From assembly GCF_019798055.1 (NCBI RefSeq), contig NZ_JAHOPH010000001.1:62001-126000 (forward strand): a stretch of 64,000 bases of DNA, given 5' to 3'. Made by a program: the position numbers and the translations under genes. Below are positions 1 through 64,000 of the stretch, in pieces (positions within the stretch are counted from its first letter, which is position 1; each line of letters begins with the position of its first letter). This DNA comes from Salsipaludibacter albus. Lineage in GTDB: Bacteria; Actinomycetota; Nitriliruptoria; Nitriliruptorales; Nitriliruptoraceae. The notes under the pieces were generated by a model. That model did no database searches, was not told where the DNA came from, and saw only the letters and a list, made by a program, of their open reading frames with translations.

Positions 1-80
1 GGCAAGGTCTCCGGGTCGGTGCAGGTGGTCCGCGGAACGGTACGGGCAGCATCCGCGGCCTGCCGGTCCCGCACGTCGGG
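1..80. other. window edge, no gene seen
   Basis: The first 80 bases lie downstream of the minus-strand nitrobindin-like gene. No start codon, hairpin or codon pattern supports a gene here. A gene entering from the left edge cannot be excluded. Confidence 0.5.
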
Positions 81-608
81 TCAGCCCGCCACCCGCTCCA
101 GCGACGCGGCCAGGTGGTGGGTCCGGGTCGTCACCTCCGCCGTGGTCATCCACAGGTCGTAGGTCAGCCGGTCGTCGGCGAGGTGGAAGCGACGTCGGAC
201 GTCGACGACCTCGACGGCCGAGGGGGTCCGCTGCGGCACCGCGACGACGTCCAGGACACCGTCGTGCAGCGTTCCGGCGGCCGCCTCGACCAGCCCGGTC
301 GGCTGCGCCACGACCCACTCGACGACGACCGGCCCGGCGTGCCCCGGCTCGTCCGCGTCGGCCGCGACCAGGCGGATCCAGCCCGACTCGGCGTGCAACG
401 GTCGACCATCGGACCCGCGGGTCCGCTGGACGTAGGACAGCACGGGCTTGCCGGTCACGCCCAGGACGACCTCCTCGGTGTAGTCGAAGCCGGCGATGGT
501 CGGGTAGTCGCCGTGCCCCGTCCCCCGCCAGGTCCCGACCCAGTCGGCCAACGGGCCGAGCAGGTCCCCGTGGTCCGGCGACGGAGTGGGGTGCAGGTCG
601 GTGCTCAC
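81..608 (-). CDS. FABP-family / nitrobindin-like heme-binding protein
   Basis: Small soluble beta-barrel protein of 175 residues in the FABP-like, DUF1794/nitrobindin family, which binds heme b and has been linked to nitric oxide or peroxynitrite chemistry. The diagnostic GTWRGTGHGDYPTI segment is near residue 26, followed by an F-x-Y-x-E motif. A His pair in THHLAASLER near the C-terminus fits the proximal heme ligand region. The GTG start overlaps the stop of the upstream unknown gene by four bases (GTGA), so the two are probably co-translated. Physiological role here is not shown by the sequence. Confidence 0.85.
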   Translation of the reverse strand: MSTDLHPTPSPDHGDLLGPLADWVGTWRGTGHGDYPTIAGFDYTEEVVLGVTGKPVLSYVQRTRGSDGRPLHAESGWIRLVAADADEPGHAGPVVVEWVVAQPTGLVEAAAGTLHDGVLDVVAVPQRTPSAVEVVDVRRRFHLADDRLTYDLWMTTAEVTTRTHHLAASLERVAG

Positions 609-1783
609 GGATCGTCCTGTCGTTGCCGCGGCCCGGACGCGGGCTCGTCGTCGTGCTCGGCGACGTCACGGATCGCCCGATCCAGGGCCGCCCACGGGTC
701 GAGGTCGTCCTCGTCGTCCGTCGCCGACACCGACGCGACAGGGTCGTCGTCCTCCGCCACGGGCAGGACCAGGTCGTCCGGAGGTGGGTCGTGGGCGTCG
801 ATCGCCAGGCTCCACCCGTCGGGATGCTGACCCGCGAGCCGCAGGCTCCAGCCGCCCTGCGCCGCCGACTCGTCGCCGTCGGTGCGAGGGGCCGGCGACG
901 GACCGTCGAAGACGTACCAGGACCAGTCGGACAGGTCGTCGTGGAGCTCGTCCGGGGGGCTCCACGGCTCGTGGCCGACCAGGACGCGCAGCGCCCACCA
1001 GGTCGCCGACCGACCCGCCGCACCGCCACGTCGACGCTGCAGCGCCCCGCCCGACGAGGCCGCCCAGGTCACCAGCGCCACCACGTCGGGCAGGGCCACC
1101 GGGCGCAGCCGGACGCCCGGCGCCAGGTGGGCGACGGCGGCCGGTGCAGGCCCGTCGGCCACGGCCACGTCGACCCGGCCGTCGGGAGAGGTCGCCCACG
1201 GCGCCACCAGCACCTCCCAGGCCTGCACCAACTCCGGATCGTCGATCGGCGGTCCGGGAGGTCCCGGATCCACCGCCGGCCCGACCGGGACGGGAACCGG
1301 GGCCGGGGACAGCACGTCCCGGGCGCGGTACTCGACGACCGGTGCCGGACCCTCCCAGGGGACCCGTCGGGGCGGGACGTCCAGGTGGTGCGTCTCCGCG
1401 CGGGGATCGTCCCCGAGGTCGTCGCCACGCAGGACCCGCTCCACGGCCACCGTCCCGGACACCGGGCCCGGCGGGAGCATCCCCGCCAGGTCCGTCCACG
1501 CATGGTGCTGGGCCACGACCTCGGTCAGCGGGCCCAGCGTGTGGCGGTCCTGTGCGACCAGCAGGGTGTCCACCGCCAGCTCGACGGGTGCCTCCAGCAC
1601 CAGCCGGTAGGCCGCGTAGGCCGCCGGCCCCCACAGTTGGCGCCCGGAGAACTCGACCGCGTCGAGGCACGCCCGACGCAGTGCCAGCACCTCGTCGAAG
1701 TCCCGACGCGACGCGGCGACGTCGACGGCCCGGACGAGTTCGTCGAGGTCGCCCCGGTGCACCAGTTCCGCCACGCCTGCCAT
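605..1783 (-). CDS. hypothetical protein, partner of nitrobindin-like gene
   Basis: A 392-residue acidic protein I do not recognise. The N-terminal 110 residues look helical and contain a WGPAAYAAYRLVLEAP segment. The middle is rich in Pro and Val, and the C-terminal third is rich in Asp, Pro and Trp and looks disordered. There is no signal peptide, membrane span or catalytic motif that I can see. The ATG at 1783 is chosen because the reading frame further upstream overlaps the oppositely oriented amidotransferase gene and has no family-like content. Its stop overlaps the start of the nitrobindin-like gene, so a functional link with that heme protein is an inference from coupling only. Confidence 0.7.
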   Translation of the reverse strand: MAGVAELVHRGDLDELVRAVDVAASRRDFDEVLALRRACLDAVEFSGRQLWGPAAYAAYRLVLEAPVELAVDTLLVAQDRHTLGPLTEVVAQHHAWTDLAGMLPPGPVSGTVAVERVLRGDDLGDDPRAETHHLDVPPRRVPWEGPAPVVEYRARDVLSPAPVPVPVGPAVDPGPPGPPIDDPELVQAWEVLVAPWATSPDGRVDVAVADGPAPAAVAHLAPGVRLRPVALPDVVALVTWAASSGGALQRRRGGAAGRSATWWALRVLVGHEPWSPPDELHDDLSDWSWYVFDGPSPAPRTDGDESAAQGGWSLRLAGQHPDGWSLAIDAHDPPPDDLVLPVAEDDDPVASVSATDDEDDLDPWAALDRAIRDVAEHDDEPASGPRQRQDDP

Positions 1784-1870
1784 CGGCCACCTCCGGCCCG
1801 CCAGCCTAGGTGCCGGGCGCCCACGGCTAGCATCCGCTGCGTCCGTTCGGCCGTCACCGGGAGTGCGTGC

Positions 1871-2548
1871 ATGGGGTTGCTGGTCGTCCACCACGACGAG
1901 GCGGTCGGCCTCGGTCGGCTCGCCGAACCGCTCGCCGCCCGGGACCTCGACCTGGTCCACGTCGACGCCACCACCGATGACCTCAGCGACCCCGGTGCGC
2001 ACGACGGCATCCTCGTGCTCGGTGGCCGGATGAGTGTCGCCGGTCCGCTCGAGGAGTGGGGCGAGCGCGAGCTGGACTTCCTGCGGGCGGCCGACGATGC
2101 CGACGTCCCGGTGTTCGGCATCTGCCTGGGATCGCAACTGCTCGCGCTGGCCCACGGCGGAGCGGTCGCGACCCGCGAGGAGCCGGAGGCCGCGATCGTG
2201 GCCGTCCACCGCACCGCACCCGGCCGGGACCACCCCGTCACCGCTGGCTGGCCCGACGGTGCCCCCGCCATCGCGCACCACTCCGACGAGGTGGTGCGCC
2301 TCCCCGACGAGGCCGAACAGTTGCTGCTCGGCTCGGACGGACCGACCCTGTGGCGCCTCCGCGGGTCGCTTGGCACCCAGTTGCACCCCGAGATCGACGC
2401 CGACGTGCTCGAGCGGTGGATCGACGCCGGGCTGGTCGACCTGTCGCACGTCGACACCGACGCCCTGCGCACCCGGGCCCGCGAGGCCGACCTGTTCCTC
2501 CGCGCCGCCGGCACCAGCCTGGTCCTGCGCTGGGTCGATGGGTTGTAG
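1871..2548 (+). CDS. class I glutamine amidotransferase-like protein
   Basis: A 225-residue stand-alone class I glutamine amidotransferase domain. The nucleophile elbow GICLGSQLLA puts the catalytic Cys at residue 85, and LHPEI supplies the His (172) and Glu (174) of the triad. Short stand-alone members of this family include GuaA-like amidotransferases, gamma-glutamyl hydrolases of toxic glutamyl compounds and uncharacterised paralogues, so the substrate cannot be named. The gene stands alone between two oppositely oriented or unrelated neighbours, with no synthetase or kinase partner nearby. The ATG at 1871 is the first start that keeps the conserved N-terminal beta strand. Confidence 0.85.
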   Translation: MGLLVVHHDEAVGLGRLAEPLAARDLDLVHVDATTDDLSDPGAHDGILVLGGRMSVAGPLEEWGERELDFLRAADDADVPVFGICLGSQLLALAHGGAVATREEPEAAIVAVHRTAPGRDHPVTAGWPDGAPAIAHHSDEVVRLPDEAEQLLLGSDGPTLWRLRGSLGTQLHPEIDADVLERWIDAGLVDLSHVDTDALRTRAREADLFLRAAGTSLVLRWVDGL

Positions 2549-2577
2549 GTCTTGACGGGGTCCGGGGCGGGCCGTAG

Positions 2578-2593
2578 CGTTCCGTCCGGAACG
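2578..2593. promoter_or_regulatory. inverted repeat, 6 bp arms
   Basis: CGTTCC at 2578-2583 and GGAACG at 2588-2593 form a hairpin with a 4-base loop just after the amidotransferase stop. It could be part of a weak terminator or of the leader of the next gene. No T-run follows. Confidence 0.35.
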
Positions 2594-2606
2594 GGGAAGC
2601 AAGGGG

Positions 2607-2629
2607 GTCACACGGCATCACCGTGTGAC
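2607..2629. promoter_or_regulatory. perfect 9-bp inverted repeat upstream of scyD-like gene
   Basis: GTCACACGG at 2607-2615 and CCGTGTGAC at 2621-2629 flank a 5-base centre. It lies about 107 bp before the start of the secreted beta-propeller gene, a position suited to a dimeric regulator or a leader hairpin. No family assignment is possible from the site alone. Confidence 0.5.
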
Positions 2630-2735
2630 GAGGCGTGCGCCGATCGGACGGACGCCGTCGAGCGTGGCTCACGCGTGCATCCCCGCCGGGTGACGGGCGA
2701 CGACGCCTGTCCGAACTCGCCGAAGGGGCGTACAC

Positions 2736-3770
2736 ATGAACATCAGGGCAACGCGCATCGTGGTGGCTGCGGCCGCCGCGGCACTGCTGGCGGTGCCGGT
2801 CGCGGCATCCGCGGCCGGACACTTCGCCGGGCCGGTCTTCAAGTTGGACTCGGCACCGAACGGCGACATCCTGGCGGCCGACGCCGGCGCCGGGGTCGCC
2901 ATCCTCGACGACGGGGAGCTCGACAAGACCCTGCCCGCACCGGGTGCAGCTTCGGTCGCCGCGATCGGGTCCAAGTCGTTCTGGGTCGTCACCGGTGGCC
3001 AGGACACGCTGAGCGACAGCGGCCAGGCCCTGTGGCGGGTCTCCAACGGCAAGGCCAGGATGATCGCCAACATGTTCGAGCTCGAGTCGGCCGATCCGGA
3101 CGGCTCCGGGGACGCCGACTCCAACCCCTATGACGTCGCGGCGCTGGGCGGCGGGGACGCCGCGCTGGTCGTCGACGCGGGGGGCAACAGCCTGCACAAG
3201 ATCGACAGCGACGGCAACGCCGAACTGGTGGCGACCTTCCCCGTCGAGCTGCTGTCCACCGACAACTTCAACCAGCTCGCCGGCTGCCCGCCGGTGGCCC
3301 CGTACTGCGCCACCGATGGCGCGACGCACATCCCGGGCCAGTCGGTCCCGACCAGCGTGGTCGTCGGACCGGACGGCAACTACTGGGTCGGTGAGCTCAA
3401 GGGCTTCCCGGCACCGACCGGCCAGTCCGGCGTGTGGCGGATCGAGGCGGGTGCGACCGACGTCGAGTGCGGTGTCGACCCCGAATGCGTCAAGGTGCTG
3501 GACGGCTTCACCTCCATCGTGGACCTGACCGTCGGCCCCGACGGGATGCTGTACGTCTCGGAGTTCGACGAGAAGTCGTGGGCAGCCGTGGAGATCTTCC
3601 CGAGCGAGGCCGTCGGCGGCACCCTCAACGCCTGCGACCCCGCCACGGGTGACTGCACCGAGGTCGCCACCGGCGTGCCGGAGCACACCTCCGTGGCGTT
3701 CGACAAGGCCGGCACCGCATGGGTCACGCAGCACGCCCTGAGCGGCGCCGAGGTCATCGCGCTGGACTGA
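2736..3770 (+). CDS. secreted ScyD/ScyE-family beta-propeller protein
   Basis: A 344-residue exported protein. Residues 1-27 are a classical signal peptide (Arg near the start, Ala/Val-rich core, ASAAG cleavage region). The body has repeated NHL/SMP30-like blades, for example PNGDILAAD, GPDGNYWVGEL and GPDGMLYVSEF, the pattern of the ScyD/ScyE family named after cyanobacterial scytonemin genes. Four Cys in two close pairs (around residues 185-192 and 239-245), plus a later pair, may form extracellular disulfides. Many bacteria with this family make no scytonemin, so a pigment role should not be assumed. The gene is monocistronic: a strong hairpin follows it and inverted repeats precede it. 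Confidence 0.85.
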   Translation: MNIRATRIVVAAAAAALLAVPVAASAAGHFAGPVFKLDSAPNGDILAADAGAGVAILDDGELDKTLPAPGAASVAAIGSKSFWVVTGGQDTLSDSGQALWRVSNGKARMIANMFELESADPDGSGDADSNPYDVAALGGGDAALVVDAGGNSLHKIDSDGNAELVATFPVELLSTDNFNQLAGCPPVAPYCATDGATHIPGQSVPTSVVVGPDGNYWVGELKGFPAPTGQSGVWRIEAGATDVECGVDPECVKVLDGFTSIVDLTVGPDGMLYVSEFDEKSWAAVEIFPSEAVGGTLNACDPATGDCTEVATGVPEHTSVAFDKAGTAWVTQHALSGAEVIALD

Positions 3771-3788
3771 CCACCCCCGACGACGCGC

Positions 3789-3818
3789 GACGGGCCGGCT
3801 CCACGGAGCCGGCCCGTC
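3789..3818. terminator. bidirectional hairpin terminator
   Basis: A perfect 14-bp GC-rich stem runs from 3789-3802 to 3805-3818, between the convergent secreted propeller gene and the esterase fusion gene. It is a good bidirectional terminator candidate, although only a weak T-bearing tail (GTGTCTC) follows on the plus strand. Confidence 0.75.
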
Positions 3819-3823
3819 GTGTC

Positions 3824-6097
3824 TCAGGTCTGGGGTCGTTCGCCGAGGCAGCCGTACAGGGCGTTGCGCAGCGCGACCTCGCGTGGGTCGGTGGGATTGC
3901 CGAAGCCCATCTGGTTCATGACGTAGCCATATCCCAGGCCGAGATCCGGGTCGGCGAACCCGAATGAGCCCCCCGCCCCGGCGAAGCCGTAGCTGCGGTC
4001 CGACGAGCCCAGCACGAACGACGACGACGGCCGCCCGAATCCCAACGCGAACGACAGGTCGAACCCGAGCACGATGTCCTTGCCGCCGGGCACCGAGTCC
4101 GTGACCGGTTCCGCGATCGCCTCCAACGTGGCCGGCTCCAGCCCCAGCCGGGCACCCCCGGTCGCGAACTCCCCGTAGGCCGTCCCGAGGGCGCGGGCGC
4201 TGCCCACGCCACCGAACGCCGGCAGTTCGAGCCGGAGGATGTCACGATCGTTGATGACGCGACCCATCTCCTGCATGCTGAAGGGCATGACCAGGAAGGC
4301 CTGGGCCGTCAGGCTGCCCGGTCGCATCAGTCCGGCCAGCAGTCGCCACTCCATGTCCCGGAGGTGGAACAGCCCGCGCGCGATCGGGGCATCCAGGAAG
4401 GTCGCGAGACGGTCGTCGGGCAGGTCGTCCGGGACCCCGATCAGGAAGTCGAGGCCACCGAGGGGTGCCGCGATCTCCTCGGCGAAGAACGTCCCGACCG
4501 AGCGACCGGCCGGGTCGACCCGGCGCAGCAGTTCGCCCTCGTAGAAGCCGAGCGTGACGGCGTGGTAGCCCTGCCGCGTGCCCGGCTCCCACAGCGGTGC
4601 CTGGGCCCCGAGCCGTGCCGCGAGGTCGTCGGGGTCGGCCAGGACCTCCCAGTCGAGCGGTTCGTCGAGGACGGCGAGGCCGGCGCGGTGGCCGAGCAAC
4701 TCACGGACGGTGACCCGGTCCTTGCCCTCGGCCGCGAACTCGGGCCAGGAGGTGGCAACCGTCTCGTCGAAGTCGAGCCACCCGCGGCTGTGGGCGACTG
4801 CCAGGGTCATCATCGCCATGCCCTTGGTGGTCGACCACACCGGCACCATGGTGTCCGGTCGCCACGGCCGGGTCCGTTCCGGATCGGCGTGTCCGCCCCA
4901 GAGGTCCACGACCACCCGTCCATCCTGCACGACGTGAAGGGCGGCCCCGACCTCGTCACGGTCCGCGAAGTTGCGGACGAAGACGTCGGCGACGGGGCCG
5001 AACCCGTCCTGGACGTCGCCGTGGATCCACTCGTCGGGTACGTCGGGGTGGCGAGAGCGACTGATCCGTCCCACCCTGTGGCGCTCGTCGTCGCGTCGAC
5101 CCTCGGGCACGCGTGTCGGCGGTCCCGTGGCGTCCGCGTCGAGCCACGCGGCGAGGAAGGCCACGCCCTCGGCGAGCGCGGCCCGGGCGGCCGGGGCGAC
5201 TCCCGGCACCAGCGTGAACACGTGGGGCTGGTCGACCCAGCGGGTCAGCTCGACCGCCACACCGGCCTCGGCCAGCCGCGCCGCCCAGCGGACGCCGTCG
5301 TCGACCAGCAGGTCGTGCTCGGCCACCTGCACGAGCGTCGGGGCCACGCCGGACAGGTCGTCGACGTGCCACGGCGACACCCGCGGGTCGTCGGCCGGCA
5401 GCCCGTCGAGGTACCCGGCGATCGTCGCGTCGAGCTCAGCACGGTCGAGGAACAGCGCGTCGACCAGCGTGTCGAAGGACGGTGCCGAGCAGGCCAGGTC
5501 GACGATCGGGCACACCAGCCACTGGGCCCGGAGCCGGTCGTCGCCGGCGTCGCGGCGATCCAGCGCCACCAGCGTGGCCAGGTTCGCTCCCGCGGAGTCT
5601 CCGGTCACGGCGGCCAGCCCGGTCGCCCCGAACCCCTCGCTGGCGTGGTCGAGCAGCCATGTCGTGGCGGCGACGGCGTCGTCCACGGCGGCCGGGGCGG
5701 GGTGCTCGGGCGCCTGGCGATGGTCCACCGACACGACCACGGCCCCGAGCCCCACTGCCACCTGCGAGCACCACCAGTCGTACTGGACGGCGCCGGAGAA
5801 GGTCCATCCGCCCCCGTGGAGGTGCACGACGAGTGGCGCGTCCTCGGGCAGGACGTCCGGCCGGTGCACCCGTGCTGGGATCGGGCCGGCGGCGCCCGGC
5901 ACCTCGACCTCCTCGACACGGGCGTCCCGGTGGGGCGTGCCGAACACCGCCTCGACCCAGGGTCGCACCAGCAGGTCGCCCACCGGGCCCGGCGGGACCC
6001 GGCCGCCTCGCAGCAGGTCGCGCCGCCGGTCGTCCCATTCGTCCGGACGCCCCCGCAGCCGGTCGAGTCGGGCGAGGACACGCAGTCCGGGGCGCAT
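3824..6097 (-). CDS. fusion of HSL-type alpha/beta esterase and class C beta-lactamase-fold hydrolase
   Basis: One uninterrupted 757-residue protein carries two different serine-hydrolase folds. Residues 1 to about 325 are a hormone-sensitive-lipase-type esterase: oxyanion motif HGGGW at 94-98, nucleophile GDSAG with Ser168, likely Asp262 and His292. Residues about 355-757 are a serine beta-lactamase/EstB-like domain with the SxxK motif STTK (Ser422, Lys425) and a Tyr at 511 in GYHA as the likely Y-x-N position. The linker is short and Arg-rich. There is no signal peptide, so it is probably cytoplasmic. A 3-bp gap separates it from the upstream hydrolase gene, suggesting an operon for ester breakdown. 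Substrates are unknown. Confidence 0.9.
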   Translation of the reverse strand: MRPGLRVLARLDRLRGRPDEWDDRRRDLLRGGRVPPGPVGDLLVRPWVEAVFGTPHRDARVEEVEVPGAAGPIPARVHRPDVLPEDAPLVVHLHGGGWTFSGAVQYDWWCSQVAVGLGAVVVSVDHRQAPEHPAPAAVDDAVAATTWLLDHASEGFGATGLAAVTGDSAGANLATLVALDRRDAGDDRLRAQWLVCPIVDLACSAPSFDTLVDALFLDRAELDATIAGYLDGLPADDPRVSPWHVDDLSGVAPTLVQVAEHDLLVDDGVRWAARLAEAGVAVELTRWVDQPHVFTLVPGVAPAARAALAEGVAFLAAWLDADATGPPTRVPEGRRDDERHRVGRISRSRHPDVPDEWIHGDVQDGFGPVADVFVRNFADRDEVGAALHVVQDGRVVVDLWGGHADPERTRPWRPDTMVPVWSTTKGMAMMTLAVAHSRGWLDFDETVATSWPEFAAEGKDRVTVRELLGHRAGLAVLDEPLDWEVLADPDDLAARLGAQAPLWEPGTRQGYHAVTLGFYEGELLRRVDPAGRSVGTFFAEEIAAPLGGLDFLIGVPDDLPDDRLATFLDAPIARGLFHLRDMEWRLLAGLMRPGSLTAQAFLVMPFSMQEMGRVINDRDILRLELPAFGGVGSARALGTAYGEFATGGARLGLEPATLEAIAEPVTDSVPGGKDIVLGFDLSFALGFGRPSSSFVLGSSDRSYGFAGAGGSFGFADPDLGLGYGYVMNQMGFGNPTDPREVALRNALYGCLGERPQT

Positions 6098-6100
6098 GGT

Positions 6101-7033
6101 TCAGTCCTCCGGCTCGTGGTCGACCAAGAACGTCCGGGCCAGCTCCGTGCAGGTCGCCAGCCGGTCCAGCCACGGCGCGTGGCCTGCGCGCTCGAGGACG
6201 TGCAGGTCGGCGTCGGGCAGGGCGTCCGCCAGGCGACGGGCGGTGGCTTCGTCGCCGAAGGGGTCCTCGTCACCCCACACGACCCGCGTCGGCGCCCGGA
6301 CGGCCGCGAGCCGGTCCCGTGGCACGACGTCCCGCCACCCGTCCCGGAGTGTCAGCAACGCCGCCGACGCGGCCGACTCGTGGCGCAGGGTCTCGGTGTC
6401 CCCGTACAGCGTCACCAGCCAGTCCAGGGCGGCGGCGGACATGCCGCCCTCGTCCAGTGCCCGGTCCAGGCCGAACCGCCGCAGCGTCATGTCCACGTTC
6501 CGTCGGGACATCGGGACGGCCGCCATCATGCGCCCGGCGCCGGGCAAGGCTCCGGCCCGGATCCACCACGGGGCTCGGGTTCCGGGCGTGCCCAGGCACC
6601 ACCCGAACAGCAGCAGGCGCTCGACCCGGTCCGGGTGGGCTGCGGCGCCACGCAGCGCTTCCAGCCCGCCCCGCGAGGTCGCGACGACCGCAGCGGTCGC
6701 CAGGCCCAGTTCGTCCAGCACGTCCGCGACCAGGTGGTCACCGACCGCCAGCAACCGGTCGAGATCGACCTCGCCGGGCAGCGGGTCGCTGCCACCGCAA
6801 CCCGGGCGGTCGACGAGGATGCACCGGACGTCGGGCAGGGCCGCCGCGAGGTCGGCCCAGGAGGTCCCGGCCACGCTGGTCCCGTGGAGGAACACCGCGG
6901 GCGGGCCGGACCCGACCTCCTGCACCCGCACCGTCGTCCCGACGCTCGCCAGGTCGAGCCGATGCTCGACCGGCGTGGCACCCACCTCCTCCCAGACTCG
7001 CCGCTCCGCGCCCGCGACCGCCTCCACCCCCAT
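6101..7033 (-). CDS. alpha/beta-fold hydrolase
   Basis: A 310-residue alpha/beta hydrolase. The oxyanion motif HGTS is near residue 50, the strand-nucleophile turn is VATSRGG with Ser120 (Ala rather than Gly at the first elbow position), and WGDEDPF and RAGHAPW give the likely Asp and His of the triad. A GGAGG-type ribosome site lies about 9 bases before the ATG at 7033. The gene sits 3 bp upstream of the esterase fusion gene and is very probably co-transcribed with it. The substrate cannot be predicted; lipid esters, epoxides or haloalkanes are all possible in this superfamily. Confidence 0.85.
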   Translation of the reverse strand: MGVEAVAGAERRVWEEVGATPVEHRLDLASVGTTVRVQEVGSGPPAVFLHGTSVAGTSWADLAAALPDVRCILVDRPGCGGSDPLPGEVDLDRLLAVGDHLVADVLDELGLATAAVVATSRGGLEALRGAAAHPDRVERLLLFGWCLGTPGTRAPWWIRAGALPGAGRMMAAVPMSRRNVDMTLRRFGLDRALDEGGMSAAALDWLVTLYGDTETLRHESAASAALLTLRDGWRDVVPRDRLAAVRAPTRVVWGDEDPFGDEATARRLADALPDADLHVLERAGHAPWLDRLATCTELARTFLVDHEPED

Positions 7034-7199
7034 GCCCCTCGACCTCCACCCGTGTCTCCTCCTCCATCATCGCACACCCCGGAGTCCAGTCCAACCGACG
7101 GCACGAGCGGCGGCCCCGACCTGCTCGGGAAGCCACGGATCAACGTCGAGTGTGCGGATCGCGGCCGCGGGCGACCGGGATCGGCTCACTCGACTGGTG

Positions 7200-7475
7200 T
7201 CACGCGCCGCCGGCGACGGCCGGGACGATCGAGACGGTGTCGTCCTCGGCGACCGGGGTGTCGAGGCCGTCTTGGAAGCGGATGTCCTCGTCACGCACGA
7301 ACACGTTGACGAACCGGCGCAGCTCGCCGGAGTCGTCGAGGATGCGCTCGCGCAGGCCCGGGTGGGCGTCGCCGAGGTTGCCGACCACCGTGCGGAGGTC
7401 GGAGCCGGCCACGGCGACCTGGGACTCGCCGTCGGTGAGCTTGCGGAGGGGGGTGGGGATGCGAACGGTGGGCAT
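7200..7475 (-). CDS. MoaD/ThiS-family sulfur carrier protein ending in Gly-Gly-Ala
   Basis: A 91-residue ubiquitin-like sulfur carrier. The C-terminal tail is PAVAGGA: the diglycine needed for thiocarboxylation is followed by one extra Ala. In carriers of this type (CysO, HcyS) a JAMM-family protease trims residues after GG, so this protein probably needs processing by an enzyme encoded outside the window. An AAGGA site lies about 9 bases before the ATG at 7475. It is 50 bp downstream of the threonine-synthase-like gene and shares its SAM riboswitch. Its best guess role is sulfur donor for a PLP enzyme in homocysteine or cysteine synthesis rather than for thiamin or molybdopterin. Confidence 0.85.
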   Translation of the reverse strand: MPTVRIPTPLRKLTDGESQVAVAGSDLRTVVGNLGDAHPGLRERILDDSGELRRFVNVFVRDEDIRFQDGLDTPVAEDDTVSIVPAVAGGA

Positions 7476-7525
7476 GGCGATCGTTCCTTGGCGTGGTTGG
7501 AGAGCGAATGGGTCGCGGGGGCGCG

Positions 7526-8809
7526 TCAGGACAGCTGGGCGAGGAAGTCGTCGAGGCTCGGGGAGACCTCGAAGCTCGGGCCGACGTCGTCGGCGATCGC
7601 CTCGACGGTCTTGTAGCCGTTGCCGGAGATCACGGCGACGGTGCGCTCGTCGCGACCGATCGTGCCGGCCTCGACCATGCGCTTGAGGTTGGCGACGGTG
7701 ACACCGCCGGCCGTCTCGGCGAAGACGCCCTCGGTCTCGGCGAGCAGGCGGATGCCCGCGATGATCTCGTCGTCGGGCACGTGGCCGATGGCACCACCGG
7801 TGCGATCGGCGACCTTCAGGGCGTAGTAGCCGTCGGCGGGGTTGCCGATCGCCAGCGACCGCGCGATCGTGTCGGGCTTCTGGGGTCGGACGTCGAACGA
7901 GCCCCGCGCGAACGCCTCGGCGACGGGCGAGCACCCGGTCGCCTGGCCCCCGGACACCCGGGGGAGGTCACCGTCGACCAGGCCATACGACGCCAGCTCG
8001 CGGAAGGCCTTGTCGATCTTGACCATCATCGCGCCCGACGCGATCGGGGCGACCACGTGGTCCGGGAAGCGCCAGCCCAGCTGCTCGGCGATCTCGAACC
8101 CGATCGTCTTGGAGCCCTCGGCATAGTAGGTCCGCAGGTTGACGTTGACGAAGCCCCAGCCGGTGTCGTCGGCGACCTCGGCGCACAGCCGGTTGACGTC
8201 GTCGTAGTTGCCGCGCACCGTCACGAGGTTCGGCCCGTGCACGGCCGATCCCAGCACCTTGCCGGTTTCGAGGTCGGCCGGGATGAACACGTACGCGGGC
8301 GCACCGATCGCGGCCGCGTGTGCCGACACCGAGTTGCCGAGGTTGCCCGTGGAGGCGCAGGCGAAGGTCTCGATCCCCAGTGCCCGACCGGCCGACAGCG
8401 CCACGGTCACGACCCGGTCCTTGAACGACCCGGAGGGGTTGACGGTGTCGTCCTTGAGCCACAGCTCGGACAGCCCGAGCCGTTCCGCCAGGCGTGGCGC
8501 CGGTCGCAGCGGCGTCAGCCCGGTCTGCAGGTCGACGCGGTGGGACGGATCGGACGACAGGGTCGGCAGGAGGTCGCCGTAGCGCCACAGCGAGGGTGGT
8601 CCGGCCTCGATCCGCTCCCGCGAGACCACCGCGCTGATCGCGTCGGTGTCGTAGACCACCTCCAGGGGCCCGAAGCAGAACCCGCAGACGTGGCTGAGCC
8701 CGACCTCCTCCACCTCGCCGCACTCGCGACAGGCGAGACCGGTCAGGTTGGGCACGAGGTCCGCGGCCTCGCGGGCCGGGACGAACGGGGGGGCGGTCGC
8801 GGTCGGCAT
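7526..8809 (-). CDS. thrC: threonine synthase-like PLP enzyme, SAM-riboswitch controlled
   Basis: A 427-residue fold-type II PLP enzyme. The N-terminus has a zinc ribbon with Cys27, Cys30, Cys42 and Cys45; the PLP Lys is Lys130 in PSGSFKDR; STGNLGNS binds phosphate. Overall it matches threonine synthase, which converts O-phosphohomoserine to threonine. The ATG at 8809 has GAAGGAG seven bases upstream and is preferred over the ATG at 8827. The context is odd for plain threonine synthesis: a SAM-I riboswitch precedes it and a sulfur carrier follows it. An alternative is that it uses O-phosphohomoserine with a protein thiocarboxylate to make homocysteine. Sequence alone does not separate the two. 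Confidence 0.85.
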   Translation of the reverse strand: MPTATAPPFVPAREAADLVPNLTGLACRECGEVEEVGLSHVCGFCFGPLEVVYDTDAISAVVSRERIEAGPPSLWRYGDLLPTLSSDPSHRVDLQTGLTPLRPAPRLAERLGLSELWLKDDTVNPSGSFKDRVVTVALSAGRALGIETFACASTGNLGNSVSAHAAAIGAPAYVFIPADLETGKVLGSAVHGPNLVTVRGNYDDVNRLCAEVADDTGWGFVNVNLRTYYAEGSKTIGFEIAEQLGWRFPDHVVAPIASGAMMVKIDKAFRELASYGLVDGDLPRVSGGQATGCSPVAEAFARGSFDVRPQKPDTIARSLAIGNPADGYYALKVADRTGGAIGHVPDDEIIAGIRLLAETEGVFAETAGGVTVANLKRMVEAGTIGRDERTVAVISGNGYKTVEAIADDVGPSFEVSPSLDDFLAQLS

Positions 8810-8862
8810 GTGCTGGCTCCTTCGCATCGACGTCGGATGCGGCGGGAGCCCGAATGCGAAAC

Positions 8863-8882
8863 GGCCTCCCGCCGGGGAGGCC
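8863..8882 (-). terminator. riboswitch expression-platform hairpin
   Basis: On the minus strand an 8-bp stem (GGCCTCCC with GGGAGGCC, CGGC loop) follows the aptamer by about 22 bases and is followed by GTTTCGCATT. It is the likely SAM-dependent intrinsic terminator, 54 bases before the start of the thrC-like gene. The T-run is short, as is common in GC-rich actinobacteria. Confidence 0.65.
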
Positions 8883-8904
8883 GCTGAGGTGGACGGATGT
8901 CCGG

Positions 8905-9027
8905 CTCATCGACCTTGGGCCACGCGTGTCGTGGTCCCGACGGTCCGGGTTTGGCACCAACCCCGTCGGTTCGACGGGAGGTTGCCGAGGTGTCCGCGGG
9001 CCCGAGCCCTCGACCTCTCTGGATGAG
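8905..9027 (-). ncRNA. SAM-I (S-box) riboswitch aptamer
   Basis: Read on the minus strand, P1 is formed by CTCATC (9027-9022) and GATGAG (8910-8905). Inside are the S-box signatures in order: AGAGAGGTCGAGGG, a GGCCC segment, ACCTCGGCAACC, and GTTGGTGCCAAACC. This order and spacing match the SAM-I aptamer, which turns expression off when S-adenosylmethionine is high. It controls the thrC-like and sulfur-carrier genes. A promoter is placed correctly just upstream and a terminator hairpin just downstream. Confidence 0.93.
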
Positions 9028-9040
9028 CACCAGTGGGTCC

Positions 9041-9070
9041 AGTATGCCAGCCCGCTCGGCCGACGGCCAA
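9041..9070 (-). promoter_or_regulatory. sigma-A-type promoter of the riboswitch operon
   Basis: On the minus strand TTGGCC (9070-9065) and CATACT (9046-9041) are separated by 18 bases. The predicted transcript would begin about 7 bases before the aptamer P1 stem, which supports the call. Confidence 0.6.
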
Positions 9071-9080
9071 CTCGGACCGC

Positions 9081-10400
9081 TCAGTCGCGGGGAGGGGTGT
9101 CGTCGTCACCGCTCCGGGACCCACCGCCGAACCGGCGACTCTCCCACGCCCGTCGCAGCTGCTGGCTGAGCGCGCCGAGGCTCCCCTCCTCGGCCGGAGG
9201 CAGCGAACTGTCGTCGAGGAAGCGGTCGGGATCGGACAGGTGGCGCATCGACGGCACCCGGGTGGCCAGCACGTAGAGGGTGACCAGCTTGATCGCGGCG
9301 ACGATCGGGATGGCCACCAGCATCCCGATGACGCCCATGGCCGAGGCGGCGACCGCCAGGGCGAGGATGATGGTGATCGGGTGGACGTGGACGGTCCTGC
9401 CGATCACCTGGGGCGTGATGACGTGGTTGTCCACCTGCTGGACCAGCACCATCACCACGACCACGACCACGGCCTGGCTGATCCCACCACCGGTCGTCAG
9501 GGCGACGATGACGCCCAGCGTGCCTCCGACGAACGGCCCCACCAGCGGGATGAGGTTGAACAGTCCGGCCAGCCCACCGACGATCGCCCAGAACGGCAGC
9601 CCGACCAGCGCCAGGCCGATGGCGGTGGCCACGCCGACGAAGGTCGCGACGAGCAGCTGACCGCGGAAGTACGCGCCGACCGCGGACACGATCCGGTTGC
9701 CGACGTCGGTGACCTCGTCGCGCACGTCGGGCGGCAGCAGTCGCTGGAGCCCGGTCGACAACCGCGGCAGGTCCGCCAGGGTGTAGAAGGCAAGGACCGG
9801 GGCCAGGACCAGGGACACGACGCCGGCCACGACCGAGCCCAGCAGGGAGCGGGCCACGGCGAGCACGCCCACGACCTGGCCCTCGCCGTCGAAGAACCCG
9901 GCCAACCACTCGCCGCCCTCGCCACCGGCCGGCGCGACCGGGACGATGCCAGCCAGCCCGATCGGGTCGAGCACGGCCACCAGCGACGTCTGGGTGCTGT
10001 CGAGGATCGCCGGCAGGCCCTCGACCAGGGCCTGGAGCTGGGCGTTCAGGACGGGCAACAGCAGCCAGCCGCCCAGGGCCAGGAGGCCGATGACCAACAC
10101 GTACGTCAACACGGTCGCCACTACGCGGGGCAGCCGGCGGGCCAGCCACTCCACGACCGGGGACAGCAGGTAGACGAGCACGCCGGCCAGCAGGACGGGC
10201 GTGATCAGGAGCCGGAACGGTCGGCTGAGGAAGGTGACCAGGAACCACAGCAGGACGACGATGCCGACGACCAGCCAGACCCCGGCGAGCCGTCGCAGCA
10301 GTCGAGGGCTGGGCCCGGACGCGGTGCTCACCCCCGGCCCCCGGCCCGCAGGCCGTCGAGCCGAGCGGTCCGGCCCACCCCCGCCCGGCCGGCGGGTCAC
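9081..10400 (-). CDS. AI-2E / PerM-family membrane transporter
   Basis: Integral membrane protein of the AI-2E (PerM/YdiK/TqsA) family, with about eight predicted membrane segments beginning near residue 35 and the usual pattern of two N-terminal spans, a soluble loop, then a compact C-terminal bundle (VGLPFWAIVGGLAGLFNLIPLVG is a typical family region). Some members export autoinducer-2; others act as sodium/proton antiporters or are uncharacterised. The GTG at 10400 overlaps the stop of the upstream LytR_C gene by four bases, which supports it; a GTG at 10331 would remove a low-complexity Arg/Gly stretch and is a real alternative. The C-terminal tail is charged and cytoplasmic. Confidence 0.8.
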   Translation of the reverse strand: MTRRPGGGGPDRSARRPAGRGPGVSTASGPSPRLLRRLAGVWLVVGIVVLLWFLVTFLSRPFRLLITPVLLAGVLVYLLSPVVEWLARRLPRVVATVLTYVLVIGLLALGGWLLLPVLNAQLQALVEGLPAILDSTQTSLVAVLDPIGLAGIVPVAPAGGEGGEWLAGFFDGEGQVVGVLAVARSLLGSVVAGVVSLVLAPVLAFYTLADLPRLSTGLQRLLPPDVRDEVTDVGNRIVSAVGAYFRGQLLVATFVGVATAIGLALVGLPFWAIVGGLAGLFNLIPLVGPFVGGTLGVIVALTTGGGISQAVVVVVVMVLVQQVDNHVITPQVIGRTVHVHPITIILALAVAASAMGVIGMLVAIPIVAAIKLVTLYVLATRVPSMRHLSDPDRFLDDSSLPPAEEGSLGALSQQLRRAWESRRFGGGSRSGDDDTPPRD

Positions 10401-11056
10401 TGTTCGTCGAGCCCCACCACGACGTGCACGTTGACGTCCTCGCTCAGGATGTCGTTGAAGACGACCTCGTCCCAGCCGTAGTCGTCGGCGACCTGGTTGG
10501 CCTCGTCCTCGTAGCCCTCGGTGTAGAAGACGGTCGTCTCGTCGTAGATGATCGACGACGGGTTGTAGGCCACGACGCGGTACCCGTCGGCCTCCATCTC
10601 GTCGGCGATGTCGCGGGCCTGTCCGGCCCCGTCCTTGATGGCGTCGAGGACCTGGATGGAGATCTCGCCCGGGTCGATCCGGTCACCGTCGGAGTCGTCG
10701 GTCTCGTCCTCGGTCGGTTCCTCGGACGGCGACGGCTCCTGGGTGGACGACTCGGACGTAGCGGCGGGCGAGGGCTCGGCCGACGGGGTCTCGGTGTCGG
10801 TGTCGGTCTCGGACGCGGACGGGGTCTCCGACGCCGGCGGGGACTCCGCGGGCGTCTCGGTCGCCGCGGCCGTCGGGGTGTCGGTGGGCGCCGTCGACGC
10901 GGTCACGCTGGGCGACGGCTGCGGGCTCGCGACGGGGTCGTCACTGAAGCGGTCGATCGCCAGGAACAGCAATGCGGCGCCGACCACGAGGGCGAGCACG
11001 GCGATGCCGAACTGGCCGAGCGTGCGCCCCGGGTCGGGGTTGGAGTCGAACGACAT
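10397..11056 (-). CDS. LytR_C domain membrane-anchored protein
   Basis: A 219-residue protein with one N-terminal membrane helix (about residues 17-34), then a roughly 90-residue Ser/Thr/Pro/Glu-rich linker that probably spans the wall, then a C-terminal LytR_C-type domain (ISIQVLDAIKDG to VHVVVGL). LytR_C domains occur alone or at the end of LytR-CpsA-Psr wall-ligation enzymes; no catalytic LCP domain is present here. The protein is likely extracytoplasmic and wall-associated. It is translationally coupled to the AI-2E-family gene downstream and divergent from the BON-domain gene. Confidence 0.75.
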   Translation of the reverse strand: MSFDSNPDPGRTLGQFGIAVLALVVGAALLFLAIDRFSDDPVASPQPSPSVTASTAPTDTPTAAATETPAESPPASETPSASETDTDTETPSAEPSPAATSESSTQEPSPSEEPTEDETDDSDGDRIDPGEISIQVLDAIKDGAGQARDIADEMEADGYRVVAYNPSSIIYDETTVFYTEGYEDEANQVADDYGWDEVVFNDILSEDVNVHVVVGLDEQ

Positions 11057-11278
11057 CTGGTGGCCTCGGTGGCGGGGCGGGCGCGGGGCGCGGTGCAGGG
11101 GCCGGGTGACCCCCGGAGGGCGTGCGGCCACGAACCCCGTGGGGCTGCAGCGTGCCCCACCGACCCGCCACCTGCAAGGATCCACCCCGTCCCTCCGGGC
11201 GTGCCTCCCGCCGCCGTGGGCCCGCCACGCTCGGGGGCCGAACCGACGCACGCGGACGACGTGGGGGGTGTTCGACCA

Positions 11279-11322
11279 TGGCCGAACGGCCGCACACGAT
11301 GCGATTCCCCCCCGTTCGGCCA
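11279..11322. promoter_or_regulatory. inverted repeat with 11-bp arms
   Basis: TGGCCGAACGG at 11279-11289 is matched by CCGTTCGGCCA at 11312-11322, separated by 22 bases, about two helical turns. The spacing suits a regulator dimer contacting one DNA face, or a cruciform/hairpin in the leader. Confidence 0.5.
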
Positions 11323-11338
11323 CGAATCGAGGATGACA

Positions 11339-11352
11339 ACGACACGTGTCGT
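11339..11352. promoter_or_regulatory. 14-bp perfect palindrome upstream of BON gene
   Basis: ACGACACGTGTCGT is a perfect palindrome ending 39 bp before the BON-domain start codon. The position and symmetry suggest an operator near the promoter of the BON gene. The regulator is unknown. Confidence 0.5.
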
Positions 11353-11391
11353 CGCGCAAGATGGGAGCCGACCCCGTCAGAGGACCTGCAC

Positions 11392-12084
11392 ATGGCAGCC
11401 ACGACCACCGACCACGACGACGCCATCGGCGACCGCGTCGCCGCCCGCTTCGACGACCTGCGCGACCGCACCGCGGGCGCGCTGTCCAGCGAGGAGTCGC
11501 CCGCCTTCCGCGAACTCGGCCGCGTCCGGCACCGTCTCGACGACGTCGAGGAGCGCCTGTCGGACCAGCTGACCGCGCTCGGCCGGCAGCAGGCCACGCT
11601 GACCGACGAGCTCCACAGCGCGTCGAAGCGCACCACCTTCCCGCGCAAGCTGTTCTGGATGGTGCTGGGCGGAGCCGCCGCAGCCGCCGCGACGTGGCTG
11701 TCGGACCCCGACCGCGGCAAGGCCCGGCGCAACCAGCTGGCCGACCAGGTCGGCAGCCAGGCCCGCGACCTCGGTGACCAGGCCCGCTCACAGGCCGGGC
11801 AGGCCGTCAACCGTGCCAAGGGCGCAGTGGCCGAGGCCGGCCGAGACGTCCTCCCCGAGGACGTGCCGAACGACCCACAGGTGCTCCAGCAGCGCATCAA
11901 GAGCCAGGTCTTCGGTCACCGCGACGACGTCCAGGACGTCGTCCTGACCATCGGGCAGCCCGGAGAGGTCACCCTCAAGGGCACCGTCCGGTCGGCCGAC
12001 AGCGAGCAGGAGCTGCTCGCCGCCGTGGCCGACGTCGAGGGTGTCACCCGGGTCGACAACGAGCTGACCGTCGCGGCGAGCTGA
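11392..12084 (+). CDS. BON-domain protein with membrane segment
   Basis: A 230-residue protein. Residues about 20-80 look like a coiled coil (RVRHRLDDVEERLSDQL), a single hydrophobic segment lies near 85-105 (FWMVLGGAAAAAATWL), a long amphipathic Ala/Gln/Arg helix follows, and residues about 160-230 form a BON domain (VVLTIGQPGEVTLKGTV to GVTRVDNELTV). BON domains bind phospholipid and occur in osmotic-shock proteins such as OsmY. An AGAGGA site precedes the ATG at 11392 by about 7 bases. A strong terminator follows, so it is monocistronic. A membrane or envelope stress role is inferred. Confidence 0.8.
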   Translation: MAATTTDHDDAIGDRVAARFDDLRDRTAGALSSEESPAFRELGRVRHRLDDVEERLSDQLTALGRQQATLTDELHSASKRTTFPRKLFWMVLGGAAAAAATWLSDPDRGKARRNQLADQVGSQARDLGDQARSQAGQAVNRAKGAVAEAGRDVLPEDVPNDPQVLQQRIKSQVFGHRDDVQDVVLTIGQPGEVTLKGTVRSADSEQELLAAVADVEGVTRVDNELTVAAS

Positions 12085-12120
12085 CCCACGACGGCACGCG
12101 CCACGCCACCGCGACCACTC

Positions 12121-12144
12121 GGGGCCCGGATCCGTCCGGGCCCC
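12121..12144 (+). terminator. hairpin terminator after BON gene
   Basis: A perfect 10-bp stem (GGGGCCCGGA with TCCGGGCCCC) with a 4-base loop lies 37 bp after the BON stop. No T-run follows, as is usual in this genome. Confidence 0.65.
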
Positions 12145-12220
12145 GACGCATGTCGCGAGTCCGGATGGTTCCCGCGACCGGCGACGTTGGTGGACACCGA
12201 CGAGCACGGAGCCCAGCACC

Positions 12221-13234
12221 ATGACCACCATCCCCACCCTGTCCGTCCTCGACCTCGGGTCCGTGCCACGGGGCGCGACCTCGCGTGACGCCCTGCTGGG
12301 CGCCACCCGGTTGGCCCGTCGGGCCGACGACCTGGGCTACCACCGCTTCTGGGTGGCCGAGCACCACAACATGCCGATCGTCGCCTCGACGTCCCCGACG
12401 ACGCTGATGGCCCACCTCGCAGCGAGCACCACCCACATCCGGGTCGGGTCCGGCGGCGTGATGCTGCCCAACCATCCTCCCCTGGTCGTGGCCGAGCAGG
12501 TCGCGATGCTCGAGGCCCTGCATCCGGGACGCATCGACCTCGGGATCGGCCGCGCGCCCGGCACCGACCAGGCGACCGCGGCCGCCCTGCGACGCACGAC
12601 CGACGCCCTGGACGCCCGCGAGTTCCCCCAGCACCTCGTGGACCTGCTCGGGCTGCTCGGGGACGTGCGCGAGGGATCGCGGTTGCACGGCCGCTTCAGC
12701 GCCACCCCGGTGGCGACGACCCATCCCCCGGTGTTCCTGCTCGGATCGTCCGGCTACAGCGCGCAGCTGGCCGGGATGCTGGGGTTGGCGTTCGTCCAGG
12801 CACACCACTTCGACCTCGGCGGCACCGACGAGTCGCTCCGGCTGTACCGGCAGAGCTTCACGCCGGCCGGGCCGCTGGAGCACCCGCATGCCATCGTCTC
12901 GGCCAGTGTCGTCGTGGCCGACACCGAGGAGCGGGCCCGCGACCTGTCGCTGCCGGGGCGGCTGTTCCGGCTGTGGCTGCGCAGCGGACGGGACGTGCGA
13001 CTGCTGTCGGTGGAGGAAGCCCGTGAGCACCCGGACCTGGAGGCCGCACTGGCCGTCCCGACCGAGGCCCTGGTCGGGGACGCCGAGCAGGTGGCCGCCG
13101 GCATCGACGCGCTGGTCACGCGCACCGGCGCCGACGAGGTGATGGTGACCAACACGGTGGTCGACTACGACGACCGGATCACGAGCCTGGAGCTGCTGGC
13201 CGACGCCGTCGGGCTGGCGCCACCGACCGGGTGA
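12221..13234 (+). CDS. LLM-class flavin-dependent oxidoreductase (luciferase-like)
   Basis: A 337-residue TIM-barrel flavoprotein of the bacterial luciferase-like monooxygenase superfamily, MsnO8-like subgroup. Characteristic segments are WVAEHHNMP near residue 45, VGSGGVMLPNHPPLVVAEQ near 85 and RIDLGIGRAPGTDQ near 107. These enzymes use FMNH2 or F420 with various organic substrates; there is no clue here to the cofactor or substrate. A GGAG site about 8 bases before the ATG at 12221 supports the start. The gene is isolated between terminators and a small membrane protein gene on the other strand. Confidence 0.85.
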   Translation: MTTIPTLSVLDLGSVPRGATSRDALLGATRLARRADDLGYHRFWVAEHHNMPIVASTSPTTLMAHLAASTTHIRVGSGGVMLPNHPPLVVAEQVAMLEALHPGRIDLGIGRAPGTDQATAAALRRTTDALDAREFPQHLVDLLGLLGDVREGSRLHGRFSATPVATTHPPVFLLGSSGYSAQLAGMLGLAFVQAHHFDLGGTDESLRLYRQSFTPAGPLEHPHAIVSASVVVADTEERARDLSLPGRLFRLWLRSGRDVRLLSVEEAREHPDLEAALAVPTEALVGDAEQVAAGIDALVTRTGADEVMVTNTVVDYDDRITSLELLADAVGLAPPTG

Positions 13235-13273
13235 CGGGTCGGGCACGCCGCGTCGAGGCCGAGCGGCGTTCAC

Positions 13274-13702
13274 TCACCGCAGGTCCGCCAGTCGCTGGAG
13301 GCACAGCACGAGTGCGGCAGCCAGCAACCCCACGAACACCGTTCCCTCGATGCCGTCGAGCACGTCGAGCGGTCGCGCCGCGGCCGTCATCGGGTAGTAC
13401 GCAACGATCGCGAACACGAACTGGGCCACCAGCAACACGGTCACCGTCCACCAGGCCCGGACGTGGTCGGTGAGCAGGGCCAGGCCCCCGGCGATCGCGA
13501 CGACGTAGCCGGCGATCGTCAGGAGGTCGAGCCCGTCCGCCTCGGGGGTGGGCCCGTACCAGGCACGCCACAGCGTGTAGGCGGCCGACAGCGTGTACGC
13601 GCCGACGACGAGTCCGGAGGCGAGGCGGGCGCGGGTCCGATCGGTGTTCGCGGTGGTCGCGGGGTCTCGGCCCGAGCCGGTCTCGGCGCCCGTGGTGGCC
13701 AT
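13274..13702 (-). CDS. small four-helix membrane protein
   Basis: A 142-residue protein with four predicted membrane helices (roughly residues 28-48, 58-78, 84-104 and 115-136) and a soluble N-terminus. I do not recognise a named family. The ATG at 13702 is the first methionine giving a sensible N-terminus; the reading frame extends upstream across the tRNA gene, which cannot be coding. It is downstream of tRNA-Thr and convergent with the LLM oxidoreductase gene. Confidence 0.65.
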   Translation of the reverse strand: MATTGAETGSGRDPATTANTDRTRARLASGLVVGAYTLSAAYTLWRAWYGPTPEADGLDLLTIAGYVVAIAGGLALLTDHVRAWWTVTVLLVAQFVFAIVAYYPMTAAARPLDVLDGIEGTVFVGLLAAALVLCLQRLADLR

Positions 13703-13731
13703 GGCGACTCCTCGGTGGCCGAGTGGAACCG

Positions 13732-13806
13732 AGCCGAGAGCGGGATTCGAACCCGCGACCTTCGCTTTACAAGAGCGCTGCTCTGGCCTGGCTGAGCTAT
13801 CTCGGC
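13732..13806 (-). tRNA. tRNA-Thr (anticodon TGT)
   Basis: A complete cloverleaf reads on the minus strand. The acceptor stem GCCGAGA pairs with TCTCGGC; the D arm is GCTC/GAGC; the anticodon loop is CTTGTAA with anticodon TGT; the T arm is GCGGG-TTCGAAT-CCCGC; the discriminator is T. CCA is not encoded. The anticodon stem has one G-A mismatch at its base. Length is 75 nt. Confidence 0.93.
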
Positions 13807-13838
13807 GGGAGGTGCCGCGAATGCTATCGGCGGGCTCG

Positions 13839-14327
13839 TCAGGGAAGGACGAACAGGACCGCGACGACCCAGCACGCGACGGCGACGAACCCGGCACTCA
13901 GCTCGACGACGATGCCGCGCCCGATCCCGGCGAGCAACCGCCGGGTCTGGCGGCTGGCCGCAGCGCTGTCACCCGTCTCGAGCCGCTTGCCGATCCACAC
14001 GCCCAGCAGGAACCCCAGCACCAGCCCGACCACGGGCACCACGAAGAAGCCGACGACCGCACCCGCGGTCGCCAGCAGCCACGTCCTCGGCTGGGTGTCC
14101 TGCTCCGCGAGCTCCTGGCCGGGGACGAGGTACTTGCCGACGGTGCCCGCCGCCAGCAGGGCGAGCATGATGGCCACTACGCCCCACGCCGAGCCGGTGC
14201 CGACCTCGAAACCCCACACGACGGCCGCGACCGCGATCAGCAGCAGTCCGGGCAGGACCGGCACCACGACGCCGACCAGTCCCACCACCATCACGACGCC
14301 GACGAGGACCTCGCCGAGCGGGTTCAC
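13839..14327 (-). CDS. DUF456-family membrane protein
   Basis: A 162-residue hydrophobic protein with about five membrane helices and Gly-rich turns (GLVGVVVPVLPGLLLI near the start, FLLGVWIGKRLE in the middle), the pattern of DUF456. Function unknown. The GTG at 14327 overlaps the rlmB stop by four bases (GTGA), so it appears to be the last gene of the cysS-rlmB unit. Confidence 0.8.
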   Translation of the reverse strand: MNPLGEVLVGVVMVVGLVGVVVPVLPGLLLIAVAAVVWGFEVGTGSAWGVVAIMLALLAAGTVGKYLVPGQELAEQDTQPRTWLLATAGAVVGFFVVPVVGLVLGFLLGVWIGKRLETGDSAAASRQTRRLLAGIGRGIVVELSAGFVAVACWVVAVLFVLP

Positions 14328-15082
14328 GTCCCGCCCCCGGACCGACGGGCGCGGTCGATCGCGTAGAGGGCCATCGCCGCGGCCACCGAGGCGTTGTAGG
14401 AGTCGACGTGGCCGTGCAGCGGCAGCTCGACCAGCACGTCGCACCGGGTGCGGGTCAGTGGTCGCAGGCCCGTGCCCTCGGCCCCGACCACCAGCACGAG
14501 CGGCTCGGTCAGCAGGTTGCAGTCCGCGACGGCCGTGCCGGTGCCGGCCTCGAGCCCGACCAGCCACAGCCCGGCGTCCCGACACTTCTCCAGCGACTTG
14601 GCGAGGTTGACCGGGGAGACGACCGGCAGGTGCGCCAGCGCGCCGGCGGCGGCCTTCTCGACGGTCGGCGTGATCGAGGCGGTGCGTCGCTCGGGCAGGA
14701 CCAGTGCGTGGGCGCCGAGCGCCTCGGCCGTGCGCGCCACGGAGCCGACGTTGTGGGGATCCGTGACCTGGTCGAAGGCGACGAGCAGGAGTGGTTGGTC
14801 GCCCCCGCCACGGGCGAGGACCTGGTCGAGCGACTGGAACGGGAAGGCCGGGGCGAGTGCGACGACGCCCTGGTGGACCTGGCCGGGGGCCAGGGCCTCG
14901 GCGCGGTCGTCGTCGAGCGGCCGGATCGGCACCCCGGCGCCAGCCGCCCGCGTGCGGATCTCGTCCAGCGCCTCGGAGGACGACCGGTCGGCGACGAGCA
15001 CCTCCCGGACCGCGCGCCCGGCCCGCAACAGCTCACGGACCGGGTGGATCCCGACGACGACCCGGTCGTCGCGGTCGCTCAC
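14324..15082 (-). CDS. rlmB: 23S rRNA 2'-O-methyltransferase of the RlmB/TrmH (SPOUT) family
   Basis: A 252-residue SPOUT methyltransferase. An N-terminal RNA-binding domain (GIHPVRELLRAG near residue 11) is followed by the knotted SAM domain with its three motifs: DPHNVGSVARTAEALG, LVVGAEGTGLRP and LPLHGHVDSYNASVAAAMALY. The family 2'-O-methylates G2251 of 23S rRNA. The start codon overlaps the cysS stop by four bases; cysS-rlmB order is conserved across actinobacteria. Confidence 0.92.
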   Translation of the reverse strand: MSDRDDRVVVGIHPVRELLRAGRAVREVLVADRSSSEALDEIRTRAAGAGVPIRPLDDDRAEALAPGQVHQGVVALAPAFPFQSLDQVLARGGGDQPLLLVAFDQVTDPHNVGSVARTAEALGAHALVLPERRTASITPTVEKAAAGALAHLPVVSPVNLAKSLEKCRDAGLWLVGLEAGTGTAVADCNLLTEPLVLVVGAEGTGLRPLTRTRCDVLVELPLHGHVDSYNASVAAAMALYAIDRARRSGGGT

Positions 15083-16539
15083 GTGTCCTCCGCGACCGGG
15101 GCGGCGGGGTCCGACAGGTACCAGCGGCTGCCGTTGGGCCGGTCCTCGACGACGACGCCGGCAGCGGCGAGCTGGTCGCGGATGGCGTCGGCCCGGGCGA
15201 AGTCCCGGTCGTCCCGGGCGGCGGTGCGCTCGCCGATGAGGTGCTCGACCAGGGCACCGAAGCGATCACCCACGGCGTCGTCACGCTCGACCGCGGCGCC
15301 CAGCCCCAGCCCGAGTACGTCGTCGGCCAGGGTGACGACCATGCCGGCCAGCACAGCCGCGGCGGTGCGCGCCTCGTCGTCGCCGGTCTCGGCGGCCCGG
15401 ACGTGCTCGTGGGCCACGGTGACCGCGTCGTGCAGGACCGAGACGGCCGCGGTCGCGTTGAGGTCGTCGTCCATCGCCACGGTGAACCGGTCGACGTGCG
15501 GGGCGGCGACCGCGGGCACGTCGTCGCGGTCGAGCGGAACGGGGTCGACGCCCAGGGTCCGCACCGTGCGCACGAGCGTGGCGAGCCGGTCGAACGCGGC
15601 CGACGCCTCGACCAGGCGGTCGGTGTCGTAGGTCAGCGGCGAACGGTGGTGCGCCGACAGGTACCACAGGCGCAGTGGCCCACGGCCCCACGTCTCGACG
15701 GCGTCCACGATGCCGATCACGTTGCCGATCGACTTGGACATCTTGTCCTCGCCCATCCGCAACATGCCGTTGTGCACCCAGTACCGGGCGAAGGGGGCGT
15801 CCTCGGCCGCCTCGAACTGGGCGATCTCGTTCTCGTGGTGGGGGAAGACCAGGTCGAGGCCGCCGCCGTGGATGTCGAACCCGGGACCCAGGTGCTTGCC
15901 GGCCATCGCCGCGCACTCGATGTGCCACCCGGGTCGGCCGTCACCCCACGGCGAGGGCCACGACGGCTCCCCTGGCTTGGCGGCCTTCCACATGGCGAAG
16001 TCGATCGGGTCGTCCTTGGACTCCGCGCCGATGATGTCCTCGCTGCCACGCATGTCGTCGACGTCGCGACGCGACAGCTTGCCGTAGTCCTCCAGGGTGC
16101 GGACCCGGAACAGGACGTTGCCGTCCCGCTCGTAGGCCATCTCCTTGTCGATCAGCCGGCTGATCATGTCCTGCATCTCGAACAGGTGGCCGGTCGCCAT
16201 CGGCTGCACGTGGACCGGGAGCAACCCGAGGGCGTCGGAGGCCTGGTTGAACGCCCGGAGGTTCTCGGTCGCGACCATCGCCGGGGTCGTGCCGGTCAAC
16301 TGGGCCTTCAGGATGATCTTGTCGTCGACATCGGTGACGTTGGTCACGTGGGTGACCTCGTAGCCCGACCAGGTGAGCCAACGCCGCAGCACGTCGAAGA
16401 CGACACTGGCACGACCGTGCCCGACGTGGGGCTTGTCCTGGACGGTGGGTCCGCACACGTACAGCGACGCCTTGCCCGGATCGCGGGGCTCGAAGTCGAC
16501 CTGCTCCCGACGCAGGGAGTCGTACAACTGCAGCGCCAA
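15079..16539 (-). CDS. cysS: cysteinyl-tRNA synthetase, TTG start
   Basis: A 486-residue class I aminoacyl-tRNA synthetase. The Cys-site motif CGPTVQDKPHVGH (a variant of HIGH) is near residue 29, zinc-binding residues lie in the GWHIECAAM and HHENE regions, and KMSKSIGN is the ATP-binding signature. No ATG or GTG gives the proper N-terminus; the TTG at 16539 does, with AGGA about 7 bases upstream, so a TTG start is likely. The gene normally follows ispD-ispF in actinobacteria; here it is separated from ispF by about 4.5 kb of other genes and repeats. Confidence 0.93.
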   Translation of the reverse strand: MALQLYDSLRREQVDFEPRDPGKASLYVCGPTVQDKPHVGHGRASVVFDVLRRWLTWSGYEVTHVTNVTDVDDKIILKAQLTGTTPAMVATENLRAFNQASDALGLLPVHVQPMATGHLFEMQDMISRLIDKEMAYERDGNVLFRVRTLEDYGKLSRRDVDDMRGSEDIIGAESKDDPIDFAMWKAAKPGEPSWPSPWGDGRPGWHIECAAMAGKHLGPGFDIHGGGLDLVFPHHENEIAQFEAAEDAPFARYWVHNGMLRMGEDKMSKSIGNVIGIVDAVETWGRGPLRLWYLSAHHRSPLTYDTDRLVEASAAFDRLATLVRTVRTLGVDPVPLDRDDVPAVAAPHVDRFTVAMDDDLNATAAVSVLHDAVTVAHEHVRAAETGDDEARTAAAVLAGMVVTLADDVLGLGLGAAVERDDAVGDRFGALVEHLIGERTAARDDRDFARADAIRDQLAAAGVVVEDRPNGSRWYLSDPAAPVAEDT

Positions 16540-16728
16540 TGACGTTCCTGGATGCGGGGACGCGGACCACGGCAAGGGTAATGCGACCGTCGCCGCCCGC
16601 CGTGCCACCGCACGCACGACATCGGCGGGCCCTGACGACCGGTGGGCGACGCTTGCAGGCTGCACCCTCGGCGACGAATACTCCGGTCCTCGGCAGGTGC
16701 TGCCGAACCGACGGACGCGGAGGCCCTC

Positions 16729-17121
16729 GTGGCACACGGAGACATCACCCACATCGACATCCCGGTGACCGACATGGCGGCGGCCGGGACGTTCTACTCG
16801 ACCCTGTTCGGGTGGGAGATCGCCGAGCTGCCCGGATACGAGGGCTACCCCATGTGGCAGGCGCCCAACCAGGTCAGCGGCGGCGGGCTGGCACCACGGG
16901 AGGACGGGTTCACCCAGCCCCGGTCCTACGTCGAGGTCGACTCGATCGACGACACCCTCGCGCAGGTCGTCGCGAACGGCGGCGAGGTCACGATGGAGAA
17001 GTCGCCGATCAGCGAGACGAGCTGGTGGGCCATCTTCCGTGATCCCGACGGCAACCACCTCGGCCTCTACGAGGGCACGACCGAGACCGGCGACGCGCAG
17101 GCGGAGACGAGTGCCCCCTGA
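16729..17121 (+). CDS. VOC-family (glyoxalase-like) protein
   Basis: A 130-residue vicinal-oxygen-chelate protein with two beta-alpha-beta-beta-beta modules: THIDIPVTDM at the start and AIFRDPDGNHLGLYEG at the end. GTG at 16729 has GGAGG about 6 bases upstream. His12 and Glu near residue 118 are plausible metal ligands. The family includes glyoxalase I, dioxygenases and resistance proteins; the substrate is unknown. It overlaps the start of the next gene by 11 bp. Confidence 0.85.
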   Translation: MAHGDITHIDIPVTDMAAAGTFYSTLFGWEIAELPGYEGYPMWQAPNQVSGGGLAPREDGFTQPRSYVEVDSIDDTLAQVVANGGEVTMEKSPISETSWWAIFRDPDGNHLGLYEGTTETGDAQAETSAP

Positions 17122-17821
17122 CGACCGAGGAGTCGGCCACGCGTCGGCGCCCGGAGACCGACGCCCCGACCGCAGCACCCCCGACGATCCCCAACCCCGC
17201 CGCGTCACCGCCCAGGACGGCGTCATCGCGGGCGTGGCCCTCGGGATCGTCGGAGGCCTGCTGGTCCTCGGGGCGGCGACCGGGCGGCCCAACTGGCCGG
17301 TCTACCTCGGGGTCGTCCTGGTCGGACTGGTCGTGGTCGTCGCCGTCCATCGACGTCACCCGTTGTCGCTCGCGACCCGCATCGGACTGGCCGTCTTCGC
17401 CGTCGGACACGTCGCCGGGGGCATGGTGCCGGTCGGGGACGGCGTGCTCTACGCGGTGTGGATCGTCGAGCCGATCGTCCGCTACGACAACATCCAGCAC
17501 GCCGTCGGGTTCGGGTTCGTCGGACGCGCGACCTGGGAGGTGCTGCGTCCCCGGCTCGGACCGGCAGGCGACGACCCGGTCGTGACCGTGTGGCTGGTGC
17601 TGCTGGCCGGCTGCGCCTTCGGTGCGTTCAACGAGATCATCGAGTGGGTGATGACCCTGACGATCCCGGACACCGACGTGGGCGGCTACGACAACACGGC
17701 CCGCGACCTGGTCGCGAACCTGGTGGGTGCGACGACGGTGGCGATCTGGACGTCCCGCCGCCCACCGCCCCGGATCACGGCGGCTGGAGTCGCCACCACC
17801 GCACCTCCTGGACGTCCGTGA
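17111..17821 (+). CDS. DUF2238-family membrane protein
   Basis: A 236-residue protein with a polar Arg/Pro-rich N-terminus of about 40 residues and about six membrane helices. The segments RYDNIQHAVGFGF, FGAFNEIIEWVM and NTARDLVANLVGA match the DUF2238 (YjdF-like) family, whose members are uncharacterised. The GTG at 17111 overlaps the VOC gene, indicating co-translation. Its last 47 bp overlap the 3' end of the convergent methyltransferase gene. Confidence 0.75.
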   Translation: MPPDDRGVGHASAPGDRRPDRSTPDDPQPRRVTAQDGVIAGVALGIVGGLLVLGAATGRPNWPVYLGVVLVGLVVVVAVHRRHPLSLATRIGLAVFAVGHVAGGMVPVGDGVLYAVWIVEPIVRYDNIQHAVGFGFVGRATWEVLRPRLGPAGDDPVVTVWLVLLAGCAFGAFNEIIEWVMTLTIPDTDVGGYDNTARDLVANLVGATTVAIWTSRRPPPRITAAGVATTAPPGRP

Positions 17822-18518
17822 CGACGCCGTCGGGCCACGCGTCGGCCGCGCGTTCCCCGGCTGCAGCGGCCGCGGCACGCCGGGTGGACTCGTCCAGCGA
17901 CCAGGTCGCCGAGTAGACGCCGTCGGCGAGACCGCCCACGTACCGGGCGACGTCGAGTTCGCGGGAGGTCGACAGCACCGGCAGCGCGTCGGTCCGCCAG
18001 CCCGCTGCCCGGACGTGGTCGACGACCTGGTCGATGGTGTCGGCGCCGACTGCACTCCGGCGGGCTCCCACGTGGTCCCAGAACCAGCCCACGATCCTGC
18101 GTCGGTGCTCACCCCATCCTCCCCGGACCGCCAGGACGATCCCGTCCGGGGCCAGCACCCGAGCCGCCTCGTCGAGCACGGCCTGCCAGTCGGGCACGAG
18201 GTGCAGGACGTGGCAGGCGACGACGGCCTCGACCGCACCGGTGCCGATCGGAAGCCGGGTGCCGTCGGCCACCGCGACCGGCACCTCCCCCACACAGTTG
18301 CGCAACATCTCGATCGACAGGTCGATGCCCACGACCTCGATTCCGGCCGCGGCGAGGGGTCGGGCGACCCGCCCCGTCCCGACCCCGACCTCCAGGGTGC
18401 GTCTGCCGGCCAGGTGGTCCACCAGCAGGTCACGCTGGGCACGCTCGAGCTCGTCAGGCAGCGCACGGGTCCGGTCGTAGACGTCGGCCACCCGGTCGAA
18501 CACCACGGACTCGGCCAT
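17775..18518 (-). CDS. class I SAM-dependent methyltransferase
   Basis: A 247-residue Rossmann-fold methyltransferase (type 11-like). The SAM-binding motif I is LEVGVGTGRVARPLA near residue 42; motif II ends in VGIDLS; GAVEAVVACHVLHLVPDW is the motif IV region. The substrate is unknown; UbiE-like small-molecule methylation is typical. The C-terminal 15 codons overlap the convergent DUF2238 gene. Confidence 0.85.
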   Translation of the reverse strand: MAESVVFDRVADVYDRTRALPDELERAQRDLLVDHLAGRRTLEVGVGTGRVARPLAAAGIEVVGIDLSIEMLRNCVGEVPVAVADGTRLPIGTGAVEAVVACHVLHLVPDWQAVLDEAARVLAPDGIVLAVRGGWGEHRRRIVGWFWDHVGARRSAVGADTIDQVVDHVRAAGWRTDALPVLSTSRELDVARYVGGLADGVYSATWSLDESTRRAAAAAAGERAADAWPDGVVTDVQEVRWWRLQPP

Positions 18519-18548
18519 GCGCGACCCTCCCGAACAGGCTGCGTGTCG

Positions 18549-18722
18549 CTACTTCTGGGCGCTGGTCCTGGGCAGGCTCCAGCCGTAGTCGTCGTGCTCG
18601 TTGACCAGTCGCTCGTCGATCTGGCGCGTGCCGAACGGGATGGTCCTGGGACGTCGACCAGGCACCCGCCGACGACGGAAAGTCGCCCTCCACCAGTCCG
18701 CCAGCTCCCCGCGCCTGCCCAT
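18549..18722 (-). CDS. small basic hypothetical protein
   Basis: A 57-residue protein, strongly basic in the middle (RRRRVPGRRPR). ATG at 18722 has GGAG about 5 bases upstream. It ends 31 bp before the methyltransferase start and reads in the same direction. No family recognised. The ordered N-terminus (GELADWWRATF) and C-terminal NEHDDYGWSLP look protein-like, but the call rests on the ribosome site and context. Confidence 0.4.
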   Translation of the reverse strand: MGRRGELADWWRATFRRRRVPGRRPRTIPFGTRQIDERLVNEHDDYGWSLPRTSAQK

Positions 18723-19027
18723 GTCCGCTCCGTCCGCCCGGTCCGACCCTAGGTCCTCACCGAGACCCGGACCAGCGTCGGCCCGGGCCACGGGTACGTG
18801 GAGGACGTGGACGTCCGTCGACGCCGCATGCCTCGATCCGCGCATGCCACAGGGGCAGGCGCGGACGAGGCCGGGGGGAACCCGGTGAGGGTCGAGCACG
18901 GTGAACTGTTCAGGAGAGCCCGTCCGGGGCCGGTCCAGGGTCGAGCGCACGGGAGGCGTCGGTGGTGGCGGAGCGTGTCATCCGAGGGCGAAGCCACGCG
19001 GCGACGGTGGGCTGATGGCCTCGAACA
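18723..19027. other. 305-bp intergenic region, nothing clear
   Basis: The region lies between the HNH endonuclease 3' end and the small basic gene. I see no RNA gene, convincing promoter or coding frame. It may be decayed sequence. Confidence 0.4.
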
Positions 19028-20509
19028 TCAGGGGGCACGGGCTTCGGGCGGGTCCTTGCCGGAGCGTGGTGGAGATGGGAGGTGGAAAGGCGGGGGCTGG
19101 TGGACCTGGTAGCCGGACATCGGCACGGTCCAGGTCCGCGACCCGTCGGGGTGGCGGTCCAGCCGCCACTGTCTGCGGGTCTTGCGGGTGTGGGCCCGTC
19201 GCGAGAGGAGCCCGAGGTTGTCGACGTCGGTCGGACCGTCCGGCCACGGGACGACGTGGTCGACGTCGCACAGCCGCGCCGCGGTCGTGGAGGCCGGTGC
19301 GGTGTCGTGGAGGTCGCGCGCGATCACGGCGTCACGCAGCCACCCCGGCGGCACCTTCGTGCGGCGTCCGACCCCGACCACCTGCCCGACGTCGTCGACC
19401 GCGACCAGGCGGGTCGCCGCCCCATCGGCCACCCACCGGCGAGCCACGTCGGACGTGACCTTCATCCGCCCGGCCAGCTTCGTCAGCACCCACGCCGGCG
19501 TGGACCCATCGATCAGCGTGTCGACATGGCACGTCAACGTCACCAACGGCACCCGGCGACTGCGACCGCCGGTGTCGTCGGGGTCGAGCGGTTCCAGGGT
19601 GCCGGCCTGCTTGCCGGTGACCAGTGCGAACAACGCATCGGCCCGCCGACGGCTCCGTGCCGCTTCGAGCGCAGCGGCATGCCGGTGCGCCTCCGTGAGA
19701 GCACGATCGTCGTGCACCGACGAGCCGTCGTGGCCCTCGGGCGTGTCGGAGTCGTCCGATGCCTTCACGACGTCCAGCGGGTCGTCGCCGACACCTTCGC
19801 CAGCATCGGGGGCGAGGGTGGCGGCCATGTGGTCGATGGCCTCGACCCAAGGGGTGAAGTGGGTCGGGTCCCAGTCGCCGCTGAACGATCCGGACCCGTC
19901 CACACGAGGCATGATCCGTGTGCGGTTCGCTGCGACCGGCGTGCGGTCACGCTCCTCCTGGCGTTGCCCGACGAGCTGGTCGGCGAGCCAGTCGACCTCC
20001 CACACCAGGTGATCGGCCTCCACATCGGCATGCGACACGGCCCGTTCGGCGACGAGTGCGTCGATGCGGTCACGCCCCGCCACGTCCACGGTCCGCGCCG
20101 CAGTGACGATCCCGCGGACCTGGCTCCACGACACCTGTCCCTGCACGAACGCCGACCGGACCGCGGGCATGGCCGCGAGCGTGGTCGCGACCCGCAGCAG
20201 CGTGTTGCGTTCGAACCCGACCTGCCGACACGTCTGCGCCAACACGATTTCGACCGGCACCCCCAATGTGGTCTCGCAGGCGTCGTCCTCGATCGCGCGG
20301 ATCAACGTCTCGACCGCCTGCGCAGCGACCCGGTCGAAGGCCCCCATGACCTCCACCAACCGACCCACCGTGGCGGCCTGCCTGCTGCCGGACCAGTCGA
20401 CCTCCCGCGCTGCCGACGGCGCCGGCGCCACCCCCTCCGCCACCGGAACGACGGTCCGCGCCCGACCGGCGGGTCGAGAGTCGGGAGCCGGGGCGTCGTT
20501 CGAGGTCAT
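19028..20509 (-). CDS. DUF222-HNH endonuclease-like protein
   Basis: A 493-residue member of the actinobacterial DUF222 plus HNH family (related to the mycobacterial 13E12 family). Residues about 45-350 are the DUF222-type helical region; the HNH module is near residues 413-455: CDVDHVVPWPDGPTDVDNLGLLSRR in two parts around the DVDHVVPW and NLGLLS motifs. These proteins are multicopy and often sit in variable regions; activity is rarely tested. The ATG at 20509 is chosen, with an ATG at 20539 also possible; neither has a clear ribosome site. It splits the conserved ispF-cysS neighbourhood. Confidence 0.85.
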   Translation of the reverse strand: MTSNDAPAPDSRPAGRARTVVPVAEGVAPAPSAAREVDWSGSRQAATVGRLVEVMGAFDRVAAQAVETLIRAIEDDACETTLGVPVEIVLAQTCRQVGFERNTLLRVATTLAAMPAVRSAFVQGQVSWSQVRGIVTAARTVDVAGRDRIDALVAERAVSHADVEADHLVWEVDWLADQLVGQRQEERDRTPVAANRTRIMPRVDGSGSFSGDWDPTHFTPWVEAIDHMAATLAPDAGEGVGDDPLDVVKASDDSDTPEGHDGSSVHDDRALTEAHRHAAALEAARSRRRADALFALVTGKQAGTLEPLDPDDTGGRSRRVPLVTLTCHVDTLIDGSTPAWVLTKLAGRMKVTSDVARRWVADGAATRLVAVDDVGQVVGVGRRTKVPPGWLRDAVIARDLHDTAPASTTAARLCDVDHVVPWPDGPTDVDNLGLLSRRAHTRKTRRQWRLDRHPDGSRTWTVPMSGYQVHQPPPFHLPSPPRSGKDPPEARAP

Positions 20510-21012
20510 GTGATGCACCGTACGCCCCTGCTGCGACATCCCGACCACCCGAATTCGCCCCTGTGGAGAACCTCGATCCGCGCTCGATCCGATGGCTGGG
20601 ACAGGCCGACCGCACCCCGACACGTGCCAGTCTCTGGCACGTCCGTGGCCGGCCCTCACGTCCCCGAGCCTCCTGCCGGAGGGAGGGACCGTTCCGACGG
20701 ACCGGGGCGACTCAAGCGGAGCGCAGTGCGCCCGAACATGGTCCGTGGCGAAGACCTTCGCTGCCGGCGGGCGCGCGAGCACCAAGCGGAGCCCCGGGCC
20801 GACGGTGCGGCCCGACCACCGGCCCACAGCCCACCCACCAAGCGGAGCCCCGGCCCGACGGTGCGGCCCGACCACCGGCTTGACGCCCGCTGCCAAGAGC
20901 CCCAGGGCCGGCGCCAACCCGGACGCACGGGCGGCCCGGCCCCCGGCCCACCCCGAAGCCGACGGTCCGACCCGACCACCGGCCAGACAGCCCGAGCACG
21001 ATCAGTGCAGGG
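20510..21012. other. 503-bp intergenic region with repeats
   Basis: This region between the HNH gene and ispF carries tandem-like direct repeats (20782-20878) and hairpins with AAGCGGAGC cores. No gene is supported; frames crossing it are low complexity. It looks like an insertion or recombination scar. Confidence 0.6.
20782..20985. repeat. 41-bp direct repeat, two copies plus a degenerate third
   Basis: Copy 1 at 20782-20822 and copy 2 at 20838-20878 both begin CCAAGCGGAGCCCCGG and end GCGGCCCGACCACCGG, with a 56-bp period. A degenerate third copy (AGCCGACGGTCCGACCC and ACCACCGG) lies near 20956-20982. Spacers are 15 bp, too short and irregular for CRISPR. Confidence 0.75.
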
Positions 21013-21495
21013 TCAGCGCTCGACGACCAGGACCGTGGCCCAGCAGGCGATGCCCTCGACCCGCCCGATCGCCCCGAGCCGGTCCGTCGTGGTCGCCTTG
21101 ACCGACACGGCGTCGTCCTCCACCAACAGCCCGGCCGCCAGGGCGGCTCGCACGGCGGGCAGGTGATCGGCCAGTCGCGGCTGCTGGGCGACGACCGTGG
21201 CGTCGACGTTGCCCACCCGCCACCCACGATCCGACACGGCAGCCAGGGCCGACGCCAGCAGCGTCATCGAGTCCGCCCCCGCCAGCTCCGGCGTGTCCAC
21301 CCCGAAGAACGATCCCAGGTCACCCAGCGCCAGCGCGCCCAGCAACGCATCCGTCACGGCGTGGGCCAGGACATCGGCGTCGGAGTGGCCCGCCAGCCCG
21401 TCCGTGGCCGACACCTCGTGGCCCGCCAACAGCAGCGGGCGGGGCTCGGACGAGAACGGATGGACGTCCAGGCCACTGCCGATCCGCACCGTCAT
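21013..21495 (-). CDS. ispF: 2-C-methyl-D-erythritol 2,4-cyclodiphosphate synthase
   Basis: A 160-residue enzyme of the non-mevalonate isoprenoid pathway that cyclises CDP-ME 2-phosphate with loss of CMP. The metal site is Asp9-x-His11 in GSGLDVHPF, with the second His in HSDADVLAHA; the C-terminal part has ATTTDRLGAIGRVEGIA, the nucleotide-binding and trimer-contact region. Start overlaps the ispD stop by four bases. Confidence 0.95.
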   Translation of the reverse strand: MTVRIGSGLDVHPFSSEPRPLLLAGHEVSATDGLAGHSDADVLAHAVTDALLGALALGDLGSFFGVDTPELAGADSMTLLASALAAVSDRGWRVGNVDATVVAQQPRLADHLPAVRAALAAGLLVEDDAVSVKATTTDRLGAIGRVEGIACWATVLVVER

Positions 21496-22292
21496 GTCGC
21501 GTCCCCGTCGTCAGTGACGAAGGCCAGCGCCGACGCCACCACCAGGTCGTCGGGACGGGTGATCTTCATCGCCAGCGGCGATCCGGTCGTCACGAGGACC
21601 CGACCGGGCACCAGGCCGTCGGCGACCAGGCCCTCGACCAGGGCGAGGTCGTCGGTCGCGGCGGCCCCGTCACGGGCGGCCCGGTCGTGGGCCTGCTGCA
21701 GGACGGTGCGGTGGAACACCTGCGGCGTCTGCACGGCGACCAGGTCGGCCCGCTCGACGGTCCCGACCACGCGACCACCGTCGACGCGCTTGAGCGTGTC
21801 GCCCACCGCCAGTCCCGGGGCGGCCGCCACCACGACGCCGGCTGCACCGGCGGCGCCACGCTCGTCCCCGACATCCGGGACGGCACGGGCGACGGCGGCG
21901 ACGGCCCCGGACACGGTCGACGCGGGCACGAACGCGCGGGCGGCGTCGTGGACGGCGACGACGGTGACGTCCGGTGGGAGCGCGGCCAGGCCGGCGGCGA
22001 CGGACGCGGTCCGCGTGCGCCCACCGGCGACCACCACGACGTCGTCGGCGAGGTCCTCGACCGCCCGGTCCTCCCACCCCACCGGTACGACGGCGACGAT
22101 CCGCTCGACCCCGCCGGCACGCAGCGCCGCGACGGCCCGCACCAACAGGGTCGCGCCCTCCACCTCCACGAAGGCCTTGGGCACCTCGGCGCCGAGACGC
22201 TCGCCACTGCCCCCGGCCACGACGACGCCCGCCACGGCCGCACCGGCCCCACCGGCCGCACCGCCACGGTCCACGTCGTCCTCGGGTGTCAT
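21492..22292 (-). CDS. ispD: 2-C-methyl-D-erythritol 4-phosphate cytidylyltransferase
   Basis: A 266-residue cytidylyltransferase converting MEP and CTP to CDP-methylerythritol. The nucleotide motif is VVVAGGSGERLG near residue 23; further family segments are PKAFVEVEG, VHDAARAFV and TPQVFH. An Ala/Gly-rich N-terminal extension of about 18 residues precedes the fold. The ATG overlaps the maf stop by four bases, and the gene is directly coupled to ispF. Confidence 0.93.
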   Translation of the reverse strand: MTPEDDVDRGGAAGGAGAAVAGVVVAGGSGERLGAEVPKAFVEVEGATLLVRAVAALRAGGVERIVAVVPVGWEDRAVEDLADDVVVVAGGRTRTASVAAGLAALPPDVTVVAVHDAARAFVPASTVSGAVAAVARAVPDVGDERGAAGAAGVVVAAAPGLAVGDTLKRVDGGRVVGTVERADLVAVQTPQVFHRTVLQQAHDRAARDGAAATDDLALVEGLVADGLVPGRVLVTTGSPLAMKITRPDDLVVASALAFVTDDGDAT

Positions 22293-22909
22293 GCGTCCGT
22301 CCCTGCCGTCGGCACTCGTCGCACATCCAACCCGACCGACGCCAACAGGTCGACCGCCGTCGACAGGGGGAGGCCGACCACGGTCGAGTGCAGCCCCTCC
22401 ATCGCGGTGACGAACACCCCGGCCGCACCCTGCACGGCGTACCCCCCGGCCTTGCCGTCCCATTCACCGGTCGCGAGGTACCAGTCCAGGTCGACCCCCG
22501 TCAGGGGTCGGAACTCCACGATCGTCGTGGCGACGTCGGACCGCACCGACCCGGGCACGCCATCCGGACCTGCGACGGCCACGGCGACCCCGGACCGGAC
22601 CACGTGCCGTCGGCCCGACAACGCCCGCAGCATGACCCGGGCGTCGGTGGCATCGATCGGCTTGCCGAGCACGCGATCGTCGACCGCGACGACGGTGTCG
22701 CCCGCCAGCACCACGGTGTCGACCGGGTGGCGGGAGGCGACGACCCGGGCCTTGTCGACGGCCAGCCGCCGGACCAGCGCCACCGGGTCCTCACCCCGGC
22801 GCGGGGTCTCGTCGACGTCGGCCGGGTCGACCTCCGGGAACAGTCCGACGCGGGCGAGCAGGTCACGACGACGGGGCGAGCCCGACGCCAGCACCAGTCG
22901 GGGGTTCAC
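22289..22909 (-). CDS. maf: Maf-family nucleoside triphosphate pyrophosphatase
   Basis: A 206-residue Maf/YhdE/YceF-type house-cleaning pyrophosphatase that hydrolyses non-canonical or UTP/TTP nucleotides. The N-terminal signature is LVLASGSPRRRDLLARVG, with DETPRRGEDP and VLAGDTVVAVD following. The GTG at 22909 gives the standard N-terminus; another in-frame GTG at 22927 overlaps the dusB stop and is possible. The gene sits between dusB and ispD in a tightly overlapping run. Confidence 0.9.
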   Translation of the reverse strand: MNPRLVLASGSPRRRDLLARVGLFPEVDPADVDETPRRGEDPVALVRRLAVDKARVVASRHPVDTVVLAGDTVVAVDDRVLGKPIDATDARVMLRALSGRRHVVRSGVAVAVAGPDGVPGSVRSDVATTIVEFRPLTGVDLDWYLATGEWDGKAGGYAVQGAAGVFVTAMEGLHSTVVGLPLSTAVDLLASVGLDVRRVPTAGTDA

Positions 22910-22919
22910 CGGGTCGGGG

Positions 22920-24014
22920 TCACCCACCGGAGACGACCAACGCGGCGGCTGCGGCGGGCACGGCACCCGCCAGCTCGTCACGGTCCTCGAGCCAGCCGTG
23001 GGGCAGGTGGACCTTGCGCGCGGTGGTGGTGTGGCCACGCTTGGCCCGGCGCACCTCGTCGGGGAACGGCAGTGACCGGTCGACGGTGGCCAGCAACGTG
23101 TCGAACTCGTCCCGCGAGCCGACCTGGTTGAGCCGACGGCGCAACTCGCCCCCGACCGGGAAGCCCTGGAGGTACCAGCCGGTGTGCTTGCGGATCTCGC
23201 GGACGGCGACCTCCTCGCCGACCAGGTCGACCAGCCCGTGGAGGTGGTCCACCAGCATGTCGACGATCTCGCCCAGGTCGGGTGGCGGGGGGACGGGACG
23301 TCCACGGAAGACGGCCTCGAGGTCGCGGAACAGCCACGGCCGCCCCAGGCAGCCCCGACCGACCACGACCCCGGCACACCCGGTCTGGTCGACCATGGCG
23401 ACGGCGTCACGGGCCTCCCAGATGTCCCCGTTGCCCAGGACCGGGATGTCGACGGCCTCGACCAGCTCGGCGATGGCCGACCAGTCGGCCCGGCCGCCGT
23501 AGCGCTGGGCCGCGGTCCGGCCGTGCAGCGCGATCGCGGCCACGCCCAGCTCCTGGGCGATGCGGGCTGCGTCGACGTGGGTGAGGTGGTCGGCATCGAT
23601 GCCCATGCGGGTCTTGACGGTGACCGGCACGTCCCCGGCAGCCGACACGGCCGCCGACACGATCGCGGCGTAGCGACCGAGGTGCCAGGGAAGTGCTGCG
23701 CCGCCACCGTGGCGCGTCACCTTGGGAGCCGGGCAGCCGAAGTTCAGGTCGACGTGGTCGACCCGTCCGCCGTCCGTGCCCCGGTCGACCAGCAGCGCGA
23801 CCGCGTCGCGGATCTCGCCCGGCTCGACCCCGTACAGCTGGATGGAGCGTGGGGACTCGTCCGGTCCGAAGGCGGCCTTGAGCTCGGCCTTGTCGCTGCC
23901 CTCGACCAGCCCACGTGCCCCGACCATCTCGGACACGAACAGGCCCCCGCCGTAGCGCCGGCACAGCGCTCGGTACGCGACGTTGGTGACGCCGGCCATG
24001 GGCGCCAGCACCAC
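22920..24014 (-). CDS. dusB: tRNA-dihydrouridine synthase (DusB type)
   Basis: A flavin TIM-barrel enzyme that reduces uridines in tRNA D-loops; at least 364 residues. The catalytic Cys is Cys94 in LNFGCPAPKV. VLAPMAGVTN is the first barrel strand. The first standard start is GTG at 24014, with GGAGG 11 bases upstream, but the frame upstream is open to the carD stop and encodes LPSLRLGPLEVDPP, which looks like the normal DusB N-terminus. No ATG, GTG or TTG exists there, so either the protein is short or a non-standard start (CTG at 24059 or 24047) is used. Confidence 0.9.
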   Translation of the reverse strand: MVLAPMAGVTNVAYRALCRRYGGGLFVSEMVGARGLVEGSDKAELKAAFGPDESPRSIQLYGVEPGEIRDAVALLVDRGTDGGRVDHVDLNFGCPAPKVTRHGGGAALPWHLGRYAAIVSAAVSAAGDVPVTVKTRMGIDADHLTHVDAARIAQELGVAAIALHGRTAAQRYGGRADWSAIAELVEAVDIPVLGNGDIWEARDAVAMVDQTGCAGVVVGRGCLGRPWLFRDLEAVFRGRPVPPPPDLGEIVDMLVDHLHGLVDLVGEEVAVREIRKHTGWYLQGFPVGGELRRRLNQVGSRDEFDTLLATVDRSLPFPDEVRRAKRGHTTTARKVHLPHGWLEDRDELAGAVPAAAAALVVSGG

Positions 24015-24079
24015 GGGAGGGTCGACCTCCAGGGGTCCGAGTCGCAGGGATGGGAGCAGCGCAGGGGAACCGACGGCGA

Positions 24080-24586
24080 TCAGCCTGCCTCGGCCAGGCC
24101 GTGGGCGTCCGCCAGCACGGTGTTGATCTGCTCCTCGGCGGACTCCTCGTCGGTGCCGAGGGCGACCGACAGCTCCGAGAGAAGGATCTGCTTGGCCTTG
24201 GACAGCATCCGACGCTCACCGGCCGACAGGCCCTTGCCGAGCTCGCGGGTGGCGAGGTTGCGCACCACCTCGGCGACCTGGAAGATGTCGCCCGAGCGCA
24301 GCTTCTCCTGGTTGGCCTTGAACCGGCGTGACCAGTTCTTGGCGGCCTTGGTCTCGGGGGACTCCAGGATCGCGAACACCTCCGCGACCTGTGCGTCGCT
24401 GACGACCTCGCGGATGCCCACCGAGTCACACGAGTCGGTCGGGACCATGAGGGTGAGGTCCCCGTAGGTCATCCGCAGGACGAGGTAGTCCTTGGTCTCG
24501 CCCTTGAGTTCGCGCTGTTGGAGGGACTCGACGACCGCCGCACCGTGGTGGGGGTAGACGACGGTGTCACCGACGCTGTAGGCCAT
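24080..24586 (-). CDS. carD: CarD-family RNA polymerase-binding transcription regulator
   Basis: A 168-residue protein of the CarD/CdnL family. The N-terminal Tudor-like RNA-polymerase-interaction domain is MAYSVGDTVVYPHHGAA onward; the C-terminal helical DNA-binding domain includes KNWSRRFKANQEKLRSGD and GERRMLSKAKQIL. CarD stabilises open complexes at housekeeping promoters. AGGAG lies about 8 bases before the ATG at 24586. The order carD then isoprenoid genes then cysS-rlmB matches mycobacteria apart from the added dusB and maf and the later insertion. Confidence 0.95.
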   Translation of the reverse strand: MAYSVGDTVVYPHHGAAVVESLQQRELKGETKDYLVLRMTYGDLTLMVPTDSCDSVGIREVVSDAQVAEVFAILESPETKAAKNWSRRFKANQEKLRSGDIFQVAEVVRNLATRELGKGLSAGERRMLSKAKQILLSELSVALGTDEESAEEQINTVLADAHGLAEAG

Positions 24587-24927
24587 GCAGGCAGCTCCTG
24601 TGAGGATGGGGCGTGCGCGGGGTGGAACGATGACGGGCGTCGGTCCGTCGTGGTCGCCGGCAGGCATCCGTACGCGAGGTCCCGGTCGGGGACGACGTCG
24701 ACGGTGCCGCGGGGCAGACGGTCGGATCGGTCCCCACTCCACCGGGAACGTGGTGCGATGCATCCCGATCACGGTGGCTGGAAGCGTTCCCGCCGGCTGC
24801 CACGGTGCTCAGGTCACCACGGAGGAACTCCTCGTCACGGCCCTCAAACCCCGGAATTCGGGTGAATGCTGGCGCATGGTACCCCACCCACCGAGACCGC
24901 ACAATCGATCGGGCGGCGTCGGAGGCC
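24587..24927. other. 341-bp region between disA and carD, contains carD promoter
   Basis: The region holds one good minus-strand promoter near its upstream end (listed separately), which would give carD a leader of about 285 nt. No hairpin with a clear role and no extra gene are evident. An in-frame extension of carD to 24772 exists but is Arg/Pro-rich and not conserved-looking. Confidence 0.5.
24876..24904 (-). promoter_or_regulatory. sigma-A-type promoter upstream of carD
   Basis: On the minus strand TTGTGC (24904-24899) and TACCAT (24881-24876) are separated by exactly 17 bases. It lies just after the disA stop and reads toward carD, implying a leader of about 285 nt. Confidence 0.5.
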
Positions 24928-25992
24928 CTACTCGTAGTGGTTGACCAGCGTGACTTCGGCGCGGCGGTGGAGTGAATCGCGGATCCGGCGGGCCCGGGTC
25001 TCGCCGACCCCCTCGACCGCCACCAGCTCGTCGACCGACGACTCGATGATCGCCCCGAGGCTGCCGAAGGTCTTGACCAGGCGGCTGATGATGTGGCTCG
25101 GCAGGCGCGGCACCTGCGCCAGCAGGCGGTAGCCACGCGGCTGCACCGGACGGTCGATGAACTCGACGTCGTAGGCCAGCGCCGCGGCCACGTTGTCGGC
25201 GGTCAGCAGCTCGTCGGTGGTGTAGCCGTCCAGCTGGTCGCCGACACTGTCGATCGAGCGCCGGTTGTCGCCGAGGTAGTCCTGGACGATCAGCTGGCGC
25301 TCGTCCTCGACCGACGACATCAGCTCGTCGAGCTGGAGCTTGATCAGGCGACCCTCCGTGCCGAGCTCGACGATCTGGTACTGGATCTCCTGGGCGATGC
25401 GGCGGACCATCTCGGAGCGCTGCAGTGCCAGGATCACGTCCCGGAGGACGACTGCGTCCTCGACCTCGCGGGTCGACAGGTTGTTGGTGACCTCGTCGAG
25501 GCGGGCGCGGTAGCGCTCCAGGGTGGACAGCGCCTGGTTGGCTCGGAAGAGCAGGTTGGAGACCGGCTCGACGACCCGGCGGCGCTCCCCCCAGTACAGG
25601 GTGACGCGGCTCATCGACTCCGACACCGAGATCACCGGCGCGTTGGCCTGCTTGGCCGCCCGCTCGGCGGAGCGATGGCGCGTGCCCGTCTCGGAGGTGG
25701 TGATGGAGGACTCGGGGACCAGGTGCACGTTGGCCCGCACGATCCTCGCACCGGCGTCGTCGAGGATCAGCGCACCGTCCATCTTCGCCAGCTCGGCGAT
25801 CCGCTGCTCGGTCGCGGGCGTGTCGATCACGAAGCCGCCCGAGATCATCTGCTCGATGTCGTCGTTGTAGCCCAGCACGATCAGCGCGCCTCGGCCGGCG
25901 CCGATCACCCGCTCGATGCCGTCCCGGATGACCGTGCCCGGGGCGAGCCGGGCAAGGATGCTGCTGAGTTCCTCGTCGTGGTCGTTGTCCAC
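24928..25992 (-). CDS. disA: DNA integrity scanning diadenylate cyclase
   Basis: A 354-residue DisA that makes c-di-AMP from two ATP and scans DNA for branched structures. The N-terminal DAC domain has the DGALILDD (DGA) and GTRHRSAER (RHR) motifs; a long helical spine follows; the C-terminal helix-hairpin-helix is VEGVGETRARRIRDSL. GTG at 25992 has GAGG about 9 bases upstream. The upstream neighbour, where radA usually lies, encodes a helicase with a RadA-like zinc ribbon. Confidence 0.95.
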   Translation of the reverse strand: MDNDHDEELSSILARLAPGTVIRDGIERVIGAGRGALIVLGYNDDIEQMISGGFVIDTPATEQRIAELAKMDGALILDDAGARIVRANVHLVPESSITTSETGTRHRSAERAAKQANAPVISVSESMSRVTLYWGERRRVVEPVSNLLFRANQALSTLERYRARLDEVTNNLSTREVEDAVVLRDVILALQRSEMVRRIAQEIQYQIVELGTEGRLIKLQLDELMSSVEDERQLIVQDYLGDNRRSIDSVGDQLDGYTTDELLTADNVAAALAYDVEFIDRPVQPRGYRLLAQVPRLPSHIISRLVKTFGSLGAIIESSVDELVAVEGVGETRARRIRDSLHRRAEVTLVNHYE

Positions 25993-26160
25993 CCGTCGGA
26001 TCCTCGCGTCGGTCGGCTGGCCGGGGTCCGGCGACACCCGTGGTCGCGGACCGGATGGTCCGGAATGCAACCCACGCGTTGTCGCCCGGCCGCCCCCGGC
26101 ATGGCGTGCGGCCAGCATAACCGCGCCGTCGGTGCCGTCCCCGGCCGCCTGCCCCGCCGG

Positions 26161-27702
26161 TCAGGGGGACGACGCGTCCAGTGGCAGTGCCATCCAGGAC
26201 TCGACCGCCCCGGGTTCGTCTGCATCGACCTCGTCGACCCGCACCGCCACCGGCAGGACCTCGTCCAGGAACTCCTCGTGGGCGCCCTTCGAGGGGTCCT
26301 CGTGGGTGCCCACGGCATGGACGATCAGCAGCCTCGCCACGCGGTCGTCGGGCGTCCGCCGCAGGACCCGACCGAGCCGCTGGACCATCTGGCGACGGGA
26401 CCGGAACGCGGCCAGCACGATGGCGACGTCGGCGTCGGGGACGTCCACGCCCTCGTCCAGGACCCGGGGGGCGACCACGACCGGCAGGTTGCCGTTGCGG
26501 AACTGGGCCATCCGGATGCGCCGCCGTTCCGACGACAGGCCACCGTGGATGGTCTCGGCCAGCGGCCCGGCGGCCCGCATCACCGTCGCGACCTGCTCGG
26601 CCTGGTCGACCGTGTCGCAGAACACCAGGGTCTTGCGTTCGTGGAGGGTCGGTGCGACCGCGGCCGCCACCGTGAGCTTGCCGGCCGCCTGGGCGGCCGC
26701 GTCGCGCCGGGCGCGCAACTGGACCAGCCAGTCGCGCGCGACCGCCACCACCGGGTCGTCCCGCCGACGGGCCCCGCTGTCGGCCTCGCCCATCACCTCC
26801 ACCGCCGCGCGCAGGGTGTCCCGGGGGTGGCGTGGGAGGCCGTGCTCGGACAGCAGCACCCGCCGGGCGCGGCGCGCCGCACGGTCGGCGGTGTCCCACG
26901 TGGCCTGCTCGTGGTCGTCCAGCCGGGTGCCCACCAGGGCGATGGCGAAGGGCGCGATCACGCCGTCGGCGGCGGCCCGGGCGTAGCCGTAGTCGGACAC
27001 GACGGGGCCGAAGTACGGGCCGAGCACGTCCACCACGCCATCGTCGGCGCGCTCGTAGGTTGCGGTCAGGGCCAGTCGCATGGCATAGTCGTCCCGGAGC
27101 GCCCGCGACCAGGTCGGTGCGCCGTAGCGGTGTGCCTCGTCGGCGACCAACAGACCCAGTTGGCCCTCGGCCGGCACGACCGGGACGTCCGACGCCGACG
27201 CCGGCGTCGCCACCAGGACGTCGTGGGCGCCGAAGTCGTCCGCGTTGCCCCCGCCCAGGCGGCCGACCCGTGCGGTCGGCGCGTGGGCGCGCAACTCGTC
27301 CACCCACTGCGCGAGCAGCTCGAGCGTCGGGACCAGCACGAGGGCCACGCCACCACGGTCGACGACCACCCGGACGGCCGCCATCGCCAACCGGGTCTTG
27401 CCCGCACCGGTGATGGCCTCCACCACGCCGCGGCACCCGGCCGTCGCCCATGCCGCGAAGGCATCGACCTGCCACGGACGCAGCGACAGGCCGTCCAGCG
27501 GCCCGAGCGGCCCGGCCCCCGACGACGTGGTGGTGCCGTCGGGAGCATCGCCGGGGCCATCGGTGTCGTCGTCGGACGGGTCGGAACCCGTGCCGGCCTC
27601 CTCGACGGTGCCCCACGCGCCGCAGCCCGCGCATCGGCCCACCCACGTGGTGGCCGGTCGGCCGCACGCGGTGCAGACGAAGCCGGGTCCGCGGCGGGCC
27701 AC
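26161..27702 (-). CDS. SF2 DEAH helicase with RadA-like N-terminal zinc ribbon
   Basis: A 513-residue protein. Residues 7-35 are a four-Cys zinc ribbon (Cys10, Cys13, Cys24, Cys27) in the exact RadA/Sms layout, including the TWVGRCAGCGAWGTVEE run. After an acidic linker (about 36-66) comes a superfamily 2 helicase of the XPB/type III restriction-like kind: Walker A TGAGKT at 98-103, DEAH at 189-192, SAT-like TATY, motif V DEGVDVPDAD and motif VI QRLGRVLRR. It has no RecA/Lon-like RadA core. It sits upstream of disA, the usual radA position. A role in DNA repair or branch processing with DisA is inferred. Confidence 0.9.
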   Translation of the reverse strand: MARRGPGFVCTACGRPATTWVGRCAGCGAWGTVEEAGTGSDPSDDDTDGPGDAPDGTTTSSGAGPLGPLDGLSLRPWQVDAFAAWATAGCRGVVEAITGAGKTRLAMAAVRVVVDRGGVALVLVPTLELLAQWVDELRAHAPTARVGRLGGGNADDFGAHDVLVATPASASDVPVVPAEGQLGLLVADEAHRYGAPTWSRALRDDYAMRLALTATYERADDGVVDVLGPYFGPVVSDYGYARAAADGVIAPFAIALVGTRLDDHEQATWDTADRAARRARRVLLSEHGLPRHPRDTLRAAVEVMGEADSGARRRDDPVVAVARDWLVQLRARRDAAAQAAGKLTVAAAVAPTLHERKTLVFCDTVDQAEQVATVMRAAGPLAETIHGGLSSERRRIRMAQFRNGNLPVVVAPRVLDEGVDVPDADVAIVLAAFRSRRQMVQRLGRVLRRTPDDRVARLLIVHAVGTHEDPSKGAHEEFLDEVLPVAVRVDEVDADEPGAVESWMALPLDASSP

Positions 27703-27705
27703 GAC

Positions 27706-29097
27706 CTACGTGGCCGGCTGCAGGTCGACCTCGCCCCAGTCCAGGGCCGCCAGGTCGTCGGCGATGGCGGCGGCGTCGCCGACCGCGACCACGACCACGT
27801 CGTCGGTCAGGAGGTGGTCGTGGGCAGCGGCTCGGACCTCGTCGGGGGTGGCGCTGCGCAACCGTGCGAGGTGCTCGGTGGTGTGCCCGGGTGGCAGGTC
27901 GTCGCCGAGGTTCCCAGCCACCGTGGCGGCCAGCGCCTGGGGTGTCTCCAGGGACAGGGGGATCACCCCGGCGAGGTAGTCGGCCGCCCCGGCGACCTCG
28001 GCGTCGGTCGGTCCCTGCGCACCCAGCGTGCTGGCGACGTCGCGGATGATCCGCAGGGACTCGGCGGTCGTCGGCGTGTCGAACGAGCCACTCGCCAGGA
28101 CGAACAGCCCGCCACGGCGGAACGTCTGCAGGCTGGATCGCACCCCGTAGGTGAAGCCCCGCTCCTCGCGCAGGACCCCGTCCAGGCGGGAGGTCAGCGG
28201 GCCACCCAGCACGTGGGCCAGCAACCGGGTGGGTGCGCGGTCGTCCGCGTGGGTGTCGGGGCCGGCCCGAACGACCCGCAGCTCGGTCTGGACCGCGCCG
28301 GGCTGGTCGACCACCACGATGCGGGGACCGGACTGCAGCCGCAACGGGTCGGGCCGGGTCGGGGGCAGGGTGGCCGGCCCCAGTTCGCCCAGGTGACGCT
28401 CGACCAGCGCGACGACGTCCACGCCGGACAGGTCGCCCGCCACGACCACGTCGACGGGCGCCCCCACGACCACATCGCGGTGGTGGGCCACGACGTCGTC
28501 ACGGGTGAGCGCGGCCATCGTCGCGTCGTCACCGGCACCGGGCAGCGAGGCGCGGTGGTCGGGCGCCACGGCGGCCCGCCGCAGCGCCAGGTTGGCCTTG
28601 CCGGCCGGCGTCGCCAGTTCCTGGGCGAGACGGTCGCGACGCTGGCCGACCAGGCGGGCGACGTCGCGTGCCGGGAAGGTCGGGGTCAGCAGCGCCTCCC
28701 GGAGCAGGTCCAGGCCGGCTTCGAGGTGCTCGGTCGGCACCGTCACGGTCACGCGGGTGCCCCCGAAGGAGACCCGGGGGGACCAGTCGGCGCCGATGCG
28801 GTCCAGCGCCGCGGCGAAGCTGTCCCCGTCGTGGTTCTCGGTGCCCTCGTCGAGTGCACGGGCAGCGATCGTGCCGACGCCGGCCTTCGCCAGTTCCTCG
28901 GCCGTGACCGGGGCGTCGACCAGCACGGCGACCGCGACCAGCTCGCGACCGGGCAGGTCCAGCAGGTGGACGGTCGGGCCGGACGGGGCGGCCTGGGTCT
29001 GGATCGGGGGCAGGGCCCACGGTTGCGGCGGCGAGACGTCCGGGCGGGGAGCCGTCGTGACGTCGGGGCGGTCGACACGGGGGGGCTGGGGGCTCAT
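27706..29097 (-). CDS. M16-family peptidase subunit lacking the zinc motif
   Basis: A 463-residue M16 (pitrilysin/MPP-like) protein without the HxxEH zinc motif. The C-terminal half keeps the substrate-binding Arg/Tyr pair in LTSRLDGVLREERGFTYGV. Such proteins pair with an active M16 subunit. Residues 1-40 are Pro-rich and probably disordered. The ATG overlaps the stop of the active partner gene by four bases, which supports a heterodimer. Confidence 0.88.
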   Translation of the reverse strand: MSPQPPRVDRPDVTTAPRPDVSPPQPWALPPIQTQAAPSGPTVHLLDLPGRELVAVAVLVDAPVTAEELAKAGVGTIAARALDEGTENHDGDSFAAALDRIGADWSPRVSFGGTRVTVTVPTEHLEAGLDLLREALLTPTFPARDVARLVGQRRDRLAQELATPAGKANLALRRAAVAPDHRASLPGAGDDATMAALTRDDVVAHHRDVVVGAPVDVVVAGDLSGVDVVALVERHLGELGPATLPPTRPDPLRLQSGPRIVVVDQPGAVQTELRVVRAGPDTHADDRAPTRLLAHVLGGPLTSRLDGVLREERGFTYGVRSSLQTFRRGGLFVLASGSFDTPTTAESLRIIRDVASTLGAQGPTDAEVAGAADYLAGVIPLSLETPQALAATVAGNLGDDLPPGHTTEHLARLRSATPDEVRAAAHDHLLTDDVVVVAVGDAAAIADDLAALDWGEVDLQPAT

Positions 29098-30356
29098 GCG
29101 ACGTTCCTGTAGTCGAGGATGGCGCGGGCGTCGGGCCGCAGCCAGGTCGCGGCGGCGTCGCGGACCGCGGCAGGCGTGACCGCGGCCAGCCGGTCGTCGG
29201 CCCGGTCCCCCCAGGTGGCGTCACCGAACAGGGCGACCCCACGGGCGTGGTCGTCGGCCCGACCCAGCAGGGTCGCCCGGGTGTCCAGCCGGTCGCGGCG
29301 GAGCCGCTCGACCGCGCGGACCAGCTCGTCCTCGGTCGGTTCGTCCTCTGCCAGGAGCGCCACCTCCTCCTCCATCACGGCGGCCAGGTCGTCGAGGTCG
29401 CTGCCCGAGCGCGCGCGTGCCACGACCGTGGCGACGTCGACCCCACCCACCATCTCGAACGTGCCACCCGACACGGTCTCGGCCAGTTCCTCCTCGCGGA
29501 CGGCGCGGCGAACCAGTCGACTGGCCCCGCCGCCGGTCAGCACCTCGAACGCCACGACGACGGCGTCGTGGACCGGGTCACCGTCGGGCGGGACGCGCCA
29601 GGTCACGTACCGGGTCGCCGCGGGCACGGCCTCGTCGCTGTGGCGGACCTCGGTGCCGTCGCGCGGGCCGATCGCACCGTCCGGGGCCGCGGGTGGCCGG
29701 GGGTTGCCGGTGATCCCGCCGAACCAGCGGCCGGCCGCCTCGGTCGCCGCGTCCACGGCGACGTCGCCCGCGATGGACAGCACCGCGTTGTGGGGCGAGT
29801 AGTGCGCCAGGAAGAACCGGTGGACGTCGTCCAGGTCGGCGGCGTCGAGGTCGGCCATCGACCCGATCGGCAGGTGGTGGTAGGGATGGCCCTCCGGGAA
29901 GAGGATCACGAACAGTTCCTCCCAGGCGGTCCCGTAGGGCTGGTTGTCGTAGCGCTGGCGACGCTCGTTCTTGACGACGTCGCGCTGGTTGTCGAGGTTG
30001 GCCTGGTCGAGGGCGTCGAGCAGCGTGCCCATGCGGTCGGCCTCCAGCCACAGGGCCAGGTCGAAGGCCCGGGTCGGCACGGTCTCGTAGTAGTTGGTGC
30101 GGTCGAACGACGTGGTCCCGTTGAGGGTGCCGCCGACGGACTGGATGGCGGCGAAGTGGCCGGTGGCGTCGACGTTGCGCGAGCCCTGGAACATCAGGTG
30201 CTCGAACAGGTGGGCGAAGCCGGTCCGCCCGGACTCCTCGTGGCGCGACCCCACGTCGTACCAGAGCTCGACCGCCACGGCCGGGACCAGGTGATCCGGT
30301 GCGACGACGACCCGCAGGCCGTTGTCCAACGTCGTGGTGACGGGCGTGGCGGGCAT
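29094..30356 (-). CDS. M16-family zinc peptidase, active subunit
   Basis: A 420-residue metallopeptidase with the inverted zinc motif HLFEH near residue 49-53 (FAHLFEHLMFQGS) and a downstream Glu in VVKNERRQRYDNQPYG as third ligand. The family degrades peptides or processes precursors in a clam-like chamber. There is no signal peptide, so it is probably cytoplasmic. ATG at 30356 begins the family-typical TTLDNGLRVVV region. It is coupled to the non-catalytic M16 gene downstream and lies after an ABC exporter operon. Confidence 0.92.
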   Translation of the reverse strand: MPATPVTTTLDNGLRVVVAPDHLVPAVAVELWYDVGSRHEESGRTGFAHLFEHLMFQGSRNVDATGHFAAIQSVGGTLNGTTSFDRTNYYETVPTRAFDLALWLEADRMGTLLDALDQANLDNQRDVVKNERRQRYDNQPYGTAWEELFVILFPEGHPYHHLPIGSMADLDAADLDDVHRFFLAHYSPHNAVLSIAGDVAVDAATEAAGRWFGGITGNPRPPAAPDGAIGPRDGTEVRHSDEAVPAATRYVTWRVPPDGDPVHDAVVVAFEVLTGGGASRLVRRAVREEELAETVSGGTFEMVGGVDVATVVARARSGSDLDDLAAVMEEEVALLAEDEPTEDELVRAVERLRRDRLDTRATLLGRADDHARGVALFGDATWGDRADDRLAAVTPAAVRDAAATWLRPDARAILDYRNVA

Positions 30357-30430
30357 GCAGGCTCCCCGGCGAGGCGGTCGTGACCGGCCGGCCACGGTAC
30401 ATCGCGCGACCGCCCGTCGGCAGGCCGGCC

Positions 30431-32952
30431 CTAGCCGGTGCGGATCGCCTCGAGCGGGTCCAGCCGGGCGGCGCGGCGTGCGGGGTAGACCGACGCGAGC
30501 ACGCCGACCACGACCCCGAGGACCAGGGTCACGCCCAGTTGCCACCACGGCCACGTGAACGCGCCCTCGAGCACGACGCGTGCGACCGCGAACGCCACGC
30601 CGACCCCCAGGACCGCACCCGTCACGGTCCCCACGATCGATGTCAGCAACGCCTCGGTGCGGATCATGCGGCGCAGCTGGGACCGCGTCATGCCGACCGA
30701 ACGCATCAGCCCCAGCTCGCGGGTCCGCTCGGCGATCGCCAGCACCAGCGTGTTGAGGATCCCGAACAGGGCGATCACCACGGCGACGCCCAGCAGCGCG
30801 CCGACCGCGGACAGCAGGAAGTTGAAGAAGGTCCGGACCACCGAGACGATCTGGTTGGCGTCGATGACGTCGACCCCGGCATAGTCGTCGGCCACGGCCT
30901 CGACGCCGGTCCGGGCGGTCTCGATGTTGGCGCCGTCGTCGTAGCGGACCGAGGCGGACAGGACCGGCTGTGGGCCGATGGTGTCCTCCACGACCGTGCG
31001 TGACAGCACGGCCGGCGGGATCTCGAAGCTGAAGCCCGACAGGGCGGTGACCTCGACGTCCAGCGGGGTCCCGTCGACCAGCACCACCGCCACCTCGTCG
31101 CCGATCCCCACCCCGGCCGCCGTCGCGATCTCGCCGGCCAGCACCATCCCGTCCGGGTCGACCTCGCCCTGGGTGACCTCGAGGCCCAGCACGTCGGTCA
31201 GCTGCGACACGTCGGCGGCGGCGACCGGCAGGCCGCCACCCCCGAACTGGGGTCCGCCCATCTCGAGCTCGAGGCTGCCCACGATCGTGTTGACCTCGGC
31301 GACCTCGTCGACGCCGTCGACCGCCCGGAGGTCGGCGAGGAACTCCGGTGGCAGGCCCTGCTCGCTGCCCGAGCTGACCGACACGTCGGCGCCCGACAGC
31401 TGCTCGAGCTGGCCGATGGCGAAGTCGCGGATCGCGCCACCGGCCGCGGTGACGAACACGACCAGGAACACGCCGATGACCAGGGCGTTGGCCGTGGCCG
31501 CCGTGCGACGGGCGTTGCGGTCGACCTCGGCCACGGCGATCTCGTCGGCCGCCGACAGGCGTCCCAGCGGGCCGCGCAGGCGTCGGGCCACCCACGACAC
31601 GACGGTCGGGCCGCCCACGATGACGCCGACGAGCAGCAGCGTGGCACCACCGCCCAGCAGCAGGGCGATCGAGCCGATCGAGCCCGCGACCAGGGCGACC
31701 ACGCCCAGCGCCAGCAGCGCCACACCGGTGATCGAGCGTCCCAGCGAGATCGGCTTGATGGTGGGGTCGGCGTCGCGCATCGCCTCGACCGGCCGGGTGC
31801 GCGACGCCCGCCAGGCGGGGATGAACGCGCTGACCACGGTCACCACGACGCCGGACAGGACGACCTGCAGCATCGCCAGGGGTCGCACCGTCAGCGTGGC
31901 CAACCCTGCCAGCGCCGGGATCAGCAGGATCGCCAGGCCGACCAGCACCACGCCCAGGAGGGCCCCGGCCAGCGATGCGACCAGGGACACCACGAGCGCC
32001 TCGACCCGCACGGCGCGTCGGACCTGCCGCGACGAGGTGCCCAGTGCCCGCAGCAGGGCGAACTCGCGGGTGCGCTGGGCGACGATCGTGGTGAAGGTGT
32101 TGAAGATGATCAGTGCCCCGACCACCAGCGCCAGGTAGGCGAACGCCTGCAGTCCGATGCCCAGGGCGTCGGCGATCCCGGCGGCGGCACCGGCCTCGCG
32201 ATCGCGCAGGTCGTCGCCCGACAGCACCTGTGCCTCCGGTCCGGCGACGTCGGCGACCGCGCTGCGGACCACGGCCGGGTCCGCCCCTTCCTCGATGCCG
32301 CCCAGCACGGTCGACCAACCCCGGTCCTCGAGCCCGGTGAAGCGCTGGCCGTCAGCCCGGGAGACCAGCACGTCGGCCTCGCCGCGGGCGGACTGCTGGC
32401 CGAACGTGGACAGGCCGACCACCGTCACCTCGGCCGGGCCGGTGCGCGACGTCACGGTGGTGGCGTCGCCCACGTCGATGCCGACGGCGGCAGCCGTGTC
32501 GACGTCCAAGGCGATCTCGCCCGCCGCGGTCGGCAGGCGTCCCGACTCGAGGTCCCACGGGGTGAGGGGGTCATCGACGACCACCCAGGCCGTGCCCCCG
32601 ATCGGATCGTCCACGTCTGGCACCGACAGCTCGACACTGGACGACGACTCGCCGATGGCCGAGCTGATCCCGTCCACGGCCGCGATCTCGTCGACGATCC
32701 CGAGGTCCAGCCCCGAGCTCGCCTCGAGTCCGAACTCGGCGGATGGGTCGTCGGGGTCCACGGCGGGCTCGACCGCGACGTCCACGTCCCCCAGCGCCGC
32801 GACGGCGTTGCTGGTCAGGGCGTTGGCCAACGAGTCCCGCAGGACCAGCGCCGAGGACAGGAAGGTGGTCGCGACGACCACTGCGAGCAGGGTCCCCAGG
32901 AACCGCGCCGGGTTGGCCCGGACGGTCCGCCAGGCGATCGTGGCCAGCGTCA

Positions 32953-32953
<1 letters not shown>
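30431..32953 (-). CDS. FtsX/MacB-type ABC transporter permease
   Basis: An 840-residue permease with duplicated FtsX/MacB architecture: membrane helix at residues about 16-38, a large extracytoplasmic domain, three central helices, a second long helix near 490, a second periplasmic-type domain, and three C-terminal helices ending VLASVYPARRAARLDPLEAIRTG in pieces typical of the family. These permeases use mechanotransmission to export lipids, lipoproteins or peptides. The ATG at 32953 shares one base with the stop of the ATPase gene (TGATG). Confidence 0.92.
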
Positions 32954-33720
<767 letters not shown>

Positions 33721-33880
33721 GGCGACACTCGTCGGGTCGGTGGCGAGTCGGTGCGGGTGGTCGAGCGGGGTGGCGGGGTCGATCACCGTCCGGGCGGACG
33801 GTAGCGATCGCGTCCCGGGGACGGCCCACGGGATCTCCCGCCTGCCACCCCGAGACGACCCCGAGACGACCCGGCAGGGA

Positions 33881-34735
33881 TCAGCCGGGCAGGCGGACCA
33901 GGTCGTCGTCGACCACGGCCAGGCCGTCCGCCACGACACCGGCCAGCATGGCCGCCACGCGGTCGGGATCGTCCCAGTCGACCACGTCCGCGACCGCCTC
34001 GCGTGCCACGGGGCCGGAGGCGAGCGCAGCGACCAGCCGGCCACGCCCCTGGCGGTCCGAGCCCTCGAAGGTCGACTGTGGCGTGGTGGTGAAGGCCGTC
34101 CCGGTCACCGGGTCCGGTCCGCCCCGTTCCCGCCAGGCGCACGTCACCGCGACCCGGCAGGAGCCGCAGTCGGGCGACCGCTTCGTGCAGGTCGTCGCAC
34201 CGTGCTCCATGACCGCCTGGTTGTAGGCCCACGACCGGCCGTCGGGCACCAGGTCGTCGGCCAGCGCCTGGACCTCGCGTGCCCCGAGCGAGCGCCCGGC
34301 CACGGCGCGCGCGAGCACGCGTGCGACGTTGGTGTCCACGACCCCGTGGTGCTGCTCGTGGGCGAAGACCGCCACCGCCCGGGCCGTGTACGGCCCGACG
34401 CCCGGCAGCGCCAGCAGGTCGTCGAGGTCGTCGGGGACCTCGCCGTCGTGGTCGGCCACGATCGCGGTGGCGGCACGGTGCAGGTTGACGGCCCGGCGGT
34501 TGTAGCCCAGGCCCTGCCACAGGGCGATGACCTCACCGACCGAGGCGTCGGCACAGTCGGCCGGCGTCGGGAACCGTGCGAGGAACTGGTGGAAGCGGGG
34601 CACGACCCGGGTGGTCTGGGTCTGCTGGAGCATCGTCTCGCTGACCAGCACGGCCCACCCGTCACGGGTCCGGCGCCACGGGAAGTCCCGCAGGTCCTCC
34701 GACAGGGCGAGGACGGCGTCGACGAACGCCACCAC
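33881..34735 (-). CDS. mutY: A/G-specific adenine glycosylase, short form
   Basis: A 284-residue MutY that removes adenine mispaired with 8-oxoguanine. The catalytic Glu is in SETMLQQTQ, the helix-hairpin-helix is LPGVGPYTARAV, the catalytic Asp follows in VVDTNVARV, and the iron-sulfur loop is C-x6-C-x2-C-x5-C (CTKRSPDCGSCRVAVTC). The C-terminal NUDIX-like 8-oxoG recognition domain is missing; about 80 residues of other sequence follow the cluster. The start is 5 bp from the DtxR-family stop. Confidence 0.92.
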   Translation of the reverse strand: MVAFVDAVLALSEDLRDFPWRRTRDGWAVLVSETMLQQTQTTRVVPRFHQFLARFPTPADCADASVGEVIALWQGLGYNRRAVNLHRAATAIVADHDGEVPDDLDDLLALPGVGPYTARAVAVFAHEQHHGVVDTNVARVLARAVAGRSLGAREVQALADDLVPDGRSWAYNQAVMEHGATTCTKRSPDCGSCRVAVTCAWRERGGPDPVTGTAFTTTPQSTFEGSDRQGRGRLVAALASGPVAREAVADVVDWDDPDRVAAMLAGVVADGLAVVDDDLVRLPG

Positions 34736-34739
34736 CCCG

Positions 34740-35393
34740 CTACCCGATCTCGGTCACGTAGAGGAAGGGGGCGGACTCGTCGAAGATCTCCACCTCGCCC
34801 TCCGGGCCCACCAGCACCACCTCGGCGTCGCGCCGCACGTCGACCTCGGTGCCCGGGGCGATCATCGCGTCGGCCAGCGCCGCCATCAGGCCGTGCTCGG
34901 ACTGGATGCGCTCGGAGATCCGCTCGAGTCGGACTCGCGGCGCGTCCGACTTCGACAACGGGAGGACCGTGTAGTCGTCGGCCGGCCCACCCGGGATGGG
35001 ATTGCCGTACGGCGAGGTCGTCGGGTTGCCGAGGAACTCGACCAACCGGGCCTCGACCCGATCCGAGATCACGTGCTCCCAGCGACACGCCTCCTCGTGG
35101 ACGTGCTCGTGCTCGACGCCCAGGACGTCGACCAGCAGGCGCTCCGCCAGTCGGTGCTTGCGCATGACCCGCATGGCGAGGTCGCGTCCCTCGTCGGTCA
35201 GCCCGACGGTGCGATCGTCCTCCATGGTCAGTTGGCCCTCGTCGATCATCCGGCGCACCCCCTCGGAGACGCTCGGGGCGCTCAGCCCCAGCCGCTCGAC
35301 GAGTCGGGCGCGCAGGGCCGGGATGCCCTCCTCCTCCAGTTCGAGGACGGTCCGCAGGTACATCTCCTGTGAATCGATGAGTCCCTCGGACAT
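34740..35393 (-). CDS. DtxR/IdeR-family metal-dependent repressor
   Basis: A 217-residue regulator. The N-terminal winged helix-turn-helix (LVERLGLSAPSVSEGVRRM near residue 32) is followed by the dimerisation and metal-binding domain (RKHRLAERLL, EEACRWEHVISD) and a C-terminal SH3/FeoA-like domain from about residue 145. IdeR and MntR/SirR-type members both fit. An IdeR-like box lies in the promoter of the next upstream gene (cupredoxin lipoprotein), making iron sensing the better guess. Alternative GTG starts one or two codons upstream exist. Confidence 0.92.
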   Translation of the reverse strand: MSEGLIDSQEMYLRTVLELEEEGIPALRARLVERLGLSAPSVSEGVRRMIDEGQLTMEDDRTVGLTDEGRDLAMRVMRKHRLAERLLVDVLGVEHEHVHEEACRWEHVISDRVEARLVEFLGNPTTSPYGNPIPGGPADDYTVLPLSKSDAPRVRLERISERIQSEHGLMAALADAMIAPGTEVDVRRDAEVVLVGPEGEVEIFDESAPFLYVTEIG

Positions 35394-35476
35394 CACCACT
35401 CCCGGTCGCCGGTGCCTGGGTCGAGCGTAATCGTGCAACGCCCGACCGGCCCCGGTGCTGCCGCGAGGGTCGCTGG

Positions 35477-35500
35477 TGTCCGCCCACCGCATGGCGGGCG
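35477..35500. terminator. weak hairpin between cupredoxin and DtxR-family genes
   Basis: A short GC stem with CGCCC and GGGCG arms lies just after the cupredoxin gene stop. No T-run. It may partly separate transcription of the lipoprotein gene from the regulator gene downstream. Confidence 0.3.
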
Positions 35501-35509
35501 AGCCGCGGC

Positions 35510-36088
35510 TCAGTCCACGGTGAGCGTGCCGAGCATCCCCTTGGCGGCGTGGGTCTCGCCGTCGGCGGCCTCGACGATGCAGAACAGCGTGTAGTCGCCC
35601 TCCTCGAGCTCCCAGGTCGCGTTGCACGTCCGGCCAGGGCCGTAGGCCTCCAGTTCGAAGGCACCAGCCGCGGCCAGGGCGTCCTCGTCGGGCGCGCCGT
35701 CGTCGGTCAGCGGCACGTCGCCGCCACCCGGGAGCACGGCGAACTCGTGGGCCTCGCCCCCGTCGTTGCTCGTGGCGAAGGTCACGATCCCGGCCTCGAC
35801 CTCGAGGTCGGACGGGTCGAAGGCGTAGTCGGCCAGGGAGACCTCGACGGTCTCGTCGGCCTCGCCCTCGAGGTCCTCGCCCACCGGTGCGCACTCCTGC
35901 TCGGCGGCGGCCACCGCCGAGCCGGATCCGCTGCCCGAACCCGAGCCGGACCCACTGCCCGACCCCGACCCGGAGACCGAACCTTCGGATCCGAGCGAGG
36001 TGACCTCGGCCTCACCTCCACAGCCGGCGAGGACCAGGGTGGTCGCGAGGACTCCGACGAGCAGGGTCAGGTGGCGCGTGGACGACAT
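35510..36088 (-). CDS. cupredoxin-like lipoprotein with Ser-Gly repeat
   Basis: A 192-residue lipoprotein. The signal peptide ends at the lipobox LAGC (Cys23). Residues about 39-57 are a Ser-Gly dipeptide repeat forming a flexible tether. The C-terminal 120 residues form a cupredoxin-like beta sandwich with likely type 1 copper ligands: His in EAHEFAVL, Cys in YTLFCIV, His in ETHAAK and Met in KGM. Such domains carry electrons or help iron/copper uptake. The promoter contains an iron box, so expression is probably induced under iron limitation. Start ATG at 36088. Confidence 0.88.
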   Translation of the reverse strand: MSSTRHLTLLVGVLATTLVLAGCGGEAEVTSLGSEGSVSGSGSGSGSGSGSGSGSGSAVAAAEQECAPVGEDLEGEADETVEVSLADYAFDPSDLEVEAGIVTFATSNDGGEAHEFAVLPGGGDVPLTDDGAPDEDALAAAGAFELEAYGPGRTCNATWELEEGDYTLFCIVEAADGETHAAKGMLGTLTVD

Positions 36089-36118
36089 CGTGGAGACTCC
36101 GGGGCTGGCGTGGGTAAG

Positions 36119-36137
36119 TTAGGTTGGCCTAACCTTA
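36119..36137. promoter_or_regulatory. IdeR/DtxR iron box
   Basis: The 19-bp site TTAGGTTGGCCTAACCTTA matches the actinobacterial IdeR/DtxR consensus at about 17 positions. It lies 31-49 bp before the cupredoxin lipoprotein start and covers the predicted -10 element. Confidence 0.88.
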
Positions 36138-36161
36138 GTCTCGGCTCCCCGGTCGTGCCAA
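36132..36161 (-). promoter_or_regulatory. promoter of cupredoxin gene, overlapped by iron box
   Basis: On the minus strand TTGGCA (36161-36156) and TAAGGT (36137-36132) are 18 bases apart. The -10 element lies inside the iron box, so metal-loaded repressor would block RNA polymerase. Confidence 0.5.
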
Positions 36162-36171
36162 CTCGCCCCGC

Positions 36172-36726
36172 TCAGTCCGATGGGCTGTCCCAGTCGTGGA
36201 CGTCGCGGCCCGCCTCGCGCGAGATGATGTCGATCGCGGCGGCGGCACCCCACCCCGCGGAGATGATCGCCTGGCTGCGCTCGGGGCGGACCAGGTGGCC
36301 GGCGGCGTAGAGCCCGTCGACCGTGGTCTGCGCGTCGCCGTCCACCACGACCGCCCCGTCGGCGACCTCGGCACCGGCACGGGCGGCCAGCGACTGGCTC
36401 TCCTTGCCACCGGCGATGACGACGTAGTCCACCTGGACCGGCGCGGCGTCCTCGTCGGGGGTGACGGCGAAGCCCTCGTCGTCCTCGTCCACGGCGACCA
36501 CCGTCGACGACACCAGCGTGGCGCCGGCGTCCGTGGCCTGCTGGCGGGCCGTGTCCATGAACGCCGTGCCGTCGGCGTCCGGTCGGCCGAGGTAGTTGTG
36601 CAGCTCGGCGAACTCCACCAGGGAGTCGTCGTCGCCGTACACGGTCGTGTCGTGGCCGTTCTTGGCCAGGAACAGGGCGGCGCTCAGTCCGGCGGGGCCA
36701 TCCCCCACCACGGCGATGCGTGCCAT
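36172..36726 (-). CDS. short FAD-dependent oxidoreductase-like protein
   Basis: A 184-residue protein related to the FAD half of thioredoxin-reductase-like enzymes. The dinucleotide motif GDGPAGLSAALFLA is at residues 8-21 and the C-terminal FAD motif is TVDGLYAAGHLVRPE. The NADPH-binding insert and the redox-active CxxC of thioredoxin reductases are absent. Because the frame is intact and both ends are motif-bearing, it is a compact protein rather than a broken one. It lies between clpC and the iron-box-controlled lipoprotein gene. Confidence 0.8.
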   Translation of the reverse strand: MARIAVVGDGPAGLSAALFLAKNGHDTTVYGDDDSLVEFAELHNYLGRPDADGTAFMDTARQQATDAGATLVSSTVVAVDEDDEGFAVTPDEDAAPVQVDYVVIAGGKESQSLAARAGAEVADGAVVVDGDAQTTVDGLYAAGHLVRPERSQAIISAGWGAAAAIDIISREAGRDVHDWDSPSD

Positions 36727-36805
36727 CGGTCACTCCTTCGCGTCGTTTCCCCAAGGTGTATCGCCACTTCGACAACGGCGACCCCATCGACCGACCAGGC
36801 ACGCG

Positions 36806-36834
36806 ACGACCCCGGCCATGGGGGCCGGGGTCGT
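36806..36834. terminator. hairpin terminator after clpC
   Basis: A perfect 12-bp stem (36806-36817 with 36823-36834) and 5-base loop lies 21 bp beyond the clpC stop. It separates clpC from the FAD-protein gene. Confidence 0.65.
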
Positions 36835-36854
36835 GGTGTGGTGGTCAGGAACTG

Positions 36855-39392
<2,538 letters not shown>

Positions 39393-39810
39393 GCTCCTGC
39401 CTCGCAGACCCGGTCGATCGGTGGACCCACGTGCATCGTAAACGGCGGTGGCGGCACCTGTCCCATCCGGTCACCGAACGGGGGATGCCGATGGCGGCAC
39501 GTCGCGGGGGCGACGCCGAGTGGGAGGGCGGCGCTGCCCCTGTCAGTCATTCGGTTCAACGGACCGTACGGACTGCCCATTCCGCACCGCCAGCCGCCTG
39601 CGCCGCAGGCGCGCAGGTGACCTGGTGGCCCGCCGCGCAGGGCCACGGATCCGCCGGCGTCCACCATCCGAACGTCCGGGCCGCCACCACCCGCCCTGTC
39701 GCGGCCGGCCGTACGGTACGAGCATGCCGGTCCGGCCGCCGTGGGGGACGTCGCGATCGGGTCGACCGTCGTGCAGGCGGCATGCAGGGGTGACTTCCGA
39801 GGAGGCCGAG
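39393..39810. other. 418-bp divergent region between clpC and SDR gene
   Basis: It contains the putative clpC promoter near its left end. The rest shows no gene, RNA or strong hairpin; apparent frames are shadows. Confidence 0.5.
39435..39463 (-). promoter_or_regulatory. putative clpC promoter
   Basis: On the minus strand GGACAG (39463-39458) and TACGAT (39440-39435) are 17 bases apart. Transcription would start about 35 bases before the clpC ATG. The -35 element is weak. Confidence 0.4.
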
Positions 39811-40776
39811 ATGGGCTGGACGACCGGCGACATGCCGGCGCAGCGTGGGCGGACGGCCGTCGTCACCGGTGCCACGTCGGGACTCGGCCGCTCCACCGTG
39901 GTCGCACTCGCCCGGGCCGGGGCCACCGTCGTGCTGGCCACCCGCGACCCCGACAAGACCGCGTCGGTCATGGCCGAGGTGCGCGCCGGGATCCGCCGTG
40001 CCGACCTCCACCACGTCCACCTCGACCTCGCCGACCTGTCGTCCGTCCGGACCGCCGCGGACGACCTCCACGACCGGTTCGAACGTCTCGACCTGCTCGT
40101 CAACAACGCCGGCGTCATGAACACGCCCCTGCAGCGGACCGCCGACGGCTTCGAGTTGCAGTTCGGCGTCAACCACCTCGGCCACTTCGCCCTGACCGGC
40201 CTGGTCGTCGACCTGCTGGCCGATGCGGCAGACCCGCGGGTCGTGACCGTGTCGTCGGGCGCCGCCCGGATCGGTCGGATCCGATGGGACGATCCCAACT
40301 GGGAGTCCGGGCGCTACTGGTCCTGGCCGGCCTACGCACAGTCCAAGCTGGCCAACCAGCTGTTCGCCCTCGAGCTGCACCGTCGGCTGCGGGCCGCCCG
40401 CTCCCCGATCGCGTCGCTGGCCGCCCACCCGGGGTTCGCGGCGACCGACCTGCAGGAGCGCGGTCCGAGGATGCGTGGGGGCGTTCGTGCCCGGTTGACC
40501 ACTCCGCTCATGCGGGCCGGTAACGCGCTGTTCGCACAGAACGCCGACATGGGGGCGCTGCCCCAGTTGTTCGCCGGGACGGCCCCGACGGCCGCGTCCG
40601 GCCACTACTACGGCCCCGACGGCGCCTTCGAGCAGCGCGGCACCCCGACCGAGGTCGACGTCGTCCCGGCCGCACGCGACCGCGCGGACGGACGGCGGTT
40701 GTGGGAGCTGTCCGAGCACCTCACCGGCGTGGCGTGGGACCTCCCCGACGCCGCCTCCTCGGTTGGGGCTGCCTGA
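39811..40776 (+). CDS. SDR-family oxidoreductase (retinol dehydrogenase-like)
   Basis: A 321-residue short-chain dehydrogenase. Cofactor motif TGATSGLG is near residue 20, NNAGVMNTP near 100, catalytic Ser in VSSGAAR and Tyr-x3-Lys in YAQSK. The longer form with a C-terminal HYYGPDG segment is typical of the retinol dehydrogenase/protochlorophyllide reductase-like group in actinobacteria. GGAGG precedes the ATG at 39811 by about 5 bases. Substrate unknown. Confidence 0.88.
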   Translation: MGWTTGDMPAQRGRTAVVTGATSGLGRSTVVALARAGATVVLATRDPDKTASVMAEVRAGIRRADLHHVHLDLADLSSVRTAADDLHDRFERLDLLVNNAGVMNTPLQRTADGFELQFGVNHLGHFALTGLVVDLLADAADPRVVTVSSGAARIGRIRWDDPNWESGRYWSWPAYAQSKLANQLFALELHRRLRAARSPIASLAAHPGFAATDLQERGPRMRGGVRARLTTPLMRAGNALFAQNADMGALPQLFAGTAPTAASGHYYGPDGAFEQRGTPTEVDVVPAARDRADGRRLWELSEHLTGVAWDLPDAASSVGAA

Positions 40777-40821
40777 CCGTCAGAACCGCACACCTGCGGT
40801 GGACACGACGTCCGGCCAGGT

Positions 40822-40851
40822 TGGAGTTCCTCGCTCCGCTCGGAACGTCCA
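40822..40851. repeat. intergenic hairpin with CGCTCCGCTC loop
   Basis: TGGA...TCCA and GTTCC (40826-40830)/GGAAC (40842-40846) form nested stems around TCGCTCCGCTC. It lies in the gap between the convergent SDR and ABC ATPase genes and resembles, in reverse, hairpins near 62.5 kb. Confidence 0.5.
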
Positions 40852-40870
40852 GCGTGATCCCAGAGCGGGG

Positions 40871-41962
40871 TCAGGTGGTGACGGGGGCGTGCTCCTGGTC
40901 GCGGACGGCCAGGCCGGAGTCGTGGTCGAACAGGTGGACGCGGTCCACGTCGACGGCCAGTCGCACGGCCGAGTCCAGCGCCGGGTCGGCGTCCGGGGCC
41001 GCCTTCACGCGCACCAGGTCGTCGCCCACCTGGACGTCGACCAGGCAGCGGTCACCCAGCGGCTCGACCGCGTAGACCGTGCCGGCCAGGGTGGCGTCAC
41101 CGTGCTCGGCGGTCAGCGACATGTCCTCCGGCCGCACGCCCAGCTGGAAGCGCCCGGAGCCGGCGGGCGCGGTCGGCGGTGCCGGCACCTGCCATCCGGT
41201 CTCGCCGCGCAGCACCCCGTCCTCCAGCGTGCAGTCGACCAGGTTCATCCTCTGGGCACCGATGAAGGTCGCCACGAAGCGGTTCGCCGGTCGGTCGTAG
41301 ATGTCGGCCGGGGTCCCGACCTGCTGCAGGCGACCGTGGTCGATGACCGCGACCTGGTCGGCCATGCTCATGGCCTCGGCCTGGTCGTTGGTCACGTAGA
41401 GGAAGGTCGCGCCCAGCGTGCGGTGCAGGCGCGTCAGCTCGGCGCGCATCTCGACCCGCAGCTTCACGTCGAGGTTGGTCAGCGGCTCGTCCATCAGGAA
41501 CGCCCTGGGCTCGCGCACCAGGGCCCGGCCGAGGGCGACCCGCTGCTGCTCGCCGCCGGACAGCTGCTGGGGCTGGCGGTCCAGCAGGTGGTCGATGTGG
41601 AGCAGCGAGGCGACTTCCCGGATCCGGCTGTCCGCGGTGTCGGCGTCGATCCGCCGGGCACGCAGCGGCGAGGCGATGTTCTCGCGCGCGGTCTGCTTGG
41701 GGTACAGGGCGTAGCTCTGGAACACCATCGCGAGGTCGCGCGCGGACGGCGCGGCGCCCTGGGCCGGCTGACCGTCGAACGAGACCGACCCCTCGTCGGG
41801 CGTCTCGAGCCCGGCGATCAGCCGCAGGGTCGTGGTCTTGCCGGCACCCGACGGCCCGAGCAGGACGAAGAACGCGCCGTCCTCCACGTGCAGTGACAGG
41901 TCGTCGACGGCCTGGGTGTCACCGAAGGCCTTGGACACGGCGTCGAGGTCGATGGCACTCAT
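40871..41962 (-). CDS. carbohydrate ABC importer ATPase, H-loop His replaced by Asn
   Basis: A 363-residue ATPase of the MalK/UgpC group with a C-terminal TOBE-type regulatory domain. Walker A is GPSGAGKT at 36-43, signature LSGGEQQRVALGRAL, Walker B FLMDEP. The switch region reads VTNDQAEAM: residue 192 is Asn where His is normal, so this nucleotide site is likely weak or inactive. It overlaps the second ATPase gene by four bases. A heterodimer with one active and one degenerate site is expected, as in polyol-type importers that encode two ATPases. Confidence 0.93.
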   Translation of the reverse strand: MSAIDLDAVSKAFGDTQAVDDLSLHVEDGAFFVLLGPSGAGKTTTLRLIAGLETPDEGSVSFDGQPAQGAAPSARDLAMVFQSYALYPKQTARENIASPLRARRIDADTADSRIREVASLLHIDHLLDRQPQQLSGGEQQRVALGRALVREPRAFLMDEPLTNLDVKLRVEMRAELTRLHRTLGATFLYVTNDQAEAMSMADQVAVIDHGRLQQVGTPADIYDRPANRFVATFIGAQRMNLVDCTLEDGVLRGETGWQVPAPPTAPAGSGRFQLGVRPEDMSLTAEHGDATLAGTVYAVEPLGDRCLVDVQVGDDLVRVKAAPDADPALDSAVRLAVDVDRVHLFDHDSGLAVRDQEHAPVTT

Positions 41963-43122
41963 GGCGTCCCCGCGTCGGCGCCGGAGTGCGCCGGGTCGGT
42001 GCTGACGGACCGGTCGGTGGCGTCTGGCGTCGACGCCTCGGCCGGATCCTCGGGCGGCTCGGTTCCCAGGGCCCGCCCACTCTCGCTGTCGTACACCCGC
42101 GGCTCGAAGCGGGCATGGTGGTGCACGGTGACCGCGTCGCCGTCACGCCACGGTGCGGTGGGGGGTTCGCGCACCGACAGCAGCTCGCCCTCGACGTCCA
42201 CGACGTAGATCGTCTCGTCGCCCAGCGACTCGGTCGCGACCACCTGGCCCGGCGCGCCGTCGTCGTCCGGGCCGACCAGTCCGAGCCACTCGGCCCGCAC
42301 CCCGGCGACCAGCCCTGTGCCGGTCGCGGCGGCGGGACGGGGCAGGCGCAGTCCGGCCGGACCCACCAGGGCCTGGCCGTCGACCCGGACGTCGAACAGG
42401 TTCATCGGGGGCGTCCCGATGAAGCCGGCCGCGAACAGCGTGGCCGGGTTGCGATAGACGTCCAGTGGTGCACCGACCTGCTCGAGCCGGCCGTTGTTGA
42501 CGATCCCGATCCGGTCACCCAGGCTCATCGCCTCGACCTGGTCGTGGGTGACGTAGACCATCGTGGTGCCCAGCTCGGCCTGCAGGTGCTTGATCTCGGT
42601 GCGCATGTCGATGCGCAGCTCGGCGTCGAGGTTGGTCAGTGGCTCGTCCATCAGGAAGGCCTGCGGGGCCCGCACCAGCGCCCGCGCCAGGGCGATGCGC
42701 TGCTGCTCACCTCCGGACAGACGCGAGGGCTTGCGGTCGAGCAGGTCGGTGATCTTGAGCATCTCGGCCGACGCGGCCACGCGGCGCTCCACCTCGCTGG
42801 CGGCGACGCTCTGGGCCCGGAGCGGGAAGGCGATGTTGTCGCGCGCCGAGAGGTGGGGGTACAGCGCGTAGAACTGGAACACCATCGCGATGTCCCTCTC
42901 GCCGGCGCGACGGCCGTTGACCAGCTGGTCGCCGATGCGGATGTCGCCGCTGGTCTGGTGCTCCAGCCCGGCGATGCAGCGCAGCGTCGTGGTCTTGCCG
43001 CACCCGGAGGGGCCGAGCAGCACGAACAACTCACCGTCGGCGATCTCGAGGTCGAGATGCTCGACGGCGACCGTGCCGTCCGGGAACTGCTTGCGCAGCC
43101 CCTCGATGTGGATGCCTGCCAT
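41959..43122 (-). CDS. carbohydrate ABC importer ATPase, canonical
   Basis: A 387-residue MalK/UgpC-type ATPase with all motifs intact: Walker A GPSGCGKT at 37-44, LSGGEQQRIALARAL, FLMDEP, and H-loop His193 in VTHDQVEAM. The C-terminal OB/TOBE domain is followed by an acidic Ser/Asp-rich tail of about 40 residues. It is the second ATPase of the same importer and lies between the permease genes and the degenerate ATPase gene. Confidence 0.93.
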   Translation of the reverse strand: MAGIHIEGLRKQFPDGTVAVEHLDLEIADGELFVLLGPSGCGKTTTLRCIAGLEHQTSGDIRIGDQLVNGRRAGERDIAMVFQFYALYPHLSARDNIAFPLRAQSVAASEVERRVAASAEMLKITDLLDRKPSRLSGGEQQRIALARALVRAPQAFLMDEPLTNLDAELRIDMRTEIKHLQAELGTTMVYVTHDQVEAMSLGDRIGIVNNGRLEQVGAPLDVYRNPATLFAAGFIGTPPMNLFDVRVDGQALVGPAGLRLPRPAAATGTGLVAGVRAEWLGLVGPDDDGAPGQVVATESLGDETIYVVDVEGELLSVREPPTAPWRDGDAVTVHHHARFEPRVYDSESGRALGTEPPEDPAEASTPDATDRSVSTDPAHSGADAGTP

Positions 43123-43134
43123 GCGGGATCTCCT

Positions 43135-43968
43135 CTAGCGGCGCACGGCGCCGAAGGTCATGCCGGCGACGAGGTGCTTGCGGACCAGGAACCCGAAGGC
43201 CAGCACCGGCAGGGCGAAGACCATGGCGGCGGCCGCCACCAGGCCCCACGGTGTCGACTGGCCGCCGAGCAACCCGGCGATCGCCGGGGGCACGGTACGT
43301 GCCGTCGAGCCGGTCAGGAACACCGCGAACGTGAACTCGTTCCAGGTGAAGATCATGCTGAACACCGCCGTGGCCAGGATGCCCGGCACGAGCAGCGGCA
43401 GCGACCCCTGGCGGAAGGCCTGCAGGCGCGAGTAGCCGTCCATCATGAGGGCGTCCTCGTACTCGCCCGGGATCTCGTCGACGAAGCCCTTCATCATCCA
43501 GATGGTGAACGGCAGGTTGAAGGCCGTGTAGAGCAGGACCAGCCCGGTCCGGGTGTCGTACAGCCCGGCCCACCGGTACATCACGAACAGCGGGATGACG
43601 ACCACGACGGGCGGCATGAAGCGGGTCGACAGGATGAAGAACAGCTGGTCCTTGGCGCCCTTGAGGTCGAAGCGCGAGAACCCCCATGCCGCGGGGACGC
43701 CGATCAGGGTCGCCAGCAGGGTCGCCAGGGCGGTGATGATCACCGAGTTGGAGAAGTTGGTGACCAGGTCGGAGGCACCACCGGCGGCCGACGTCGAGAC
43801 GAACACGTCCCGGTAGTTGTCCAGGGTCGGCGTGAAGTCGAAGACGGTGGCGGCGTAGACGTCCTGGATGTCCTTGAGCGACGTGATGAGCATCCACACC
43901 GCCGGGAACAGCATGAGGACGACGGCCAGCAGGAGCAGGCCACCTCGGAGCGCGCGGGCCGGCCTCAC
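43135..43968 (-). CDS. carbohydrate ABC importer permease, MalG-like
   Basis: A 277-residue inner-membrane permease with six predicted helices. The EAA motif region that docks the ATPase is EYEDALMMDGYSRLQAFRQGSLPLL. GTG at 43968 overlaps the stop of the MalF-like permease gene by four bases (GTGA). Together the two permeases form the translocation channel. Confidence 0.93.
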   Translation of the reverse strand: MRPARALRGGLLLLAVVLMLFPAVWMLITSLKDIQDVYAATVFDFTPTLDNYRDVFVSTSAAGGASDLVTNFSNSVIITALATLLATLIGVPAAWGFSRFDLKGAKDQLFFILSTRFMPPVVVVIPLFVMYRWAGLYDTRTGLVLLYTAFNLPFTIWMMKGFVDEIPGEYEDALMMDGYSRLQAFRQGSLPLLVPGILATAVFSMIFTWNEFTFAVFLTGSTARTVPPAIAGLLGGQSTPWGLVAAAAMVFALPVLAFGFLVRKHLVAGMTFGAVRR

Positions 43969-44924
43969 TTGGCCTGCACCCGGGTCAGGTACTTGACGTA
44001 GAACTGGGTCGCGATGGTCACGACGATCACCATGAGGATTCCGTAGGCGGATGCGACCGCGGTGTCGGAGTTCTGGAACGCGATCTTGTACAGGTGGTAG
44101 GACAACGTCTCGGTGGACGATCCCGGCCCGCCGCCGGTGACCACGTAGACGATGTCGAACAGTCGGAACGCGTCGATCGCGCGGAACATGATCGCGATCA
44201 ACAGCAGGGGCCACACGAGTGGCAGGGTGATGTGGCGGAACTTGAACCACTCCGAGGCCCGGTCGATCTCGGCGGCCTCGAACAGGTAGTCGGGCACCGC
44301 GGTCAGCCCCGCGAGCGCGATCACCATGATGAACGGCGTCCACTGCCACGAGTCGACCACGACCAGGGAGAACAACGCGAGGCGTGGCTGGGTCAGCCAC
44401 AGCACCTGGCCGACCCCGACCGCCTCGAGGAAGCGATTCACGACCCCGAACTGCGAGTCGAGCATCAGCTTCCAGAAGGCCCCGACGACGACCGGCGACA
44501 ACATCATCGGCAGCAGCAGGAGCACGGTCAGGGCACCTCGGCCACGCTGCTGGCGTGACAGCAGCCAGGCGATGCCGAACCCGACCAGGGTCTGCAGTCC
44601 GACCGCCGCGACCACGAAGATCAGGGTGGTGATCGCGCGCTCCCAGACCTGGTCGGAGGTCAGCACGTCGACGTAGTTGCCGAACCAGACCCACTCGATC
44701 GGCTGGTTGCGGGTGGCCGAGTACGTCGAGAACGACAGCACCACGGCCCACAGCAACGGGAACAGGAACAGCCCGACCAGGAAGAGCATGGCGGGTGCCA
44801 CCGACAGGCGGGCGATCCACCGGTCGGTCAGGCGGCCCGAGCGGCGGGCGACGGGCGGGGGCTCGAAGTCGGGGCCCTCGTCAGAGGGCTCGGCCGACGT
44901 GGCCACCGAGGTGGTCTGTGCCAT
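43965..44924 (-). CDS. carbohydrate ABC importer permease, MalF-like
   Basis: A 319-residue permease with about 35 polar N-terminal residues and six membrane helices. The EAA loop is LFEAAEIDRASEWFKFRHITLPL. AGGAG lies about 11 bases before the ATG at 44924. It follows the solute-binding protein gene after a strong hairpin, as is common when the binding protein is needed in excess. Confidence 0.92.
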   Translation of the reverse strand: MAQTTSVATSAEPSDEGPDFEPPPVARRSGRLTDRWIARLSVAPAMLFLVGLFLFPLLWAVVLSFSTYSATRNQPIEWVWFGNYVDVLTSDQVWERAITTLIFVVAAVGLQTLVGFGIAWLLSRQQRGRGALTVLLLLPMMLSPVVVGAFWKLMLDSQFGVVNRFLEAVGVGQVLWLTQPRLALFSLVVVDSWQWTPFIMVIALAGLTAVPDYLFEAAEIDRASEWFKFRHITLPLVWPLLLIAIMFRAIDAFRLFDIVYVVTGGGPGSSTETLSYHLYKIAFQNSDTAVASAYGILMVIVVTIATQFYVKYLTRVQAK

Positions 44925-45036
44925 GCGTTCGTCGACTCCTGGGGGGTTCGGGGACTCCGGCGGTGGAACTCGGGAAGGGGGGTGCAACGGCGCCCGCTGC
45001 CCGGATCACCGGACAGCGGAGGCCTCGTCGGGGGGA

Positions 45037-45070
45037 GGGGTCGTGTCCGCCCGTGGACGGACACGACCCC
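45037..45070 (-). terminator. 13-bp hairpin between binding protein and permease genes
   Basis: A perfect 13-bp stem (45037-45049 with 45058-45070) and 8-base loop lies 15 bp after the solute-binding protein stop. It probably acts as a partial terminator or 3' stabiliser, raising binding protein over permease. Confidence 0.7.
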
Positions 45071-45084
45071 GGTGGGCCCGGCAG

Positions 45085-46551
45085 CTACAGGCCACCCTCG
45101 CGGATCTCGTCCATCACCTCTTGTTGCTGGGAGGCGATGTTGTTGAGCGTGTCCTCGGCGGACTGCGTCCCGGACAGCATGGCGTTGGCCTCGCTGTTGT
45201 GGATGTCGAGGAGGCGGAAGTACTCGGGCATGTTCCAGAAGTCCTTCAGATCCTCGACCGACTCGACGAACGCCGGGTTCCAGGGACGTGCGCTGAGGAA
45301 CTCGTCGGACTCCAGGGCCGCGGTCTGGGCAGGAACGCCACCGAAGGCACCCCAGGCCACCTGGACCTCCGGCTGCTGGAACCAGGCCAGGAAGTCGAGG
45401 ACCTCCTGCTCGTTCTCGGTGTAGGCCGAGACCGACATGCCCATGCCGCCCAGCGAGACGATCTCGGTCTCGTCGGTCGGGACGCGGGCGAAGCCGAGCT
45501 TCTCGAGGATCTCCTCCTCGGTCTCACCGAGCGCACCCGACACCTCGGGGGTCTGGAGACCCTCGAGACCGGCGACCCAGTTGAAGCCCATGCAGGTCTG
45601 GCCCTGGGCCATCGCGGCGTTGACCTCGGAGATGAACGCGGTGCCGACGAACCCGGGCGGGGTCAGCGGGAGCATCTCGTCGGTCAGCTGCGTGGCCGCC
45701 TCGATGTTCTCGGGGGAGTTGAGGATCCCCTCGACCTGGAGCTCCTGGGGGTCCCAGATCTCGCCGCCGTGGGTCCACAGCTGCGTGTTGAGCATGACCG
45801 CAGCCTCGTCGGAGCCACCGGAGCCGTGGAAGGCGAGGCCGTACATGCCCTCGTTCTCCTCCTGGCACGCCGCGGCCTTGTCGATCATCTCGTCCCACGT
45901 GGCGGGCGGCTCGCCGATCAGGTCCTTGCGGTAGACCAGCACGTAGGAGTCGGCCAGCGCCGGAAGTCCGTACAGGTTGCCGGCCGGGTCGTACAGGCCG
46001 TCCTCGGCACGCGGGTACTGGCCGTAGGCGGACAGCAGGTTCTGCGGGTAGTCGTCGGGGTTGATCGACTCGGCCGCGAACTCGGTCAGGTCGAGCACGT
46101 GGCCGCCCTCGACCGCCTCACCGATCCACTGCGAGTCCAGGATCGCGATGTCGAAGTCGGTCTGGCGTGCCGCGAACTGGGTGAAGATCGCGTCGTGCCA
46201 CTGGGGGTTGGGAACCGCGTCCATCGAGATGGTCACGTTCGGGTTGACCTTCGAGTACTCCTGGTTGGCGAAGTCCTCCAGCAGCTGGGCGGGCGCCCAC
46301 TCGAACCAGACGACGCTCAGCTCGACCGGCTCACCGTCGCCGGCGGCGGCGGTCTCGGTCTCACCGGTGCCCTCGTCGGCCGGTTCCGTGGCGTCGTCCG
46401 TGCCGGCCGTGGTCTCGGCCTCGGTCCCGGTCGCGTCGCCGCTGGTGGGATCGCCGCTGGCGTCGTCGTCGCCGGAACTGCATCCGGCGAGCACGACGAG
46501 CATGGCCGTCAACACGACCCCCCATCGCCGTAGTGTTGGTGTCCTGCGCAT
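45085..46551 (-). CDS. carbohydrate ABC importer solute-binding lipoprotein
   Basis: A 488-residue extracellular binding protein. The signal peptide ends at lipobox LAGC (Cys24 region), followed by about 50 residues of Asp/Thr/Glu linker and a family 1 (MalE/UgpB-type) binding fold. Trp-rich segments such as WVAGLEGL and WGAFGGVPAQ are plausible ligand contacts. AAGGAG lies about 8 bases before the ATG at 46551. Ligand unknown; sugars and polyols are most likely. Confidence 0.93.
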   Translation of the reverse strand: MRRTPTLRRWGVVLTAMLVVLAGCSSGDDDASGDPTSGDATGTEAETTAGTDDATEPADEGTGETETAAAGDGEPVELSVVWFEWAPAQLLEDFANQEYSKVNPNVTISMDAVPNPQWHDAIFTQFAARQTDFDIAILDSQWIGEAVEGGHVLDLTEFAAESINPDDYPQNLLSAYGQYPRAEDGLYDPAGNLYGLPALADSYVLVYRKDLIGEPPATWDEMIDKAAACQEENEGMYGLAFHGSGGSDEAAVMLNTQLWTHGGEIWDPQELQVEGILNSPENIEAATQLTDEMLPLTPPGFVGTAFISEVNAAMAQGQTCMGFNWVAGLEGLQTPEVSGALGETEEEILEKLGFARVPTDETEIVSLGGMGMSVSAYTENEQEVLDFLAWFQQPEVQVAWGAFGGVPAQTAALESDEFLSARPWNPAFVESVEDLKDFWNMPEYFRLLDIHNSEANAMLSGTQSAEDTLNNIASQQQEVMDEIREGGL

Positions 46552-46609
46552 ACCCGTGCTCCTTGTGTGGTCAGCTCCTGCGAGCTCTGTCGTTTCTTGG
46601 CTCCCCCGA

Positions 46610-46625
46610 GCTCGCATGTGCGAGC
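46610..46625 (-). terminator. hairpin between SDR and binding-protein genes
   Basis: GCTCGC and GCGAGC flank a 4-base loop in the 84-bp gap. It is a modest stem without T-run and may set relative expression within the operon. Confidence 0.35.
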
Positions 46626-46635
46626 GCAGGCGCGG

Positions 46636-47400
46636 TCAGACGTCCCGGCCTCCATCGACATCGAGGCCGATTCCCGTGACCATGGCGGCCTCGTCAGAGG
46701 CCAGGTAGACCGCCGCCCAGGCGATGTCCTGGGGGGTGGAGAGTCGTCCGAGGGGGATGGTCGCCTCGAAGGCCTTGCGCGCCTCCACGGGGTCGCGGTC
46801 CCCGGAGAAGGCGCCCAGCATGCCGGTGTCACCCATCACGGGATTGATGGCGTTCACGCGGATGTTGTGGGGCGCGAGTTCGAGTGCGAGGGTCTTGGTG
46901 AGGTTGAGTGCGAAGCTCTTGGAGGCGTTGTAGATGCCCAGTCCGGGACGTGGCCGGACCGCGGCGGTCGACGCCGTGTTGAGGATCACCCCGCCGCCCT
47001 GGCGCTTCATCGCGGGCACGACGGCGCGGCAGCCGGCGAACACGCCGTACATGTTGATGCGGGCGATCCGCTCGTACAGCTCGTCGGTCGTTTCCTCGAT
47101 CGGCGTCGGCGACATGGGGATGCCGGCGTTGTTGAACATGATGTCCAGCTGGCCGTACTCGTCGACGGTGCGTGCCACCATCGCCTCGAGGTCCGCGGTG
47201 CGCGTGACGTCGACGATCTCGGGTCGCGCCCGTCCACCCACACCGGTGATCTCGTCCGCGACGGCCTTGGCGCTGTCGCCGTCGATGTCGGCCACCACGA
47301 CGGTGGCGCCCTGCTCCGCGAACAACCGGGCCGCCCCGGCGCCGAACCCGGCGCCGGACCCCGTGATGATCGCGACCTTGCCCTCCAACCGACCCGTCAT
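46636..47400 (-). CDS. SDR-family dehydrogenase in the catabolic cluster
   Basis: A 254-residue classical SDR. NAD(P) motif TGSGAGFG is near residue 14, NNAGIPMS near 90, catalytic Ser in NTASTAAV and Tyr-x3-Lys in YNASK. An Asp at the end of beta2 (VVVADID) favours NAD. It overlaps the DJ-1 gene stop by one base and precedes the importer genes, so oxidation of an imported polyol or sugar is a reasonable inference. Confidence 0.92.
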   Translation of the reverse strand: MTGRLEGKVAIITGSGAGFGAGAARLFAEQGATVVVADIDGDSAKAVADEITGVGGRARPEIVDVTRTADLEAMVARTVDEYGQLDIMFNNAGIPMSPTPIEETTDELYERIARINMYGVFAGCRAVVPAMKRQGGGVILNTASTAAVRPRPGLGIYNASKSFALNLTKTLALELAPHNIRVNAINPVMGDTGMLGAFSGDRDPVEARKAFEATIPLGRLSTPQDIAWAAVYLASDEAAMVTGIGLDVDGGRDV

Positions 47401-47960
47401 CAGGCGTTGCCTGCCTTGGCGAGGACGTCCATGAAGGCGCGCGACCACTCGGGCAGGTCCGGCCAGCCGGTGCAGGACACGACGTTGCCGTCGACGACGT
47501 CCTTGCCCGCGTCGAAGGTCGCGCCGGCGTTGACGAAGTCCATCTCCAGGGGCGGGAAGCCCGACACGGTGCGACCGTCGAGCAGCCCGAGAGCGGCGGG
47601 CACCTGGGTGCCGTGGCAGATCAGCCCGACCGGCAGGTCCTGCTCGAAGAAGTGGGTCGTGATCCGGCCGACGTCGGGATCCATGCGGATGTACTCCGGG
47701 GCACGACCACCGGGGATGACCAGGCCGAGGTAGTCGCCCTCCTCGACCTCGGAGAAGGCCAGGTCCACGGGCAGGTGACGGCCGGGGCGCTCGGTGTAGG
47801 CGTCCCAGCCCTCCTCGAAGTCGTGCACGACCAACTTGACGATCTTGCGGGTGGGCGCGGCGACGTCGACCTGGTAGCCCGCTTCGCGGAGCCGGTAGAT
47901 CGGGTACATCGCGTCGAGGTCTTCGCAGGCGTCCCCGGTGAGGACGAGCACGCGGTCCAT
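47400..47960 (-). CDS. DJ-1/PfpI-family protein
   Basis: A 186-residue DJ-1/PfpI protein with the nucleophile elbow Cys115 in LICHGTQ and a conserved Glu13 in ACEDLD. Members act as glyoxalase III-like deglycases, proteases or chaperones. GAGGAG lies about 6 bases before the ATG at 47960. It is the first gene of the operon, behind a near-consensus promoter overlapped by a GntR-type operator. A role in handling reactive aldehydes from the catabolised sugar is possible. Confidence 0.9.
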   Translation of the reverse strand: MDRVLVLTGDACEDLDAMYPIYRLREAGYQVDVAAPTRKIVKLVVHDFEEGWDAYTERPGRHLPVDLAFSEVEEGDYLGLVIPGGRAPEYIRMDPDVGRITTHFFEQDLPVGLICHGTQVPAALGLLDGRTVSGFPPLEMDFVNAGATFDAGKDVVDGNVVSCTGWPDLPEWSRAFMDVLAKAGNA

Positions 47961-48006
47961 GGCGTCTCCTCGTTCTAGAAGGCTGGCTCCCGGCCTTCGA
48001 CCGGAA

Positions 48007-48028
48007 GATTGTCGACAATCATAGAAAG
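48007..48028. promoter_or_regulatory. putative GntR operator, site 1
   Basis: GATTGTCGACAATCATAGAA followed by AG contains a 12-bp perfect palindrome (48008-48019). The same order of bases recurs at 48884-48906 (G-n-TTGT-n-GAC-n-ATC-n-TA-n-AAAG). It covers the -10 element of the DJ-1 operon promoter. Confidence 0.75.
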
Positions 48029-48045
48029 AACGCGGACCCTGTCAA
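48018..48045 (-). promoter_or_regulatory. near-consensus promoter of the DJ-1 operon
   Basis: On the minus strand TTGACA (48045-48040) and TATGAT (48023-48018) are 16 bases apart. This is the strongest sigma-A-type promoter I see in the window, and its -10 lies in the putative operator. Confidence 0.75.
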
Positions 48046-48090
48046 GGGTTTCGACCAAGTTTCGTCGAGATCACCACCACGTGGCGGCGT

Positions 48091-48870
48091 TCACACCTCG
48101 GGGAACTGGGCGACGATGTCCTGCCAGACGGCCGAATCGGGCTCGATGACGGGAAAGTGGTCGGCGCCGGAGAACTCCAGGAGGGTGACGTCGTCGCCGG
48201 CGGCGCGGGCCGCGTCCCGGTGGGCGCGGGCGTGGCGCAGGGGGACGTGCTGGTCGGCGTCCCCGTGCGCGAGCAGTTGCGGGACCCCCAGTGGCAGGTG
48301 CTCGGCCGGCGACGCGACGTCGTAGCGGTCGCCCACCTCGTCGGGGGTGCCACCGAGGAACTCCACGGCCGCCCCCTCCCCCAGGCTGTCGTCGGCGGCC
48401 GCACGCAGGTCCGCCACGCCGGCGAGGCTGACGACCGCGGCCGGCACGACCGTGGGCCGCGCACCCGGGGCGCCGTCCGGCAGGTGGGGTCGCGCGGCCG
48501 TCCACAGCGCGAGGTGGCCGCCGGCGGAGTGGCCGATGGCCACCACCCGGTCCAGGTCGAGCGGTTCCTCGGCGGCCACCTCGGCCAGCGCGTCCACGCC
48601 CGCGGCGACGTCGGTCAGCGTGGTCGGCCAGCCACCACGACCGCCGACGCGGCCGTACTCGAGGTTCCACGTCGCCCAGCCCCGCGCGGTGAGGTCCTCG
48701 GCCAGGGGCGCCACCATCTCCAGGGTCCGGTGGGCCCGCCAGAAGCCCCCGTGCACCACGATCGCGACCGGGGCCAGACCCTGGACGCCGGTCGGCAGGC
48801 GCAGGTCCGCGACCTGGTCGGGCGCCGTACCGTAGGTGATCCGACGGACGGTGTCGGGAGTGGATGTCAT
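48091..48870 (-). CDS. alpha/beta hydrolase, esterase/kynurenine-formamidase-like
   Basis: A 259-residue alpha/beta hydrolase. HGGFW near residue 40 is the oxyanion motif shared with HSL esterases and arylformamidases; the nucleophile elbow is GHSAGG; GDADQHVP gives the Asp region and GADHF the His. GGAGG lies about 7 bases before the ATG at 48870. It is divergent from the GntR gene and its promoter contains operator site 2, so it is probably part of the same regulon as the importer. Confidence 0.9.
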   Translation of the reverse strand: MTSTPDTVRRITYGTAPDQVADLRLPTGVQGLAPVAIVVHGGFWRAHRTLEMVAPLAEDLTARGWATWNLEYGRVGGRGGWPTTLTDVAAGVDALAEVAAEEPLDLDRVVAIGHSAGGHLALWTAARPHLPDGAPGARPTVVPAAVVSLAGVADLRAAADDSLGEGAAVEFLGGTPDEVGDRYDVASPAEHLPLGVPQLLAHGDADQHVPLRHARAHRDAARAAGDDVTLLEFSGADHFPVIEPDSAVWQDIVAQFPEV

Positions 48871-48883
48871 GTGCTTTCCTCCA

Positions 48884-48906
48884 GTTTGTTGACGATCCTA
48901 CAAAGA
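48884..48906. promoter_or_regulatory. putative GntR operator, site 2
   Basis: GTTTGTTGACGATCCTACAA followed by AGA matches site 1 at most positions in the same orientation. It lies between the divergent hydrolase and GntR genes, about 14 bp before the hydrolase start and 40 bp before the regulator start. Confidence 0.72.
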
Positions 48907-48946
48907 GGTGCTCTCCTGTGGGGGTCGGCTGGATGAAGGAAGCCCG

Positions 48947-49627
48947 ATGTCGGAGTTCGAGCCGGTCGCCCGTCGATCCACGCCGGAGATCATCGCGGAC
49001 CAGCTGCGCGAGCGCATCCTCGACGGGACGCTCGAACCCGGGACCCAGCTGGGCGAGGCGGCCCTGGCCCGGAGCATGGAGGTCAGCCGCGGACCCATCC
49101 GCGAGGCCATGCAGCGACTCATCCAGGAGGGCCTGCTGGAGAACATCCGGCACCGCGGGGTGTTCGTCATCGAGCTCGGTCCGGACGACATCGCCGACAT
49201 CTACTCGGCGCGAAGCTTCCTCGAGCGGGCCGCGGCCGAGGCGTTGATGCAGCGCCACGACCAGGAGGCGCTGGACACCCTCGCGACGCTGCTGGACCGG
49301 ATGGAGCAGGCAGCCGACGCCAAGGACTGGGGCCGGCTGTCGGACCTCGACCTGCGCTTCCACGAGACGATCGTGATGGCCTCGCACAGCATCCGACTGG
49401 GCCGGATGTTCCACACGCTGATGGCCGAGACCCGGATGTGCCTCGCGGCGCTGGAGCCGGCCTACCCCCGGCCGCACGACATCGTCGACGAGCACCGGGC
49501 GATGTACGCCGCGATCGAGGCCGGTCGTCGCGAGGAGGCGCTGGAACGCATCGACGCCCACATGGCCCGCGCCCAGCGCAAGCTCGCCGCCACCCCCCCG
49601 GCGACCAGCGAACTTGCGGGAGCCTAG
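48947..49627 (+). CDS. GntR-family transcriptional regulator, FCD type
   Basis: A 226-residue regulator. The N-terminal winged helix (IIADQLRERILDGTLEPGTQLGE start, MEVSRGPIREAMQRL recognition region) is followed by an all-helical FCD effector domain from about residue 80, with likely metal-binding Asp/His residues in DLDLRFHETIV, HSIRLGR and DEHRAMYAAI. AAGGA precedes the ATG at 48947. It probably controls the divergent hydrolase and the DJ-1-SDR-ABC operon through the two similar operators. FCD effectors are usually small carboxylic acids. Confidence 0.93.
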   Translation: MSEFEPVARRSTPEIIADQLRERILDGTLEPGTQLGEAALARSMEVSRGPIREAMQRLIQEGLLENIRHRGVFVIELGPDDIADIYSARSFLERAAAEALMQRHDQEALDTLATLLDRMEQAADAKDWGRLSDLDLRFHETIVMASHSIRLGRMFHTLMAETRMCLAALEPAYPRPHDIVDEHRAMYAAIEAGRREEALERIDAHMARAQRKLAATPPATSELAGA

Positions 49628-49630
49628 AAG

Positions 49631-50269
49631 TCACTCTCCGGCGAAGTGGTGGCGGAGGAAGGTGGTGACGGCGGCGGGGTCGGCGGCGACCTCGTAGCCG
49701 AGATGGGAGGGTGCGCGGGCGTCGCCGCGGGCGAGCATGCCCTCGCGGGCCATGACCTCGACCTGTCCCAGGAACGGTGACCAGAAGCCCCCGTGGTCGA
49801 GGAAGACCAGCGGCCGCTCCAGCCCGGCGACCCGGCGCCAGGCCAGCACCTCGATGGCCTCGTCGAGGGTCCCGAAGCCGCCCGGCAACACCACGAAGGC
49901 GTCGGCGCTGCCCAACAGGACGGCCTTGCGCTCCGCCAGGTCGGACGTGACGACCAGTTCGTCGGCGTCCACGTCGTGGATGCCCACGTCGACGAACTGC
50001 TGCAGGGTGACCGCGACGACCCGCCCTCCGGCCGCACGGCAGGAGTCCGCCAGCGACCGCATCATCCCGGTGAGGGTGCCGCCGTACACCAGGGTCCAGC
50101 CCCCGGTCCCGATGCGCGTGCCCAGCTCGTCGGCCAGCTCGCGGTAGTGCGGATCCACGTCGGCAGCCGACGACGCGAACACGGCCACGACGGGGTCGCC
50201 GTCGGCGGCGGTGGCGGTCGTGGCCAGGCCGGCGGCCACCACGCCGGGGTCCGCCACCGGGTCGCTCAT
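49631..50269 (-). CDS. LOG-family/TIGR00730-like Rossmann protein
   Basis: A 212-residue protein of the lysine decarboxylase-like/LOG superfamily. It keeps PGGFGTLDE near residue 130. The usual glycine-rich GGGxxGLMG is altered to YGGTLTGMM. LOG enzymes are cytokinin riboside phosphoribohydrolases or nucleotide hydrolases; the altered loop makes substrate uncertain. The start overlaps the flavoprotein gene stop by four bases. An N-terminal extension of about 25 residues precedes the fold. Confidence 0.83.
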   Translation of the reverse strand: MSDPVADPGVVAAGLATTATAADGDPVVAVFASSAADVDPHYRELADELGTRIGTGGWTLVYGGTLTGMMRSLADSCRAAGGRVVAVTLQQFVDVGIHDVDADELVVTSDLAERKAVLLGSADAFVVLPGGFGTLDEAIEVLAWRRVAGLERPLVFLDHGGFWSPFLGQVEVMAREGMLARGDARAPSHLGYEVAADPAAVTTFLRHHFAGE

Positions 50270-50997
50270 CGGTACTCCGGGTTCGGGGCGTGGGGCACCG
50301 TCCCGGCGTCCCAGTCCTCGCCCACGTTGCCGAACGCCGGGATGCCACCGTTGTCCACCAGCATCCGGGCGGTGTGGAGCAGGTTCCAGGTCATGAAGGT
50401 CAGGTTGCGATTGGTGAAGTCGTTGTCGAACCCGATCGGCACGTCACCCTCCTCGGGGTCGTCGCCGTAGCTCGGACCCGGCCCGACCTCGCCGATCCAC
50501 CCCGCGTCGGCCTGGGGCGGGATGGTGTAGCCCAGGTGCTGCAACGCGTACAGCAGCCCCATCGACACGTGCTTGACCCCGTCCTCGTTGCCGGTGACCA
50601 GCACCCCGCCAGCGCGGCCGTAGTAGACGTACTGGCCCGCGTCGTTGGTCTGCCCGGAAGCGCTGTAGAGCCGCTCGACCACCCGGGTCGCGATCGAGGA
50701 CCGCTCGCCCAGCCAGATCGGCGTCCCCAGCACCAGGATGTCGGCCGCCAGGACACGGTCGAGCAGGTCGGGCCATGCGTCGCTGGCGAAGCCCTGCTCG
50801 GTCATGTCCGGCTGGACACCCGGCGGGATGTCCTCGTCGACCGCCCGGAACTGGTCGACGGTGACCCCTGCGGCCTCCATGATCGCGATGGACTTGTCCA
50901 TCAACGTCTGGGTGTGCGACGTCCCCGGGGAGCGGGTCAGCGTGCAGTTGACGTACATCGCGGTCAGGTCGTCGTAGTCCGCCGGAAGCTCGGCCAT
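50266..50997 (-). CDS. flavodoxin-family NAD(P)H-dependent FMN oxidoreductase
   Basis: A 243-residue flavodoxin-fold protein. [18 protein letters not shown] is the FMN-phosphate loop region, [15 protein letters not shown] and [17 protein letters not shown] are flavin-contact segments. The family reduces quinones, azo dyes or iron chelates. It is coupled to the LOG-like gene downstream; no functional link is obvious. Confidence 0.85.
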
Positions 50998-51083
50998 GGT
51001 CCATTCCTGTCGGTCGTCGTGCCCCGCGCACCGAACCTACTCCCGACCGCCCACCTCCCCACCCCACGGATCGCCCGGGCAGG

Positions 51084-52679
51084 TCAGGAGGTGGGGGTCT
51101 CCGGGCGGAGGGTGGGGAAGAGGATGACGTCGCGGATGGACGTGGCACCGGTCAGGAGCATGACCAGGCGGTCGACGCCCAGGCCCAGTCCGACCGTCGG
51201 GGGCATGCCGTGCTCCATGGCACGCAGGTACGGCTCGTCGACGAACATCGCCTCGTCGTCCCCGGCCTCGCGCGCCGCGGCCTGGGCCTCGAAGCGGTCT
51301 CGCTGGTCGTCGGGGTCGGTCAGCTCGGAGAACCCGTTGGCGAACTCGCGACCGACCACGAACAGCTCGAAGCGCTCGGTCACGTGGTCCTTGCTGCGGT
51401 GGCGACGTGCCAGCGGCGAGATCTCGACCGGGTACTCGGTGACGAAGACCGGATCCCACAGGGTCTCCTCCACCAGTTCCTCGAACAGCCCGTTGACGAG
51501 CCGGCCCGCCCCCCAGTCGGGTTCCCAGGCGACCTCGTTGAGGTTGCACACACCCCGCAGCTCCTCGACGTCGTCGTAGGACACGTCCAGCCCGGTCGCG
51601 GTGCGCACCAGGTCGAGCATCGTCACGCGGGCGAAGGGACGCTCCAACGACACGTCGCGGAGCGGGGACTGCTCGTCGGTGGCCGCGTCGGATTCCTCGA
51701 CCACCACCGGGTCCGCGAACCGGTCGGGGTAGGTGATCGCCAGGGTCCCCACTGCCTCGGCAGCACGCCGGACCAGGCCCTCGGCCAGCTCCATCCCGTC
51801 CTCGTGGTCGCCGTAGGCCTGGTAGGACTCCAGCATCGTGAACTCGGGGTTGTGCCGGGGGCTCATCCCCTCGTTGCGGAAGCTGCGGTTGAGCTCGAAG
51901 ACCCGCGACATCCCGCCCACGACCAGCCGCTTGAGGTACAGCTCCGGCGCGATGCGCAGGTACAGGTCGGAGTCGAGCGTGTTGTGGTGGGTCACGAAGG
52001 GTCGTGCGGTCGCGCCACCCGGGATGGGGTGCAGCATCGGCGTCTCGACCTCGACGAACCCGCGGTCGACCATCTCGTCCCGCAGCGCCCGCAGGATCGC
52101 GGCTCGCTTTGCGAACACGCGTCGGGTGTCGGCGTTGACGACCAGGTCGAGCTCGCGCTGGCGGGACCGGGTCTCGACGTCGGCCAGGCCGTAGTACTGG
52201 TCGGGCAGTGGGCGCAGCGCCTTGCCGAGGACGACCAGCTCGCGGGGACGGATCGACAGCTCGCCACGACGGGTCACCATCACCTCGCCGACGACGCCCA
52301 GCCAGTCCCCGACGTCGACCACGTCGGTGAAGGTGGCCATGCCGTCCTCGCCCAGGGCGTTGACCTGGACGAACAGCTGGACCTCGGTGCCGTCGTCGCG
52401 CAGCGCCCCGAAGGCGAGCTTGCCCTGTCCGCGTCGCGCCACCAGCCGTCCCGCGACGGTGACCTCGTCACCGGTCTCGGCGCCGTCGTCGAGGTCCGCC
52501 CACTCCGCCCGCACCTCGGCCAGCGAGTGCGTGACCGGCCAGACCGGTGGATGGGGATCGATCCCCTCGGCGCGCAACGCGGCGACCTTGTCCCGACGCA
52601 GCGCCATCTGGTCGGACAGCCCGGACGCACTGGTGGCCGTGCCGGGGTCGTCGGCGGTCGCGGCGGGGTCGTCGGACAT
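51084..52679 (-). CDS. lysS: lysyl-tRNA synthetase, class II
   Basis: A 531-residue class II LysRS. An N-terminal OB-fold anticodon-binding domain (about residues 60-170) is followed by the catalytic core with motif 2 [18 protein letters not shown] and motif 3 [13 protein letters not shown]. The ATG at 52679 gives an acidic 20-residue tail before the conserved helix. It is divergent from guaB. Confidence 0.96.
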
Positions 52680-52865
52680 GGCAGGTCTTCTGCTCGGCAC
52701 GGTCACGGGAGCGCTGCGCGGGGCCGGGCGAACGCCGGCGGGCGGACGACCCCGCACGGTAGTGCACGGGGCGCGTCGCGTACGCTGCGCCCAACGTCCC
52801 GACGGGTGCCGCGCGATCGTCCGACCGACCCGGCAACCCTGCGCTCCACCGGCGAGGTCCACCCC

Positions 52866-54326
52866 GTGAACAAGATCCTCGGCACCGCCTTCTCCTACGA
52901 CGACGTCCTGCTGGTTCCCCGCCGGTCGGGGGTCCTGCCCGACCAGGTCGACACGACCAGCGCGTTCACACCGTCGATCCGCCTCGAGATCCCGATCGTG
53001 TCGGCGGCCATGGACACCGTGACCGAGGCCCGCATGGCGATCGCGCTGGCCCGCCAGGGCGGCATCGGCGTGGTCCACAAGCGCCAGTCCATCGACGACC
53101 AGGTGCGGATGGTCCGCCAGGTGAAGCGGTCCGAGTCGGGGACCATCACCGACCCGGTCACGGTCACGACCGACGCCACCCTCCAGGACGCCGAGGACCT
53201 GATGGCGCACTACCGGATCTCCGGCGTGCCGGTGGTCCACGGCGACAACGTCCTGGCCGGGATCATCACCAACCGGGACCTGCGCTTCGAGACCGACTTC
53301 AGCCGCCCGGTCACCGAGCGCATGACCGCGCAGAACCTGGTCACGGCGAAGGTCGGCACCGACCTCGAGATGGCCAAGGAGACCCTCCGCGAGCACCGGA
53401 TCGAGAAGCTGCTGCTGGTCGACGACGACGGGCGACTGGCCGGCCTGATCACGATCAAGGACCTGCAGAAGGCGATCGACTATCCCCGGGCGACCAAGGA
53501 CGAGCAGGGACGACTCCGGGCCGCCGCCGCGCTCGGCGTGTCCGCCGACCTGCACGACCGCGCCGGGGCCCTGGTGGAGGCCGGGGTGGACGCGCTGGTG
53601 CTGGACTCGGCCCACGGCCACTCCGAGGGGATCCTGGACGCCCTCGTGGCGGTCAAGGAGCGCTACGACGTCGAGGTGGTGGGCGGCAACGTCGCGACCG
53701 CGGACGGCGCCCGGGACCTGGTCGAGCGCGGGGCCGACGCCGTCAAGGTCGGGATCGGGCCCGGCTCGATCTGCACGACCAGGGTGGTCACCGGGGTGGG
53801 TGTCCCGCAGCTCACCGCCGTCCTGGAGTGCGTCCAGGCGGCCGGCGACGTCCCGGTGATCGCCGACGGTGGCATCAAGCAGACCGGCGACGTCGCCAAG
53901 GCGCTGGCCGCCGGGGCGGGCACGGTCATGATCGGCTCGATGTTCGCCGGCACCTACGAGGCACCGGGCGAGGAGGTCCTCCACGAGGGCCGACGCTTCA
54001 AGACCTACCGGGGCATGGGATCGCTGGCCGCGATGAGCGGCGAGTCGTCCTCGGCGGACCGCTACTTCCAGGACCCCAACGCCAGCAGCAAGCTGGTCCC
54101 CGAGGGCGTGGAGGGCATGGTCCCCTACCGCGGCCCGATGGGCGACATCGTCCACCAGATCGTCGGTGGCGTGCGCTCGGCCATGGGCTACTGCGGCGCG
54201 CCGGACATGGCCACGTTCGGCTCGGCGACCCGGTTCCACCGGATCACCCAGGCGGCCCTGCGCGAGTCGCACCCGCACGACATCCGGATCACCCGCGAGG
54301 CGCCGAACTACACCACGTCGGACTGA
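52866..54326 (+). CDS. guaB: inosine-5'-monophosphate dehydrogenase
   Basis: A 486-residue IMPDH, the committed step to GMP. The TIM barrel is interrupted by two CBS domains (about residues 95-215). The catalytic Cys loop is [13 protein letters not shown], and the mobile flap has [11 protein letters not shown] at 52866 has GAGG about 9 bases upstream. Confidence 0.97.
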
Positions 54327-54386
54327 GCCCCGAGCGGGACCACCGCGCGCCCGACGCACCCCCCGACCTTCGACCGGAGGACCTCC

Positions 54387-54938
54387 ATGGAGGCCGTCCT
54401 GACCGCACTCGGCCTGGTGTTCCTGGCCGAGCTGGGGGACAAGACCCAGCTGGTCGTGCTGACGATGGGCGCCGGCCGCAGGCTGGTCCCGACCCTGGCC
54501 GGCCTGCTCGCGACCATCGCGCTGCTGCAGGGCATCGCCGTCGGGATCGGCAGCCTGGTCGCCGAGGCCGTGCCGGACACGGCCCTGGGCATCGGCTCCG
54601 GGCTGTTGTTCCTGGTCTTCGCGGCGTGGACCTGGTTCGCGACCGACGACGCCGACGACGACCCCGGCCCGCCCGGCACGCTGCTGGCGTTCCTGGCGGC
54701 CTTCTTCGTCGCCGAGCTGGGTGACAAGTCGAGCCTGGCCACCGCACTGCTCGCGACCACAAACGACGCCTTCGCCACGTGGCTCGGCGCGACGCTGGGG
54801 TTCTTCGGTGCCACCGTCGTCAGCCTCGCCGCCGGCACCTTCCTGCGCAGCCGGGTGCGCCCGACCACGCTGCAGCGGGCCGGCGCGATCGCCTTCCTGG
54901 TGGTCGGGATCGTGACCCTGGTCACGACGCTCGCGTGA
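54387..54938 (+). CDS. TMEM165/GDT1-family cation transporter
   Basis: A 183-residue membrane protein with six helices and the two family signatures AELGDKTQL near residue 12 and AELGDKSSL near 111. GDT1 proteins exchange Mn or Ca for protons; bacterial MneA-type members export manganese. GGAGG precedes the ATG at 54387. It follows guaB by 60 bp and may be co-transcribed. Confidence 0.9.
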
Positions 54939-56312
54939 TCAGGAGCCAGTGGCCGAGATGGCGCCGGTCAGCAGTGCCTCCAGGCCCCAGTCGATCCCGG
55001 AGAAGTCCGTCGTGAACCCCAGGCGGACCACGACCAGGTCCTCCGACGGGACCACCACGACCTGCTGGCCCTCGTTGCCCGACGCCCAGTAGGCGTCGGC
55101 GGGCACGCCGGGCATGCGCAGGTCGCCGTCGGCGCCCTCGTTGAGCCACCAGTGTGCGCCGTAGGGGTTCTCGGTCTCGAGCTCGACCGGCGTGGTCGTG
55201 GCCTCGATCCAGTCGGTCGGCAGCAGCTGCTGGCCCTCCCACTCCCCCTCCTGGAGGAACCACTGGCCGAACCGGGCCCAGTCACGCGCGGTCATGTACG
55301 GAAACGACGAGCACACCAGCCCCCCGGACGCGTCGGCCTCCATGACGGCCGAGGTCATCCCCAGGGGGTCGAAGACCAGGTCCCGGGCCAGCTCCAGGCC
55401 CAGTTCCGAGGCGTCCTGGGCCTCGTCGCACACGATGTTGGACGTGCCCGACGAGTAGGACCACGCGGTGCCGGGGTCGTCGGCCAGCGGCTTGGCGGCG
55501 GCGAACTCGGCCGTCGAGCCGGGGCGGAACAGCATGTTGGTGGCGTCGGTGTCGGGGTCGTAGGTCTCGTCGAACGCCAGCCCCGACGTCATGTGGAGCA
55601 GTTCGGCCATGGTGATCTGGGCGCGAAGGTCCCCGGCCCACTCCTCCCGCAGGTCGGCGTCGTCCAGGGCCATGCGGCCGTCGGCGACCAGGCGCCCGAC
55701 CACGGCGTTGGCCACCGACTTGCCCATCGACCACCCGAGCAGCGGCGTCTGGGCATCGAACCCGTCGGCATAGCGCTCGGCGACCACCCGGCCATCCCGC
55801 ACGACGACGACCGCCCGGGTGTTCTTGCGCAACCCGTCGGGTGCGTCCTCGACGAAGGCGTTCTCCACGGCACGGTCCAGGGCGGCACCGTCGACCCCCG
55901 CCGCGTCGCGGGCGGCGTCGAGGTCGACGGCCTCGCCCAGCGGCCACTCGGCCGACGGGTCCGCGACCGCTGCGGCCTGGAGCGGCGCGAAGCCGGGATC
56001 GGCCGTGGCCAGGGTGCAGCCGACGCCCGGCGTGTACCAGGCCGTCGAGTCCCACAGCCCGAGCAGGCTGGCGGACACCGTCCCGGCATCCTCGTCCACC
56101 TCGGTGCGCAGGAACGGGACGAGCGGGTTGTCGGGCAGGTCACCGGCCGCGTCGTCGAGCGGTCGTCCGGCCAGCAGGTGCCCCGAGCAGGCGGTCTTGG
56201 CGGCGTAGCCGGTCGCCACCGGGGCGATCGGACCGAGGTACCACGCGACCCCGCCGACCAGGACCGCGACCAGGACGACCACGCCGACGACGACCAGGCG
56301 TCCACGTCCCAC
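54939..56312 (-). CDS. membrane-anchored serine hydrolase, NylB/beta-lactamase fold
   Basis: A 457-residue protein. An N-terminal membrane helix (about residues 5-25, signal-anchor) is followed by an exported serine beta-lactamase-fold domain. The SxxK motif is SMGKS and YSSGTSN is the likely Tyr motif, the pattern seen in 6-aminohexanoate-dimer hydrolases (NylB) and related esterases. GTG at 56312, one codon after another GTG, has GAGGAG five bases upstream. Tail-to-tail with the GDT1 gene. Substrate unknown. Confidence 0.88.
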   Translation of the reverse strand: MGRGRLVVVGVVVLVAVLVGGVAWYLGPIAPVATGYAAKTACSGHLLAGRPLDDAAGDLPDNPLVPFLRTEVDEDAGTVSASLLGLWDSTAWYTPGVGCTLATADPGFAPLQAAAVADPSAEWPLGEAVDLDAARDAAGVDGAALDRAVENAFVEDAPDGLRKNTRAVVVVRDGRVVAERYADGFDAQTPLLGWSMGKSVANAVVGRLVADGRMALDDADLREEWAGDLRAQITMAELLHMTSGLAFDETYDPDTDATNMLFRPGSTAEFAAAKPLADDPGTAWSYSSGTSNIVCDEAQDASELGLELARDLVFDPLGMTSAVMEADASGGLVCSSFPYMTARDWARFGQWFLQEGEWEGQQLLPTDWIEATTTPVELETENPYGAHWWLNEGADGDLRMPGVPADAYWASGNEGQQVVVVPSEDLVVVRLGFTTDFSGIDWGLEALLTGAISATGS

Positions 56313-56470
56313 CACGTCTCCTCGGCTCGTGTCGCCCGGGTGGTGGCGCACGCTAGCCGCCGACGTGTGCCGGGGGGACGCGACCCTCGTGGACCGTAGG
56401 ATCGGGGAGCACGGGTGGTCCGTGGGACACCGGCGATCCCGGTGGCGGACTCCCGGCGGGAGCCACCACC

Positions 56471-57517
56471 ATGATCTTCGACAACGTCGACGGCCACGAA
56501 CTGGTCGTCTTCGCCAACGACGAGGCAAGCGGTCTGCGGGCGATCATCGCCGTGCACTCCACGGCCCTGGGACCGGCGCTCGGCGGCACGCGGATGCGGC
56601 CCTACGCCACCGAGCACGAGGCCCTGGCCGACGTCCTGCGCCTGTCACGGGCGATGTCGCTGAAGAACGCGGCGGCCGGCCTGGCCCACGGCGGGGGCAA
56701 GGCCGTGATCATCGCCGACCCCGCGACCGACAAGACGCCAGCGCTGTTCGCCGCCCACGGCCGCGCCATCGACGCCCTCGGGGGCCGCTACGTCACGGCC
56801 TGCGACGTCGGCACGACTCCGGCGGACATGTCCGCGGTCGCGACCACGACGCCCTGGGTGACGGGCCGCCCCGCCGACGAGGGCGGGGTCGGCGACTCCG
56901 GCGTGCTCACGGCCCACGGGGTCGAGGTGGGGATGCACGCGGCCGCCCGGCACCGGTGGGGCAGCGAGGACCTGGCCGGTCGCCACGTCGTGGTCCAGGG
57001 CCTGGGCAAGGTCGGTGGGCGGCTGGTCCGCAGCCTGCTGGACCAGGGTGCCACCGTCACGGTCGCGGACGTGGACGCCGCCGCGGTCGCCCGGGCGGTC
57101 GAGGCCGGAGCACGGGCCGTGGGCGTGGACGAGGTCATGGCGGTCGAGGCCGACGTGCTGTCGCCAAACGCGCTCGGCGGGGTCCTGAACGCCTCGTCGA
57201 TCCCCGACCTGCGGGTCGAGATCGTGTGCGGCGGTGCGAACAACCAGTTGGCGCTCCCGGACGAGGGTGCCCGGATGCTGGCCGACGCGGGGATCCTCTA
57301 CGCGCCCGACTACATCGTCAACGCCGGCGGGGTGATCGCGGTGTCCGACGAACTGCACCCCGACGGCCACTCCGAGGAGCGGTGTCGGGTGGCCGCCGAC
57401 GAGATCGCGACCACGCTCGACGCGGTGTTCGCCCGGGCGGAGGCGTACGGCATCACCACCGAGCAGGCCGCACGCGAGTTCGCGACGGAACGCATCGAGA
57501 ACGCCTCGACCGCCTAG
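56471..57517 (+). CDS. Leu/Val/Phe dehydrogenase, valine dehydrogenase-like
   Basis: A 348-residue amino-acid dehydrogenase that oxidatively deaminates branched-chain amino acids with NAD. The glycine-rich GGTRMRPY, catalytic Lys in LAHGGGKAVI and NAD motif VVQGLGKVGGRLV are present. Its stop shares the palindrome CTAG with the purM stop, a four-base tail-to-tail overlap. Leucine or valine preference cannot be read by eye. Confidence 0.93.
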   Translation: MIFDNVDGHELVVFANDEASGLRAIIAVHSTALGPALGGTRMRPYATEHEALADVLRLSRAMSLKNAAAGLAHGGGKAVIIADPATDKTPALFAAHGRAIDALGGRYVTACDVGTTPADMSAVATTTPWVTGRPADEGGVGDSGVLTAHGVEVGMHAAARHRWGSEDLAGRHVVVQGLGKVGGRLVRSLLDQGATVTVADVDAAAVARAVEAGARAVGVDEVMAVEADVLSPNALGGVLNASSIPDLRVEIVCGGANNQLALPDEGARMLADAGILYAPDYIVNAGGVIAVSDELHPDGHSEERCRVAADEIATTLDAVFARAEAYGITTEQAAREFATERIENASTA

Positions 57518-58569
57518 GTCCAGGGGCCGTCGAGGACCACGCGAGCGTGGTCGTCGGTGGGGCGGACCCGACCGAGCACCCAGGCGTCGGTGCCGCCGGC
57601 CGCCAGCCGGTCGACCACGGCGTCGGCGTCGGCGTCCGCGACGACGGCCACCATGCCGACCCCGTTGTTGAAGGTGCGCCACATCTCGTCGGGTGCCACC
57701 GGGCCACGCTCGGCCAGCCACCGGAACACGTCCGGCCGCTCCCACGTCGTGACGTCGATCGTGGCGGCGAGGTGGTCGGGCAGGACCCGGGGGACGTTGC
57801 CGACCAGCCCGCCCCCGGTGACGTGGCACAGGGCGTGGACGTCCACCCCGGCCCCGAGCAGGTCCAGCACCGCGGGGACGTGGATGCGGGTCGGCGTGAG
57901 CAGGACCTCGCCCAACGGTGCGACGAGCCCGTGCGTCGCGTCGAGGTCCAGGTCGCCCACGATCCGCCGCACCAGTGAGTAGCCGTTGCTGTGCAGCCCG
58001 GACGACGCCAGCGCCACCAGCACGTCGCCGTCGCGGACCCGGTCGGGTCCGAGGATCGCGTCGCGCTCGACCACGCCGACGCCGAACCCGGCGAGGTCGA
58101 ACTCGTCTGGTCCGAGCAGGCCCGGGTGCTCGGCCGTCTCCCCGCCCACCAGGGCACAGCTCGCCTGCACGCACCCCTCGGCGATGCCGGCCACGAGTGC
58201 CGCGACGCGGTCCGGGTCCAGTCGCCCGACCGACAGGTAGTCGTTGAAGAACAGTGGCTCCGCACCGGTCACGACCAGGTCGTCCACGACCATCGCCACC
58301 AGGTCGATCCCGACCGTGTCGAGCACGCCCGACCGCCGGGCGAGGTCGACCTTGGTGCCCACACCGTCGGTGCCCGACACCAGGACGGGGTCGGTCCACC
58401 GCCCCTGGTCGAAGGCGAACAGTCCCCCGAACCCGCCGATGCTCGACAGGACCTCGGGGCGGCGGGTGCGCTCCACGTGGCGGCTGACGAGCGGGACCGA
58501 CGCCTCCGCTGCATCGAGGTCGACGCCGGCGTCGGCGTAGGACAGCCCGTCGGGGTCGGGTGCGGTCAC
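57514..58569 (-). CDS. purM: phosphoribosylformylglycinamidine cyclo-ligase
   Basis: A 351-residue AIR synthetase of purine synthesis. Motifs include GTDGVGTKVDLA, VGGETAEHPG, LASSGLHSNGYSLVR and HVTGGGLVGNVPRVLP. GTG at 58569 has GAGG about 7 bases upstream. In most actinobacteria purF and purM are adjacent; here four plus-strand genes separate them. Confidence 0.95.
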   Translation of the reverse strand: MTAPDPDGLSYADAGVDLDAAEASVPLVSRHVERTRRPEVLSSIGGFGGLFAFDQGRWTDPVLVSGTDGVGTKVDLARRSGVLDTVGIDLVAMVVDDLVVTGAEPLFFNDYLSVGRLDPDRVAALVAGIAEGCVQASCALVGGETAEHPGLLGPDEFDLAGFGVGVVERDAILGPDRVRDGDVLVALASSGLHSNGYSLVRRIVGDLDLDATHGLVAPLGEVLLTPTRIHVPAVLDLLGAGVDVHALCHVTGGGLVGNVPRVLPDHLAATIDVTTWERPDVFRWLAERGPVAPDEMWRTFNNGVGMVAVVADADADAVVDRLAAGGTDAWVLGRVRPTDDHARVVLDGPWT

Positions 58570-58694
58570 GGCATGGCCTCGAGGATCCGACGGCACGGGA
58601 CGCGGCCAGCCTAGGCCGGCTGCAGCACCACCCCCGCCACCGGACCGGGTGCCGTCGCCGGGCGCGGCGCGAGCGAGCCGTAGCCTCGGGGGCC

Positions 58695-59897
58695 ATGACC
58701 TCCCGCCGTGGCCTGCTCGCCTTCGTGTTCACCGTCACGCTGACGGGCATCCTCAACAACACGCTCGTCACGCCGGCGATCCCCGACATCCTCGCCGAGT
58801 TCGGCCAACCCGACTCGCGTTCCGGGTGGCTGGTCGCCGTCGGATCGATCGCCGGCATCGTGGTCGCGCCCCTGGTCGGCGTGCTGGCGGACCGGTTCGG
58901 ACGACGGATCGTGCTGACCACGTGCCTGGCGACCTTCGCCACGTTCGGGTCGGCCGCGGCGCTGGCCCCGACGTTCGAGTTCCTGCTGCTCGCACGGCTG
59001 CTGCAGGGCTTCGGGTCGGCCGGGTTGGTCAACCTCGCGGTCGTGCTGCTCGGCGACACCTTCACGGGGGCCGAACGGACGCACTGGGTGGGCCGCAACG
59101 GTGCCGTCCTGACGGTCGGACTGGCGGCGCTCCCGACGGTGAGCGGACTGCTCACCCAGGCGACGTCGTGGCGGGTCACGTTCGGGCTGTACACGATCGG
59201 GTTCGTCACGGCCGTGCTGGCGTGGCGGCTGCTCGACGCGAGCCGACCGCCCGACCCGCCCCGCATCGCCGACCAGCTCGGCGACGTCGCTGCCGTCATC
59301 CGCAGACGCGAGGTCCGCGTGCTGCTGGTGATCGGGTTCCTGGCCTTCGTGGTGATCTTCGGTGGGTTCCTGACGATCATGCCGGTGCACCTCGCCGGGG
59401 TGTTCGGCCTGGACGCCGGCGCCCGCGGGCTGGTGATCTCGGCACCGGCGCTGACGTCGTCGATCTTCGCGTTCAACCTCGGCCGGATCCGGCGACGACT
59501 GTCCATGGCGCACCTGGTGACCCTGGCCGGCGGGGTGTTCACCGTCGCGTTCCTGGCGATGGGCCTGGCACCCGCCCTGTGGCTGCTCCTGCTGGGGGCA
59601 CTGGGGTTCGGCACCAGCGAGGGCCTGCTGATCGGGAGCCTCCAGGACGAGTCGATGGCGGTCGCCCCCGACCGCCACCGGGGCGCCATCGTCGCAGCCT
59701 TCGTGGGAGCCGCCCGGCTCGGCCAGTCCACCGGGCCACTGCTGTTCTCGGCAATCCTGGCGAGCACCTCGACGAGCACGACCCTGGTGTTGACCTCGAT
59801 CGCGACGGCGGCGATCCTGCTGCTCGGGCTGTTCGGCCCCCTGCGACACACCACGGCCGCCAGTCCGGCCGATGAGCGATCGGAGACCTCGGCATGA
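58695..59897 (+). CDS. MFS transporter
   Basis: A 400-residue 12-helix major facilitator. The loop 2-3 signature is GVLADRFGRRIV near residue 55 and motif C-like Gly/Pro-rich regions follow, suggesting a drug/metabolite exporter of the DHA1 type. ATG at 58695. The nagA start overlaps its stop by four bases, hinting at amino-sugar related transport, which is an inference. Confidence 0.9.
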   Translation: MTSRRGLLAFVFTVTLTGILNNTLVTPAIPDILAEFGQPDSRSGWLVAVGSIAGIVVAPLVGVLADRFGRRIVLTTCLATFATFGSAAALAPTFEFLLLARLLQGFGSAGLVNLAVVLLGDTFTGAERTHWVGRNGAVLTVGLAALPTVSGLLTQATSWRVTFGLYTIGFVTAVLAWRLLDASRPPDPPRIADQLGDVAAVIRRREVRVLLVIGFLAFVVIFGGFLTIMPVHLAGVFGLDAGARGLVISAPALTSSIFAFNLGRIRRRLSMAHLVTLAGGVFTVAFLAMGLAPALWLLLLGALGFGTSEGLLIGSLQDESMAVAPDRHRGAIVAAFVGAARLGQSTGPLLFSAILASTSTSTTLVLTSIATAAILLLGLFGPLRHTTAASPADERSETSA

Positions 59898-61012
59898 GCA
59901 TCGTCAGCGGCCGCCCGATCGGCGACGACCGACCCGTCACCCTGGACCTGGAGGGTGGCCGGATCGTCGGACGCCGACCGGGTGGCGATCCCGAGCACGT
60001 CCTGGCACCGGGGCTGGTCGACGTGCACTGCCACGGCGCCGGGGGCCACGAGTTCGGCGTCGGCGACGCCACGGAGGCCGCGGCCTTCCACCACCGCGCC
60101 GGGTCCACCTCGGTGGTCGCCAGCCTGGTGTCGACCGACGCGGACACCCTGGCCGGGCGCATCGCCGGCCTCGCCCCGCTCGTCGCCGACCGGACCCTCG
60201 CCGGCATCCACCTCGAGGGCCCGTTCCTCGCCCCGGCCCAGAAGGGCGCCCACGACCCGACCGCCCTGCGCCACCCCGACCCGGACGTTGCCGTGACCTG
60301 GACACGGCTCGCCGGCGACGGCCCCTGCATGGTGACCCTGGCTCCCGAACTGGCCGGTGGCGACGCCACCATCGATGCCCTCCTCGAGCGTGGCGTCGTG
60401 GTCGCGCTGGGCCACACGGACGCCGACGGGGAGACGATTGGCTCTGCCCTCGCCCGGGTCGCGTCCACCGGGACGATCCCGGTCGTGACCCACCTGTTCA
60501 ACGGGATGCCGGACTTCCACCATCGGGATGCCGGTCCGGCGATGGCGGCCCTGCGCGCAGCGCGTCGGGGCGACGCCTGGGTCGAGCTGATCGCCGACGG
60601 CCACCACCTCGACGACGCCACGATCGCCGGGGTCGTCGAGCTCGCCGGCGACCACGTCCTGCTGGTCAGTGACGCGACCGGTGCCACCGGGCTGGGCGAC
60701 GGGCTCCACCGACTGGGCAGCCTGCAGGTGCGCGTGACCGGCACGACCTCCCGGCTGGTCGACGGGGACTCCCTGGCCGGCAGTGTCACGCCACTGCTGG
60801 GATGCGTCCGCCGCGCGGTCGCGGCCGGGGTCGACGTCGCCACGGCCTTCGCCGCCGCGACGTCCCACCCGGCGGCTGCACTGGGCCTCCATGACGTCGG
60901 CAGCCTGGCGGTCGGCGACCGTGCCGACGTCCTGGTGCTGGACGACGACCTGGACCTGGTCCGGGTGTGGCGCGACGGCCGGGTGCTCGAGCCCCCGTCG
61001 GATCCCGCCTGA
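59894..61012 (+). CDS. nagA: N-acetylglucosamine-6-phosphate deacetylase
   Basis: A 372-residue amidohydrolase that deacetylates GlcNAc-6-P in amino-sugar and wall recycling. DVHCHGAGGHEF is the metal motif, HLEGPFLAPAQKGAH the catalytic loop, GHTDAD and THLFNGMPDFHHR later metal/substrate residues, and VSDATGAT holds the catalytic Asp. It is coupled to the MFS gene and precedes the sirtuin gene by about 90 bp. Confidence 0.92.
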   Translation: MSIVSGRPIGDDRPVTLDLEGGRIVGRRPGGDPEHVLAPGLVDVHCHGAGGHEFGVGDATEAAAFHHRAGSTSVVASLVSTDADTLAGRIAGLAPLVADRTLAGIHLEGPFLAPAQKGAHDPTALRHPDPDVAVTWTRLAGDGPCMVTLAPELAGGDATIDALLERGVVVALGHTDADGETIGSALARVASTGTIPVVTHLFNGMPDFHHRDAGPAMAALRAARRGDAWVELIADGHHLDDATIAGVVELAGDHVLLVSDATGATGLGDGLHRLGSLQVRVTGTTSRLVDGDSLAGSVTPLLGCVRRAVAAGVDVATAFAAATSHPAAALGLHDVGSLAVGDRADVLVLDDDLDLVRVWRDGRVLEPPSDPA

Positions 61013-61103
61013 GCCGGGTCGACCTGCGTGGCCCCGGTCCCACCCTGCAGGGCTGGCCGGGGGCGGGCTGCAGGAACCTCCCGCAGTCGCAACACTGGAC
61101 GAC

Positions 61104-62015
61104 GTGACCGACATCCTGTCCCGCCGCCACCTCCCCGACCCGAGCGCGCCCGTCGCCACGAAGGGCTCCGTCGACGAGCTCGTCGACCTGGTGCGCGACG
61201 GCGGGGTGTGCGTGCTGACGGGGGCCGGCATCTCCACGGCGTCGGGCATCCCGGACTACCGCGGCGTCACCGGGCGAGCGCGACCGGCCACACCCATGCG
61301 CCACGCCGACTTCGTGGGCTCGGCCGACAACCGGCGCCGCTACTGGGCCCGATCGCTGGTCGGGTGGAAGACCTTCGGGGACATCGAGCCCAACCGGGGG
61401 CACCGGGCCGTGGCCGCCCTCGAGTCCGCCGGACTGGTCGACCGGGTCATCACCCAGAACGTCGACGGCCTGCACCAGTCCGCCGGGAGCCGGGAGGTCG
61501 TGGAGCTCCACGGGACCCTGGCGACCGTCAGCTGCCTGCACTGCGGTCAGCAGTTCCCGCGGGCCGACCTCCAGGTGGAGCTGCGTCGCCGCAACCCCGA
61601 CTTCGTGCAACGACCCGGGACGGTGTCGGCCGACGGTGACGCCCATGTCGCCGACGACCGGTCCTTCGTGGTCGTCGACTGCCGCTGTGGTGGTCCGTTG
61701 ATGCCCGACGTCGTGTTCTTCGGTGCCGGTGTCCCCCGGCCGGTGGTGCAACGGTGCTACCGGATGGTCGAGGAGTGCGACGCCCTGGTGGTGCTGGGCT
61801 CGTCGTTGTTCGTCTGGTCCGGCCTGCGGTTCGTGCGCCACGCCGCGCGCCACGACCGGCCCGTGGCGATCGTCAACCACGGCCCCACCCGGGCCGACGA
61901 ACTGGCCACGGTGCGGCTGGACGACGACCTCACCACGGTGCTGGAGCAGGTCCGGGCCCGCCTCGGCCGGCCCCACGGGGCCCCCGCGGCCGCCGGAGCG
62001 AGCGTGCGGCCATGA
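61104..62015 (+). CDS. Sir2-family NAD-dependent protein deacylase
   Basis: A 303-residue sirtuin. NAD motif GAGISTASGIPDYRG, catalytic TQNVDGLHQSAGS and ELHGTL are intact. Zinc Cys are CLHC and CRCGG separated by about 43 residues. The longer first loop and these motifs match class II (SIRT4-like) sirtuins. GTG at 61104. Its stop overlaps the next gene by four bases. Location beside nagA may reflect acetate/acetyl metabolism, inferred. Confidence 0.92.
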   Translation: MTDILSRRHLPDPSAPVATKGSVDELVDLVRDGGVCVLTGAGISTASGIPDYRGVTGRARPATPMRHADFVGSADNRRRYWARSLVGWKTFGDIEPNRGHRAVAALESAGLVDRVITQNVDGLHQSAGSREVVELHGTLATVSCLHCGQQFPRADLQVELRRRNPDFVQRPGTVSADGDAHVADDRSFVVVDCRCGGPLMPDVVFFGAGVPRPVVQRCYRMVEECDALVVLGSSLFVWSGLRFVRHAARHDRPVAIVNHGPTRADELATVRLDDDLTTVLEQVRARLGRPHGAPAAAGASVRP

Positions 62016-62419
62016 TCTCGCTGCACCTCGCCAGGTGGCTGCGCGACGCCGGCCTGGCGTGGGAGCCGGCTCCGGGTGACGAGTTCCTGGTCCCCGACCA
62101 CGGCATGGACGACCGGGTGTTCGTCATCGCGGAGATGGTCGTCCAGGTCCGCCACCTGCCGACCGGCACGATCATCGCGTTGAACGGCACGACCGAGTGG
62201 GCGCTGGACAGCCTGATGCTGTCGGAGACCCTGTGGATGCCACGCGAGGACCAGCTCCGCGAGGTCCTGGGTGATGCGTTCCTGTCCCTGGAGCGCCGGG
62301 CCGAGGACTGGGCCGTCCGGGTGCGGCTGTCCGACGGGACCACGACCGGCGTGGTGGCGTCCACGCCGGTCGACGCATGGGCCAAGGCCGTCCTGGTCCA
62401 CCTGCGCGGCCCGGACTGA
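62012..62419 (+). CDS. conserved hypothetical protein
   Basis: A 135-residue soluble protein. It has a regular alpha/beta appearance with LNGTTEWALDSL and LWMPREDQLREVLG as distinctive segments. I recall similar actinobacterial proteins carrying the label pilus assembly protein CpaE, but nothing here supports a pilus role. ATG at 62012 overlaps the sirtuin stop (ATGA). It is the last gene of the MFS-nagA-sir2 unit. Confidence 0.8.
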   Translation: MISLHLARWLRDAGLAWEPAPGDEFLVPDHGMDDRVFVIAEMVVQVRHLPTGTIIALNGTTEWALDSLMLSETLWMPREDQLREVLGDAFLSLERRAEDWAVRVRLSDGTTTGVVASTPVDAWAKAVLVHLRGPD

Positions 62420-62463
62420 CCACCGAGGAGCAACCTGGTCGAGCGCGCCAGCGCACCGGGGAT

Positions 62464-62590
62464 GTTGGGAGCGCAGCGAGCAACTCCAACGTGCCCCGGA
62501 CGCAGGCTGCAGAACGAGCGCAGCGAGCTTCTGCATCGTGCCCGAGGAACGAGGGCCCGCCCTGATTCGAGCGCGCCAGCGCGAGATCAG
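62464..62590. repeat. cluster of hairpins with AGCGCAGCGAGC cores
   Basis: Three hairpins lie in the gap after the hypothetical gene. One at 62464-62490 (GTTGG with CCAAC) and one at 62508-62535 (TGCAGAA with TTCTGCA) both enclose AGCGCAGCGAGC. A third at 62562-62590 (CTGAT with ATCAG) encloses GAGCGCGCCAGCGCGAG and overlaps the purF stop, so it may also end both convergent transcripts. Confidence 0.65.
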
Positions 62591-64000
62591 GCGTCCAGGG
62601 CGTCGAGGTCGAACTTGATCTGGGCGAGGTGTTCGTGCTCGTCGGGCACGGGGATCGGGTACTGGCCGTCGAAGCAGGCCCTGCACAGCTCGTCCATCGC
62701 CATCGGGGTCTGGTCCACCAGGCCCTGCAGGCTGACGTAGTGCAGGGAGTCGGCCCCGACGTAGTCGCGGATCTCGTCCACGGTCATGTCGGCGCCGATC
62801 AGCTGGGCGCGCGTGGCCATGTCGATGCCGTAGTAGCAGGGGTTCTTGATCGGCGGCGCACAGATCCGCAGGTGCACCTCCTCGGCCCCGGCGGACTTGA
62901 GCATCGCCACCAGCTGCCGGGAGGTGTTGCCCCGCACGATCGAGTCGTCGACGACGACCAGGCGACGCCCGCCGACGATCTCGCGGACCGGCGACAGCTT
63001 GAGCCGGATGCCGAGCTGGCGCAGGGAGTCGGTCGGCTCGATGAAGGTCCGCCCCACGTAGCGGTTCTTGACCAGCCCGTCGGCGAACGGCAGTCCCGAC
63101 TCCGAGGCGTAGCCCGCGGCCGCGTCCCGACCAGAGTCGGGCACCGCGATGACGATGTCGGCGTCGACCGGGGCCTCGCGCGCCAGCTGGCGACCGACCT
63201 CGCGACGCGAGAACAGCACGCTGCGCTCGGCCTGGACGTGGTCGGGTCGCGCCAGGTAGACCCACTCGAAGAGGCAGAAGTGCGGCGTGGCCGGCGCGAA
63301 GCGACGGGCGTGCATCCCGTCCTCGTCGAGCATCACCAGCTCGCCCGGTGCGACCTCGCGGACCGGGATGGCGCCGACGATGTCCAGCGCCGAGGTCTCG
63401 GAGGCCACCGCCCAGCCCCCCTTCGGCAGGCGACCCACCACCAGCGGCCGGATCCCGTGCGGGTCCCGGAAGGCGTACACCCGCTCGTTGTCCATCAGCA
63501 CGACCGAGAACGCCCCGACCAGCTTCGGCGCCACCTCCATGATCGCGGCCTCGACACTGACGTCGGGGTCGCGGGCGAGCAGGTCGGCCATCAGGCCCGA
63601 GTCGTTGCCGCTGGGCACGCCGAGCATCCGCGCGATCTCGGCGGTGTTGACCAGGTTGCCGTTGTGTCCCAGCGCGATCCCCGACCCCACGGTCGACTCG
63701 CGATAGGCCGGCTGGGCGTTGGCCCACGAGCTCGCACCGGTGGTCGAGTAGCGGCAGTGCCCGATCGCGACGTGGCCCGGCATCGCCGCGAGACCGGCGG
63801 GCGTGAACACCTGGTTCACCAGCCCCATGTCCTTGTGGACCATGATGCGCGAACCGTCGGAGGTGGCGATCCCGGCGGACTCCTGGCCGCGGTGCTGGAG
63901 GGCGTACAGCCCGTAGTAGGTCAGGGTCGCCACGTCCTCACCGGGGGCGAAGATGCCGAACACGCCGCACTCCTCGCGGGGTCCCTCGGCCAGTCGGCGG
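62587..64000 (-). CDS. purF: amidophosphoribosyltransferase, 5' end beyond window
   Basis: Glutamine PRPP amidotransferase, first step of purine synthesis. The catalytic N-terminal Cys of the mature enzyme is encoded at 63967-63969 in EECGVFGIF, and a propeptide continues off the right edge, so the gene is partial. The C-terminal phosphoribosyltransferase has VVVDDSIVRGNTSRQLV. Cys residues in CAPPIKNPCYYG and LCRACFDGQYP fit the iron-sulfur type. A GTG at 63963 is not the true start because it would remove the catalytic Cys. Confidence 0.96.
   Translation of the reverse strand, partial: RRLAEGPREECGVFGIFAPGEDVATLTYYGLYALQHRGQESAGIATSDGSRIMVHKDMGLVNQVFTPAGLAAMPGHVAIGHCRYSTTGASSWANAQPAYRESTVGSGIALGHNGNLVNTAEIARMLGVPSGNDSGLMADLLARDPDVSVEAAIMEVAPKLVGAFSVVLMDNERVYAFRDPHGIRPLVVGRLPKGGWAVASETSALDIVGAIPVREVAPGELVMLDEDGMHARRFAPATPHFCLFEWVYLARPDHVQAERSVLFSRREVGRQLAREAPVDADIVIAVPDSGRDAAAGYASESGLPFADGLVKNRYVGRTFIEPTDSLRQLGIRLKLSPVREIVGGRRLVVVDDSIVRGNTSRQLVAMLKSAGAEEVHLRICAPPIKNPCYYGIDMATRAQLIGADMTVDEIRDYVGADSLHYVSLQGLVDQTPMAMDELCRACFDGQYPIPVPDEHEHLAQIKFDLDALDA

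Follow-up and report, generated by a model that had tools for sequence, protein, structure and literature searches.

A RadA-type zinc ribbon joined to an XPB-type helicase core in the chromosomal position of radA beside disA in Salsipaludibacter albus

The analysed stretch of DNA (the window, 64,000 nucleotides of a Salsipaludibacter albus contig) contained, on its minus strand, a gene with a GTG start codon (frame 27702 to 26161) that encoded a RadA-type zinc ribbon, a linker and an SF2 helicase core in a single open frame. The gene and its parts were as follows:

26161..27702, minus strand: ribbon-helicase fusion gene, 513 aa (orthologue in genome G030 81% identical)
27598..27681, minus strand: RadA-type C4 zinc ribbon, residues 8-35, with Cys10, Cys13, Cys24 and Cys27 (PF18073, E 1.2e-7; TIGR00416; ribbon profile built from RadA proteins of the class)
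27505..27597, minus strand: Gly/Asp/Ser-rich linker, residues 36-66, predicted to be disordered (AF2 pLDDT)
26245..27504, minus strand: SF2 helicase core of the XPB type, residues 67-486 (ResIII, Helicase_C, ERCC3_RAD25_C; archaeal XPB II structures)
27394..27411, minus strand: Walker A motif TGAGKT, residues 98-103 (T98, G99, G101, K102 and T103 invariant in 26 orthologues)
27130..27141, minus strand: DEAH box, residues 188-191 (D188, E189, A190 and H191 invariant in 26 orthologues)
26359..26382, minus strand: motif VI QRLGRVLR, residues 441-448 (Q441 to R448 invariant in 26 orthologues)

An earlier, sequence-only reading had described a RadA-like ribbon with cysteines at residues 10, 13, 24 and 27, followed by a helicase with Walker A at 98-103 and DEAH at 189-192. 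The cysteines and the Walker A motif were found at these positions, and the DEAH box one residue earlier. The RadA-like nature of the ribbon was confirmed by PF18073, the zinc ribbon common to RadA and LapB, which matched above its cut-off in Pfam, and by the RadA profile TIGR00416, which aligned to the ribbon only (profile positions 4-37, 26.9 bits). Outside the ribbon, Pfam detected ResIII, DEAD, Helicase_C and ERCC3_RAD25_C (the XPB C-terminal helicase domain), which bore out the description of an SF2 helicase instead of a RadA core. The KNRFG motif of the RadA core was absent from the translation, and Pfam gave no match to the Lon-protease-like C-terminal domain of RadA. In the AF2 model, the ribbon was predicted with low confidence and pLDDT was below 50 across residues 29-65. 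The same fusion architecture was present in G030 (MAG LH_M21; loci L004/L033), another genome of the genus, in which all four cysteines were retained; both proteins carried the W.G.C..C..W signature.

The fusion thus resembled RadA/Sms in its N-terminal C4 ribbon with W.G.C..C..W, which a variable linker connects to a DNA motor, and in its place beside disA, but differed in the motor itself, which was of the SF2 XPB type and not a RecA/DnaB-type ATPase. By both sequence and fold, the closest solved structures were XPB and archaeal XPB II (6p4f, 5tnu). Superposition on 6p4f, archaeal XPB II with forked DNA, gave TM scores of 0.61/0.71 and an rmsd of 3.7, and fold alignments with XPB structures showed 26-27% identity. 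Walker A, DEAH and motif VI were all present and invariant in the 26 orthologues. Unlike XPB, the orthologues carried an N-terminal ribbon or winged-helix-like segment, and the fusion scored 102.3 bits on the NCBIfam model repair_heli_XPB, against a cut-off of 610. Escherichia coli RadD (YejH) is another bacterial SF2 protein of the XPB-like, stand-alone kind; it acts with RecA and has a zinc finger, known here from its published description (PMC8887467). The fusion differed from it in its chromosomal slot and in its weak sequence similarity (26.8 bits on the RadD NCBIfam equivalog, cut-off 720). The highest-scoring homologues of the core were PbeA in PADLOC (203 bits; PADLOC gives no cut-off) and dnd_restrict_1 in NCBIfam (142.5 bits against a cut-off of 600). 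Compared with PbeA and DNA-phosphorothioation restriction helicases, the fusion was shorter, scored far below the NCBIfam cut-off and had no linked system in view. A phage or plasmid origin of the helicase was rejected, as phage and plasmid matches were all below 60% identity and mostly partial. Two of the plasmid matches (H1 and H3) carried a sigma-70 factor annotation beneath the helicase match, and a distant helicase homologue (L175, genome G073) shared one open frame with a sigma-70-like factor.

For comparison, 66 genomes of the Nitriliruptoria-like class were each searched for the helicase and for RadA. Across these genomes, PF18073 matches above cut-off were limited to RadA proteins, the two fusions and a single ribbon fragment from a short contig of G041. 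A profile built from the RadA ribbons of relatives matched two of 32 helicase orthologues, both of them fusions (E about 1e-10; 32.6 bits for the window fusion). Comparison with RadA ribbons of the class, which had been proposed as a check, showed 16 identical residues among 28 positions, including W.G.C..C..W. Because this ribbon type was otherwise confined to RadA and the G041 fragment, and because of the shared residues, the source of the ribbon was very probably RadA. Between the two fusion genomes, dN/dS was about 0.29 for the ribbon and 0.16 for the core; with few sites, this indicated moderate constraint on the ribbon.

Outside the window's genus, orthologues with a readable N-terminus instead began with a segment of 60-70 residues, whose model showed three helices and a beta-hairpin and resembled a winged helix. 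No Pfam family matched this segment, so that the model and the pattern are the basis for calling it a winged helix. Comparable N-terminal segments were seen by eye in three distant homologues (L173, L174, L177). The one exception, in a 2.1 Mb assembly of family f4 (L070, G061), had a short, unrelated N-terminus and lay on a long branch. Since nearly all other orthologues carried the winged-helix-like segment at that place, the ribbon is most simply a derived state, a graft limited to one genus. Its capture is well supported. The time order implied by the earlier description of the ribbon as a preserved module is therefore doubtful: the widespread form of the helicase has the winged-helix-like N-terminus, and the ribbon is found in one genus only.

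The genes that mark the chromosomal slot of the fusion were:

24928..26118, minus strand: disA, DNA-integrity-scanning diadenylate cyclase, next gene downstream of the fusion (NF010009, 442 bits)
24080..24772, minus strand: carD, slot landmark (CarD_C, CarD_TRCF_RID)
21492..22463, minus strand: ispD, slot landmark (TIGR00453, slightly under cut-off)
21013..21495, minus strand: open reading frame that we take to be ispF-like from its sequence and gene order, slot landmark (tblastn synteny with relatives)
27706..29097, minus strand: M16 peptidase gene between mutY and the helicase (Peptidase_M16, M16_C; in this genus only, not found in other slots of family f1)
33881..34735, minus strand: mutY-like gene, upstream slot landmark (TIGR01084, 198 bits, below cut-off)
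36855..39392, minus strand: clpC-like Clp ATPase gene, further upstream landmark (ClpB/ClpA-class models, below cut-off)

Most RadA-bearing loci that were read had the order RadA-DisA-CarD-IspD-IspF, and in G016, a member of the window's own family f1, this was MutY-RadA-DisA-CarD-IspD-IspF. The f1 genomes read in detail showed a MutY-like gene, the helicase and DisA in this order, with CarD and IspD/F beyond. What we take by eye to be the MutY-like gene stood immediately before RadA in G016 and before the helicase in G010, and G016 and G015 had a close counterpart of the clpC-like gene on the upstream side of the slot. Both the MutY-like and the Clp-like gene were retained upstream of the helicase in the window; mutY was separated from it by a stretch (27706-34044) not seen in other f1 slots, which encodes an ABC transporter/FtsX-like permease and two M16 peptidases. 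One f3 genome (G046) contained two RadA-DisA-CarD-IspD-IspF blocks (L096 and L097). The helicase of the window thus occupied the position beside disA that RadA has in G016, with the same MutY, DisA, CarD, IspD and IspF flanks, as the sequence-only reading had supposed.

A survey of relatives showed from coordinates that the helicase adjoined disA in 27 genomes, in radA's slot wherever flanks were read. As slot occupancy was conserved to this extent, the adjacency is not due to chance. A tblastn search that used RadA as query detected no RadA remnant at helicase-slot loci. Genus g5 had an empty slot (Clp-MutY-DisA in G015), with the helicase sited elsewhere. In f4, and among the f5 genomes lacking RadA, DisA had no RadA or helicase gene next to it. 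The f4 helicases lie near proteins that, as judged by eye, resemble SmpB and SelD.

The helicase tree, which did not perfectly match the species tree, grouped the window's genus with f4 and f5 (support 95/87). A second, independent arrival of the helicase in the slot was considered and rejected: one slot clade was compatible with the helicase tree (AU p 0.294), and the DisA-CarD-IspDF tree recovered one such clade (support 97/93). A single entry was therefore kept as the simpler account. None of the 66 class genomes carried both radA and the helicase; as a guess, a RadA-helicase-DisA array that underwent a deletion might, for example, have given rise to the fusion.

A search for a full radA elsewhere in the S. 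albus genome (97% complete) yielded no RadA match above the cut-off of TIGR00416. The other match to this profile (L001) was by eye a DnaB-like ATPase, not RecA or RadA, and was discarded as a second RadA copy. Over the class, 40 genomes had the helicase (39 strong matches and, in G022, a fragment at a contig edge beside disA), 20 had RadA and six, all of them incomplete (53-78%), had neither. Within f1, RadA was found in G016 only (98% complete), which had no helicase. All five f4 genomes had the helicase and lacked RadA, and f5 comprised three genomes with the helicase and one with RadA (G063), whose sister in genus g35 (G062) had the helicase. On the tree of DisA, CarD, IspD and IspF, the switch between RadA and helicase amounted to four changes. 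In each of the four independent contrasts the two genes went in opposite directions (sign test p 0.125, the lowest value that four contrasts allow).

RecG was present in 66 of 66 genomes, and RecA and RuvB were found in the S. albus genome, which indicates that the pathway exists and that the missing part is RadA. In the wider actinobacteria, about 30% of sampled genomes lacked RadA, and most of these also lacked the helicase, so that RadA can be lost without it. Moreover, RadA was present alongside distant homologues of the helicase in six of eight cases within the phylum. Together with the frequency of RadA-less genomes, this indicated that the exclusion holds for this class only. Within the class, replacement in place of RadA by an XPB-type helicase is well supported.

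In Streptococcus pneumoniae RadA, the four cysteines are needed for interaction with RecA and for oriented loading at three-way junctions (PMC5512693). In Bacillus subtilis, disA and radA share one operon (PMC10804225) and their products interact physically and regulate each other, and a C4-motif mutant of RadA (C13A) retains DisA binding and inhibition of the cyclase, and loses the interaction with RecA (PMC8645862). These results link the ribbon to RecA rather than to DisA and do not support the earlier proposal that it preserved contact with DisA. That proposal also conflicts with the 25 of 27 helicase-disA genomes outside the window's genus, in which every orthologue with a readable N-terminus lacked the ribbon. 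Contact with RecA being the known function of this module, the fusion would most simply be read as a RecA-directed SF2 translocase.

We propose, at a probability of about 0.5, that an XPB-type SF2 translocase displaced RadA in this lineage and performs its post-synaptic job, and that one genus gained a RecA-docking tip. The translocase sits in the radA slot, and no radA was detected in its genome. It would move or extend branches and remodel stalled forks once RecA has carried out strand invasion, and would be functionally linked to the DisA checkpoint. The ribbon may dock the motor to RecA, so that it is loaded in the correct orientation where RecA has made a three-way junction. Sister genera would rely on the winged helix, which would load the motor through direct DNA binding. 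That an XPB-like SF2 protein can act with RecA is known from E. coli RadD, which speeds RecA strand exchange; RadA is no substitute for RadD in E. coli (PMC8887467). Replacement of RadA in function is a reasoned bet. More tentative is the fuller version of the proposal, in which the translocase succeeded RadA in both position and activity alongside DisA and RecA, and one genus captured the ribbon of the replaced gene as a portable RecA-docking module. Exact mechanistic equivalence is unlikely, since RadA is a hexameric DnaB-type helicase and XPB/RadD-type enzymes are SF2 translocases.

Several other explanations were weighed. The genome is a draft in 79 contigs and the gene starts with GTG, features that might suggest an artefact of assembly or start-site choice; this was ruled out for practical purposes by the independent G030 genome, which encodes the same in-frame fusion at 81% identity. 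The ribbon also lies inside the single open frame, 4 bases upstream of which the M16 gene stops. An anti-phage or phosphorothioation-linked helicase, kin to PbeA and Dnd restriction, would account for the top PADLOC and NCBIfam matches, but is highly improbable: the NCBIfam score was far under its cut-off, the nearest solved relatives were XPB proteins, and a single close orthologue occurred per genome, family-wide, amid the DisA-CarD-IspDF housekeeping genes. No defence neighbours were noticed in the loci read, nor were pbe or dnd genes noticed on reading the window and the f4/f5 loci. That the ribbon is instead a DisA-contact module, kept from RadA and coupling the helicase to DisA, is improbable. 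The conserved adjacency and the B. subtilis RadA-DisA interaction, mutual regulation and shared operon are in its favour, but the C13A mutation lies in the ribbon and spares DisA, and other helicases adjoining disA have no ribbon.

We consider it unlikely, though worth serious attention, that the pattern is correlation only, with a housekeeping XPB-like translocase of repair or transcription-coupled function, independent loss of RadA, a permissive slot, and a ribbon derived from radA debris. Such an account fits the commonness of RadA loss in the phylum, the siting of the helicase away from disA in f4, f5 and g5, and the small number of independent switches. It is harder to reconcile with the complete absence of genomes with both genes, the switch between G063 and G062, which belong to one genus, the placement of the helicase exactly between radA's former neighbours, and the retention of the ribbon cysteines and signature in both fusion genomes.

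RadA is described as present in almost all eubacteria (PMC4786428), and its zinc tip is not resolved in published structures (PMC11612176). The fusion separates this tip from the ring motor: a natural protein bears the RadA tip on a wholly different motor. Should the ribbon bind RecA in the fusion, it would be a RecA adaptor sufficient in itself. Should the helicase stand in for RadA, no hexameric ring would be needed for post-synaptic branch extension, DisA could pair with a different enzyme, and two unrelated motors would be able to carry out one and the same repair task. Within a single class, the ribbon, winged-helix and RadA forms and the empty slot together provide a comparative set.

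The RecA of many f1 genomes (among others G012, G009, G016, G006, G017, G022, G023, G029 and G033) gave matches split at around positions 66 and 201 within frames of roughly 730-1675 aa, which suggests RecA inteins; the RecA of the S. albus genome was uninterrupted.

Follow-up and report, generated by a model that had tools for sequence, protein, structure and literature searches.

We have analysed a 64,000-nucleotide stretch of DNA, referred to here as the window, in which a gene for a cupredoxin lipoprotein is preceded by an iron box of the DtxR/IdeR type, and this gene seems to be part of an undescribed system for iron uptake in actinobacteria that have been little studied. Taken as a whole, the observations are best explained, with a probability that we put at roughly 0.55, by an iron-repressed copper lipoprotein that would serve a ferric ABC transporter of the FutA/FbpA type through oxidation of Fe(II). 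The box, the family of the regulator, the fold and ligands of the cupredoxin, the regulon as shared by boxes and the clustering with ABC transporter genes in relatives were computed directly. The features are collected in Table 1, in which gene identities at the boxed loci were assigned by eye wherever no Pfam scan was made.

Table 1. Features of the cupredoxin locus and of the boxed loci of the same genome
Feature	Location	Strand	Remarks
DtxR/IdeR-family repressor (dtxR)	34740-35393	-	217 aa
Hairpin	35480-35501	-	9-bp stem, directly 3' of cupredoxin stop codon, no T run
Cupredoxin lipoprotein	35510-36088	-	192 aa; lipobox, Ser/Gly repeat, cupredoxin domain
Cupredoxin domain	35513-35893	-	residues 66-192; ligands H114, C170, H180, M185; extra Cys pair C66/C155
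Lipidation Cys23, tag motif CGGEAEVTSLGSEG, Ser/Gly repeat	35903-36022	-	residues 23-62
DtxR/IdeR box TTAGGTTGGCCTAACCTTA	36119-36137	.	1 mismatch; 30 bp 5' of cupredoxin ATG
Thioredoxin-reductase-like flavoprotein, shortened	36172-36726	-	184 aa; between clpC-like gene and cupredoxin
Boxed locus	contig C1		cupredoxin lipoprotein, box 36119-36137
Boxed locus	contig C15		FutA/FbpA-type ferric binding protein, permease, ATPase (L058)
Boxed locus	contig C23		ABC ATPase (by eye), Peripla_BP_2, FecCD, siderophore-interacting protein (SIP)
Boxed locus	contig C34		SDR epimerase and 456-aa membrane protein (GT-C-like); divergent: LPG_synthase_TM-like frame (by eye), GT2
Boxed locus	contig C46		Bfd and ferritin-like protein
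95-aa tagged lipoprotein	L058:11929-12216 = G000 C15 13928-14215	-	signal peptide, tag, Ser/Gly-rich repeat only

Iron boxes in the window and in the host genome

The window lies on contig C1 of a 4.25-Mb genome assembly (79 contigs, 97% complete). We scored sites against TWAGGTWAGSCTWACCTWA, which we take to be the DtxR/IdeR consensus, and found that the box upstream of the cupredoxin gene is the sole site in the window with 3 or fewer mismatches; a site of this quality was present in none of 100 shuffled versions of the window. Over the whole genome, 5 such sites were found, of which this box is the best, and the reversed pattern, used as a control, gave none at the same threshold. The near-perfect IdeR/DtxR box of the original prediction is thus confirmed. 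Its predicted overlap with the promoter agrees with its position relative to the ATG, and it is from this position that we infer the overlap, since a consensus scan of 34500-37000 recognized no sigma-70-type promoter; no terminator was recognized in that segment either.

The binding protein of the transporter on contig C15 has as its closest solved counterparts an Fe(3+) ABC binding protein (7li0, E = 1.6e-82) and an iron transport protein (2pt1, E = 1.2e-73), and contains an NHYY-type tyrosine pair, to which we presumptively assign the role of the pair in FutA-type binding proteins. For two transporters of this kind, binding proteins match solved Fe(3+)-binding proteins with best E values of 1.6e-82 and 5.3e-75. 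The 95-aa tagged lipoprotein gene of the same contig is convergent with the ferric ABC genes, and its start is preceded, at a distance of 29 bp, by a 4-mismatch box. As described below, relatives of this organism hold many of these genes in one cluster; in the window genome the set is split across three boxed loci, and the cupredoxin gene is not adjacent to the ABC genes.

The DtxR-family regulator

A PF02742 profile search of the genome returned one protein, the dtxR product, which passes the Pfam cut-offs both for PF01325 (44.5 bits, cut-off 26) and for PF02742 (108.6 bits, cut-off 27). Among NCBIfam models, it scores highest against that of the actinobacterial iron repressor DtxR (NF053665), with 224.8 bits and thus below the equivalog cut-off of 290, and next against an MntR model with 102.1 bits; its closest PDB sequences are solved DtxR/IdeR proteins. 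The iron-type ligands of DtxR/IdeR we take to be Met10, Cys102, Glu105 and His106, and His79, Glu83, His98, Glu170 and Gln173. Upon alignment with the DtxR-family repressor 7b1v, all nine of these metal ligands are kept in the dtxR product (M11, C103, E106, H107, H80, E84, H99, E161 and Q164), the primary-site Cys being among them. At the recognition-helix position that we take to be Gln43 of DtxR, the dtxR product has a Glu, as read by eye from the alignment.

A second, more distant DtxR paralogue is present in many relatives of the same family, and none was found in the window genome. One such paralogue, a partial call at L102:1384-1863 (-) (G001 C153), is divergent from a ferric ATPase gene with a box between the two; by eye (VHDEAEAWGLEVS vs VHEEACRWEHVIS) it is without the primary-site Cys, Glu and His.

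Iron control of the cupredoxin gene, as had been predicted, finds strong support in the IdeR-type ligands of the sole DtxR-family protein found and in the five boxes, all of which are located at iron genes or at genes that in relatives are grouped with iron genes. It is very probable, as judged from these sequences, that the cupredoxin gene is controlled by iron through a DtxR-type regulator that would bind the box.

Boxes and neighbouring genes in relatives

We compared the regions upstream of 26 cupredoxin genes, comprising those from 21 of the 51 genomes with a match (our own included) and 5 of 9 loci from other assemblies (the remaining four represent genomes already in the set), with those of 396 other genes from the same loci. 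A site with 4 or fewer mismatches within 150 bp upstream was present for 12 of the 26 cupredoxin genes and 13 of the 396 background genes (p = 6e-10), and for 11 of 25 when the window's own gene was removed (p = 5e-9), although these p-values, like those for co-occurrence below, are inflated by the relatedness of the genomes and serve as a guide only. At 3 or fewer mismatches the counts were 8/26 and 8/396. One locus (L012) offered only 37 bp of upstream sequence, and the gene starts of L009, L010, L013 and L014 were set by hand. Several of the background hits adjoin cluster boxes or belong to a tagged lipoprotein (L115). Among the 14 cupredoxin genes that missed, two (G042 and G055) sit behind an SDR gene that has its own box; others are those of G091, G053 and G037 (5 mismatches), and the distant homologues of G088, G080, G002 and G086. 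The five orthologues from other actinobacterial assemblies (L064, L065, L067, L068 and L069) had no box with 4 or fewer mismatches, their best sites having 5-8, and are located away from the cluster among unrelated neighbours; the GT-C-like gene described next is present in 2 of these 5 genomes (G151 and G153) and was not found in the other three.

In many members of our set of relatives (149 genomes, or 150 with our own), the cupredoxin gene belongs to or adjoins a cluster of ferric ABC transporter, SDR, LPG_synthase_TM plus GT2, and GT-C-like genes. The last of these encode a membrane protein with a DEPxYL motif that is invariant in 20 of 20 aligned rows, and we call it GT-C-like because a DE motif is typical of GT-C enzymes. 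A Pfam match to PMT_2 was obtained for 1 of the 20 members, the distant L116, at 26.1 bits, which equals the cut-off; an AlphaFold model made from two sequences was poor (mean pLDDT 42), and a profile of the family gave no match among solved structures in the PDB. In L070, a single protein of 999 aa combines the DEPxYL part with LPG_synthase_TM and GT2.

The GT-C-like gene (E ≤ 1e-50) was found in 23 of the 149 relatives and the cupredoxin (E ≤ 1e-10) in 20; both were present in 17, the cupredoxin only in 3, the GT-C-like gene only in 6 and neither in 123 (p = 1e-14, inflated as noted). At the stricter threshold of E ≤ 1e-14 for the cupredoxin, all 15 relatives that had it also held the GT-C-like gene. 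By coordinates compared by hand, the two genes lie within 7 kb of each other in 10 of the 17 relatives with both, and in 7 of those 10 a ferric-type binding protein is present as well. For 18 of the 23 relatives, such a binding protein is encoded no further than ~6.5 kb from the GT-C-like gene; in the five others the neighbourhood is cut off by a contig edge (G017, G049 and G091) or none was shown (G048 and G053). GT2 or LPG_synthase_TM was near the GT-C-like gene in 19 of the 23. From this neighbourhood and co-occurrence we regard a part for the cupredoxin in iron uptake as probable.

Some individual clusters deserve description. The first two of these count against our explanation, as do the five orthologues without a box and the separate location of the cupredoxin gene in the window genome. 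The binding protein of the G095 cluster (L044) has phosphonate binding proteins as its best NCBIfam models, at scores far below cut-off, and a PDB search ranks ferric ones first. A near orthologue of the cupredoxin gene (G057 C121) adjoins genes that are ModABC-like by eye and by SBP_bac_11, and an identity as iron transporter was dropped for these. The G047 cluster, which gave no cupredoxin match, has an EfeB-type deferrochelatase/peroxidase (L114:13995-15236) beside the ferric ABC genes, and a siderophore-interacting protein. A flavin amine-oxidase-type protein recurs beside the cluster (L044:393-1778, L106:9235-10578, L109:5979-7280 and after L115:720); among those of L044 and L106, which were scanned with Pfam, that of L044 gave a weak match to UDP-galactopyranose mutase.

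The N-terminal tag and the Ser/Gly linker

The lipobox of the cupredoxin protein reads LAGC and ends in Cys23. In relatives, the lipidation Cys begins a tag of general form C-x-DDGA-x-VRxI that is followed by a Ser/Gly/Thr/Ala repeat, and the tag of the window protein is a weak version of it. Proteins that bear the tag comprise cupredoxins, Fea1 lipoproteins, a G047 protein whose mature form has 366 residues, and short lipoproteins that consist of the linker only (G000 C15, G002, G035, G054 and probably G057 C157). A Fea1 lipoprotein is encoded in the cluster of G055 and beside the GT-C-like gene of G017; the Fea1 model matched 4 relatives and nothing in the window genome. Using a search pattern that was written after the sequences had been seen, we found 23 tags in the fetched loci, 17 of which have an upstream box with 4 or fewer mismatches.

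A model built from 20 tags (A6), applied in some genomes to a maximum of 50 first-look candidates, was matched in all 23 relatives that hold the GT-C-like gene and in 1 of the 126 that do not, among the matches listed and at a threshold (E ≤ 1e-5, with the match reaching beyond the signal peptide) that was chosen after the list was seen. When the 17 relatives that had supplied rows to the model were removed, the counts, again among the matches listed, were 6/6 and 1/126 (p = 1e-9, inflated likewise). Two cases were borderline: G051 at 1.0e-5, and G108, which is without the GT-C-like gene, at 1.2e-5 with a match to signal-peptide positions 1-21 only. The sole tag without a GT-C-like gene, that of G044, is at a contig end and by eye is preceded by the same gene order as in G049 and G057, where this order leads to cupredoxin and GT-C-like genes, so that the GT-C-like gene of G044 may be absent from the assembly. 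A Ser/Thr/Gly/Ala run of at least 11 residues follows the lipobox in 14 of 19 cupredoxins where the genome has the GT-C-like gene and in 0 of 14 where it does not, a count that omits the broken gene of L014 and leaves L036 unscored. The cupredoxin of L064 has no long repeat after its lipobox, and that of G151 is without such a linker in a genome where the GT-C-like gene is present.

This near-perfect pairing of tag and GT-C-like gene suggests a dedicated, iron-regulated system for lipoprotein modification, and on this basis we propose, tentatively, that the linker may be modified by the co-regulated glycosyltransferase-like proteins. A reading that has a substantial chance of being correct, if somewhat short of even, is that these genes instead make an iron-regulated envelope glycolipid, with the linker a plain spacer unrelated to them. 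LPG_synthase_TM and GT2 partners are also found in glycolipid pathways, the GT-C-like family is almost without recognized relatives, as described above for PMT_2 and the PDB, and the case of G151 would also be accommodated. Against glycolipid synthesis, tag and GT-C-like gene occur together almost without exception across the 149 relatives (among the matches listed), and lipoproteins exist that consist of the tagged linker and nothing more.

The broader proposal that follows from linker modification by GT-C-like proteins is one that we advance as possible rather than probable. Nitriliruptoria-type and related Actinomycetota may have an undescribed iron-acquisition system, in which an iron-repressed FutABC-type transporter has a dedicated line for lipoprotein modification, made up of an SDR sugar enzyme, a GT2, a flippase-like LPG_synthase_TM protein and a GT-C-like transferase, that would recognize C-x-DDGA-x-VRxI and decorate the Ser/Thr/Gly repeat. 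The tag would then act as a carrier module that stands alone or is joined to a copper redox domain or a Fea1 domain, and the lipoproteins made of the linker only would serve purely as carriers of glycans, either trapping iron or spanning the envelope.

The cupredoxin domain

Pfam scores for the cupredoxin domain fall just short of the cut-offs, at 23.6 bits for Cupredoxin_1 (PF13473, cut-off 27) and 20.5 bits for Copper-bind (PF00127, cut-off 21.2). The predicted structure is nevertheless confident, with blocks of residues 71-192 at pLDDT 92-98 and residues 61-70 at 83, and together with the lipobox it supports the predicted assignment of the gene to a cupredoxin lipoprotein. The closest folds are those of auracyanins (Z 12.9), the EfeO Cup domain (12.5), a B. 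anthracis Cupredoxin_1 protein, azurins, AcoP, FtrB (11.2) and rusticyanin (10.7). The four ligands (H114, C170, H180, M185) show no variation in two alignments with overlapping sets (A1, 13 of 13 rows; A3, 9 of 9 rows), nor does C155, and C66 is nearly invariant. The ligand loop has the form C-x9-H-x4-M in 6 of the 13 rows; in the remaining 7, which are more distant, it is C-x12/13-H-x4-M. The domain has the type-1 ligand set and a cupredoxin fold and would be loaded with copper, and the invariance of the H, C, H, M set in 13/13 rows suggests selection for a copper site.

In three loci (L043, L053 and L056, with the cupredoxin genes G052 C95, G057 C70 and G058 C237), a stop or a shift of frame interrupts the cupredoxin reading frame within the repeat or close to it, which may reflect either assembly error or slippage. 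The window genome also encodes a second cupredoxin lipoprotein (L061:7950-8363, G000 C18), in which the ligand loop is compact (C-x4-H) and a linker of this kind is absent; its gene is divergent from that of a 660-aa membrane protein, P-type ATPase-like by eye.

A domain of this type might bind metal without performing redox work, as a chaperone that holds iron or copper for the FutA-like protein or for another partner. The placement of the EfeO Cup domain among the closest folds would be in keeping with such a role, as would the presence of the tag on Fea1 lipoproteins that have no cupredoxin, from which the shared task may be iron capture at the surface. We consider the chaperone role unlikely, however, given that the full type-1 ligand set is invariant in all 13 rows.

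The original prediction had offered, as one of two roles, replacement of an iron-dependent electron carrier, in which the copper protein would stand in for a cytochrome c or ferredoxin under iron shortage. Auracyanins and other blue copper electron carriers are its closest sequence and fold matches, and iron control would suit such a swap; yet the recurring neighbours are ferric ABC transporter and glycosyltransferase-like genes, and no respiratory or photosynthetic partner was recognized among the neighbours, of which a minority was family-searched. We found no support for this role and regard it as improbable.

Gene order downstream of the cupredoxin gene

The dtxR gene lies downstream of the cupredoxin gene on the same strand, as had been predicted, with a gap of 116 bp. 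The hairpin in this gap (region z-score -2.7, equalled by 3 of 200 shuffles) is possibly a terminator or processing element between the two genes. An operon of the two genes is weakened both by this hairpin and by a gene order that is rarely kept in relatives; co-transcription is left as a candidate only, since the hairpin may end or process the transcript. Location of the cupredoxin gene beside its probable repressor holds in the window genome and in G066 and is not generally conserved among relatives. It is very improbable that the box serves autoregulation of dtxR by read-through with the cupredoxin as a passenger, close as dtxR is on the same strand, because boxes precede cupredoxin genes where dtxR sits elsewhere in the genome and a strong hairpin separates the two genes here. 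The gene for the thioredoxin-reductase-like flavoprotein is 5' of the cupredoxin gene in the window and 3' of it in G001, a relative of the same genus.

Proposed mechanism

Of the two roles originally offered, the iron-uptake branch is supported and the spare-carrier branch is not, because boxes recur and the cupredoxin clusters with GT-C-like and ferric-type genes. We propose that iron-loaded DtxR would sit on the box and be released upon iron shortage, so that the lipoprotein is made. The product would be exported and lipid-anchored, and would display a type-1 copper domain at the surface on its Ser/Gly linker, the repeat of which, if our reading of the tag is right, would be modified by the co-induced modification line. 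Outside the membrane, the copper domain would then accept a single electron from Fe(II), and the Fe(III) so formed would be handed to the FutA-like protein and imported by the ABC transporter, whose genes have the same kind of box. The steps that we infer are the binding of DtxR to the box, the loading of the domain with copper, the oxidation of Fe(II), the transfer to the FutA-like protein and the modification of the linker.

The periplasmic oxidation of ferrous iron for uptake that had been predicted is thus upheld as to uptake, by neighbourhood and co-occurrence, and the oxidation itself, as judged from the type-1 ligands and the modelled fold, has about an even chance of being correct. The electron would pass on to the respiratory chain or to O2; to our knowledge, a single type-1 copper cannot reduce O2 on its own, and no electron acceptor was identified in the gene neighbourhoods examined.

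Relation to known systems

Neither a cupredoxin with a part in iron uptake nor an ABC transporter under iron control is new in kind. The window protein resembles EfeO of the EfeUOB system in its cupredoxin fold (7wgu_B, Z 12.5, 1.7 A over 89 residues), its extracytoplasmic location and its link to iron uptake. It differs in having no M75 domain by Pfam, in its intact H-C-H-M ligands and in its FutA-type ABC partner. A search for the FTR1 permease (EfeU; PF03239) gave 0 matches in the window genome and matches in 4 of 14 control genomes. A published model of the EfeO Cup domain includes a copper site, and the domain is assigned there to iron uptake (PMC9174327).

FtrB of the FtrABCD systems of Brucella and Bordetella is likewise a single cupredoxin domain tied to Fe(II) uptake, and is reported to oxidize Fe(II) in vitro (PMC11966278). 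According to the same source, FtrB is without the His-His-Cys site, is said to use D118/H121 and has an FTR1-type permease as partner (PMC11966278), whereas the window protein keeps His-Cys-His-Met in a genome without a match to such a permease. Excerpts of that report mention no tag or Ser/Gly linker for FtrB (PMC11966278).

Auracyanins and rusticyanin are the best fold and profile matches. Their ligand set, which we take to be the same H, C, H, M as here, is joined by a different loop: Cys and His are separated by 9 residues in the window protein (12-13 in distant rows), with an 8-residue gap in the aligned auracyanin 6kol. The window cupredoxin is also set apart from them by iron-box control. 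The binding protein, permease and ATPase of the regulon resemble FutABC/FbpABC down to the tyrosine pair, and differ in that the relatives' genes cluster with SDR, GT-C-like, LPG_synthase_TM plus GT2 and tagged lipoprotein genes. FEA1-related lipoproteins (NCBIfam NF038033) share the N-terminal tag and linker and, in G055, the cluster, and have another C-terminal domain (PF07692).

Actinobacterial Pmt and Ppm1 we presume to be, by class name, a GT-C enzyme and a polyprenol-phosphate-mannose synthase. The two modify secreted proteins including lipoproteins; Pmt is described as glycosylating lipoproteins among other proteins in Streptomyces, at sites with Ala/Pro/Gly-rich surroundings (PMC6593405). 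The genes described here differ from these in the scarcity of PMT_2 matches within the GT-C-like family (1 of 20 members), in their iron boxes and in the one shared tag.

Among the matches listed from the open-licence PMC literature, we met neither a type-1 cupredoxin with a FutABC-type system under DtxR, nor the tag, nor its pairing with a GT-C-like gene. If our interpretation is correct, FutABC-type ferric uptake in actinobacteria would gain a branch assisted by copper, and a pathway of protein modification would be linked to the supply of iron by a short tag that is directly testable. The tag also permits annotation of otherwise nameless lipoproteins, and those that consist of the linker only raise the question of what role a glycan carrier would have in iron uptake.
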